Of a stretch of 35,432 nt of DNA, positions 1 through 35,432 are shown in pieces. The notes beneath the pieces are model-generated. The model ran no database searches. It was not told where the DNA came from and saw only the letters and a program-made list of their open reading frames with translations. A program made the translations under genes and the position numbers. Position 1 is the stretch's first letter, and every line of letters begins with the position of its first letter. Source of the stretch: Bacteroidota bacterium (GTDB lineage Bacteria; Bacteroidota; Ignavibacteria; Ignavibacteriales; Ignavibacteriaceae); NCBI GenBank assembly GCA_021815365.1, contig JAKAGZ010000028.1:1-35432 (forward strand), written 5' to 3'.

Positions 1-863
1 GTTGTTTTTTCGTAAGATATTCCTTGTCTTTTAACAAAAAAGAATGTTGCAAAAAACATAAAAGCAAAATAAATTGAGTAGGGGATTGCAACACGCACAA
101 CATCTAATGGAAGTTCAACAATCTTTTCACCTTTGAGAGAGAACATTACAAATATTGTGAACAGCAATGCTATTGGAGTAAGTGTAGAAATCTTCGGGAT
201 GAATTTACTGTGATACCACTCTTTATCCTTTAAGCTTACTAAGATGAGCCGAGTTAAAACTCCACTAGCAAAAGGAATTCCGAGATAGATTAAAACTGTA
301 ACTGCAATCTCTCCCATAGAAATGTCAACTAATGCACCGCTAAAACCAAACAAGGGGGGAAGAATTGTAATGAAGACGTAAGCGTAAACAGAATAAAGTA
401 GTACCTGGAATATTGCATTGAACGCAACAAGCCCCGCTGCCAACTCAGAATCACCTTTTGCCAGATCGTTCCAAACCAAAACCATTGCAATGCAGCGTGC
501 AAGCCCAACCAGTATAACACCAATCATCATTTCCGGTTTATCGTTCAGAAATATTATTGCAAGCAGAAACATAACGAGCGGTCCAACAATCCAATTTTGT
601 GTTAAAGAAATTCCCAGCAGCTTTACATTCTTAAATACAATTGGAAGCTCTTCATATTTTACTTTTGCAAGCGGCGGATACATCATTAATATCAGTCCTA
701 TTGCAATTGGAATATTTGTAGTGCCTGAACTTAAAGAATCCCAAAAACCGGCAATGCCGGGAAAAATTGATCCGGCTGCAACACCCAAAAACATTGTGAT
801 AAAAATCCACAGAGTTAAATATCTGTCGAAGAAAGAAAGTTTTTTTGAAACTGATGTGCTCAT
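1..863 (-). CDS. acr3: ACR3-family arsenite efflux transporter (partial, C-terminus off window)
   Basis: This is a membrane carrier that exports arsenite using the ion gradient and acts at the inner membrane. My translation of the minus strand from the ATG at 863 gives about 287 residues before the window edge. It shows repeated hydrophobic segments and the family's best conserved block, [19 protein letters not shown] (about residues 120-138), which contains Cys124. That cysteine corresponds to the essential cysteine of ACR3 proteins. The reading frame is open throughout. Full ACR3 proteins are about 340-400 residues, so the last part is missing only because of the cut. The gene lies downstream of arsC in the same direction and is read as the last visible gene of the ars operon. 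Confidence in the family is high. Confidence 0.93.
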
Positions 864-936
864 ATATATTCCTTTTCTATTAAACATTGGTCATTGAGCG
901 TTGAGAATTGAGCATTTCTTATATTGATGAAAAATT

Positions 937-959
937 CTCTCCAAAGGAGTCCTTCGGAC
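937..959. repeat. Two abutting short palindromes between arsC and acr3
   Basis: CTCC-AAA-GGAG (939-949) is followed directly by GTCC-TTC-GGAC (949-959). Each could form a small stem with a three-base loop. The core CTCTCCAAAGGAG (937-949) occurs again, on the other strand, at 12552-12564. That points to a short repeat family rather than a dedicated terminator, since no T-run follows on either strand. Confidence 0.5.
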
Positions 960-971
960 AATAATCAATTT

Positions 972-1394
972 TCAACTCTCAATTTGCTGAACAAATTTTT
1001 TGAACTCTTCTTTTATTTCATCTCTTATTCTTCTGAACGTATTGAATATTTCTTCTTCCGTTCCAACGGCTTCCGCCGGATCTTCAAATCCTATGTGCAA
1101 TTGCTTTCCAACCTTTCCAATAAAAACCGGACAAGTTTCCTTGGCGTTATCGCAAACTGTAATTACAAAATCAAAAGACTCGTTCAAGAATTTATCAACT
1201 GTTTTAGGATAGTTTTTCGAAAGGTCAATACCAACTTCTTTCATTACTTGAATTGCTTTGGGATGAATTTGTTTTGATGGATTTGTTCCGGCAGAATATA
1301 CTTCCAATTGCGAATCGAAAGATTTTAGAAATCCTTCAGCCATCTGGCTGCGGCAGCTATTGCCGGTGCAAAGTATTAAAATTTTTTTTGTCAT
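972..1394 (-). CDS. arsC: Arsenate reductase, thioredoxin-coupled (LMW phosphatase fold)
   Basis: This cytoplasmic enzyme reduces arsenate to arsenite so that the ACR3 pump can export it. The 140-residue protein has the phosphatase P-loop C9-T-G-N-S-C14-R15-S near its N-terminus. The resolving cysteines C81 and C88 lie in VCDNAKETCP, and the general acid Asp sits in FEDPA (about residue 105). This is the three-cysteine pattern of the S. aureus pI258 ArsC type, which uses thioredoxin, rather than the glutaredoxin type. The length matches the family. The ATG at 1394 is preceded by a good AAAGGAAA ribosome site, left intact by the repeat element just upstream. acr3 follows 108 bases downstream. 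Confidence 0.95.
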   Translation of the reverse strand: MTKKILILCTGNSCRSQMAEGFLKSFDSQLEVYSAGTNPSKQIHPKAIQVMKEVGIDLSKNYPKTVDKFLNESFDFVITVCDNAKETCPVFIGKVGKQLHIGFEDPAEAVGTEEEIFNTFRRIRDEIKEEFKKFVQQIES

Positions 1395-1409
1395 TCATTT
1401 CCTTTCTTT

Positions 1410-1764
1410 CTGTCATACCCGCGAAGGCGGGCATCCATTATTTAGTTAAATCTCTGTATAAATCATTCCAATTAGGATTTGACTTTTCTATTAACTCTAT
1501 TTTCCATTTTCTTAACCATTTTTTTCATTGCCTTCTCACGTTTAATTGCTTCATTTATTTCTGAATGTATTTCATAATAAACCAGCATTTTAACGTTATA
1601 CTTTTTTGTAAAGCCTTCTATTATTCCTTCTTTATGTTCATATACCCGGCGTATTAAATTGTTTGTTACACCAATGTATAATGTTCCGTTTTTCTTGCTT
1701 GTTAGAATGTAAACATAATATTGGTTCATTGCTTTTAAGATTCCCGCTTTCGCGGGAATGACAG
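1410..1764. mobile_element. Small GIY-YIG element with inverted terminal repeats
   Basis: Bases 1410-1431 (CTGTCATACCCGCGAAGGCG plus GG) match the reverse complement of 1743-1764 at 20 of 22 positions by manual count. Each end also contains its own palindrome: CCCGC/GCGGG at 1418-1431, and ATTCCCGC/GCGGGAAT at 1740-1759. The ends bracket a single gene for a GIY-YIG protein. The element starts 8 bases after the end of arsD and ends 15 bases before the arsC start, so both flanking genes and the arsC ribosome site are intact. Movement of the element is an inference. The inverted ends are seen directly. Confidence 0.6.
1472..1729 (-). CDS. Small GIY-YIG domain endonuclease
   Basis: This 85-residue protein belongs to the small single-domain GIY-YIG (UPF0213/YhbQ-like) group. 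The two signature strands are visible as YVYILTSK and LYIGVTNN. They are followed by the catalytic arginine in LIRRVYEHK and by EAIKREKAMK, which carries the likely metal-binding glutamate. The C-terminus is strongly basic. GIY-YIG domains cut or nick DNA. The function of these free-standing small members is not settled. The gene has nothing to do with arsenic by sequence. It sits inside a pair of inverted repeats, so it is best read as cargo, or as the motor, of that element. It runs in the same direction as the ars genes. Confidence 0.85.
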   Translation of the reverse strand: MNQYYVYILTSKKNGTLYIGVTNNLIRRVYEHKEGIIEGFTKKYNVKMLVYYEIHSEINEAIKREKAMKKMVKKMENRVNRKVKS

Positions 1765-1771
1765 CTTTATA

Positions 1772-2107
1772 TTATACAATTTGATTTACTAAATTTTTTA
1801 ATTCATCAAAAATCGGATATGATTTTTCCTTCACAACCTTGCCATTAATTAAAGTTAAAGGAAGGACTTCAACTCCATTTGATTGAAGCCGTTTCATAAC
1901 TTCCGGCTGCTGCATAAATTTTTGTCCTTGCTGGCTAAGCAAATATCTTTCGATGCTTACTTTACCATCAAGTTCCTTCTTGAATTTTATAATTGCCTCA
2001 TTAATATCCAGCAAAGCCGGATCAATATCCGGTCCGCACAATCCGCTGGGGCAGCACATCGGCGGATCGAAAATTTCTATTTGTTTAACCTCTGTTGCGT
2101 TATTCAT
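1772..2107 (-). CDS. arsD: ArsD arsenic metallochaperone
   Basis: ArsD binds arsenite or antimonite, hands it to an efflux ATPase (ArsA) where one exists, and can act as a weak repressor. The 111-residue product, read from the ATG at 2107, has the hallmark vicinal cysteines in MCCPSGLCG (C18, C19, C24). Their spacing equals C12-C13-C18 of E. coli ArsD. The thioredoxin-like fold ends with VLPLTLINGKVV. A longer in-frame start exists at 2149, but it would overlap the upstream gene, and the ATG at 2107 has an AAGGA site upstream. No arsA is visible here. It may lie beyond acr3 or be absent. Confidence 0.92.
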   Translation of the reverse strand: MNNATEVKQIEIFDPPMCCPSGLCGPDIDPALLDINEAIIKFKKELDGKVSIERYLLSQQGQKFMQQPEVMKRLQSNGVEVLPLTLINGKVVKEKSYPIFDELKNLVNQIV

Positions 2108-2109
2108 AC

Positions 2110-2385
2110 TTAATCCTTTTTTAACTTGCTCGAAGTGAAATCGAGACATTTTTTAATTTCGTTTATGTCAAATACTTGATTCGGTTTTGATTCCAGATTT
2201 AAGATTAGTTCATCATCTAAAGAACTTATATTGAGAGATTGCAGCTTTTTATATTCATCTGTTGGACAATTACATTGACCTTTTTGGCAAAGTTCAAAAT
2301 TAGAGAGCAGTGCTTCTCTTTCTTCGGCTTTCGATTTAATGAATATATTTAATTTACTTTCAGCAGATTCGATTTTGTATTTCAT
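2110..2385 (-). CDS. Small cysteine-rich protein of the ars operon, function unknown
   Basis: I do not recognise a named family for this 91-residue protein. It has a compact cysteine cluster CQKGQCNC (C33, C38, C40) followed by PTDEYKKL, and one further cysteine near residue 80. There is no signal peptide and no hydrophobic segment, so it should be cytoplasmic. It sits between fmdB-like and arsD genes, ends two bases before the arsD start, and is clearly co-transcribed. The cysteine cluster and the operon suggest metalloid or metal binding, for example as a chaperone or buffer. That role is inferred from context only. Confidence 0.75.
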   Translation of the reverse strand: MKYKIESAESKLNIFIKSKAEEREALLSNFELCQKGQCNCPTDEYKKLQSLNISSLDDELILNLESKPNQVFDINEIKKCLDFTSSKLKKD

Positions 2386-2402
2386 TTAGTTTCTCCTTTC
2401 GA

Positions 2403-2639
2403 TTAACAACAACCGCTTCCAGAACCGCCGCAGCAAACTCCGCCGTTGTTTTGTGAATTTCGTGATTTAACATTCACTGTTTGACCGCCAAGAATAGCAA
2501 AGCCGCCAAATACTTGTTGTAGGTTTTCACTTCCGCATTGTTCGCAATTTATTTTCAACCCTTCTTCTTTTTCTTTCACTGTTGCTTTTACATCAAAATA
2601 GTAACCGCAGTCTTTACAGTGATATTCATAAGTTGGCAT
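2403..2639 (-). CDS. FmdB-family zinc ribbon protein with cysteine-rich tail
   Basis: The 78-residue protein opens with MPTYEYHCKDCG, the standard FmdB start. It has two CxxC knuckles (C8/C11 and C32/C35) that should bind one zinc. FmdB proteins were named as putative regulators, but their molecular role is unclear. The unusual part is the C-terminus: a glycine- and serine-rich stretch carrying two vicinal cysteine pairs (C69-C70 and C77-C78). Such a tail could bind a soft metal or arsenite. The start codon touches the stop of the CMD-domain gene upstream with no gap, so the two are translationally linked. Confidence 0.85.
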   Translation of the reverse strand: MPTYEYHCKDCGYYFDVKATVKEKEEGLKINCEQCGSENLQQVFGGFAILGGQTVNVKSRNSQNNGGVCCGGSGSGCC

Positions 2640-2897
2640 TTATTTATTCTCCGTAGTTTGTTTTTCTTTTTCTCTGTTTATTAAATCATCCGCTAACTTG
2701 TAAATATCATTTATCGGCTTTTCCTTAACTGTTTTGCCAATCTTAATAGCTTCTTTAATTTCGACGATTGAAACACCAAGCCGTATCGCTTCAGCAAAAT
2801 GATAACGCAGACAAGGAAGACAGTTGCCCGCGATAGATGAGCCGATTGCTATAAGCTCTGTTATTTTAGAATTGAGATGTAAGACTGCATTTTCCAT
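2640..2897 (-). CDS. AhpD-like carboxymuconolactone decarboxylase (CMD) domain protein
   Basis: The 85-residue protein matches the CMD/AhpD fold. The motif NCLPCLRYH gives the redox pair C26 and C29 with H33 (CxxCxxxH), as in alkylhydroperoxidase AhpD. The proteins of this group act as small disulfide reductases or peroxidases. The following helix (EAIRLGVSIVEIKEAI) is typical. It is the second gene of the leftward ars operon, 46 bases after arsR. A redox partner in arsenate reduction or protection from arsenite-induced oxidation is plausible but not shown. Confidence 0.85.
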   Translation of the reverse strand: MENAVLHLNSKITELIAIGSSIAGNCLPCLRYHFAEAIRLGVSIVEIKEAIKIGKTVKEKPINDIYKLADDLINREKEKQTTENK

Positions 2898-2943
2898 TAT
2901 AGTAAGTTTAGTTTGATTATCCCTTATAACCCTTTTATCTAAC

Positions 2944-3348
2944 CTACGCCTTTGCTTTTCCCTTAATCATTTTCAGCAAATCTTTTTCCGGTATAATTCC
3001 AACAACACATTTATTATTTTCTCTCAAAATCAGCCGTTCATTCAAGCGAAGTTCATCTTCTAAAAAAACTTTATCACTCAAATAATTCTTTAAGAAAGAG
3101 AACAAGTTTTTGTTTTCAGTCGTGTTTTTGTTCAATTCATAATAGACCCACGTTCCTTCCTTTTCAGCCGTCAATAAGTCAGCGTTTCTAATTATGGTCA
3201 AAGCTTTAGAAACAGAATATTGCGGGATTTTAAGTGCATCCATCAATTCACATACACAAAGATTTTGCCCGCTCTTAATAAAAAGATTTATTATCCTTAA
3301 CCTTGTTTCATCTGCTAAAGCTCTTAGAACATTTATTTTGTTATTCAT
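2944..3348 (-). CDS. arsR: ArsR/SmtB-family repressor, first gene of the ars operon
   Basis: This winged-helix metalloid sensor represses its own operon and lets go of DNA when arsenite binds. The 134-residue protein carries LADETRLRIINLF, the arsenite motif NLCVCELM (C31, C33) in the helix before the recognition helix, and PQYSVSKALTIIRNADLL as recognition helix and turn. This is the same Cys-Val-Cys site as in E. coli ArsR. It has an extra 30-residue C-terminal part containing another cysteine (NNKCVVG). The start is an ATG with an AAGGTG site. The upstream promoter holds two dyads likely to be its operators. Confidence 0.93.
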   Translation of the reverse strand: MNNKINVLRALADETRLRIINLFIKSGQNLCVCELMDALKIPQYSVSKALTIIRNADLLTAEKEGTWVYYELNKNTTENKNLFSFLKNYLSDKVFLEDELRLNERLILRENNKCVVGIIPEKDLLKMIKGKAKA

Positions 3349-3378
3349 TTATGAAGCACCTTGATTTATTTATTTTTT

Positions 3379-3422
3379 ATATGCCAAATCTTGCATACAA
3401 ATATATGCCACAATTAGCATAT
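3379..3422. promoter_or_regulatory. arsO: Twin ArsR operator candidates
   Basis: Two dyads of the same design lie between the divergent arsR genes: TATGC-N8-GCATA at 3380-3397 and ATATGC-N8-GCATAT at 3403-3422. Their centres are 24 bases apart. The first lies over the expected leftward transcription start. The second overlaps the leftward -7 box and the spacer, and abuts the rightward -33 box. Binding by one or both ArsR proteins would block both promoters. The dyads are seen directly. The binding is inferred. Confidence 0.7.
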
Positions 3423-3429
3423 TGTCAAT
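3398..3429 (-). promoter_or_regulatory. Leftward ars promoter (Bacteroidota type)
   Basis: On the minus strand, ATTG (3429-3426) is followed after 20 bases by TATATTTG (3405-3398). This fits the Bacteroidota primary-sigma consensus TTTG-N19-TAnnTTTG apart from one base in the -33 box and one base of spacing. Transcription would start near 3392, about 45 bases before arsR. Confidence 0.6.
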
Positions 3430-3452
3430 AGATTTTTAATTAGTTATTTTAG
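3421..3452 (+). promoter_or_regulatory. Rightward arsR promoter candidate
   Basis: ATTG (3421-3424) is followed after 20 bases by TATTTTAG (3445-3452), one base off TAnnTTTG. The predicted start near 3458 leaves about 20 bases of leader with a GAGAGAGA ribosome site before the ATG at 3479. The palindrome ATTGTCAAT (3421-3429) supplies the -33 box for both directions. Confidence 0.5.
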
Positions 3453-3478
3453 TTATGCAAATAAGAGAGAGAGAAAAT

Positions 3479-3787
3479 ATGGGCTGTTGTGTTAAAAATG
3501 AAGAATACACAAAACTTCAAATGGAAGTAGCTAAATATGCTAAAGCGTTTGCGCATCCTGCAAGAGTAACAATTTTAGAATTACTTGCAAAGAAATGTAA
3601 CTGCATCTGTAATGATTTAGTAGAAAGCTTGCCACTGGCACAATCCACTGTTTCTCAGCACTTGAAAATATTAAAAGAAGCCGGGCTTATTGATGGTATT
3701 CAGAAAGCTCCAGCTATTGAATATCAATTGAATGTGAAGAAGTGGCTGGAAGCAAAAAAAGCATTGAAGGAATTCTTTGAAGAGTAG
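3479..3787 (+). CDS. arsR: Second ArsR-family repressor
   Basis: The 102-residue winged-helix regulator is read from the ATG at 3479, which follows a GAGAGAGA ribosome site. An in-frame ATG at 3455 would add eight residues but lacks such a site. The protein shows FAHPARVTILELL, then CNCICNDL (C40, C42, C44), then the strong recognition helix PLAQSTVSQHLKILKEAGLI. Two more vicinal cysteines sit at the N-terminus (C3, C4). The cysteine positions differ from those of the first ArsR and resemble another arsenite-site group. It is transcribed away from the ars operon, alone, and probably acts on the shared promoter region, giving two-sensor control. Confidence 0.92.
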   Translation: MGCCVKNEEYTKLQMEVAKYAKAFAHPARVTILELLAKKCNCICNDLVESLPLAQSTVSQHLKILKEAGLIDGIQKAPAIEYQLNVKKWLEAKKALKEFFEE

Positions 3788-3829
3788 ATTTCCTCTATAC
3801 CTATATACCCGTATACCTTCTTTTCTTAG

Positions 3830-3903
3830 TACGCCCGGAAGGAGTCGAACCCTCAACCTTTTGGTCCGTAGCCAAACGCTCTATCCAATTGAGCTACGGG
3901 CGC
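3830..3903 (-). tRNA. tRNA-Arg (anticodon ACG)
   Basis: The minus strand folds into a 74-base cloverleaf. The acceptor GCGCCCG pairs with CGGGCGT (one G-U pair), followed by discriminator A. The D arm is GCTC/GAGC. The anticodon stem TTTGG/CCAAA holds the loop CTACGGA. The T arm is GAGGG-TTCGACT-CCTTC. Anticodon ACG reads CGN arginine codons after conversion to inosine. The CCA end is not encoded. Confidence 0.96.
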
Positions 3904-3941
3904 GTTAACAATTAAAAATTAAGAATTAAGAATTTTCAGTT

Positions 3942-3973
3942 CAAATATAATGCAAATGAAAAAGTTTTACAAT
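3942..3973 (-). promoter_or_regulatory. tRNA-Arg promoter candidate
   Basis: On the minus strand, ATTG (3973-3970), a 20-base spacer and TATATTTG (3949-3942) lie about 39 bases before the tRNA. Both boxes and the spacing are identical to the leftward ars promoter. This supports both assignments and a Bacteroidota-type sigma factor. Confidence 0.5.
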
Positions 3974-3998
3974 TAATAAAAGCAAAAAGACAACGGTA

Positions 3999-4748
3999 TT
4001 ATTTTTTATCTAACCAGTTTAACAATCCGTTTATAAGTGTAAGCGGATGCGGCGGGCAGCCTGGAATGAATAAGTCTATTTTGTTTTGTTCCAGAAATTT
4101 TCTTTCTGTTTCTTCTGAGTCTTGAAATATACCCCCTGAAATTGCGCAAGCACCAAAGAGGATTATTATTTTGGGATTTGGAACAGCATCATAACATATT
4201 TGAGCTGCGTGAGCCATATTTTTAGTTACTGGCCCGGTAATTACTACTCCATCTGCGTGACGCGGTGATGCAACAAACTCAATACCGAACCTGCCCATAT
4301 CAAAATTAACATTGCTTAGTGCATTTAATTCAAGCTCACAGCCGCTGCAGCCGCCAGCAGAAATCTGTCTTAGCTTTAATGATTTTCCAAAATATTTTTT
4401 GATTTTTTCTGATGCTTTTTCCGGTGAGACTGCTTCCGTTTCCTTTGTTACAATTAGTTTTTCTCTTTTATCAACAGCTAAATTAAAGTTATTTGTGTAA
4501 TGAATTATTTTTTCCGGACAGACTTCCTCGCACAATGGACAGAACAAACACAAGCCTAAATCTATACTTAATGGATCTGTTTTTATCGCATCAGTTGGGC
4601 AAACCTCAGCACATTTTTTACAGCCGTCCGGGCAAGGTTTATCTCCTATAACCGGTAACCCGCGAAATAATTTTGGCAGCAATGCAGCGCCTACATCCTG
4701 AATAACTGAATTTCTTTGAAGTATTCTGAGTCTAATTTCGTCAATCAT
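3999..4748 (-). CDS. hyfI: Ehr/hydrogenase-4-like small subunit fused to a 2x[4Fe-4S] ferredoxin domain
   Basis: This electron-transfer subunit of a membrane complex is related to group 4 hydrogenases and to NuoB/NuoI of complex I. The first 80 residues form a two-cluster ferredoxin with ligands C39, C43, C46, C50 and C67, C70, C73, C77. Residues 125-249 are the NuoB/HycG-like domain with all four ligands of its [4Fe-4S] cluster: C134 and C137 (GGCSGCELE), C201 (FGACAISGG) and C231 (PGCPPHP). It therefore looks able to carry electrons, unlike the large subunit, which lacks its metal site. The fusion replaces the separate HycF/HyfH ferredoxin. It is the last gene of the operon, 23 bases after the large subunit. 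Confidence 0.88.
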   Translation of the reverse strand: MIDEIRLRILQRNSVIQDVGAALLPKLFRGLPVIGDKPCPDGCKKCAEVCPTDAIKTDPLSIDLGLCLFCPLCEEVCPEKIIHYTNNFNLAVDKREKLIVTKETEAVSPEKASEKIKKYFGKSLKLRQISAGGCSGCELELNALSNVNFDMGRFGIEFVASPRHADGVVITGPVTKNMAHAAQICYDAVPNPKIIILFGACAISGGIFQDSEETERKFLEQNKIDLFIPGCPPHPLTLINGLLNWLDKK

Positions 4749-4771
4749 AATTAATAACTAAAATAAAATTT

Positions 4772-6250
4772 CTATAAATCGTGTCCTGCATAAGATAAAT
4801 CAAAACTTTTATTGCATAAAGGAAAATCTGATATAGCAGTTTTACGTAAAGCTAAACTTAATCCATACCAGTTATTAAATGAGGGATCTTTTATTTTATA
4901 TTGAAGAATCTTTCCTTCTTCATCTGTAAAAGCAGTGTGAACTATCTCTCCCCGCCATCCTTCAACAATTGAAATAACTCCGGAATTAATTCTTAACTTA
5001 TTTAGATCAGAAATTATTTTGCCGTTGGGAAGATTCTCAAGCTGTTCGGATATAAAACTAAGCGATTCATCAATTTCAAGCGCACGCAGCCGTGCACGTG
5101 CAAATACATCACCGGTTGATAATGTAACCGGTGATACTGGAAAATACCGGTACGCTCCGTATGGGAAATGTATCCTTGTATCCAATTCAATACCGCACGA
5201 TCTTGCTGCAGTTCCTACAAGCCCAATCTTCACCGCAAAATCTTTTGAAACTATTCCGGTATTTTCAAATCTTAGCAAAGCACCTGTCGAAGAAAAAAAG
5301 AAATCATTTATGGCTGATATATCTTTTTTTATTATTTCTAAATTGCCCTTTATTTGTTTTAAATTTTCATCATTAAAATCAAACCTTACACCGCCGTAAA
5401 CAAATAATCCTCTCCCAAATCTAGAACCGCATAAGAAAGCAAGACTATTGATAACAAGAGTTCTCAATCTTCCGTAAGCAGCTGCCGGCAATGCAAATCC
5501 AATATCATTTGCGATACCTCCAAGCCCGCTTAAGTGCATTGCAATTCGTTCAAGCTCTTCGGCAATAGAACGAATTAATTGCGCACGCAGATTTACTTGT
5601 GTGTCAGTCATAGATTCAATTGCACTGCAATGTGCATAAGTATGACCAACAACTGTATCACCGGCAATTGATTCGGAAAGAATTATTCGCTGGTTAGGGT
5701 TTGCACTTAACATCAGCGATTCAACACCGCGGTGCTGATATCCTAAATTTATTTCAAGATGATAAACCAGTTCTCCGTGGCACTGAAATCTGAAATGCCC
5801 CGGTTCAATTACTCCTGCGTGAATTGGACCGACTGCAACTTGGTGTACTTCATCACCGTCAATATTAAAAAATTTATATAGTTGATTGCCCAAAATAATA
5901 TTCTGCTTTCTTACCGGTCTTAGCCACGGGTGATTGACTGGTTTATAACCAAAATTTTCGGCAAGCTCACATTCAAAATAATTTGTTTGGGGAAACTGAT
6001 TAGCGAAGCTCTCAAATTCTAATTTGTTTCCCGGAATTTCACAACCGATAATATAAAGGGAAGAAGAAACCGAATCAGAAAGTATTGATACAATTTTATT
6101 AGGATTTTTTTTATCAACTGGAAATAAGCCAATCATCCTATAACCGCTTGTTAATGCATTCAAAACGGAATCTTGAAAATCATTTCTATTCAAGAATTCA
6201 ATTTCATTACGATAGAAAACTTCTCCGTTTTTAACCGTTAAAAAATTCAT
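4772..6250 (-). CDS. hyfG: Ehr/hydrogenase-4-like large subunit lacking NiFe ligands
   Basis: The 492-residue protein joins a NuoC-like N-terminal domain (about residues 1-115) to a NuoD/HycE-like catalytic-type domain, as in HycE and HyfG. In true hydrogenases two CxxC motifs bind nickel and iron. Here the first reads SESIAGDTVVGH (192-203), where family comparison would expect the form ERxCGxCxxxH. Both cysteines are replaced, by Ala196 and Thr199, while Glu193 and His203 remain. The second site, expected as DPCxxC, reads DFPLCNKSFDLSY (475-487), with a single misplaced cysteine. The protein ends at residue 492 without a cleavable tail. I conclude it cannot bind NiFe and belongs to the Ehr group, of unknown reaction. 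It overlaps the HyfF-like gene by four bases. Confidence 0.88.
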   Translation of the reverse strand: MNFLTVKNGEVFYRNEIEFLNRNDFQDSVLNALTSGYRMIGLFPVDKKNPNKIVSILSDSVSSSLYIIGCEIPGNKLEFESFANQFPQTNYFECELAENFGYKPVNHPWLRPVRKQNIILGNQLYKFFNIDGDEVHQVAVGPIHAGVIEPGHFRFQCHGELVYHLEINLGYQHRGVESLMLSANPNQRIILSESIAGDTVVGHTYAHCSAIESMTDTQVNLRAQLIRSIAEELERIAMHLSGLGGIANDIGFALPAAAYGRLRTLVINSLAFLCGSRFGRGLFVYGGVRFDFNDENLKQIKGNLEIIKKDISAINDFFFSSTGALLRFENTGIVSKDFAVKIGLVGTAARSCGIELDTRIHFPYGAYRYFPVSPVTLSTGDVFARARLRALEIDESLSFISEQLENLPNGKIISDLNKLRINSGVISIVEGWRGEIVHTAFTDEEGKILQYKIKDPSFNNWYGLSLALRKTAISDFPLCNKSFDLSYAGHDL

Positions 6251-7698
6251 AATCTGATGCCAAAATCTTTTGAAATACTTAAAATGTTTTCTTGCAAAAT
6301 TCCCGGAGAGATAGTCCCAATTGCAATTAATAAAATCAATAATACTATTACTGAAAAATGAATTATTTCAAAACTCTCTTTTTCTTGTATAGCTTTTTCA
6401 CTTTTTTCTCCATACAACATTTGAAATAAAGTTTTTCCCATATTTATAAAAATGAAAAGTAGAAGAAACATAGTTACTGCCAGTATCCACGGCTTATTTG
6501 AAAAAAGCATTCCTTCAAATATCATAAGTTCACTAAAAAAAATCCCAAACGGCGGAATAGCCGATATCGCAAAAAATGAAAGTAAAAAAAGCCACCCTGT
6601 CCACGGCATTAAATTTATGACAGATTTTATCCCGTTAACTTCTCTTGTCTTAAACCTGCTATGAATATTTCCTGCGGTAAAAAACAAAACCATTTTATTT
6701 AACGAATTATAAATTACGTGATACATTGCTCCGGCAAATGCTAAACCACCGACACCAATCCCCAGCGTTATTATTCCAAGGTGCTCAACACTGGAGTAAG
6801 CAAGTAAACGTTTATAATTATTCACTTTGAACATAAAAATAAATGCTACAGCAACAGAGAGCAATCCGCCGATAATTAAAATTAATTTTGCAAATTCATA
6901 GGAAGTAGTTGGCGTGAGGATTTGAAATATTCTCATAACTCCTAGGAGTGCTGTTATGCGTAATGACCCTGACATAAGCGCCGCAATGGGACTTGGTGAA
7001 TTGCTCGTTGCGTCTACATCACCGGAGTGCATTGGTGCAATTCCAATTTTTGTACTTAGTCCAACAAATATAAAAATGAAGCTCGCTTTAAGCCAAATCG
7101 GGTTTAATTTAGTTGCATTTTTAACGAACTCTGAAAAAAATAATTGCTGCCCTTCCATTATGGTTCCGTTAGCTGAAAGTGTTAAGAATAAAATCCCAAT
7201 AAAAGCAAAAGCAATTCCAACTGAAACTAAAAAGAGATATTTCCACATTGCTTCCAGCGCTTCTTCATTCCGGTAATAATAAATAAGCGGAGCCACACTT
7301 AATGTAGTTGCTTCTGCAGCAACCCAATACATTCCAAAGTGATTGCTTAAAATAGCCGCCGTATTAGCAAACAAGTAAAAGTTTAACAGCAGGAAATAAT
7401 ATTTTTTACCCGCCTCTGCTTTTGATGTAACCGGGCGTTTCAAATATGAAAATGAGATAAGCACAACCCAGAAGTAAACATTTGAAAGTATGAGAAGAAA
7501 TAATTTACTGAGTGGATCTGTGCTAAAGAAAAACGGCAGATTTGGTTTATACAAGCCGATAAAAATAATAAACGAGAAAAGGAGATGGAACGCACTAACA
7601 GTTAATGAAATTGCATATTGTGAACGAGTGCCTTTAATAAGGTAACAAACAGCAGCAGCAATTAAAGGGATTAAAATTAAGACAGAGAATTCAAGCAT
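6247..7698 (-). CDS. hyfF: HyfF/NuoN-like proton-pumping membrane subunit
   Basis: The 483-residue integral membrane protein of the Mrp-antiporter/NuoL-M-N family has about 13-14 hydrophobic segments. Typical features are AEATTLSVAPLIYYYR with a membrane glutamate, GLSTKIGIAPMHS with the broken-helix lysine and histidine, and RLLAYSSVEHLGIITLG with another lysine and the conserved SVEH. These polar residues line the proton path in complex I and hydrogenase 4. The gene shares one base with the preceding HyfE-like gene and overlaps the next by four, so translation is coupled. Assignment to HyfF rather than HyfD follows from its place before the large subunit and its companion HyfE. Confidence 0.88.
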   Translation of the reverse strand: MLEFSVLILIPLIAAAVCYLIKGTRSQYAISLTVSAFHLLFSFIIFIGLYKPNLPFFFSTDPLSKLFLLILSNVYFWVVLISFSYLKRPVTSKAEAGKKYYFLLLNFYLFANTAAILSNHFGMYWVAAEATTLSVAPLIYYYRNEEALEAMWKYLFLVSVGIAFAFIGILFLTLSANGTIMEGQQLFFSEFVKNATKLNPIWLKASFIFIFVGLSTKIGIAPMHSGDVDATSNSPSPIAALMSGSLRITALLGVMRIFQILTPTTSYEFAKLILIIGGLLSVAVAFIFMFKVNNYKRLLAYSSVEHLGIITLGIGVGGLAFAGAMYHVIYNSLNKMVLFFTAGNIHSRFKTREVNGIKSVINLMPWTGWLFLLSFFAISAIPPFGIFFSELMIFEGMLFSNKPWILAVTMFLLLFIFINMGKTLFQMLYGEKSEKAIQEKESFEIIHFSVIVLLILLIAIGTISPGILQENILSISKDFGIRL

Positions 7699-8330
7699 TA
7701 GTCCTTAAGTCTCCTTAATATTGTTACATCAAACCCTTCAAATGTTGAACTGATTCTGTTTAGTGCAATTCCCATTAAAAATACTACAACAAATACATCG
7801 AGCAGCACACCGATTTCGATCATTATAGGCAGCTCTGAAGCAACAGCGGTTCCAAATAAAAATATCCCATTTTCCAATACTAAAAATCCGGCAACGTGAA
7901 TAATTAATTTCTTTCTGAATATTATAATAAATATTCCTACCGCAACTGCGGCAAAACCGCTTGCAAAAGGAATGATTTCAATTTCTGTGCTTTGCGATAA
8001 AATACTTGCAGCGAGAAAAATTATTATGAATGAAAAAATAACAAGCAGTAAAAAATTGAATTGCTGTATTGTCGGTTCAATTGTTCTCTTAATATCGAGT
8101 TCTAAAATAATTTTATTAATATACCTCGGTATAACAATCACTTTTATAATGAATAAAGTAGCGGGTAGAATTACAGCAAAGATTGAAAACTGCTCTATAA
8201 AGGGTAACATCAATAGTATTGTAAGCAAAATACCCTGAAACCGGAGAACAGCTACATAAGCTTTAACGCGTGGTGTTACAGCCAAATAAAACAGAGACAA
8301 ACAAAAAAGAATACTTAATACATTCTGCAT
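7698..8330 (-). CDS. hyfE: HyfE-like membrane subunit (NuoK-related)
   Basis: The 210-residue protein is almost wholly hydrophobic with about six membrane segments. Family comparison places it with HyfE, a NuoK-related subunit carried by hydrogenase-4 and Ehr complexes. The second half contains the NuoK-like part (HVAGFLVLENGIFLFGTAV) with the conserved membrane glutamate in LENGIF. That residue belongs to the charged path along the membrane arm. It follows the HyfC-like gene by ten bases. Confidence 0.85.
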   Translation of the reverse strand: MQNVLSILFCLSLFYLAVTPRVKAYVAVLRFQGILLTILLMLPFIEQFSIFAVILPATLFIIKVIVIPRYINKIILELDIKRTIEPTIQQFNFLLLVIFSFIIIFLAASILSQSTEIEIIPFASGFAAVAVGIFIIIFRKKLIIHVAGFLVLENGIFLFGTAVASELPIMIEIGVLLDVFVVVFLMGIALNRISSTFEGFDVTILRRLKD

Positions 8331-8340
8331 AAGACTTTTT

Positions 8341-9267
8341 TTATTTAGTAAAAGTGTAAATCAGTAAATTCAATATTCCAATAGCAGTAGCGAATAAAAG
8401 ATAATGAGGAATATTTTTCATTTTAAAACGTGAGGTTACTGTTTCAACTGCAGCTAAGGCGGCAGAGAGTATAATAATAACCACAACAAAAATAATTATA
8501 CCTAAAGTATAGCTTTGCACAGCAAAAGGGTAAAAGAATGATGCTTCAAGAATTACATATATAAATAATTTGATGTAACTCGAATATTGATATAAAAACA
8601 AATCAATTCCCGAATTATCTAAAATCATCACCTCGTGAATCATCGTTAGCTCGAGATGAGTATTCGGATCATCGACCGGCATACGTGAACACTCAGTAAC
8701 GGCAAGTATAAATACCGATATTGAACAGACAATTATAAAAACTACAAATGATATATTATCTAATCTTATGGAATGATAAATATCATAAATTGAAGTGAAA
8801 CCGCTGATGAAAGCTATACTGCCGATAGTGAAAAAAAAGATTGGTTCGGCAAAAACTGCAAAGGTGGCTTCACGTGCCGCCCCCATTCCTTCAAACGAAC
8901 TGCCTATATCCATTGCAGCAAGTACCTGAAAAAATCTTGCTAATCCAAGCATGTATGCAAATAAAATTATGTCACCTTCAAAACTGATTAATGGACGAGC
9001 AAAACTAATTGGCAGCATTGCAGCAGCAGCAGCAACTGCAATAAGATTTATCAATGGTGCGATAGTGCTGATAAAAGATGAACTGTTTGCATTTATGGTT
9101 TCTTTCTTCATTAGTTTCTTCAACTCATAATATGGCTGAAGAATGGATGCACCAGCTCTTCCGGTATATATTGCTTTTTGTTTGTTGACTAAACCGACAA
9201 ACAAAGGCGATAATCCTAAAATCAGAATTAAAGAAATTATTCCTTGTAATATTTGGACTACTTCCAT
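8341..9267 (-). CDS. hyfC: HyfC/NuoH-like membrane anchor subunit
   Basis: The 308-residue protein has about eight membrane segments and connects the soluble arm to the pumping arm. Recognisable blocks are GRAGASILQPYYELKKLMKKE near the N-terminus, SFEGMGAAREATFAVFAEPIF in the middle, and DDPNTHLELTMIHEVMILDNSG, the family's best conserved loop, rich in acidic residues. In complex I the equivalent NuoH forms part of the quinone chamber and of the coupling route. The start overlaps the end of the HyfB-like gene by ten bases. Confidence 0.92.
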   Translation of the reverse strand: MEVVQILQGIISLILILGLSPLFVGLVNKQKAIYTGRAGASILQPYYELKKLMKKETINANSSSFISTIAPLINLIAVAAAAAMLPISFARPLISFEGDIILFAYMLGLARFFQVLAAMDIGSSFEGMGAAREATFAVFAEPIFFFTIGSIAFISGFTSIYDIYHSIRLDNISFVVFIIVCSISVFILAVTECSRMPVDDPNTHLELTMIHEVMILDNSGIDLFLYQYSSYIKLFIYVILEASFFYPFAVQSYTLGIIIFVVVIIILSAALAAVETVTSRFKMKNIPHYLLFATAIGILNLLIYTFTK

Positions 9268-11228
9268 AGGAACGCTATCAAACTATATATTGTAATGATT
9301 ATTAAAATAAAAGCGATGTAGTATCTTATATCAGTATAGCTTAAAAATCTTATACGGGAAACAAAAGAGCTAAAATTTCTGAATGCGGGCAATAAAATTT
9401 TATTATCTGCCAGATCTTCAGAGTGGCTTTCGAATTTTCCCTTTAATGGAAAAATCTCTTTTTGCTTATCAACTTTTTTATGATAAACCAAAGCTGTTTT
9501 TGAAATTTCATTTAATTCATCTGCATAAGAAGAAGCCGTGTATTGCATTCGCGGATTAAGTCCTTCATAGCCGCAGCCCCAAGCAGAAGAAATTCTTCTT
9601 CCATATTTCTTCTGAATGCTTCTCTTCCACAAAAATATTAAAATGATTCCGACGCTTGCTGATATAAAAATAATACTGAGTAAATACCAATTAATATTTA
9701 ACAAGCTGAAAGAAGATGCTGCTGGAATAAATCCCTCAGTTAAAACTTTATTTACAATTACAATAAAAGGCTGCGGGTAAAACCCTATTGCAACGCAAAG
9801 CAAAGCAAAAATTCCAAGTGACAGATATTCATAAAAAGAAATATTAAAATGTTTTACTTCTTTTCGTTCTTTTCCCAAGAACATAATTGAGTTTATTTTA
9901 GTAAAACAAGCAACAGCTAATCCGCCAACAAACGCCAATCCAACTGCCGAAATCAGCATTAATAATGGATAATAATTTTTTAATTCTTTAGCGGTAGTAA
10001 AAAAGCTATTATAAATAATGAACTCGGAAATAAATCCGTTAAATGGCGGAATGCCGCTTATTGCAATTGATCCGATTAGAAACAATACAACAAAATATTT
10101 TCCGTAATGCACAAGTCCGCCCATCAGTTCAATATTTCTGGTTCCTAGATTTTGATAAATTACTCCGCTGCCAACAAATAACAAACTTTTAAAAACAGCA
10201 TGATTAAGCGTGTGCAGAAGCGCTCCGCCAAAACCGAGCACTTGAATCGGCACTGAATGATAAGCTGAACCAATAAAGCCAACCCCAATTCCAATTCCGA
10301 TGATTCCAATATTTTCTACAGAATGATAAGCCAGCAAGCGCTTAATATCGTGCTGTGCTAATGCATACCAGACACCATAAATTGCGCTGATCATACTAAC
10401 TGAAAGCACTAACCAGCCGAGCCACTCGGGAGTGGGGTTCAAAAATTGAAACGTTCTTAAAATTCCGTATATACCCATTTTAATGATTATCCCGGAAAGA
10501 AAAGCGCTAAAGACCGTAGGTGCAATTGGATGCGCTCTCGGAAGCCAGAAATGAAATGGCATAAATCCGGCTTTCATTCCAAATGCAATTAATCCTAAAG
10601 CATAAAGAATAATAAACAACTTTCCAGCATCCGGTGAAAGATGAAAATTGCTGAACAGCCAACTGTTCGTTTGATTATGAAGAAAGAAGAAAAATACGTA
10701 TAAAAGAAAAACCACAGCGTGTGACATAACTAAATAATAGAACGCACCGGTTTGAACATCTTTTTTCTCTTTTTCGAAAATCATCCCAAGGTAAGCTGAA
10801 GTGCTCATTACTTCCCAGCAAATTAAAAATAAAATTGCGTGGTTTGACACAACTACCATTTGTGTGGACGTAAGCAGCACTGCATAAAAAACAAGATTGC
10901 TCTTTACAGATTTACCTTTTTCAATATAATGTTTAAGATAAGAGTAGCTGTATATAGTAGTTGGAATTGCAACAAGCTGAATAATGCATAAGAAATATAA
11001 ACCTAAAGCATCAAACCGGAATAGGCTGGTTGATATGCCAAATACATTCATATCTTTTAAAATAAAGTTTGAAGTTAGAACTGCGGTAAGTGTTGTGATG
11101 AAACCGGTTATTAATCCCGCAGCAAGCAGCAGGTGTGCTGCTGCAGATGCTTTTTTATTTTCTGTAAAAAAAGCTATAGCAGCTATTGAAGATAGTTGTA
11201 ATAATAAGGAGTAAAAAAGTAAATCCAT
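9258..11228 (-). CDS. hyfB: HyfB/NuoL-like proton-pumping membrane subunit
   Basis: The 656-residue, many-pass membrane protein is of the antiporter-like family. Conserved pieces include LICWEVMSTSAYLGM (membrane glutamate), GMKAGFMPFHFWLPRAHPIAPT (lysine and histidine of the broken helix) and DIKRLLAYHSVENIG. After the main domain a loop reads WGCGYEGLNPRMQYTASSYADEL, typical of HyfB and not of NuoL. A last membrane helix follows near residue 640. It is the first structural gene of the complex and lies 26 bases downstream of the EIIA-HTH gene. The operon has two pumping-type subunits (B and F). Confidence 0.92.
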   Translation of the reverse strand: MDLLFYSLLLQLSSIAAIAFFTENKKASAAAHLLLAAGLITGFITTLTAVLTSNFILKDMNVFGISTSLFRFDALGLYFLCIIQLVAIPTTIYSYSYLKHYIEKGKSVKSNLVFYAVLLTSTQMVVVSNHAILFLICWEVMSTSAYLGMIFEKEKKDVQTGAFYYLVMSHAVVFLLYVFFFFLHNQTNSWLFSNFHLSPDAGKLFIILYALGLIAFGMKAGFMPFHFWLPRAHPIAPTVFSAFLSGIIIKMGIYGILRTFQFLNPTPEWLGWLVLSVSMISAIYGVWYALAQHDIKRLLAYHSVENIGIIGIGIGVGFIGSAYHSVPIQVLGFGGALLHTLNHAVFKSLLFVGSGVIYQNLGTRNIELMGGLVHYGKYFVVLFLIGSIAISGIPPFNGFISEFIIYNSFFTTAKELKNYYPLLMLISAVGLAFVGGLAVACFTKINSIMFLGKERKEVKHFNISFYEYLSLGIFALLCVAIGFYPQPFIVIVNKVLTEGFIPAASSFSLLNINWYLLSIIFISASVGIILIFLWKRSIQKKYGRRISSAWGCGYEGLNPRMQYTASSYADELNEISKTALVYHKKVDKQKEIFPLKGKFESHSEDLADNKILLPAFRNFSSFVSRIRFLSYTDIRYYIAFILIIITIYSLIAFLWK

Positions 11229-11254
11229 TTTAATTCAAAATAATTTAACTGACA

Positions 11255-11923
11255 TTATCCAATTCTTGTCTCTTCAATATGGCTAATAATGTCAATAATC
11301 TCTTTGTAATTGAGTCTGTTTTCTAATGCAAAACGAAAAGTTTCCTTTGAAAGTAGAAAGCTCAAATGAGCAAGTAAACTTAAATGCTGTTTTATTGTTT
11401 GTGAAATTAAAAGAATAATTGTATGTACCGGTTTTCCATCGAGCGATTTTAATTTAAGCAGTCTTTCGGGGAAGAAAAAATTAATTACCGGTTTATTCCT
11501 GCCGATCATTAGCGGAATACGTGGATGAGGCAGACTTATTCCATTTCCAATTGCTGTGCTCATTAACTCTTCCCGGTTCTTTAAAAGCTGAACAATTATA
11601 TCTCTATCAACATTATTTTCGAGATCAATCAGATTCACCATTTGCTCGATGAACAAATTTTCTGAAAAGTTGCAATTATAGAAAAATGAATTTTGATCAA
11701 GTACATTATTTAAAGTCTTAACGTGATACTCGGTCATCTTTTTATGACCGGAAATATTGATAGGAATATTCCTGCTTAAAGCCCATTCAATTATTTGCTG
11801 CTTGTTGAAAAGCATTTTGTCGTTCACTAACTGAAAAGGTATTTCCTTTTTCTTAATTAAGCCTTGAACCTCTTTATCAGATTTCAATAATAAATTAGCT
11901 ATATCCTTAACTGTTAAATCCAA
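11255..11923 (-). CDS. HTH - PTS EIIA (fructose/nitrogen type) regulatory protein heading the Ehr operon
   Basis: The 222-residue two-domain protein has an excisionase/MerR-like DNA-binding fold in residues 1-55 (VKDIANLLLKSDKEVQGLIKKKEIPF, split here only by eye). From about residue 85 it has an EIIA type-2 domain. The phosphorylated histidine is His133 in ISLPHPRIPL, and a second conserved His180 lies in KQHLSLLAHLS. EIIA domains accept phosphate from HPr, which points to control by phosphoenolpyruvate and nitrogen or energy status. No sugar permease is near. The start is a TTG at 11923 with GAGG six bases before it. It is 26 bases from the hyfB-like gene and probably shares its transcript. 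A role as switch for the complex is inferred. Confidence 0.8.
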   Translation of the reverse strand: MDLTVKDIANLLLKSDKEVQGLIKKKEIPFQLVNDKMLFNKQQIIEWALSRNIPINISGHKKMTEYHVKTLNNVLDQNSFFYNCNFSENLFIEQMVNLIDLENNVDRDIIVQLLKNREELMSTAIGNGISLPHPRIPLMIGRNKPVINFFFPERLLKLKSLDGKPVHTIILLISQTIKQHLSLLAHLSFLLSKETFRFALENRLNYKEIIDIISHIEETRIG

Positions 11924-11953
11924 AGTTAACCTCAGAAATTAATTCATTTCTCT

Positions 11954-12115
11954 TTATAAAGTTGGTATAAAATCTTTTGGTCTTCCTAATTTTGGTAAAT
12001 CAAGAATTTCTCTTGCTCTATCAAAGGCATCATCAATACTTCCATAAATATTTTCTTCACCAAATAAATCCAGTATGCCTGCCTGTGTCATATCGCTGCT
12101 GCCATCTTCATTTCT
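11954..12115 (-). pseudogene. Fragment resembling the C-terminal STAS tail of a SulP transporter
   Basis: Minus-strand reading gives about 50 codons without a start, containing AGILDLFGEENIYGSIDDAF and ending in a stop at 11954. The pattern GxENIxxxIDxAxxxAR is what I remember from the STAS end of SulP anion transporters. The membrane part is absent and the frame closes at once upstream. I read it as a decayed gene end. The family call is moderate. Confidence 0.4.
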
Positions 12116-12234
12116 TCATTCATTTTATTTGCGTGTACATCAAGCACTTCTATTTTAGTTGTAACTATTTCTAGTTTACCTTTTCTTCCATTACTATAAT
12201 AATCAAGCGCTTCTTCAGTACTTATCTTCGTTTT
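12088..12234 (-). pseudogene. Malic enzyme remnant with large internal deletion
   Basis: Forty-eight codons on the minus strand, with no start, read EEALDYYSNGRKGKLEIVTTK. Bacterial malic enzymes begin in much the same way (EALxYHSxGRPGKIEVxPTK). The text continues directly with LDVHANKMNEEMKMAAA, which resembles a block about 250 residues further into the same enzymes (ALDVxATxINEEMKxAA). Everything between is missing and a TGA follows. This reads as a gene collapsed by an internal deletion. It overlaps the SulP-like fragment in another frame. Confidence 0.45.
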
Positions 12235-12432
12235 TCAACCCGATGTTACTACTTAAAATAAATTTTAAGTTTAAATATAAATAAATTTATTTCTACTTTG
12301 CTGAAATTTAATCCTGAAAAAATAATTTCCCGATTCAACAAATTATTCTATGCTTTATCCCTAAACCCAATCGTTCTTTTACTTCAACTCTTTCCTTCAA
12401 CACCTCATAATTTTTCACCCGTCCCCAAACCT

Positions 12433-12699
12433 TCAGTCCAGACAAGAACAAGTCGGGATAAACTTACTCTGCGTCAGCTTATCAAATTCTTCATACTCTT
12501 TCTTAAAATTTTCATAAATCTCTTTCTTCTCAAACTCTATTGAAAAGCCCTCTCCTTTGGAGAGGGCTTCGGTGAGGCTTTCAGCAAATTCTACAAACTC
12601 CGGACAAGTCTCATCAATAAGCTTTTTCTTTTCTAAGTTTATATAATCATAAGCTATCAAACCTTTATTAAGATAGAGCTGCAAGCAGTTGATCATCAC
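12433..12699 (-). pseudogene. Probable phage/plasmid primase C-terminal remnant
   Basis: An 88-codon frame reads LNKGLIAYDYINLEKKKLID, then TCPEFVEFAE, and later KKEIYENFKKEYEEFDKLTQ. This layout resembles the C-terminal winged-helix end of phage or VirE/D5-type primases. It lacks the catalytic domains and stops early. A palindrome (12545-12569) sits in the middle and is translated in frame. No other mobile gene is nearby. It may be expressed, but more likely it is debris. Confidence in the family is low. Confidence 0.35.
12545..12569. repeat. Perfect 11-bp palindrome inserted in the primase-like frame
   Basis: AAGCCCTCTCC, a three-base TTT loop and GGAGAGGGCTT form a perfect stem. The core CTCCTTTGGAGAG matches, in opposite orientation, the palindrome at 937-949. 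It looks like a member of a short palindromic repeat family. It is not followed by a T-run and is not a typical terminator. Confidence 0.6.
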
Positions 12700-12875
12700 C
12701 TTTTCACTGAGCCTATACTACTTGCCTGCTTTTTATACAATTAGTCCTTCCTGTGTCATCACCAGGGCATTTCATTAACAAAATTTAATTTCAAAAAACA
12801 TCTGAGATTTCGTGAATAGATAAAATTTTTTCATATTTTTACTACAACTTTTTTAAAATTTATCAGGAACAAGAA

Positions 12876-13754
12876 ATGTTTAAAGGCGTTGGAACAGCAA
12901 TTATCACTCCTTTTGATGAAGAACAAAATGTAGACTATAATGCCTTGAGAAAAATAACCAGGCATCAGATAGACAACGGGATTGATGCAATAATTATTTT
13001 AGGTACAACCGGAGAATCACCTGTAATTAATGATGATGAAAGAAAAAAAATAACTGAAACGATTATGGATGAAGCCGATGGAAACTGTACAATAATTATC
13101 GGCACCGGTACCAACAATACAAAGCACGTTGTCGAACTGAATAAAATGGCAGAAGAATTCAAGCCAGATGGATTGCTTATTACAAATCCTTATTACAATA
13201 AAGGTACACAGGAAAGTCTGGTTGAACATTATAAATATATTTCAGAAAGGACCTCTCTCCCGATTATGTTATATAATGTTCCTTCGAGAACTGGAATGAA
13301 TTTACTACCTGAAACAGTCGTGAGAATTCACCAGGAATGTAAAAACGTTGTAGCAATTAAAGAAGCCAGCGGGAACATTTCTCAGATCGCTCATCTATGT
13401 TCAATCAAACCGGATACTTTATTAGTTTATTCCGGTAACGATGACCAGACTCTTCCGATAATGGCATTGGGCGGTGTTGGGATAATTTCGGTTTTCTCAA
13501 ATGCTTATCCTAAAGAAATGAAAAAAATTACAAACGCTGTTTTCGCAAGAAACTTAACAGAAGCGCAAAATTATAATAATTTATATCTAAGTATGATGAA
13601 TAACCTTTTTATTGAAACAAGCCCTTCACCTATTAAATACGTAATGAATAAATTAGGCTTCTGTGAAAACGTGTTAAGATTACCTCTTGCACCTGTCACA
13701 AAGAAGGCTGAAAAAGTGCTTGATGCAGAAATAGAAAAGCTCGCTAATTTCTGA
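12876..13754 (+). CDS. dapA: 4-hydroxy-tetrahydrodipicolinate synthase
   Basis: DapA condenses pyruvate with aspartate semialdehyde, the first committed step to diaminopimelate and lysine, in the cytoplasm. The 292-residue TIM barrel matches the family length. Catalytic residues are in place: T44-T45 in GTTGES, Y133 in MLYNVPSRTG, R138, and the Schiff-base lysine K162 in VVAIKEASG. The ATG is preceded by AGGA at a suitable distance. It opens the lysine operon (dapA, dapB, dapH, two aspartate kinases, deacetylase). I looked for a lysine riboswitch in the 176 bases upstream and saw none. Confidence 0.96.
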   Translation: MFKGVGTAIITPFDEEQNVDYNALRKITRHQIDNGIDAIIILGTTGESPVINDDERKKITETIMDEADGNCTIIIGTGTNNTKHVVELNKMAEEFKPDGLLITNPYYNKGTQESLVEHYKYISERTSLPIMLYNVPSRTGMNLLPETVVRIHQECKNVVAIKEASGNISQIAHLCSIKPDTLLVYSGNDDQTLPIMALGGVGIISVFSNAYPKEMKKITNAVFARNLTEAQNYNNLYLSMMNNLFIETSPSPIKYVMNKLGFCENVLRLPLAPVTKKAEKVLDAEIEKLANF

Positions 13755-13770
13755 TTGGGAAAACAGGCTG

Positions 13771-14433
13771 ATGAACAATACTTTTAAATATGGAATAATC
13801 GGAGCTAATGGCAGACTGGGGCAGGAAGTCATTAACGTTTTTAACGAACAAAAAAATTCATTTGTTTTTAAATATGATCTTGAAGGCGAGTGGATATCTG
13901 ATAAGCCGCAGGTGTTAATTGACTGCTCTTTACCTGAAGTTTTTTTCAAAAGTATGGACTATGTTTCCGAATTTAACTGTCCTTTTATTATTGCAACGAC
14001 TGGATTAAGCGAATCAAATTTCAATGAACTGAAAAGACTTTCAGAAAAAATTCCTGTAGTTCAGAGTTACAATTATTCGCTCGGAATTCAGATTTTATTA
14101 AAGCTTACACAAATAGCAGGTGAAAAACTTAAAGACTGGGACGTTGAAATAACAGAGACTCATCATCGTTTTAAGAAAGATAAACCATCTGGAACTGCTA
14201 AAATGATCCAGAATATTTTTAAAGAAAGGAAGGTCAATACTTCTTCTTTGAGGCTTGGAAATGTGGCAGGAGATCATACAGTGAGTTTCGGTGGTTTAGG
14301 TGAAGTGCTTTCAATCACACATAGTGCTACCTCACGCAGAACTTTTGCTGAAGGAATACTGAAATCGGCTGAGTTTGCTCTTAAAAAGAAAAATGGTTTT
14401 TACTCTTTCACTGACGTTGTATTTTCTGAATAA
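13771..14433 (+). CDS. dapB: 4-hydroxy-tetrahydrodipicolinate reductase
   Basis: DapB reduces the DapA product with NAD(P)H. The 220-residue protein has the nucleotide-binding motif GIIGANGRLGQ (8-18) at the N-terminus. The substrate and catalytic region is VEITETHHRFKKDKPSGTA (125-143), with the catalytic histidine pair H131-H132, the lysine near 136-138 and the PSGTA loop. It is somewhat shorter than E. coli DapB (273 residues), as in several FCB bacteria. It starts 16 bases after dapA and is followed 28 bases later by dapH. Confidence 0.95.
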   Translation: MNNTFKYGIIGANGRLGQEVINVFNEQKNSFVFKYDLEGEWISDKPQVLIDCSLPEVFFKSMDYVSEFNCPFIIATTGLSESNFNELKRLSEKIPVVQSYNYSLGIQILLKLTQIAGEKLKDWDVEITETHHRFKKDKPSGTAKMIQNIFKERKVNTSSLRLGNVAGDHTVSFGGLGEVLSITHSATSRRTFAEGILKSAEFALKKKNGFYSFTDVVFSE

Positions 14434-14461
14434 GAAAAAATAAATAAAGTAAGGCTGATAA

Positions 14462-15160
14462 ATGGATTCTTATGAAATAATAAATTACATCTCGAATTCG
14501 ATAAAGAAGACTCCTGTTAAGGTATTCTTACAAGGAGAATTAGATAAAATCAACTTTGAAAATTTGGAGTATTTTGGCAGCAAAGAATCTGGTGTGCTTT
14601 TCTGTGAGTTAGATGAATTTGAAAAGCTGTACGAAAAAAACAAATCGTTTATAAAAAAGTTCAGGAAAGAAATCACGATGCGGAACTCAGCAATCCCGCT
14701 TGCTGATCTTACAAAATATAAAGCAAGGATAGAACCGGGAGCAGTAATCCGTGACCTGGTAGAAATCGGGGAGAACTGTGTAATAATGATGGGTGCTGTG
14801 CTGAATATCGGTGCAGTTATCGGGGAAAAGACAATGATAGATATGAATGTTGTTGTCGGAGGAAGAGCGATTGTAGGGAAAAATTGTCATATCGGCGCCG
14901 GTTGTGTTCTTGCCGGAGTTATTGAACCACCGAGCGCTCAGCCAGTGATAATTGAAGACGATGTTTTAATTGGTGCAAATGCTGTCGTGCTTGAAGGTGT
15001 AAGAGTGGGCAAAGGAGCGGTCATCGCAGCGGGTTCTGTTGTAGTAAAAGATGTTGAACCTTACACAGTGATGGCGGGTGTTCCTGCAAAAGTTTTGAAA
15101 AAAGTTGATGATAAAACGCGAAGCAAAACGCAGTTGATGAGTGAGCTTAGAAAGTTATGA
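14462..15160 (+). CDS. dapH: Tetrahydrodipicolinate N-acetyltransferase
   Basis: The enzyme transfers acetyl from acetyl-CoA to tetrahydrodipicolinate, opening the acetylase branch of the diaminopimelate pathway. The 232-residue product matches DapH (YkuQ): an N-terminal alpha domain followed by left-handed beta-helix repeats (from [20 protein letters not shown], about residue 92, to about 210) and the ending [16 protein letters not shown]. DapH, not the succinylase DapD, is indicated by the full-length similarity and by the M20 deacetylase further down the operon. The aminotransferase of this branch is not in the window. Confidence 0.93.
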
Positions 15161-15171
15161 TGTTTAAGGAT

Positions 15172-15785
15172 TTACGTTTAGCGTTAATCGGTCATGAAGC
15201 TCGTTTCGTTTCCCGTCAAGAGGTAACGTTATGTTAAAGCGACTGCTAAAATGAACGAACTTCCTCATCGTTTTTAACTTGGAGATTACAAAATTATATG
15301 TCGAGTAATAGTTCCATAAAAAGCTTCAAAGATTTAGAAGTTTATAATAATACTTATAAAATAATGTTAGTAGTAATGAAGGAAGTCATACCAAAGCTTC
15401 CCGAAAACGAAAAATATGATTTAAAGGATCAGCTTAGCAGAGCATGTAAAAGCATTCCTAGGCTTATTGCTGAGGGATATGCAAAACGTCATCAGAAAGC
15501 CGGATTCCAAAAATATTTGGATGATGCAATGGCAGAATGTAATGAAATGATCGTCAGCTTAGAACAAGCAGAAGATTTATACAATATAAAACCTGTGACA
15601 ATTAGTATGGCTGAATTAATTGATTTATATGACAAATCAGGGAGGCAGTTATACAATTTGTCTGCTGCCTGGACAAATTTTAAAAATAAAAATCTCAAAC
15701 AATGATGCTGTTTTTTAAGTCAACGATAATCGAGCTAAAAGCCCGTTTCGTCTAACGTTCAGTGTGAACATTACTCTAAACGTAA
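15172..15785. mobile_element. Repeat-bounded cassette carrying a four-helix-bundle gene
   Basis: TTACGTTTAG (15172-15181) and its perfect inverse CTAAACGTAA (15776-15785) bound a 614-base stretch. Inside these lies a pair of imperfect direct repeats (15185-15209 and 15727-15751, 20 of 25 positions equal by manual count). The flanks are rich in CG dinucleotides, unlike the surrounding operon. The only gene inside is the four-helix-bundle gene. The cassette begins 11 bases after the dapH stop and leaves both operon neighbours whole. That it moves is an inference. Confidence 0.4.
15298..15705 (+). CDS. Four-helix-bundle protein (S23/IVP family)
   Basis: The 135-residue helical protein belongs to the family first met as ORFs in intervening sequences of 23S rRNA genes (S23, TIGR02436-like). 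Hallmarks are SFKDLEVYNNTYKI near the start, DLKDQLSRACKSIPRLIAEGYAK (split by eye), and the FQKYLDDAMAECNEMIVSLEQA stretch (residues about 65-90). Structures of the family are pentameric helical bundles. The biochemical role is unknown. The gene is out of place in a lysine operon, is set off by repeats on both sides, and has a GGAG site ahead of its ATG. Confidence 0.88.
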   Translation: MSSNSSIKSFKDLEVYNNTYKIMLVVMKEVIPKLPENEKYDLKDQLSRACKSIPRLIAEGYAKRHQKAGFQKYLDDAMAECNEMIVSLEQAEDLYNIKPVTISMAELIDLYDKSGRQLYNLSAAWTNFKNKNLKQ

Positions 15786-15836
15786 CCGTTTCCGATACTG
15801 GCTTCGTTACCGTGACCGTTATACAAGAGACGAAAG

Positions 15837-17051
15837 ATGAAAGTTATAGTTCAGAAATATGGCGGAAGCAGTGTAGCCGATCCAGAGAAAATAAAAAAAA
15901 TTGCCGGGATGGTTGCTGCAGTTAAGAAGGAAGGTTACGGCGTTGCTGTAGTTGTTTCTGCGATGGGTAAAACTACAAACTCCCTGATTGAATTAGCGGG
16001 CAGTATTTCATCGGATCCTCCAAAACGTGAAATGGATATGCTGTTAAGCACTGGTGAGCGTATCACTATGTCTCTTTTATGTATGGCGTTGAATGATCTC
16101 GGTGTTGATGCAATTTCGCTCACGGGGTCGCAGTCAGGAATTATTACAAATGACAGGCATAATGATGCTCGCGTAATTGAAGTTCGCCCCATTCGGGTGC
16201 AGGATGAAATGGCAAAAGGGAAAGTTGTTGTGATTGGCGGTTTCCAGGGTGTAAGTTATAAAAGAGATATTACAACTCTCGGAAGGGGAGGCTCAGATAC
16301 TTCTGCAGTTGCTCTTGCTGCAGCTTTGAATGCCGAACGATGTGAAATTTATTCCGACGTAGACGGCGTTTACAGTGCAGATCCTTCTTTGATAAAAGAA
16401 GCTAAACATCTTCCTGAAATTTCTTATCAGCAGATGCAGGAGATGAGTACAGCGGGAGCCAAAGTGCTCAATGCACAGGCTGTCCAGTTCGCGAAAGAAT
16501 CGGGAATAGTAATTTATGCGAGAAGCACTTTCAAACCAGGCAATGAGACGGTTATAAAAACAATTTTACCGGGAACTTCAAAAGGTATCACCGGTGTTGT
16601 ACATGAAAAAGATGTTGTAAGAGTTATCCTTTCATACGAATATCAAAACTCAGGATTTTATGAGCTGTTAAAAGTGCTTGAAGAAAAGCAGATCAGTATT
16701 AAAGAACTGAATGTTGTTGAAGCTGAAAATGAAACTGTGAAATCAAAAGCTTCATTTGTCATCTCGTACAAAAATATTTATGGGTGGGAAAACCTGAGAG
16801 AAAAATTGGAAGAAAAGTTTAAGGATAAAATTGAATTTAATTATAACCTGAGTGCAGTCTCACTTATTGGCGAGGGTTTGAACAGGGATAATGAAGTTTT
16901 AATTAAATCAATGGATCTGTTAAATAAAGGAAAAATAAAAGTGTCGGGCATTTCGACCACATCATATAGATTATCATTCCTCGTAGCAAAAAATAATATG
17001 GAGAGTTGTGTAACGCTTCTGCACAGGAAATGGATTGAGGGGAGGGAATAG
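15837..17051 (+). CDS. lysC: Aspartate kinase, first copy
   Basis: This kinase phosphorylates aspartate, the entry step to lysine, threonine and methionine. The 404-residue monofunctional enzyme has the kinase domain (1-about 245) with KYGGSSVAD at the N-terminus, the GGFQGVS loop, [16 protein letters not shown] and [15 protein letters not shown]. Residues about 260-404 form two ACT-type regulatory domains. These are divergent. The usual MRSxxGVAxxxF signature is replaced by [15 protein letters not shown], so its feedback behaviour may differ from classical lysine- or threonine-inhibited forms. A paralogue follows directly. The ATG is preceded by GAGACGAAAG. Confidence 0.93.
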
Positions 17052-17059
17052 GAGTAAGA

Positions 17060-17133
17060 GTAAGATCAAGAGCAAGAAGAACAAGAAAAGAGAAATCTTT
17101 TAATTAATTGAATTTTCTTAATCTTGATCTTAC
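17060..17133. repeat. Inverted repeat between the two aspartate kinase genes
   Basis: GTAAGATCAAGA (17060-17071) and its perfect inverse TCTTGATCTTAC (17122-17133) can form a 12-base stem, extended imperfectly toward the loop. It fills most of the 158-base gap between the kinase genes. It could lower read-through or protect the upstream message. The purine-rich repetitive look also fits a degenerate dispersed repeat. Confidence 0.5.
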
Positions 17134-17209
17134 ACTTAATCATAATCTTCTTTAAGTTGCATACATTATAAAAAAAGATTAAGAATAATTAAGTTGATAT
17201 AATAGGCAG

Positions 17210-18397
17210 ATGGGAATTATTGTTCAAAAGTACGGAGGCAGTTCGGTCGCCGATACAACAAAAATTAAAAAAATAGCGGAGAAACTTTCAGAGAGAATTA
17301 AACAAGGTAATCAATTAGTTGTTGTTGTTTCTGCAATGGGTAAAACGACTGATAACCTTATCAAAACTGCAAAGGAAATCACGGAGAATATTGTTCCGAG
17401 AGAGCTTGATATGCTTTTGACAACCGGTGAACAGGTTACAGCCGCCCTGCTGTCAATAGCATTAAATGACATTGGGATAAAAAGTAAATCGCTCAACGCT
17501 TTTCAATTAGAGATATTAACTACGGATGACTTTAATGCAGCAAGAATTAAAAACCTGAAGGTTGAAAAAATAGAAAACCTCCTAAAAGAATTCGATGCAA
17601 TTATCGTTACTGGTTTCCAGGGGATTACTGAAGAAGGCGAGATTACGACTTTGGGCAGAGGAGGCTCAGATACTTCCGCTGTTGCTCTATCTGCGGCTAT
17701 GAATGTTGATTGTGAAATTTACAGCGACGTTGCAGGAATTTATACTACTGATCCAAGAATTCATCCTAATGCAAAAAAATTGAAAAATGTTGCTTATGAT
17801 GAAATGCTCGAGATGTCGAGTCTTGGTGCAAAAGTTCTGCACAGCAGGTCGGTGGAAATTGCAAAAAAATATAATATAAAAATTTATTGTGGTTCAACTT
17901 TCTCAGACGAGGAGGGTAGTTTTGTGGTAGAAGATTATTTGGAACAGCCAAGTGTAACCGGATTAAGCGTAATGGATAATCAGACACAGGTTACTATTTC
18001 AAAGCTTCCGCTTGATTATACATTGGTTCATGATATTTTTGAAAGCGTAGCAAAGCACGGACTGAATGTAGATATGATTTCGGTCATCAGCAATTCGGGG
18101 CTGAATGTCTCATTCACAATTATTGAAGATGAAAAACACAATTTTGAAAAAGCCCTTTCTGATGTATTGAAAGATCTTCCTAAATTGAATATTCAATATC
18201 ATTCAGGTTATTCAAAAATTTCAATAGTTGGGATCGGAATGAGATCAAGCAAGGGCGTAGCGGCAAAATATTTCAAAGCTCTGAAAGACATTCCGGTGAA
18301 GCTTGTAACAACATCTGAAATAAAAATATCCTGCCTGCTCGAAGAAAAATATAAAAACCAGGCGATGCAGTCATTAATAAAAATATTTGATCTCTGA
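17210..18397 (+). CDS. lysC: Aspartate kinase, second copy
   Basis: The 395-residue paralogue has the same architecture as the gene before it: [52 protein letters not shown], then two ACT domains. Here the regulatory part is canonical: IGIGMRSSKGVAAKYFKAL and TTSEIKISCLL resemble lysine- or threonine-sensitive bacterial enzymes. One plausible reading is that the two copies answer to different end products, as in other bacteria with isoenzymes. The effectors cannot be read from the sequence. The gene is followed with overlap, or with almost no gap, by the deacetylase. Confidence 0.94.
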   Translation: MGIIVQKYGGSSVADTTKIKKIAEKLSERIKQGNQLVVVVSAMGKTTDNLIKTAKEITENIVPRELDMLLTTGEQVTAALLSIALNDIGIKSKSLNAFQLEILTTDDFNAARIKNLKVEKIENLLKEFDAIIVTGFQGITEEGEITTLGRGGSDTSAVALSAAMNVDCEIYSDVAGIYTTDPRIHPNAKKLKNVAYDEMLEMSSLGAKVLHSRSVEIAKKYNIKIYCGSTFSDEEGSFVVEDYLEQPSVTGLSVMDNQTQVTISKLPLDYTLVHDIFESVAKHGLNVDMISVISNSGLNVSFTIIEDEKHNFEKALSDVLKDLPKLNIQYHSGYSKISIVGIGMRSSKGVAAKYFKALKDIPVKLVTTSEIKISCLLEEKYKNQAMQSLIKIFDL

Positions 18398-18401
18398 ATC
18401 T

Positions 18402-19523
18402 ATGAGCTTAAGTCCTGTTGAACTGAGACACACTCTTCATAAAAATCCTGAATTATCTTTTCAGGAATTTGAAACTACAAGACTTCTGATAGAAAATATT
18501 AAGAGCCTTGATACCACAGGCAGGCTCAAAATTTACACCCCTTACAAAACCGGGCTGCTTGTTGAATATCACGTTAATGATAGGGAATATATTCTATTCC
18601 GTGCAGACATTGATGCTCTGCCGATAAAAGAAGAAAATGAAATTGAGTTTAAATCTATAAACCAATTTATGCACGCCTGCGGACACGATGTCCACACTTC
18701 AATTTTGTATTCATTCATTTCGGAAGTGCTCAACAGGAATATTGATCAGAATATCCTCTTCCTTTTTCAGCCGGCAGAGGAGAGCGGGGGAGGGGCGATG
18801 GAGTTTTTTAAAACAGGATTTTTTGATGGATTTAATATCAGCAAAGCTTTTGCTCTACATGTTACTGATGAATATAAAGAAGGTTCTGTCGCAAGTACCG
18901 CTGGAGTCTTGTTCGCTTCTGCACTTGAAGTTGATATTGATTTTCTCGGTCTCAGCTCTCACGTTGCTTTTCCTAAAGGAGGAAGGAATGCTTTTAATGC
19001 ACTGAGACAATTCCTTGATGAAATTGACAAGCTTCCGAAAAATGAAAACGAGTCATTTATTTTTGGCGTTGGTAAAATTACTTCAGGCGAAGTCAGGAAC
19101 ATAACTCCCGGATACGCAAGGCTTGAAGGAACAATTCGCGCGCTAAGCAGCAGGAAAGTGTTGGATTTTTTTGATAATCTTAAAAAAAATTTAGCAGATA
19201 TTAAAAATACTACAGGTGTAGATTTTAAATTGCAAAAAGGTTCACATTATCCCGAAGTTATCGTTGACAAAAATTTATTTGAAAAGATTTCAGAACATCT
19301 GTCTGAAAAATACACTTTCATAGATTGTGGTCATAAAATGACAGGCGAGGACTTCGGATTTATTTCACATAAGTTTCCTTCGTTTATGTTCTGGCTGGGC
19401 ACATCCAATGGTGAACACTTTGGCTTGCATAACCCAAAATTTCTTCCGCCGGATTCTGTTATCGAAAAAGGTAAAGACATTTTAACTGATATATTAAATT
19501 TAATGGTTAGCAAAAAAATATAA
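18402..19523 (+). CDS. M20-family amidohydrolase, probable N-acetyl-diaminopimelate deacetylase
   Basis: This dizinc hydrolase has 373 residues from the ATG at 18402. An in-frame TTG at 18387 would add five residues and overlap the kinase gene. Motifs of the M20D group are LRHTLHKNPELSFQEFE at the N-terminus, RADIDALP, HACGHDVHTS (metal ligands), QPAEESGGGA (catalytic Glu pair) and the C-terminal GEDFGF. The M20D group covers hippurate and IAA-amino-acid hydrolases and YkuR, the deacetylase that removes the acetyl group added by DapH. The operon with dapH strongly favours that last role. Confidence 0.85.
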   Translation: MSLSPVELRHTLHKNPELSFQEFETTRLLIENIKSLDTTGRLKIYTPYKTGLLVEYHVNDREYILFRADIDALPIKEENEIEFKSINQFMHACGHDVHTSILYSFISEVLNRNIDQNILFLFQPAEESGGGAMEFFKTGFFDGFNISKAFALHVTDEYKEGSVASTAGVLFASALEVDIDFLGLSSHVAFPKGGRNAFNALRQFLDEIDKLPKNENESFIFGVGKITSGEVRNITPGYARLEGTIRALSSRKVLDFFDNLKKNLADIKNTTGVDFKLQKGSHYPEVIVDKNLFEKISEHLSEKYTFIDCGHKMTGEDFGFISHKFPSFMFWLGTSNGEHFGLHNPKFLPPDSVIEKGKDILTDILNLMVSKKI

Positions 19524-19691
19524 AAGCAAAGCTTTACTCCGAAAATATTTCTGTCTCACTTTGAACTAATCTCTCAAAAAGGAAATAATTGATATCTCAT
19601 CAGATATTATTTCGATTAAAATTAACTGTAGAAAAAATGGCACAGGAATTGGAATATTTGAACTGTTGACTTAAGTTCCTTTAAACCTAGT

Positions 19692-19756
19692 CATTGCCGT
19701 TAGAAGAGAGGAGTAGGGTCAAAAACCCTGGAGGGCTCTTCTCACTCACGGCAATG
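19692..19756. ncRNA. Three-tier hairpin, candidate structured RNA or two-way terminator
   Basis: Three nested perfect stems share one axis: CATTGCCGT/ACGGCAATG (19692-19700 with 19748-19756), AGAAGAG/CTCTTCT (19702-19708 with 19736-19742) and AGGGT/ACCCT (19715-19719 with 19725-19729), the last closing a CAAAA loop. Internal loops are AGGAG facing GAGGG, and a one-base by five-base loop. It stands between two convergent genes. A plain terminator rarely has internal loops of this order. The T-rich stretch after it on the plus strand is weak. Confidence 0.5.
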
Positions 19757-19778
19757 TTTATTTTAAACCATTTAAATT

Positions 19779-21425
19779 TTATTCCTCAGTAATGAATTGA
19801 CAGCTTGCGGGTATTTCAGGATGTACCAGCAGCACATCTTCTTTCAACAAAGCTACCTTTCCAGGTTCCATCCCCTTTTTCTTTGTAACATATTTTTTAA
19901 AGGTGTACGAAACAGGAGCTAACCCTGCTGTTTTTGCTTTACTATGAAATGCTGCGATCGAAGCTGCGGCTTTCAGGATATTTTTTGGAACGGTTTCTTT
20001 AGTATTATCAATCCTCAGGACAGCATGTGAACCTGAAACGCCTCTTGCATGAAACCAGTAGTCATTCTGCTTTGCAAATTTTATTGTAAGAAGGTCGTTA
20101 CTATGACTATCCTTCCCAACATAAAGATGAAATTTCCCTTCAATGATGTAATGTTTAAATTTTAACTTCAGGTCTTCCTGTGTCGTCTTGTGAACATTGT
20201 CTTTAATTTTTAGTTCTTTCATGATTTCTTTTAACTGCTCGATAGAATCTGAAGAGTCAAATCTGCTTTTAATTTCACTTAATCTTTTGAATTCTGATTC
20301 TGATGATTTTAATAATTTATAATTTTTTTCAAAGCTGAGTTTCTCACTTTTTGCTTTGTCAAAATAAAATTCAGCATTTTGTCTGGGCGAAAGTGTCGGC
20401 TTTAATTTAATTATTATTTTCTTATTATCAGAATATACATCATCAACTTCAACTTTTTCCATTCCTTTTCTGATTTTGTTCAGATTTATTAATAGTAAAT
20501 TTCCAATATTTCTATACTCTTCTTCTTTACGGATAAGGTCAAGCTGGCTTTTCAAGTTATTTATCTTCGAAGCTGTTCTGTCCAGGCTCTTTGTTAAATA
20601 TTTTTCTACAAGCTTCTTCTTCCTGGTAAGATCATCAAGAGAATGACGCTTTGCTAAATAAAAATTTAATGCTTCAATAAGATTATCAAATTCTGTTCTT
20701 TTTGTGAAAGGGAAAATACTAAACGTTGAAACACTAATATAAACCTCATTCGATCCTTCATCTGTAAAAACAGTAATAGAGCGGTCACCAATCTCAGAAA
20801 TAATCTGAGAAACAATTTCCGGGAACTCATCATTTTTATTTTCAGCTCTTCTTTGTGCTTCAAGAATTATTTCCTTTCCAAGTATGGGAAAAACTTCCCG
20901 CAGTTTTTCGGGTGGAAGAGAACGATAAGCTGACAATTTCCCGGTATCATTAAATTTCTGGATAAAATTATGCTGCTTCATTTCTGCAATAAAATTATTT
21001 TCCACTTCTGCTTCTTCATCCTTAAACGAAAGTGAATTATTATTTTTATCTATTAAATGCAGATTAGTATATTTGCCTCTGACGGAGAAAAGGAGATCGA
21101 AATTCTCAAAGGAAATTTTTATTATCCTGTCATCTTCAGCAATTTCAAATTGGATAAGCTTTGCAGGGAGGTATTCAGAAAAAAAGTCAATTGTATTTTT
21201 CTTAGCCCTGCTGAATGAATCCCTGAGATTCAGGTAAGGGAAGCCCGGATCAACCGATGCTTCAATAAATTTTATATCTCCGTCATTTTTGAACTCTAAC
21301 ACCAGCTTGTTTTTCTCCTGTGAAAATGCAGAATTTAACACATAGTCTTTCAAAGCGTGGTTAAGTTCAATAATTAAGCGGTTAAGAAAAAAATAATTTT
21401 TATACATAAGTTGGAGTGATTTCAT
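19779..21425 (-). CDS. rqcH: NFACT-family ribosome quality control protein RqcH
   Basis: RqcH binds stalled 50S subunits that still hold peptidyl-tRNA and helps add C-terminal alanine tails that mark the peptide for destruction. The protein has about 548 residues from the ATG at 21425. A GTG at 21443 and an ATG at 21407 are alternatives. The NFACT-N domain occupies roughly the first 250 residues, followed by a helical coiled-coil middle (about 270-430). The C-terminal NFACT-R domain contains NDYWFHARGVSGSHAVLR and SIAAFHSKAKTAG, then VTKKKGMEPGKV, the typical end block. It stands alone, convergent with the lysine operon and divergent from the PASTA gene. Confidence 0.92.
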   Translation of the reverse strand: MKSLQLMYKNYFFLNRLIIELNHALKDYVLNSAFSQEKNKLVLEFKNDGDIKFIEASVDPGFPYLNLRDSFSRAKKNTIDFFSEYLPAKLIQFEIAEDDRIIKISFENFDLLFSVRGKYTNLHLIDKNNNSLSFKDEEAEVENNFIAEMKQHNFIQKFNDTGKLSAYRSLPPEKLREVFPILGKEIILEAQRRAENKNDEFPEIVSQIISEIGDRSITVFTDEGSNEVYISVSTFSIFPFTKRTEFDNLIEALNFYLAKRHSLDDLTRKKKLVEKYLTKSLDRTASKINNLKSQLDLIRKEEEYRNIGNLLLINLNKIRKGMEKVEVDDVYSDNKKIIIKLKPTLSPRQNAEFYFDKAKSEKLSFEKNYKLLKSSESEFKRLSEIKSRFDSSDSIEQLKEIMKELKIKDNVHKTTQEDLKLKFKHYIIEGKFHLYVGKDSHSNDLLTIKFAKQNDYWFHARGVSGSHAVLRIDNTKETVPKNILKAAASIAAFHSKAKTAGLAPVSYTFKKYVTKKKGMEPGKVALLKEDVLLVHPEIPASCQFITEE

Positions 21426-21561
21426 TCTACAGTAAGTTTTCACTTATACGAAACATTAACAGGAATATGAAAGTTAAACTGAAAGTAATATAGCTCATTT
21501 ATATTTTTTTTCATAACTATCGTAGTTTTATGTTTATTAAAATTTTATTAATTGCTGTTAA

Positions 21562-21593
21562 GTTGTTTAAGAGAAAGTCATTTGATATATTTC
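21562..21593 (+). promoter_or_regulatory. Candidate promoter placing transcription start at the PASTA gene start codon
   Basis: GTTG (21562-21565), a 20-base spacer and TATATTTC (21586-21593) closely resemble the ars and tRNA-Arg promoters. The box ends four bases before the ATG, so the message would be nearly leaderless. No ribosome site is visible upstream of this gene. Confidence 0.35.
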
Positions 21594-21597
21594 AACA

Positions 21598-22347
21598 ATG
21601 AAAAATTATCTTCAAAAACCTCTTGTAAGGAAAATTTTATATTATTGTATTGGTCTGACAGCATTTATTTTACTTTTAAACGATGTAATAATGCCGTGGT
21701 ACGTAAGCTCGCCTGAAAGAGTTGTTCCAAAAGTTGTTGGTCTCGATATAACAGAGGCTGAAAAAATTTTAGACGGCAAAGACCTTCAGGCTGTAATAGG
21801 CGATACAACTTATGATGAAAAAGTTCCCAAGGGACACGTAATATTACAAAAGCCTGCTGCAGGTGAAACAGTAAAAAAAGGCAGGCGTATTTATCTTTTC
21901 GTCAGTGGTGGAGAGCCGGTTGTAGTAGTTCCTAATTTAAAAGGTAAATCAATACGTGATGCTAAATTTGCACTTGAAAGATTGGGGCTGTCACTTGGGC
22001 AGGTTGAGGATGTCCCTTCTGACAATCCTAAAGATATGATATTTGATCAGCAGTACGCTCCGGGCACGCCCCTTAAGAACGGCGAAAGTGTTGGCGTTAC
22101 AATGAGCATAGGAAATACTGAAGGACTTTTGATTGTGCCTGATCTGATCGGCAAGTCTTTGGCTGAGGCACAAAAAATCCTTGCAGACAGCACAATGAAT
22201 GTCGGTAAAATTAATTATCAAAGTTCTTATTCGCTGCTGCCAAATACAGTAGTTGATCAATATCCAAGCAAGGGAAGCAGGGTTAATCCCGGCACTAAAA
22301 TAGATTTGTTCGTTACTAAAAATGCCGATACGCCAAACCAAAAATAA
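21598..22347 (+). CDS. Membrane-anchored protein with three PASTA domains
   Basis: The 249-residue protein has a short basic N-terminus, one membrane helix (about residues 12-32) and three PASTA repeats (about 42-105, 108-175 and 177-241). Each repeat shows the pattern VPxxxG followed by AxxxL and ending in PxxGxxVxxG. PASTA domains bind peptidoglycan or lipid II and usually sit on Ser/Thr kinases or penicillin-binding proteins. No kinase or transpeptidase domain is attached here, so it should be a periplasmic cell-wall binding protein with an unknown partner. It precedes rpe by ten bases and probably shares its transcript. Confidence 0.93.
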   Translation: MKNYLQKPLVRKILYYCIGLTAFILLLNDVIMPWYVSSPERVVPKVVGLDITEAEKILDGKDLQAVIGDTTYDEKVPKGHVILQKPAAGETVKKGRRIYLFVSGGEPVVVVPNLKGKSIRDAKFALERLGLSLGQVEDVPSDNPKDMIFDQQYAPGTPLKNGESVGVTMSIGNTEGLLIVPDLIGKSLAEAQKILADSTMNVGKINYQSSYSLLPNTVVDQYPSKGSRVNPGTKIDLFVTKNADTPNQK

Positions 22348-22356
22348 AATTTAACT

Positions 22357-23025
22357 ATGGGTTTACTCGCACCATCAATACTATCAGCAGATCTTTCAAA
22401 TCTTTCTCAGCAGATCAGGTTAGTTGAAATGAGCGGAGCTGACTGGATTCACTGTGATATAATGGACGGTCATTTTGTTCCGAATATCACATTCGGTCCT
22501 ATACTTGTTAAAGCGGCAAGAAAATCTACCAGGCTTCCTCTCGATGTACATCTGATGATTGAAAGCCCTGATAAATATCTCGAGGATTTTGCCGAAGCCG
22601 GCGCTAATTCTATTACTGTTCACCAGGAAGCTGTGATTCATCTTAACAGAACTGTAAACAGGATCAGGGAATTGGGTATTAAAGCAGGTGTTGCGATAAA
22701 TCCCTCCACACCTGTTGATACTTTAAAAGATATTGCAGAATATGTTGACCTGATACTGATTATGTCTGTTAATCCTGGTTTCGGGGGGCAGTCATTCATA
22801 AAAAATTCTTTGAAGAAAATACAGGAAACAGTAAAACTCCGCAGGGAATTAAACGCAAAATTTTTAATTGAAATAGACGGAGGCATTGGTATTGAAAATA
22901 TCAAAGCTGTACTCGATGCAGGGTGTGATGTTTTTGTTATCGGCTCATCAATTTATGGTGAGAAAAATGTTGCAGCAGCAGCCGCTGAATTAGCAAATAT
23001 CATTAAACGAACTGATCAGAAATAG
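22357..23025 (+). CDS. rpe: Ribulose-phosphate 3-epimerase
   Basis: This enzyme interconverts ribulose 5-phosphate and xylulose 5-phosphate in the pentose phosphate pathway. The 222-residue TIM barrel shows LAPSILSADLSNL, HCDIMDGHFVPNITFGP (metal-binding His and Asp with the MDGxFVPN signature), DVHLMIESP, VNPGFGGQSFI (phosphate loop) and IEIDGGI (catalytic Asp). Length and motifs are complete. A rho-independent terminator follows 40 bases after the stop. Confidence 0.97.
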   Translation: MGLLAPSILSADLSNLSQQIRLVEMSGADWIHCDIMDGHFVPNITFGPILVKAARKSTRLPLDVHLMIESPDKYLEDFAEAGANSITVHQEAVIHLNRTVNRIRELGIKAGVAINPSTPVDTLKDIAEYVDLILIMSVNPGFGGQSFIKNSLKKIQETVKLRRELNAKFLIEIDGGIGIENIKAVLDAGCDVFVIGSSIYGEKNVAAAAAELANIIKRTDQK

Positions 23026-23064
23026 TATGAAAACAGATTTTACTTATATAAAATTTTTTTGCCG

Positions 23065-23087
23065 AGTGACTCTTAGTCACTTTTTTT
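23065..23087 (+). terminator. Rho-independent terminator after rpe
   Basis: AGTGACT (23065-23071) and its perfect inverse AGTCACT (23075-23081) enclose a CTT loop and run into seven T residues (23081-23087). This closes the PASTA-rpe unit ahead of folP. Confidence 0.8.
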
Positions 23088-23112
23088 GTAGAAATGTACA
23101 AGGAAGCAGCAC

Positions 23113-24267
23113 TTGATAATCCAGATAATCAATCTTTCGGATATTGAGGTATTCAGAAAATATAGCGCCCGCTATAAAATTTTCAGGGAAGTCTATACAA
23201 TCGATCTCCTCGGTCTGGAAATCAGGGATGTTGAAGCGAAGTTAGCGGATAAAATAAAAAAAATAATACTTAAAGAGAGGGAGATCTGTTATAAATCAAC
23301 AAGAGAAAATAAAAATGTTGATCTGCTTGTAACGGCTTCTGTAACAAACTTCAAAGAACTTTCTAAAAAAATTCTTGCAGCAGGAGACGAAGACCTTGGT
23401 TATAAAGTTGTTAACGTTATAAAAAAATTTGAAGAATACGATAATAAGATATATACAATAGGAAAAAGGAAATTTGCATTTAACAGACCATACGTGATGG
23501 GTATCCTTAACGTTACTGATAACTCATTTTCTGATGGCGGTCTTTATTTAAAAACTGAAGATGCCGTTAAACACGCTATAGAAATGATCAACGACGGTGC
23601 TGACATAATAGACGTCGGGGGCGAATCATCGCGCCCCGGATCGGAAGGGATTACGGCTGAGGCTGAAACCGAAAGGGTTATCCCTGTTATTGAAAATGTA
23701 TTAAAGGAAAAACCTGATGCGATAATTTCAATTGATACTACTAAAAGTTCTGTTGCTGAAAAAGCCTTAAAAAGCGGTGCTAAAATAGTCAATGATATCA
23801 GCGGATTTAATTTTGACCCGGCAATAGTCGAAGTTGTAAAAAAACACGAAGCCGCTTATGTTCTTATGCATATTAAAGGAACACCGAAAGATATGCAGAC
23901 GAACCCCCATTATAATGACGTCGTAAGTGAAATATATGATTATTTGTTCGAGAAAATTACTGTCCTTAAGACAATAGGTATTTCCAAAATATTTGTTGAC
24001 CCCGGGATTGGCTTTGGTAAAAGAACAGAAGATAATTTTGAGCTGCTGAGAAGGTTAGCTGATTTCAAAAGTCTCGGCTGCCCGATATTGATTGGTGTGT
24101 CCAGGAAATCTTTTATTGGTAATACTCTCAATCTGGATGTTGATAAACGAGATACGCCGACAACTGTTGTTGAATCTGTTGCGATTAAGAACGGTGCGAG
24201 AATCATCAGAACACACAATGTTAAAAATGGTGTTCAGGTATGTAAATTGTTAAATGAATTGTCATAA
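23113..24267 (+). CDS. folP: Dihydropteroate synthase with N-terminal extension
   Basis: FolP joins p-aminobenzoate to the pterin in folate synthesis. The catalytic TIM barrel begins near residue 127 with MGILNVTDNSFSDGG and continues with DVGGESSRPGS, DTTKSSVAEKAL, NDISG, DPGIGFGKR, GVSRKSFIG and the final RTHNV. All substrate-binding motifs are present. About 120 residues precede it, making the protein 384 residues against a usual 270-280. I do not recognise this extension. It is in frame and preceded by AAGGAAG with a TTG start at 23113, so it looks real. cdaA follows four bases later. Confidence 0.94.
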   Translation: MIIQIINLSDIEVFRKYSARYKIFREVYTIDLLGLEIRDVEAKLADKIKKIILKEREICYKSTRENKNVDLLVTASVTNFKELSKKILAAGDEDLGYKVVNVIKKFEEYDNKIYTIGKRKFAFNRPYVMGILNVTDNSFSDGGLYLKTEDAVKHAIEMINDGADIIDVGGESSRPGSEGITAEAETERVIPVIENVLKEKPDAIISIDTTKSSVAEKALKSGAKIVNDISGFNFDPAIVEVVKKHEAAYVLMHIKGTPKDMQTNPHYNDVVSEIYDYLFEKITVLKTIGISKIFVDPGIGFGKRTEDNFELLRRLADFKSLGCPILIGVSRKSFIGNTLNLDVDKRDTPTTVVESVAIKNGARIIRTHNVKNGVQVCKLLNELS

Positions 24268-24271
24268 ATAA

Positions 24272-25090
24272 ATGTTTGAACTTTTCAAAGTTGGATTTTT
24301 AACAGTCACCTTTACAGATCTTATAGATATCTGCATTGTTACCTTTATTATTTATAAGCTCTATTCTTTATTAAAGGGTACAATAGCCGCCCAGATATTT
24401 ATTGGCTTGATGATCATCCTCCTTATTTCATTTATATCACAAGCTGTAAACTTCAGAGCACTTAGCTGGCTCTTAAAATTAATAACAGATATCTGGGTCA
24501 TAGCTTTTCTGATTTTATTTCAACCTGAAATAAGACGTCTGCTTGTAATAGTTGCACGAAATCCTTTCTTCAAAATGTTCGTAAAATCAGAATCATCTGA
24601 ACCTGCTTTTTTAATTACGGAGGCAGCTTTTGAACTTTCCCAGCATCAGCACGGCGCATTGATCATACTGATCAAATCCACAGGAATACGGGGCTATACT
24701 GAAACAGGTGAGCTGCTTAACGCCAAACTCAGCGTAGGATTACTAAAATCTATTTTCTTTCCGCGTTCGCCCCTGCACGATGGTGCAGTAATAATAAAAA
24801 ATGACATTATTGAAGCAGCGCGTTGTACATTGCCATTGTCTCTAACAACTACTGTAAACGGCGAAACACTTGGAATGAGGCACAGAGCAGGTTTAGGCAT
24901 TTCAGAACAGGCTGATGTTATAAGTGTAATTGTTTCAGAAGAAACGGGCAGTATTTCGGTTGCTGAAGGCGGGCAGCTTACCAGAGGACTTTCAAAAGAC
25001 GCACTCAGGAAAAAACTAACAGGAGCGTTTAAATCTCCATCAGTAAAAGGATGGAAAGGGATATTTGAACACTATGTTAAATCAAAGTAA
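24272..25090 (+). CDS. cdaA: Diadenylate cyclase (c-di-AMP synthase)
   Basis: The enzyme makes cyclic di-AMP from two ATP and is membrane-bound. The 272-residue protein has three membrane helices in the first 90 residues and a DAC domain with the catalytic DGA (170-172, in PLHDGAVII), RHRAG (203-207) and SEETG (222-226). This layout is CdaA, the most widespread class, which controls potassium and osmotic balance and the cell wall. It lies four bases after folP, a pairing also seen in other FCB bacteria. No cdaR-type regulator is adjacent. Confidence 0.95.
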   Translation: MFELFKVGFLTVTFTDLIDICIVTFIIYKLYSLLKGTIAAQIFIGLMIILLISFISQAVNFRALSWLLKLITDIWVIAFLILFQPEIRRLLVIVARNPFFKMFVKSESSEPAFLITEAAFELSQHQHGALIILIKSTGIRGYTETGELLNAKLSVGLLKSIFFPRSPLHDGAVIIKNDIIEAARCTLPLSLTTTVNGETLGMRHRAGLGISEQADVISVIVSEETGSISVAEGGQLTRGLSKDALRKKLTGAFKSPSVKGWKGIFEHYVKSK

Positions 25091-25142
25091 AACCACTGCA
25101 ATAATAACTTTTTAAATCATTGAGCAAACCAGGCAAATTTAT

Positions 25143-25161
25143 TAAAGAGAATATCTCTTTA
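25143..25161. repeat. AT-rich hairpin between cdaA and the UPF0173 gene
   Basis: TAAAGAGA (25143-25150) and TCTCTTTA (25154-25161) form a perfect eight-base stem with a three-base ATA loop. It could be a weak terminator after cdaA. No clean T-run follows. Confidence 0.35.
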
Positions 25162-25234
25162 TCAAAGATTTTTACAAAATATTAGCTTAAATTAATCCGT
25201 CAGGTTTTTATATGTATATGAAGGGAGAACAAAT

Positions 25235-25912
25235 ATGAAACTACGATATTTTTCTCATTCAGCCTTTCAGATCACAACATCTAAAGGCAAAAAAATTTTG
25301 ATTGATCCTTTTCTCGATGGTAACCCAACTTCGCCGGTAAAATCCAATGAAGTGAATGTTGATTATATTATTTTATCCCACGCACACGGTGACCATTTGG
25401 GCGATACATTAAAAATTGCAAAAAGATGCGGCTCTAAAGTGATTGCTGTTAATGAACTTGCAAATTACTGCGGGTCGAAAGGTGCAGATGTACATAATAT
25501 GCATATTGGCGGAGGATTCGACTTTGAATTCGGGCGGGTGAAATTTACAATTGCACATCACGGCTCACAAACTCCTGAAGGTCAATATGCAGGAGAGCCG
25601 GCAGGAATTTTACTGACTACTGATGGAAAGACGATCTATCATACCGGCGATACAGGATTGTTTTATGATATGAAACTCATCGGGGAAATAAATCCTGTAG
25701 ACTATATGCTTATTCCTATCGGAGATAATTTCACTATGGGAATTAATGATGCTGTAAAGGCTGTTGAGTTAGTTAATCCCAAAACCGTTATCCCGATGCA
25801 TTACAAAACTTTCCCCGTAATTAATGCTGACCCGGAAGAATTTAAAGATAAGATCCAGAAATCCGGGAAAGTATGCAGAGTATTAAAATTTGGAGAAGAG
25901 ATTGAATTGTAA
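25235..25912 (+). CDS. UPF0173-family metallo-beta-lactamase-fold hydrolase
   Basis: The 225-residue cytoplasmic protein of the metallo-beta-lactamase fold belongs to the UPF0173 group. The metal motif HAHGDHLGD lies at 49-57. Further ligands are seen in IAHHGSQTPEG, YHTGDTGLF and the last histidine in IPMHYKTFP. The full set for two metals is present. Substrate and role of this group are not established. A strong AAGGGAGAA ribosome site precedes the ATG, which is separated from the next gene by 75 bases. Confidence 0.9.
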   Translation: MKLRYFSHSAFQITTSKGKKILIDPFLDGNPTSPVKSNEVNVDYIILSHAHGDHLGDTLKIAKRCGSKVIAVNELANYCGSKGADVHNMHIGGGFDFEFGRVKFTIAHHGSQTPEGQYAGEPAGILLTTDGKTIYHTGDTGLFYDMKLIGEINPVDYMLIPIGDNFTMGINDAVKAVELVNPKTVIPMHYKTFPVINADPEEFKDKIQKSGKVCRVLKFGEEIEL

Positions 25913-25987
25913 CTATTTTTAACAGCTTCTTTCTTTAAAAATTTATCACTATTATTTCAGTATGAATCATCTTAAAAACAGAAATTA

Positions 25988-26770
25988 ATGGCAAAAGTTA
26001 TTTCAGTGGCTAACCAAAAGGGAGGTGTTGGAAAAACAACAACTTCAATAAATCTCGCATCTTCGTTGGCTGCAGCAGAGAAAAAAACATTATTAATTGA
26101 TATTGATCCGCAGGCAAACTCATCTTCGGGGCTTAGTGTGCATAATCATAATCCTTCTGTCTATGAGGTCTTAATAGGAACTCGCGACATTAAAGATGTT
26201 ATTGTGCAGACTTATATGCCTTTTCTTGACCTGCTTCCTTCAAATATAAATCTTGTCGGTGCAGAAATAGAAATGGTGGACATGGAAGCCCGTGAAAAAT
26301 TATTCGGCAAAGCTATCGAAGTAATTCGTGATAATTATGAATATATAATTATTGATTGTCCGCCTTCACTTGGATTACTGACTTTGAATTCGCTATCTGC
26401 TTCTGACTCTGTTATTATTCCAGTGCAATGTGAATATTTTGCACTTGAAGGTCTTGGTCAACTGCTGAACACTATAAATATTGTCAAACAACATTATAAT
26501 AAAAACCTTACTATAGAGGGTGTAGTGTTAACGATGTTTGATGTAAGACTGCGTTTATCACAGCAGGTTGCCGATGAAGTAAAGAAATATTTTGGTGAAA
26601 AAGTTTTTAAAACTATTATTCATCGCAATGTGCGGATTTCGGAGGCACCAAGCTACGGTAAACCTGTAATTTTGTATGATGCAATATCAACAGGTGCAAA
26701 AAACTATATAGAATTAGCATCAGAGCTATTGGAAAGAAATTTGAACGGAACTAAACAAAATTTAAAATGA
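25988..26770 (+). CDS. parA: Chromosome partitioning ATPase ParA/Soj
   Basis: ParA forms ATP-dependent dimers on the nucleoid that move ParB-parS complexes and segregate origins. The 260-residue protein has the deviant Walker [10 protein letters not shown] (11-19), Walker [17 protein letters not shown] and the late EAPSYGKP loop. It overlaps parB by four bases (ATGA). A chromosomal parAB pair is usually near the replication origin, but no rpmH, rnpA, gidA or dnaA genes are visible here, and I did not identify parS sites by eye. Confidence 0.96.
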
Positions 26771-27711
26771 GTAAAGTTAAAACAGGATTGGGCAGAGGGC
26801 TTGATGCATTGATTAATCCATATGGATTAAAAGATGACAAAATACCTGCAGATTATTCTGAATTAAAAAAAGACGACGGATCTCAGGTAGATGTTCTTAC
26901 AAAAATTCCCGTTGAATTAATATCACCCAATCCTTTCCAGCCGCGAACAAGCTTTGAGCCTGAAGCCTTTGAAGAATTAAAAAAATCTATTTTATCGAAC
27001 GGGCTTATACAGCCTATAACAGTCAGAAGAAACAAGGAGAAAAAATATGAACTTGTTTCCGGTGAGAGAAGATTAAAAGCTTGTAAAGATATCGGCTACA
27101 GGGACATTCCTGCTTATATAATTAAAGTTGACAGCAATGAAGCTATGCTTGCTCTGGCTCTGATTGAAAATATTCAAAGAGAAAAATTAAATCCTATTGA
27201 GATCGGACACGCATATAAGAGATTAATGGAAGAATGCTTTTTAACGCAAGAACAAATTGCCGACAAGGTTGGTAAAGATCGTTCAACTATCGCTAATTCG
27301 ATCAGGCTGCTTAAATTACCTAAAGAAATTCAAGACAGCCTGATAAAAGATGAGATCAGTTCCGGGCATGCAAGGGCGATAATAAATCTTCCAAACTCTG
27401 CATTACAATTAGAAGTGCTGCATAAAATAAAAGAAAATAATTTATCTGTAAGAAAGGTTGAGAAGCTTGTAAAAAAATTGTTATCAGAACCATCAGTTGC
27501 AAAGAGATCTGTTTTACCCGGTCAAAATAGAAATGTCCATACTACAAGCATAAGCGATATAGAGGACAAACTACGAAAAACTTTTGGTACTAAAGTGAGA
27601 TGCAGTCAAAAACAAGATGGCAGCGGGGAAATAGTAATAGAATTTTATTCGAACGACGAGCTAGAAAGATTATTTGAACTTTTTGAAGTTATTGATAAAT
27701 CATATAGTTAA
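26767..27711 (+). CDS. parB: Chromosome partitioning protein ParB/Spo0J
   Basis: ParB is a CTP-dependent DNA clamp that loads at parS and spreads. The 314-residue protein has the N-terminal ParA-contact motif [10 protein letters not shown] (7-16), NPFQPR (55-60), [12 protein letters not shown] at about residue 99 (the CTP-binding GERRxRA region), the helix-turn-helix [22 protein letters not shown] (two pieces by eye), and a C-terminal dimerisation part rich in charged residues. It is complete and follows parA with coupled translation. Confidence 0.96.
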
Positions 27712-28177
27712 ACTGTTTATTTTACTTCTTCTATTACAGTCTTTAATTTATGCTCAGCAAGATTCTGTTAAAAATGATACTGAGCTAATAAGTGACTCGG
27801 TTTTTGTGATGCATAAATCACCGTGGGGTGCTGTTTTAAGAAGTGCTATTGTCCCGGGTTGGGGACAAATATATAATGAATCTTATATTAAAGCTCCAAT
27901 TATATGGGGAATTTTTGGCTCACTTGCGGCAGGGTGGATATTTTATAATAAAAAATATAATGACTCTCAGGATCAATATCTTCAAACAAAAATTGAAGGT
28001 TACAGAAATGCGCGGGATTTTTACAGAGACCAACGCGACCTGATGAGTATTTATATTGGACTTGCTTACTTTTTAAATCTGGTTGATGCCTATGTTGATG
28101 CACAGCTTTTTGATTTCACAGTCAGGGAAGATTATCGCACTCAACAAAGTATGCTGAATATCAGGGTTAGATTTTAA
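27674..28177 (+). CDS. DUF5683 membrane protein with signal peptide
   Basis: The 167-residue protein has an N-terminal hydrophobic signal segment ([17 protein letters not shown], cleavage likely after YA). The DUF5683 signature is SPWGAVLRSAIVPGWGQIYN, followed by a membrane helix APIIWGIFGSLAAGWIFY and a second one near IGLAYFLNLVDAYVDA. The function of DUF5683 is unknown. It is common in the Bacteroidota and allies. The start is uncertain. TTG codons at 27674, 27683 and 27692 all lie inside the end of parB, and I see no ATG before the signal peptide. The gene is almost certainly translated together with parB. Confidence 0.82.
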   Translation: MNFLKLLINHIVKLFILLLLLQSLIYAQQDSVKNDTELISDSVFVMHKSPWGAVLRSAIVPGWGQIYNESYIKAPIIWGIFGSLAAGWIFYNKKYNDSQDQYLQTKIEGYRNARDFYRDQRDLMSIYIGLAYFLNLVDAYVDAQLFDFTVREDYRTQQSMLNIRVRF

Positions 28178-28187
28178 CTACTTTTAT

Positions 28188-28892
28188 ATGAAAAATATTC
28201 TAACTTGTAAAAGCTGCGGTGAAGAGAATCCTTTTTACAGCCTTGTTTGTCAGAATTGTAATTCTTATCTCCGGGATAAAGTTGTGAATATTGACTTATG
28301 GAATATTATAGGCAGGTTAATCGAAAATCCTTTAAATGCTTTCAAGACAATCATTCATTCTGAACATAAAAATTTTGTTGTTTCAATTATTATCTTCGCT
28401 GCAATTAAATTCTTTATTGATTCACTTTTCTTTTTGACGCTGCAAAAAAGAGAAGATACAATCAGCAATACTTTCATTTTAAATATTTTGATTGTACTGA
28501 TAACATTGTCGGTTATTTTATCTCTGTATTCACTGCTAATCACAATTATTACATCTAAAACAGAAGCCAGGACAAGATTTTATGATAATCTCGCAATTTT
28601 AACATACTCACTTACTCCTCAAGCAATAGCACTATGTATAATTTTTCCCATAGAAGTTGTTGTTTTTGGAAGTTACACTTTCTCGGGTAACCCTTCACCA
28701 TTTAATATAAAACCACTGCCAGCTTATGTGCTAACAGGTTTTGAATTTCTTGCAATGATAGCCAGTATATACCTTGCTATCATAGGTCTCTATTGTCAGA
28801 CCAGGAGCAAATTGTATGGATTTCTGGGGGGTATAATTTTTTATTTCCTTGTTTTTCTTTCTTTGCTTATTAGTACAAATTTTATTGGTTGA
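28188..28892 (+). CDS. YIP1-type membrane protein with N-terminal zinc ribbon
   Basis: The 234-residue protein starts with a zinc ribbon, C7-C10 (CKSCGEENP) and C21-C24 (CQNCNSYL). It continues with a linker helix LIENPLNAFKTII and five predicted membrane segments, the layout of bacterial Yip1-domain proteins. Their role is unknown. It lies ten bases after the DUF5683 gene, in the parAB-DUF5683 run, and may be part of that transcript. Confidence 0.8.
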   Translation: MKNILTCKSCGEENPFYSLVCQNCNSYLRDKVVNIDLWNIIGRLIENPLNAFKTIIHSEHKNFVVSIIIFAAIKFFIDSLFFLTLQKREDTISNTFILNILIVLITLSVILSLYSLLITIITSKTEARTRFYDNLAILTYSLTPQAIALCIIFPIEVVVFGSYTFSGNPSPFNIKPLPAYVLTGFEFLAMIASIYLAIIGLYCQTRSKLYGFLGGIIFYFLVFLSLLISTNFIG

Positions 28893-28912
28893 TATAAATC
28901 AAATTAAATGGA

Positions 28913-29824
28913 TTATATATTTTCTTTTATAATAGCCCCATGTCTAATTCCTTTTGTGCTGACTATAATGGAGGGGGAATTTAATTTCTTCAAGATATTT
29001 AATAAAATTAGTGTCCCGCAGAATATAATATCTTCCCGTCCTTTAACTACTGATTGGTAAGTTTTTATTATTTCAGCAGAAGATAGATTTGATAACCTTT
29101 CTTTGAGGCGTAAAATCGTATTAAATTCTAGCAGTGTTCCCTCAATCATTTCTTCATTATATTCTGTAAGTCCTTGATTCATACAGGCGAGGGTAGCAGG
29201 TGTTCCTGATATAGCAATAATTTTTTGAGGAGTAAAATAACTGTTTTTCAATTCATTGAATAGTTTAGAAAGGTGATTCTCAAATTTTTTTATTTCTTGA
29301 ATACCTGGCGGCTCATTTTTGAGAAACATTTCCGTTCCATTTACAGCGCCAATATGAAAACTCTTTCTAAATTTCATTTCCTTATTATTCCCGAAAGTTA
29401 GTTCAGTACTCCCCCCACCAATATCAATTACAAGTAACTCTTCATTTGTAACATAATCAGTAATGGCTCCAAGATAAGATAATTCTGCTTCTGTCTCTCC
29501 ACTTACAGTATTTACTTTCCAGCCGAACTGTTCAAAAATAATTTTTTCGATTTCCTTTCTGTTTGAGGCTATCCGAAAAGCATTTGTAGCAGTGACAATT
29601 ATCTTTTCACAGCAATATCTTCTGATTAGTCTTTCATATTCAGTTAAAACATTAAGAAGTTCCTGTACTTTGCCGATTTGAATTTGTCCACCTGCAGTCA
29701 ATCCTTTTCCTATCCTTGGTATACTGTATTTATTTAATAATGCAGTAAGTTTGGTTCCACTTTCTTTTTTTGCAATTAGCAAGAGAACCGTGTTAGTTCC
29801 GATATCTATTGAAGCAACAATCAT
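28913..29824 (-). CDS. Ppx/GppA-family phosphatase
   Basis: The 303-residue protein has the ASKHA fold of exopolyphosphatase and pppGpp phosphatase. Visible are SIDIGTNTVLLLIA (phosphate 1), the catalytic glutamate region SGETEAELSYLGA, and VIDIGGGSTELTFG (phosphate 2). It has only the two N-terminal domains, lacking the C-terminal HD-like domain of E. coli Ppx and GppA. Short forms can hydrolyse polyphosphate or pppGpp, and the sequence does not tell which. It is transcribed opposite to its neighbours. Confidence 0.92.
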   Translation of the reverse strand: MIVASIDIGTNTVLLLIAKKESGTKLTALLNKYSIPRIGKGLTAGGQIQIGKVQELLNVLTEYERLIRRYCCEKIIVTATNAFRIASNRKEIEKIIFEQFGWKVNTVSGETEAELSYLGAITDYVTNEELLVIDIGGGSTELTFGNNKEMKFRKSFHIGAVNGTEMFLKNEPPGIQEIKKFENHLSKLFNELKNSYFTPQKIIAISGTPATLACMNQGLTEYNEEMIEGTLLEFNTILRLKERLSNLSSAEIIKTYQSVVKGREDIIFCGTLILLNILKKLNSPSIIVSTKGIRHGAIIKENI

Positions 29825-29862
29825 ATTTTTTTTTTATCTTAATTTTACTAATAAAAAAATTT

Positions 29863-30399
29863 ATGAAAAAACTTAAAACTTTCCAACGAATTATATTGTT
29901 TTTTGTAGTCATTTCCGGAACCCTGTGGCTCGGAAGTTATTTGACAAGATTGGTTATCTCATATCAAATATTTCATGGAACTGATTTCACCTTAAGAGAC
30001 TATGTTAATGATCAAAACATTGAGGGTATTTTACTTTCATTCAAACCCGCTATTATTTCTACAATGATACTTTATACAATTTTTATATTGACTTTTTTTT
30101 CATTTATAATAACATCAAAACTTTCATTGAAAGAAAATGGTTGGCTTTTCATTATTACAATAATCATTGTTATCACTTTACCTTTTGAATTTTATTTGCT
30201 TACAATTGATTATAAAATGCTCAGCATGATGAGTATAGCAGACTTTAACAAAAAGGAAGTCCTTGGAATGGTGATAAAAAGATTTCAGGTATTCAGCAGT
30301 TTTCCTGTTATAGAAATATTTTGTTATGCTGCTGTAGTATTTTTTGTTTTGTTTCAGCCATTAACAGTAAAAAAAGAGCTCTCTGAAAATGAAAATTAA
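29863..30399 (+). CDS. Membrane protein of unknown function
   Basis: I do not recognise a family. From the ATG at 29863 the product has 178 residues with about four hydrophobic helices (near 10-30, 60-82, 95-115 and 148-168) separated by short charged loops, for example RDYVNDQNIEG. An in-frame TTG at 29809 would add 18 residues but overlap the divergent phosphatase gene. It overlaps the following small conserved gene by eleven bases and likely forms an operon with it and aroQ. Confidence 0.7.
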   Translation: MKKLKTFQRIILFFVVISGTLWLGSYLTRLVISYQIFHGTDFTLRDYVNDQNIEGILLSFKPAIISTMILYTIFILTFFSFIITSKLSLKENGWLFIITIIIVITLPFEFYLLTIDYKMLSMMSIADFNKKEVLGMVIKRFQVFSSFPVIEIFCYAAVVFFVLFQPLTVKKELSENEN

Positions 30400-30661
30400 A
30401 GAAAAAGAATTTGAAGAAGTAATACAGGATCTTAAAGCTCTTGCAGCTCAGCTTGGAGCCGAGGTAAGATTTGAAAAAGGTGACTTTAAGGGTGGATATT
30501 GTTTGGTCAAAGAAAATAAAGTTATTGTAATCAATAAAATGGCAAATCTTCAGAGAAAGGTTATGATACTCTGTATGGCACTGAAGGACCTGGGGATTGA
30601 CCAAATTTACCTGACGCCTCGTATCAGGGAAATTATAGATGAAATGTCTGAGGCTCAATGA
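30389..30661 (+). CDS. Conserved small protein upstream of aroQ, function unknown
   Basis: The 90-residue soluble protein is mixed alpha/beta by eye: a charged helix (KEFEEVIQDLKALAAQLG), strands around VRFEKGDFKGGYCLVKENKVIVINK, and a helix LQRKVMILCMALKDLG. The motif KGGYCLVKExxVIVINK looks conserved in similar small proteins next to aroQ in the Bacteroidota. I know no function. It overlaps genes on both sides (eleven bases with the membrane protein and four with aroQ), so it is clearly translated within this operon. Confidence 0.75.
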   Translation: MKIKEKEFEEVIQDLKALAAQLGAEVRFEKGDFKGGYCLVKENKVIVINKMANLQRKVMILCMALKDLGIDQIYLTPRIREIIDEMSEAQ

Positions 30662-31089
30662 AAATACTAATCCTTAACGGTCCAAATTTAAATATGCTTG
30701 GCAAAAGGGATAAAAATATTTACGGAAATTTATCTCTTACTAAAATAGAAAAATTACTAAAGAAAGAATTTGATGATATATCTTTTATTTTTTTTCAGTC
30801 GAACATAGAGGGTGAACTAATAAGCCAGATTCAGAAAGCAGATAAAAAATTTGAAGGGCTTATTATTAACCCCGGAGGATATGCTCATACATCAATAGCA
30901 ATCCGTGATGCTTTAGCTGAATGTAAAATACCAAAAATTGAAGTTCATCTTTCTCATTTAGCAAATAGAGAAAGCTTTCGGCAAAATCTTATAACGGCAA
31001 CTGCTTGCGATGGTTACTTATCTGGATTTAAGGAATATAGTTATCTCGCAGCTGTCTACCTTTTATTAAAATTAAAAAGTAAAACATAA
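30658..31089 (+). CDS. aroQ: 3-dehydroquinate dehydratase, type II
   Basis: AroQ removes water from 3-dehydroquinate in the shikimate pathway. The 143-residue protein has the family start LILNGPNLNMLGKRDKNIYG with flexible-lid arginine R17 and catalytic tyrosine Y22. Other residues in place are N71 and H77 in NPGGYAHTSIAIRDAL and the substrate-binding EVHLSHLANRESFR. It is a normal full-length type II dodecamer-forming enzyme. It overlaps the previous gene by four bases. Confidence 0.97.
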   Translation: MKILILNGPNLNMLGKRDKNIYGNLSLTKIEKLLKKEFDDISFIFFQSNIEGELISQIQKADKKFEGLIINPGGYAHTSIAIRDALAECKIPKIEVHLSHLANRESFRQNLITATACDGYLSGFKEYSYLAAVYLLLKLKSKT

Positions 31090-31100
31090 AGGAAAAAACT

Positions 31101-31784
31101 TTGATTAAAGCCGTAGTATTTGACCTTGATAACACACTCGTAGACTTTATGAAGATGAAAAGAAGATCTATCGAAGAGGCAATTCCTGCTATGATAGATG
31201 CAGGACTTTCAATAAAAAGGGAAGAGGCTAACAAGATAATTGATGAGATTTACAAAGAAAAAGGGATAGAATACCAGCAGGTATTTGATATGTTTCTTCA
31301 GAGGGTGAATAATAAAGTTGATTATAAAATTTTATCAGCAGGGATAGTAGCCTATCGCAAAGCACGTGAAGCCGCTTTAATTCCATATCCGCATGTTTAT
31401 TCAACTCTGAACAAGCTGCTAAAGATGGGTATTTCAATGGGTATTCTTTCTGATGCTCCAGCCAAAGAAGCCTGGCTTCGACTAGCATATCTTAATTTTC
31501 ACCATATCATTGATGCTGTGGTCACATTCGAAGATACAGGGGAGAGAAAACCAAATCCAGCACCTTTTTTAATGGTACTGAAAAAACTTGAAGTAAAACC
31601 AGAAGAAGCTTTAATGGTAGGAGATTGGGCTGAAAGAGATATAGTAGGAGCTAAAAATGTGGGAATGAAAACTGTCTTTGCAAGGTACGGTGACACATTT
31701 AATACAGAAAAACATAACGCTGACTATGAACTGAACGATATCAGTGAATTAATAGACATTATTATTTATGAAAATAAGTTATAA
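31101..31784 (+). CDS. HAD-superfamily phosphatase
   Basis: The 227-residue protein shows all four HAD motifs: FDLDNTLVD (nucleophile D8 and acid D10), a serine in LSDAPA, a lysine in GERKPNPAPF, and VGDWAERDIVGAKNVGM. A helical cap (about 15-85) makes it a subfamily I member. The pattern is that of a phosphoglycolate-phosphatase-like or house-cleaning enzyme. The substrate cannot be told. The start is a TTG at 31101 after an AAAGGAAA ribosome site, eleven bases after aroQ. Confidence 0.88.
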   Translation: MIKAVVFDLDNTLVDFMKMKRRSIEEAIPAMIDAGLSIKREEANKIIDEIYKEKGIEYQQVFDMFLQRVNNKVDYKILSAGIVAYRKAREAALIPYPHVYSTLNKLLKMGISMGILSDAPAKEAWLRLAYLNFHHIIDAVVTFEDTGERKPNPAPFLMVLKKLEVKPEEALMVGDWAERDIVGAKNVGMKTVFARYGDTFNTEKHNADYELNDISELIDIIIYENKL

Positions 31785-31807
31785 GTCTTTCCTAAAGTAT
31801 CATTTTA

Positions 31808-31860
31808 TTTAAGATAAAGAATATTGCTATTAAAAGGTCAATTAGTTATTTTATCTTAAA
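31808..31860. promoter_or_regulatory. merR promoter bracketed by an 11-base inverted repeat
   Basis: TTTAAGATAAA (31808-31818) and TTTATCTTAAA (31850-31860) are perfect inverses 31 bases apart. Between and over them lies ATTG (31823-31826), a 20-base spacer and TATTTTAT (31847-31854), like the other promoters of the window apart from the last base. The right arm covers the -7 box, so self-control by the MerR protein is possible. The repeat is AT-rich, so chance is a real alternative. Confidence 0.4.
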
Positions 31861-31876
31861 ATAATTTTGAGCTGCA

Positions 31877-32272
31877 ATGAAAAACTTATCTATTAAGAAG
31901 CTTTACTACTCAATTAGTGAAGTTAGCAAAATAACTAACGTTGAACAGTATGTGCTAAGGTACTGGGAAACTGAATTTGAGCAGTTAAAGCCCCAGAAAA
32001 ATAGAGCAGGTAACAGGGTATATACTAATAAAGATATCCAACTCATAATGCACATCAAGGGATTGCTTAGAGATAGAAAATACACAATAGAAGGTGCGAG
32101 AAAAATTTTAGAAGATTATTCTTCAGAAAATGTATTGCAGCAAAATGAAATTCAAGCAGTTGAAGAAGAAAACAATCTTACGTACACAGAACCGAAGAAA
32201 GAGAAACCATCTATCCGAAAAGACCTTGAAGAGATAAAAAGTATTTTAGAGCTTTTAGTATCAAAATTATAA
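31877..32272 (+). CDS. MerR-family transcriptional regulator
   Basis: The 131-residue protein has a MerR winged-helix domain at residues 4-80: YYSISEVSKITNVEQYVLRYW, RAGNRVYTNKDIQLIMHIKGLL, then the helix EGARKILEDY. It is followed by a variable, acidic tail and a short C-terminal helix (RKDLEEIKSILELLVSKL) that may dimerise. No effector domain or cysteine sensor is present. This small form is widespread in the Bacteroidota and Chlorobi, with no known target. tRNA-Pro follows after 29 bases and may be read from the same promoter. Confidence 0.9.
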   Translation: MKNLSIKKLYYSISEVSKITNVEQYVLRYWETEFEQLKPQKNRAGNRVYTNKDIQLIMHIKGLLRDRKYTIEGARKILEDYSSENVLQQNEIQAVEEENNLTYTEPKKEKPSIRKDLEEIKSILELLVSKL

Positions 32273-32301
32273 ACAATTTGTGTCTCGAAGATATTTATTT
32301 T

Positions 32302-32375
32302 CGGAACGTAGCGCAGCCCGGTAGCGTACCTGAATGGGGTTCAGGTGGTCGCGGGTTCAAATCCCGCCGTTCCGA
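32302..32375 (+). tRNA. tRNA-Pro (anticodon GGG)
   Basis: A 74-base cloverleaf: acceptor CGGAACG/CGTTCCG with discriminator A, D arm GCGC, anticodon stem CCTGA/TCAGG around loop ATGGGGT, and T arm GCGGG-TTCAAAT-CCCGC. The anticodon GGG reads CCC and CCU proline codons. The CCA end is not encoded. Confidence 0.96.
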
Positions 32376-32516
32376 CTAAAGTTACCAAAGAATAACCAGG
32401 CCTGCAGAAGTTTCGGTATAAATGCACAGACGTTGTTTTATACTTCTTTTACTACCTTTCATAATTTTAACCTTGTGATTTATTTTATCAAATAAATTTA
32501 TTCAGTAATTTAGCTT

Positions 32517-34022
32517 ATGCCTATTTCAAACATTAATTATAAAATGATAATTCAATCTGACAAACCAAAATGTTTTTGCGGAATATTCGGAATATTCGGA
32601 ACACCACTTGCATCTGTGAAAACCTACTATGGATTACATGCACTTCAACACAGGGGACAGGAAGCTACCGGAATTGTAACACAAGTCTTTAATGAAAGAG
32701 GGAAATCAGTTTTTAAAGTCGTAAAAGGTGAAGGACTTGTTTCTGAAGTTTATTCTGATATCGGCATTCTTAAAAAAACTCTTACAGGGAATTCTGCAAT
32801 TGGTCATAATAGATATTCAACCACAGGTTCTTCTGAATCAGAAAAAAATATTCAGCCCTTCGTTGTAAATTACAGGCTTGGTAACCTGGCTGTTGCACAC
32901 AACGGAAATCTAACCAACGCGAAACAACTCCGCGAAGAATTAATAAATGAAGGCGCAATATTTCAGACCACCAGCGATACAGAAGTAATCTTGCATTTAA
33001 TAGCCCGTAGCAAACTTGACGACCAGATAGAGCAGATAAGAGAAGCGCTGTCAAAAATTGAAGGTGCTTACTGCCTGACAATTTTAACAGACGATAAATT
33101 AATTGCTGCGCGAGACAGCCGCGGTTTCAGACCGCTTGCGATTGGAAAAAGTGATGGTGCTTTCATCATAGCATCCGAAACTTGTGCGTTTGATATTCTT
33201 TCTGCACAATTTATCCGCGAAGTCAAACCTGGCGAAATTATAATAATTGATGATGAAGCAATACAGAGCGGAGAAGAAAAATCTGTATTGATTCAATCTC
33301 AATATACACCCCAAAAACAGTGTGTGTTTGAATATATTTATTTTTCACGGCCGGATAGTTTTATTTTTGGACACAACGTCGATAAGATCAGACGCAGGCT
33401 TGGAAAGATACTTGCCAAAAAATATCCCGTTTCTGATAAAGATGGTGATAAAGTAATTGTTATTAGTGTACCTGACAGTTCTAACACTTGTGCTATAGGT
33501 TATCAGAAACAATTGGAAAAACAGGGGATCAATTCCAGGATTGAAATAGGATTAATACGCAGCCACTATATTGGAAGAACATTTATACAACCCGGGCAGG
33601 AAAAGAGGGAAATAGGAGTCAGAATTAAATTCAATATTGTTAAAGGAGTACTTGAAGGAAGAACTGTAGTAGTGGTAGATGACTCAATAGTGCGTGGAAC
33701 AACTTCGAAACAGCTTGTCAGTCTTATCAAAGAAGCAAAACCTAAAGCAATTCATTTACGAATCTCTTCACCGCCTATTAAATATCCGTGCTATTATGGA
33801 ATGGACTTTCCGAGCAGGGAAGAACTGATAGCAAACAAATACAACGATATAAAAGGAATAGAAAAATTCCTGGAGGTTGACAGCCTTGAATATCTCACAA
33901 AAGAAGAAATGTTAGAAGCTGTTGCCGAGGCAGGTGAAGAAAATTTTTGCACTGCTTGCTTTTCAGGGGAATACCCAACACAGGTTGATTTGAATTTTAA
34001 GAAGGAGATATATGAACTTTAG
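32517..34022 (+). CDS. purF: Amidophosphoribosyltransferase
   Basis: PurF makes phosphoribosylamine from PRPP and glutamine, the first step of purine synthesis. The 501-residue protein has the class II amidotransferase nucleophile Cys21 in CGIFGIFG. A propeptide precedes it: 20 residues from the ATG at 32517, or 11 from an ATG at 32544, the latter closer to B. subtilis PurF. Other motifs are RGQEATGI, GHNRYSTTGSS, the PRPP loop VVVVDDSIVRGTTS and the tail FCTACFSGEYP, whose cysteines mark the oxygen-sensitive [4Fe-4S] type. The preceding 141 bases hold no recognised riboswitch. Confidence 0.96.
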   Translation: MPISNINYKMIIQSDKPKCFCGIFGIFGTPLASVKTYYGLHALQHRGQEATGIVTQVFNERGKSVFKVVKGEGLVSEVYSDIGILKKTLTGNSAIGHNRYSTTGSSESEKNIQPFVVNYRLGNLAVAHNGNLTNAKQLREELINEGAIFQTTSDTEVILHLIARSKLDDQIEQIREALSKIEGAYCLTILTDDKLIAARDSRGFRPLAIGKSDGAFIIASETCAFDILSAQFIREVKPGEIIIIDDEAIQSGEEKSVLIQSQYTPQKQCVFEYIYFSRPDSFIFGHNVDKIRRRLGKILAKKYPVSDKDGDKVIVISVPDSSNTCAIGYQKQLEKQGINSRIEIGLIRSHYIGRTFIQPGQEKREIGVRIKFNIVKGVLEGRTVVVVDDSIVRGTTSKQLVSLIKEAKPKAIHLRISSPPIKYPCYYGMDFPSREELIANKYNDIKGIEKFLEVDSLEYLTKEEMLEAVAEAGEENFCTACFSGEYPTQVDLNFKKEIYEL

Positions 34023-34058
34023 CTGCTTTGCTTTATTCTAAATATATTAAAAATATCT

Positions 34059-34640
34059 ATGATTAAGTTAAAAGAATTGATAAGCACGAAGTCAAATCTC
34101 CTTAGTCTTCTGAGGCTTTTTCTTGCTGTACCTTTATGGATACTTTTTGATAATATTGATAACGGATATAACAGGACAATAATTATTAGTCTTTGCTGGT
34201 TTGCTGCTTTGACGGATGTTATAGACGGATATCTTGCCAGAAAATTTAACGAAGTTACTGAAATTGGAAAAATAATTGATCCACTGGCGGATAAAATTAT
34301 TATAGGATCAGTTGTAATAAAATTATTTTTAACAGAGCAGATTCCAGGTTACTATTTCTGGATGATTATAGGTCGTGATGTTTTAATTTTTGTCGGTAGT
34401 ATTCTCATCTCGCAAAAACTTCGAAGAGTACTGCCATCCAATGTACTTGGTAAATTAACTGTAATTAGTATAGGTCTTGTCTTATTTTTTATAATTTTAC
34501 AAATTGACCGCAGAGAATTATTTTTTAAGGGGCTGTACTTACTGAGTATTTTATTAATTTTTGCATCATTGATCGGTTACGCTATCAGATCAGTTGAATT
34601 CATAAGACAAAAGAAAAATGAATTTGTTGAAAAACCTTAA
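34059..34640 (+). CDS. pgsA: CDP-diacylglycerol--glycerol-3-phosphate 3-phosphatidyltransferase
   Basis: PgsA makes phosphatidylglycerol phosphate, the precursor of phosphatidylglycerol and cardiolipin, in the inner membrane. The 193-residue protein has the full CDP-alcohol phosphotransferase motif D53-x2-D56-G57-x2-A60-R61-x8-G70-x3-D74-x3-D78. It has about five membrane helices. Its length and the position next to ftsY fit PgsA rather than PssA. Its end overlaps the start of ftsY by 23 bases. Confidence 0.93.
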   Translation: MIKLKELISTKSNLLSLLRLFLAVPLWILFDNIDNGYNRTIIISLCWFAALTDVIDGYLARKFNEVTEIGKIIDPLADKIIIGSVVIKLFLTEQIPGYYFWMIIGRDVLIFVGSILISQKLRRVLPSNVLGKLTVISIGLVLFFIILQIDRRELFFKGLYLLSILLIFASLIGYAIRSVEFIRQKKNEFVEKP

Positions 34641-35432
34641 TTTTGAAAAATTAAAGAATGGGCTGTCAAAGACCAGAAATAAAATATTTAATGAAATAAA
34701 TAAAACATTAACTGGTAAAATATCATTAGACGAAAAAATCCTTGACGATGTTGAAGAGATACTAATTACTTCTGATATTGGTTTTCATACCACAAAAAAA
34801 ATAATTGAGAATACAAAAAAATCCTTAAAATCAGACAATACCAGGACGAAAGAAAATTTTATTGAATACGTAAAAAATGAATTAAAATATATTCTCGACA
34901 ACTACTCTACTAATAATAACAACGAGGAAGAATTAGCAAAATTTAAGCCTTACATTATTTTAATTGTTGGTGTTAATGGGGCAGGGAAGACTACCACCGT
35001 TGGAAAATTAGCTTATAATTATAAGAAGGCAGGTTTTAAAGTGATTGTAGGTGCAGCAGACACCTTCAGAGCAGGAGCAAATGAACAACTTGACATTTGG
35101 GCAAAAAGAGCTGAAGTTGAGGTTCTCCAAAGATCGCCCGGCTCCGACCCTTCAGCAGTTGTTTATGACGTTATTACTAAAGCCGTAAAAGAAAAATTTG
35201 ATATAGTTATTATCGATACTGCTGGCAGATTGCATAATAAGTCTGATCTTATGCAAGAACTGGGTAAAATAAAAAGAGTCATTAAAAAAATATTATCATA
35301 CGCTCCTAATGAAACATTTTTAATATTAGATGGAACAACAGGTCAAAATGCATTATTACAAGCAAAACAATTTATTAAAATTACTGATTTGAATGGATTT
35401 ATAGTAACAAAATTAGATGGAACAGCTAAAGG
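34618..35432 (+). CDS. ftsY: Signal recognition particle receptor FtsY (partial, C-terminus off window)
   Basis: FtsY is the GTPase that docks ribosome-SRP complexes at the membrane for co-translational insertion. My translation from the ATG at 34618 gives 271 residues before the window edge. It has a short charged N-terminus and no long acidic A domain. The N domain (about 10-95) is followed by the P-loop GVNGAGKTTTVGKLA (from 118), ADTFRAGANEQLDIW, IIDTAGRLH and TKLDGTAKG at the cut. The DTFRAGANEQL block separates FtsY from Ffh. The start overlaps pgsA by 23 bases in another frame. Confidence 0.95.
   Translation, partial: MNLLKNLNFEKLKNGLSKTRNKIFNEINKTLTGKISLDEKILDDVEEILITSDIGFHTTKKIIENTKKSLKSDNTRTKENFIEYVKNELKYILDNYSTNNNNEEELAKFKPYIILIVGVNGAGKTTTVGKLAYNYKKAGFKVIVGAADTFRAGANEQLDIWAKRAEVEVLQRSPGSDPSAVVYDVITKAVKEKFDIVIIDTAGRLHNKSDLMQELGKIKRVIKKILSYAPNETFLILDGTTGQNALLQAKQFIKITDLNGFIVTKLDGTAK

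Follow-up and report, generated by a model that had tools for sequence, protein, structure and literature searches.

An energy-converting hydrogenase-related (Ehr) complex without NiFe ligands, with a putative phosphotransferase-linked regulator gene at the head of its operon

The window, by which we mean the whole 35,432-nucleotide stretch of DNA analyzed here, carries six open reading frames on the minus strand at positions 11228 to 3999 that encode, in this order, HyfB, HyfC, HyfE, HyfF, EhrL, and EhrS. We named the subunits from their Pfam and NCBIfam matches (HyfB, NuoH/HyfC, HyfE, HyfF, 49-kDa, and NuoB plus 4Fe-4S), and these matches, together with the coordinates of the reading frames, bear out an earlier note on this DNA that described a complete HyfB/C/E/F-like membrane arm. 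Neighboring ehr reading frames overlap or stand 10 to 24 bp apart. The note had overlooked a seventh gene of the operon and, upstream of it, a truncated transporter gene. From the upstream end, the genes are as follows:

11945 to 12091, minus strand: remnant of a SulP anion transporter gene, approximately the last 49 codons (tblastn with the SulP of relative L036, 76% identity, E = 1e-18)
11255 to 11923, minus strand: EIIA-HTH, which joins an HTH_17 (excisionase/MerR-like) domain to an EIIANtr-like PTS domain (PTS_EIIA_2, E = 9e-19; HTH_17, E = 1e-5); first intact gene of the ehr operon, with a TTG start
9258 to 11228, minus strand: antiporter subunit of 656 aa resembling HyfB (NCBIfam match to hydrogenase 4 subunit B, E = 4e-143)
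8341 to 9267, minus strand: HyfC/NuoH-like membrane anchor, 308 aa (PF00146, E = 3e-28)
7698 to 8330, minus strand: HyfE-like membrane subunit, 210 aa (NF008556, E = 6e-14)
6247 to 7698, minus strand: antiporter subunit of 483 aa resembling HyfF (match to hydrogenase 4 subunit F, E = 7e-83)
4772 to 6250, minus strand: EhrL, a NuoC/NuoD-like large subunit of 492 aa without NiFe ligands (PF00346, alignments, structure model)
3999 to 4748, minus strand: EhrS, 249 aa, a fusion of a ferredoxin domain for two [4Fe-4S] clusters with a NuoB-like domain (profile matches, cysteines)

Relatives were encoded at 573 or more loci among the 84,980 species genomes scanned, and 82 positions were ≥97% invariant among 92 EhrL sequences; therefore, the ehr locus is not a chance find. 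Gene order is conserved across at least 12 phyla. The loss of every NiFe ligand and the truncation of the upstream SulP gene in the window are what one would expect of a functionless, degenerate hydrogenase operon. However, the reading frames are intact, and the near-invariant EhrL positions, the order kept across phyla, and the presence of a dedicated regulator already contradict this explanation, to which we give almost no credence. Intact SulP genes lie directly upstream of the EIIA-HTH gene in relatives L036, L038, L062-L064, and L133, with a contig-cut copy in L035; SulP adjoins the operon in eight relatives, and in close relatives it is the first gene of the operon. The gene is thus real in relatives but truncated in the window, so it is not essential. 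We found no neighbors that hint at a substrate, as no family beyond the six subunits and EIIA-HTH was common to more than 10 of the 92 loci. Other apparent shared neighbor families were mostly antisense reading frames.

Three sites in EhrL bear on its chemistry:

5804 to 5806, minus strand: E149 codon; the residue aligns with E21 of MbhL, the proton-gate glutamate (PMC7684303), and is kept in 92/92 EhrL sequences
5654 to 5665, minus strand: former N-terminal CxxC, A196-G197-D198-T199 (alignment; G197 and D198 are invariant)
4784 to 4813, minus strand: former C-terminal CxxC with the residues leading into it, N480-K481-S482-F483-D484-L485-S486-Y487-A488-G489 (S486 and G489 stand in place of the cysteines)

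When EhrL was aligned with Escherichia coli HycE, A196 and T199 occupied the first CxxC, as the earlier note had stated, and the second (DPCYSC) aligned with D484-L-S486-Y-A-G489 (DLSYAG). All four NiFe cysteines are therefore replaced, by A196, T199, S486, and G489; an alignment with four cysteines in these positions, which the note had named as grounds for abandoning its reading, did not appear. The note was also right that the C-terminal ligands are missing, but it placed that site at DFPLCNKSF, a segment just upstream of the true second CxxC position and about eight residues too early. EhrL ends 3 residues past the last former ligand position; it has no C-terminal extension for endopeptidase cleavage, and the operon has no protease gene. 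Across the 92 orthologues, the former NiFe site forms a pocket whose residues (D198, N480-K481-S482, Y487) are conserved as strongly as those of an active site. The structure model of EhrL (pLDDT 86.7) has HycE (7z0s) as its best fold match, with a TM score of 0.84; confidence is low in the pocket-lining loop (residues 127 to 158) and at the C-terminus because the model does not include the partner subunits.

Judged by its sequence, the complex is an Ehr, a known kind of energy-converting hydrogenase-related complex, here without a NiFe centre. EhrL falls in a clade of its own (bootstrap 98), which lies next to HycE/HyfG and apart from NuoD, and a group of Ehr with HycE/HyfG and one long-branch sequence has a bootstrap of 100. 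HypD was not found in the host genome, which is 99.95% complete; in the family sample, it was present in 4/4 genomes whose group 4 enzyme carries CxxC versus 5/12 Ehr genomes. Thus, the two CxxC motifs, HypD, and the cleavable extension of a group 4 [NiFe] hydrogenase are lacking, and what is found is the Ehr combination of four lost ligands, an Mrp/Hyf antiporter-like arm, and a clade apart from both NiFe hydrogenases and NuoD. The assignment to the Ehr type made in the earlier note is upheld by the separate clade and the lack of hypD, and the placement among true group 4 hydrogenases, with maturation genes and an endopeptidase, that it had set against this type did not appear.

The closest known system by fold and sequence is E. 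coli formate hydrogenlyase/hydrogenase 4 (HycE, HyfG; 7z0s), which shares the NuoC-like N-terminal domain and the HyfB/C/E/F arrangement. Unlike it, the window complex has no NiFe cysteines, endopeptidase tail, or hypD, and its ferredoxin and NuoB domains are fused. Published Ehr complexes (Geobacter GSU0739-0745, comammox Nitrospira, Margulisbacteria) are likewise described as having hydrogenase-4-like subunits, an antiporter-like arm, and no large-subunit CxxC (PMC7894505, PMC10284858, PMC6349859). An Ehr paired with a formate dehydrogenase, in which formate oxidation or CO2 reduction would be coupled to ion movement, has been proposed for Margulisbacteria and Saganbacteria (PMC6349859), and Geobacter Ehr proteins are described as more abundant with formate (PMC7894505). 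The kinship of EhrL to a formate hydrogenlyase subunit fits such a pairing. Nevertheless, the window holds no formate dehydrogenase gene and the 92 loci share no conserved formate dehydrogenase neighbor family, and we think this pairing very unlikely.

EhrS contains the cysteines for a chain of iron-sulfur clusters:

4518 to 4634, minus strand: ferredoxin cysteines C39-C77, the predicted point of electron entry (EhrS conservation)
4056 to 4349, minus strand: NuoB-type proximal cluster cysteines C134, C137, C201, and C231 (EhrS conservation, motif comparison)

All 8 ferredoxin and 4 NuoB-type cysteines of the intact chain reported earlier are present. The proximal motif is CSGC, a hydrogenase-type CxxC with spacing as in HycG. 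The second ferredoxin cluster is retained in 83/83 EhrS sequences. The fused ferredoxin domain characterizes the family as a whole and is not a peculiarity of the window copy. The host genome has four matches to ferredoxin-dependent 2-oxoacid oxidoreductases. Both the retained cluster and these matches fit the earlier proposal that electrons come from ferredoxin through the fused subunit. Redox pumps of the complex I/hydrogenase superfamily are reversible in principle, and the retained ferredoxin module would suit a complex running in reverse, with an ion gradient lifting electrons from a mid-potential donor to ferredoxin for biosynthesis. Given that several enzymes encoded in the genome should produce reduced ferredoxin, and that a donor enzyme is found neither in the operon nor conserved beside it, we give reverse running little weight.

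The resemblance to respiratory complex I (NuoB/CD/H/L/M/N) extends to fold, membrane anchor, and pump residues, which are kept in HyfB (E139, K219, H226, K347, E402) and in HyfF (E129, K217, H224, K335, E390) as judged by conservation. The fold and membrane anchor shared with complex I, the menaquinone synthesis of the host (MenD), and the UbiA-family enzymes in 47/50 Ehr genomes would suit a ferredoxin:menaquinone oxidoreductase, in which the quinone would enter the former NiFe cavity and be held there by a set of residues different from that of complex I. The earlier note had offered a quinone as a possible acceptor; this suggestion is poorly supported. In contrast to complex I, the window operon lacks an NADH module, the quinone ligands H38 and Y87 of Nqo4 (PMC7684303) correspond to I148 and G197, and EhrS has the hydrogenase-type CxxC rather than the adjacent CC, which is carried by the NuoB of the host's own, separate complex I (L001). 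The beta1-beta2 loop is of the hydrogenase type, with Glu149 kept. In addition, 3/50 Ehr genomes (metagenome-assembled, of unknown completeness) have no UbiA-family match, including L061 with 71% identity, and Ehr-bearing Margulisbacteria are reported to have no complete quinone pathways (PMC6349859). We therefore consider a menaquinone acceptor unlikely. The sulfane sulfur reductase MBS (6u8y, PMC7684303) likewise descends from group 4 and is a pump but no hydrogenase. However, MBS retains two of the four cysteines, and its polysulfide reduction takes place at a cluster held by three cysteines (PMC7684303), whereas Ehr keeps none of the four and has a full four-cysteine CxxC cluster and the proton-gate glutamate; the two MbsL cysteines and the shortened NuoB loop are not found in the window complex.

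Counted with six-frame translation, the EIIA-HTH gene comes first in 63 of the 74 Ehr operons that could be assessed, and does so in at least 12 phyla; the other 11/74 are without it. Among sampled genomes, it occurred in 17/23 with Ehr versus 0/~323 without Ehr. Its phospho-acceptor His133 is 100% conserved in 54 sequences, and its structure model (pLDDT 84) has EIIANtr (PtsN fold) proteins as top structural matches. It shares the EIIA domain and phospho-histidine with EIIANtr (PtsN) but differs in its N-terminal HTH_17 domain and in being confined, within our sample, to Ehr genomes. The host genome also encodes HPr.

In other phyla, the EIIA-HTH promoter carries TGTCC/GGACA repeats spaced by 10 bp. 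Exact pairs with 10-bp spacing number 20 in 1.58 Mb; 16 of them fall ≤200 bp upstream of EIIA-HTH, compared with 0.01 in shuffles, and the pairs track the recognition helix (22/37 versus 2/25, counts that ignore the shared ancestry of the sequences). In the window, the recognition helix of EIIA-HTH has diverged, and the region upstream of the gene is rearranged and lacks the TGTCC repeat; de novo search detected no palindrome upstream of the operon. In 2.2 Mb (~74%) of one relative, G355, no wider TGTCC-repeat regulon was clear, and other sites were background-like. The position of the gene at the head of operons in at least 12 phyla, its restriction to Ehr genomes within the sample, and the operator-like repeats in other phyla argue that Ehr is probably under PTS phosphorelay control. 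We found no PTS-Ehr link in the open-access literature, and the published Ehr accounts, in the excerpts drawn on here, do not mention the EIIA-HTH gene or the operator (PMC7894505, PMC10284858, PMC6349859).

With somewhat more confidence than doubt, we lean toward a ferredoxin-fed, NiFe-less Ehr ion pump that acts on a small, proton-requiring substrate and is governed by an EIIA-HTH regulator under the PTS. Such a complex would have descended from a formate-hydrogenlyase-type [NiFe] hydrogenase. Pyruvate- or 2-oxoacid:ferredoxin oxidoreductases would supply reduced ferredoxin to the ferredoxin domain of EhrS, whose cysteines could hold a relay that carries electrons across two [4Fe-4S] clusters, then across the proximal cluster of NuoB type, and so into the EhrL pocket. 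There, the substrate would be reduced with protons delivered via Glu149 and would be contacted by D198, T199, N480, K481, S486, and Y487, and the reaction may power ion pumping by HyfB and HyfF. Phosphorylated through HPr, the EIIA-HTH histidine would sense the PEP/pyruvate or nitrogen state, and the HTH domain may bind the promoter of its own operon, as suggested by co-occurrence, the invariant histidine, and the operator-like repeat in other phyla. More tentatively, and at somewhat less than an even chance, Ehr could constitute a distinct enzyme class: a ferredoxin-driven ion pump whose active site, meant for a small substrate, holds either no metal or a different one, and whose operon answers, in at least 12 phyla, to a PTS-phosphorylated transcription factor of its own at 10-bp-spaced TGTCC repeats.

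Ehr occurs in hundreds of species, including ammonia oxidizers and Geobacter, and published accounts give the reaction of Ehr complexes as unknown (PMC7894505, PMC10284858, PMC6349859). The pocket residue signature, which reads NKSFxLSYxG at the C-terminal site, narrows the range of candidate substrates. The regulator that is dedicated to Ehr, with its invariant phospho-histidine and its predicted operator, offers a direct route to the conditions of Ehr use. If the PTS link is true, a respiratory-type ion pump is tied to the phosphotransfer system, and cells would switch Ehr with their PEP/pyruvate or nitrogen state. A further candidate by description, as a lead from the literature only, is Rv0082-Rv0087 of Mycobacterium tuberculosis.

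ORF reading of the window places six tightly packed subunit genes on the reverse strand, from 11228 to 3999, as the earlier note had described for a hydrogenase-4-like complex, and Pfam and NCBIfam assign their products to HyfB, HyfC/NuoH, HyfE, HyfF, a 49-kDa/HycE-type large subunit (EhrL), and a small subunit (EhrS) with two 4Fe-4S motifs N-terminal to its NuoB domain. The features discussed here are:

3999-4748, reverse strand: EhrS
4772-6250, reverse strand: EhrL
11255-11923, reverse strand: EIIA-HTH gene (HTH_17 domain plus PTS EIIA domain), directly upstream of hyfB, about 27 bp away
11945-12091, reverse strand: 49-codon remnant of the C-terminal end of a SulP transporter gene (76% identity), adjoining the EIIA-HTH gene on its upstream side

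Among solved structures, EhrL is closest to HycE of the Escherichia coli formate hydrogenlyase (7z0s, E = 8e-44); MBH (6cfw, 2.5e-40), complex I, and MBS (6u8y, 1e-19) score lower. The predicted structure of EhrL (pLDDT 86.7) likewise matches HycE best (TM 0.84). Alignment with HycE puts A196-G-D-T199 at the first CxxC position and S486-Y-A-G489 at the second, leaving none of the four NiFe ligands. The ligand loss claimed earlier is therefore upheld, with the C-terminal site moved from DFPLCNKSF to DLSYAG. HypD was not found in the window's genome, which is 99.95% complete. As a control, among 61 same-family genomes, HypD was detected in all four that carry a CxxC-bearing group 4 enzyme (on the same contig in three) and in only 5 of 12 Ehr genomes. 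In a maximum-likelihood tree, Ehr forms a single clade (support 98) beside HycE/HyfG and apart from NuoD. Given this clade, the missing ligands, and the missing HypD, the Ehr assignment holds: set beside published Ehr complexes by their descriptions, the window's complex is a true Ehr of a known kind.

The analysis covered the 80 loci that most resemble the window's family and therefore samples distant Ehr members thinly. A second Ehr group, on rhizobial and Burkholderia plasmids, shares the NKSF signature and has an EhrS without the ferredoxin domain. Locus L048 (G048:C3) contains another complex I-like cluster. Its large subunit lacks CxxC and forms a long branch close to HycE and Ehr, and the cluster is not orthologous to the complex in the window.

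At 82 positions, the same residue is found in at least 97% of 92 EhrL drawn from many phyla. Ehr-specific positions gather around the former ligand sites (D198, N480, K481, S482, F483, S486, and G489), with others at Q172, C157, and D455, and Glu149, the counterpart of the MbhL proton-gate Glu21, is retained. Judged by this conservation, the former NiFe site is a maintained pocket rather than a degenerate remnant. The other relative known not to be a hydrogenase, MBS, still has two cysteines and carries a shorter cluster loop; neither holds for Ehr. In complex I, the quinone ligands are H38 and Y87 of Nqo4 (PMC7684303), where EhrL has I148 and G197; the host's own NuoB carries CC, whereas the proximal-cluster cysteines of EhrS keep hydrogenase spacing (CSGC).

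Charged residues are conserved in both HyfB (E139, K219, H226, K347, and E402) and HyfF (E129, K217, H224, K335, and E390), and the genome has four strong matches to POR-type enzymes, which, as members of that family, should reduce ferredoxin. From these antiporter charges and POR-type matches, it is therefore reasonable to infer ferredoxin as the donor, as the earlier note did, and pumping as the output. The quinone acceptor it entertained is less reasonable, with the complex I ligands missing. MenD is present in the window's genome. No UbiA-family match was detected in 3 of 50 Ehr genomes, including L061 (EhrL 71% identical); this speaks against quinone only suggestively, because all three are MAGs whose completeness is not known and L061 could be mis-binned. 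The Ehr complex is most likely a ferredoxin-driven ion pump working on a small proton-requiring substrate: reduced ferredoxin would presumably feed electrons to Ehr and on to this putative substrate, with ion pumping as the output.

Ehr operons of the window's clade are probably controlled by their own PTS-linked transcription factor. The EIIA fold of the EIIA-HTH protein is closest to EIIANtr, its phospho-acceptor His133 is invariant, and the window's genome has a gene for HPr. Of 74 assessable Ehr operons, 63 have this gene at their head. They come from Bacteroidota, Spirochaetes, Planctomycetes, Verrucomicrobia, Lentisphaerae, Kiritimatiellota (represented by Pontiella), Omnitrophota, Elusimicrobia, Riflebacteria, Latescibacterota, Acidobacteria (represented by Thermoanaerobaculia), and delta-/Myxococcal lineages, the phyla being taken mostly from record titles. 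In whole-genome searches, full-length matches (above 240 bits) turned up in 10 of the 61 genomes from the family and 8 of the 296 from the phylum, every one of which carries Ehr with the gene at the operon head; the next-best matches fall to 110 bits and are plain PtsN-like. Combining samples, EIIA-HTH is present in 17 of 23 Ehr genomes versus 0 of about 323 others. The four genomes that encode a CxxC-bearing group 4 enzyme all lack EIIA-HTH, which thus tracks Ehr, not hydrogenases. We propose that EIIA-HTH, through phosphorylation and DNA binding, would govern its own operon. PTS-linked control of Ehr was not found in the open-access literature. The reading as an Ehr pump is close to the published descriptions in PMC6349859, PMC10284858, and PMC7894505.

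A candidate operator lies upstream of the EIIA-HTH gene, formed by direct repeats spaced by exactly 10 bp (TGTCC-N5-TGTCC or its reverse) and frequently joined by GGACA at 27 bp from TGTCC. Sixteen exact pairs fall in 61 upstream regions, versus a mean of 0.01 in shuffles. Across 1.58 Mb of loci just 20 occur, and 16 of these lie no more than 200 bp ahead of the gene. Repeats accompany the common (Y-R-W type) recognition helix in 22 of 37 cases versus 2 of 25 for diverged helices, counts that ignore shared ancestry. The window's own EIIA-HTH has a diverged helix and no TGTCC repeat upstream of its gene, where the region is rearranged and holds the SulP remnant. Scanning about 74% of the genome of one relative revealed no convincing regulon beyond the operon. 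Intact SulP is the first gene of the Ehr operon in the close relatives L036, L038, L062-L064, and L133, and is divergent beside it in L066.

Other neighbors vary. An arsenic-like set (ArsC-like phosphatase, ArsD-like protein, and two ArsR regulators; 972-3787) adjoins the window's operon, and ArsC-like genes are likewise near Ehr in L041 and L078. In L066 (12311-14531), ehrS is followed by genes for a CBS-EIIA protein and a CitMHS/ArsB-type transporter, and L136 has a similar transporter gene (479-1783) ahead of its operon. Two EIIA-HTH genes occur in each of L091 and L115. HPr genes lie a few kb from second-group Ehr clusters on Burkholderia multivorans (L149) and Paraburkholderia (L209) plasmids, a second PTS link to Ehr. 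A Variovorax plasmid (NZ_LR594673.1, L146) may hold two Ehr-like complexes in tandem, since its window-clade Ehr cluster is followed within a few kb by another hyfB-hyfC-hyfE-hyfF set, truncated where the stretch ends. Two HyfB-like genes are found in the operons of L086, L091, L100, L103, L114, L116, L121, L124, L127, L130, and L136, in agreement with the EhrA-1 naming in Geobacter.
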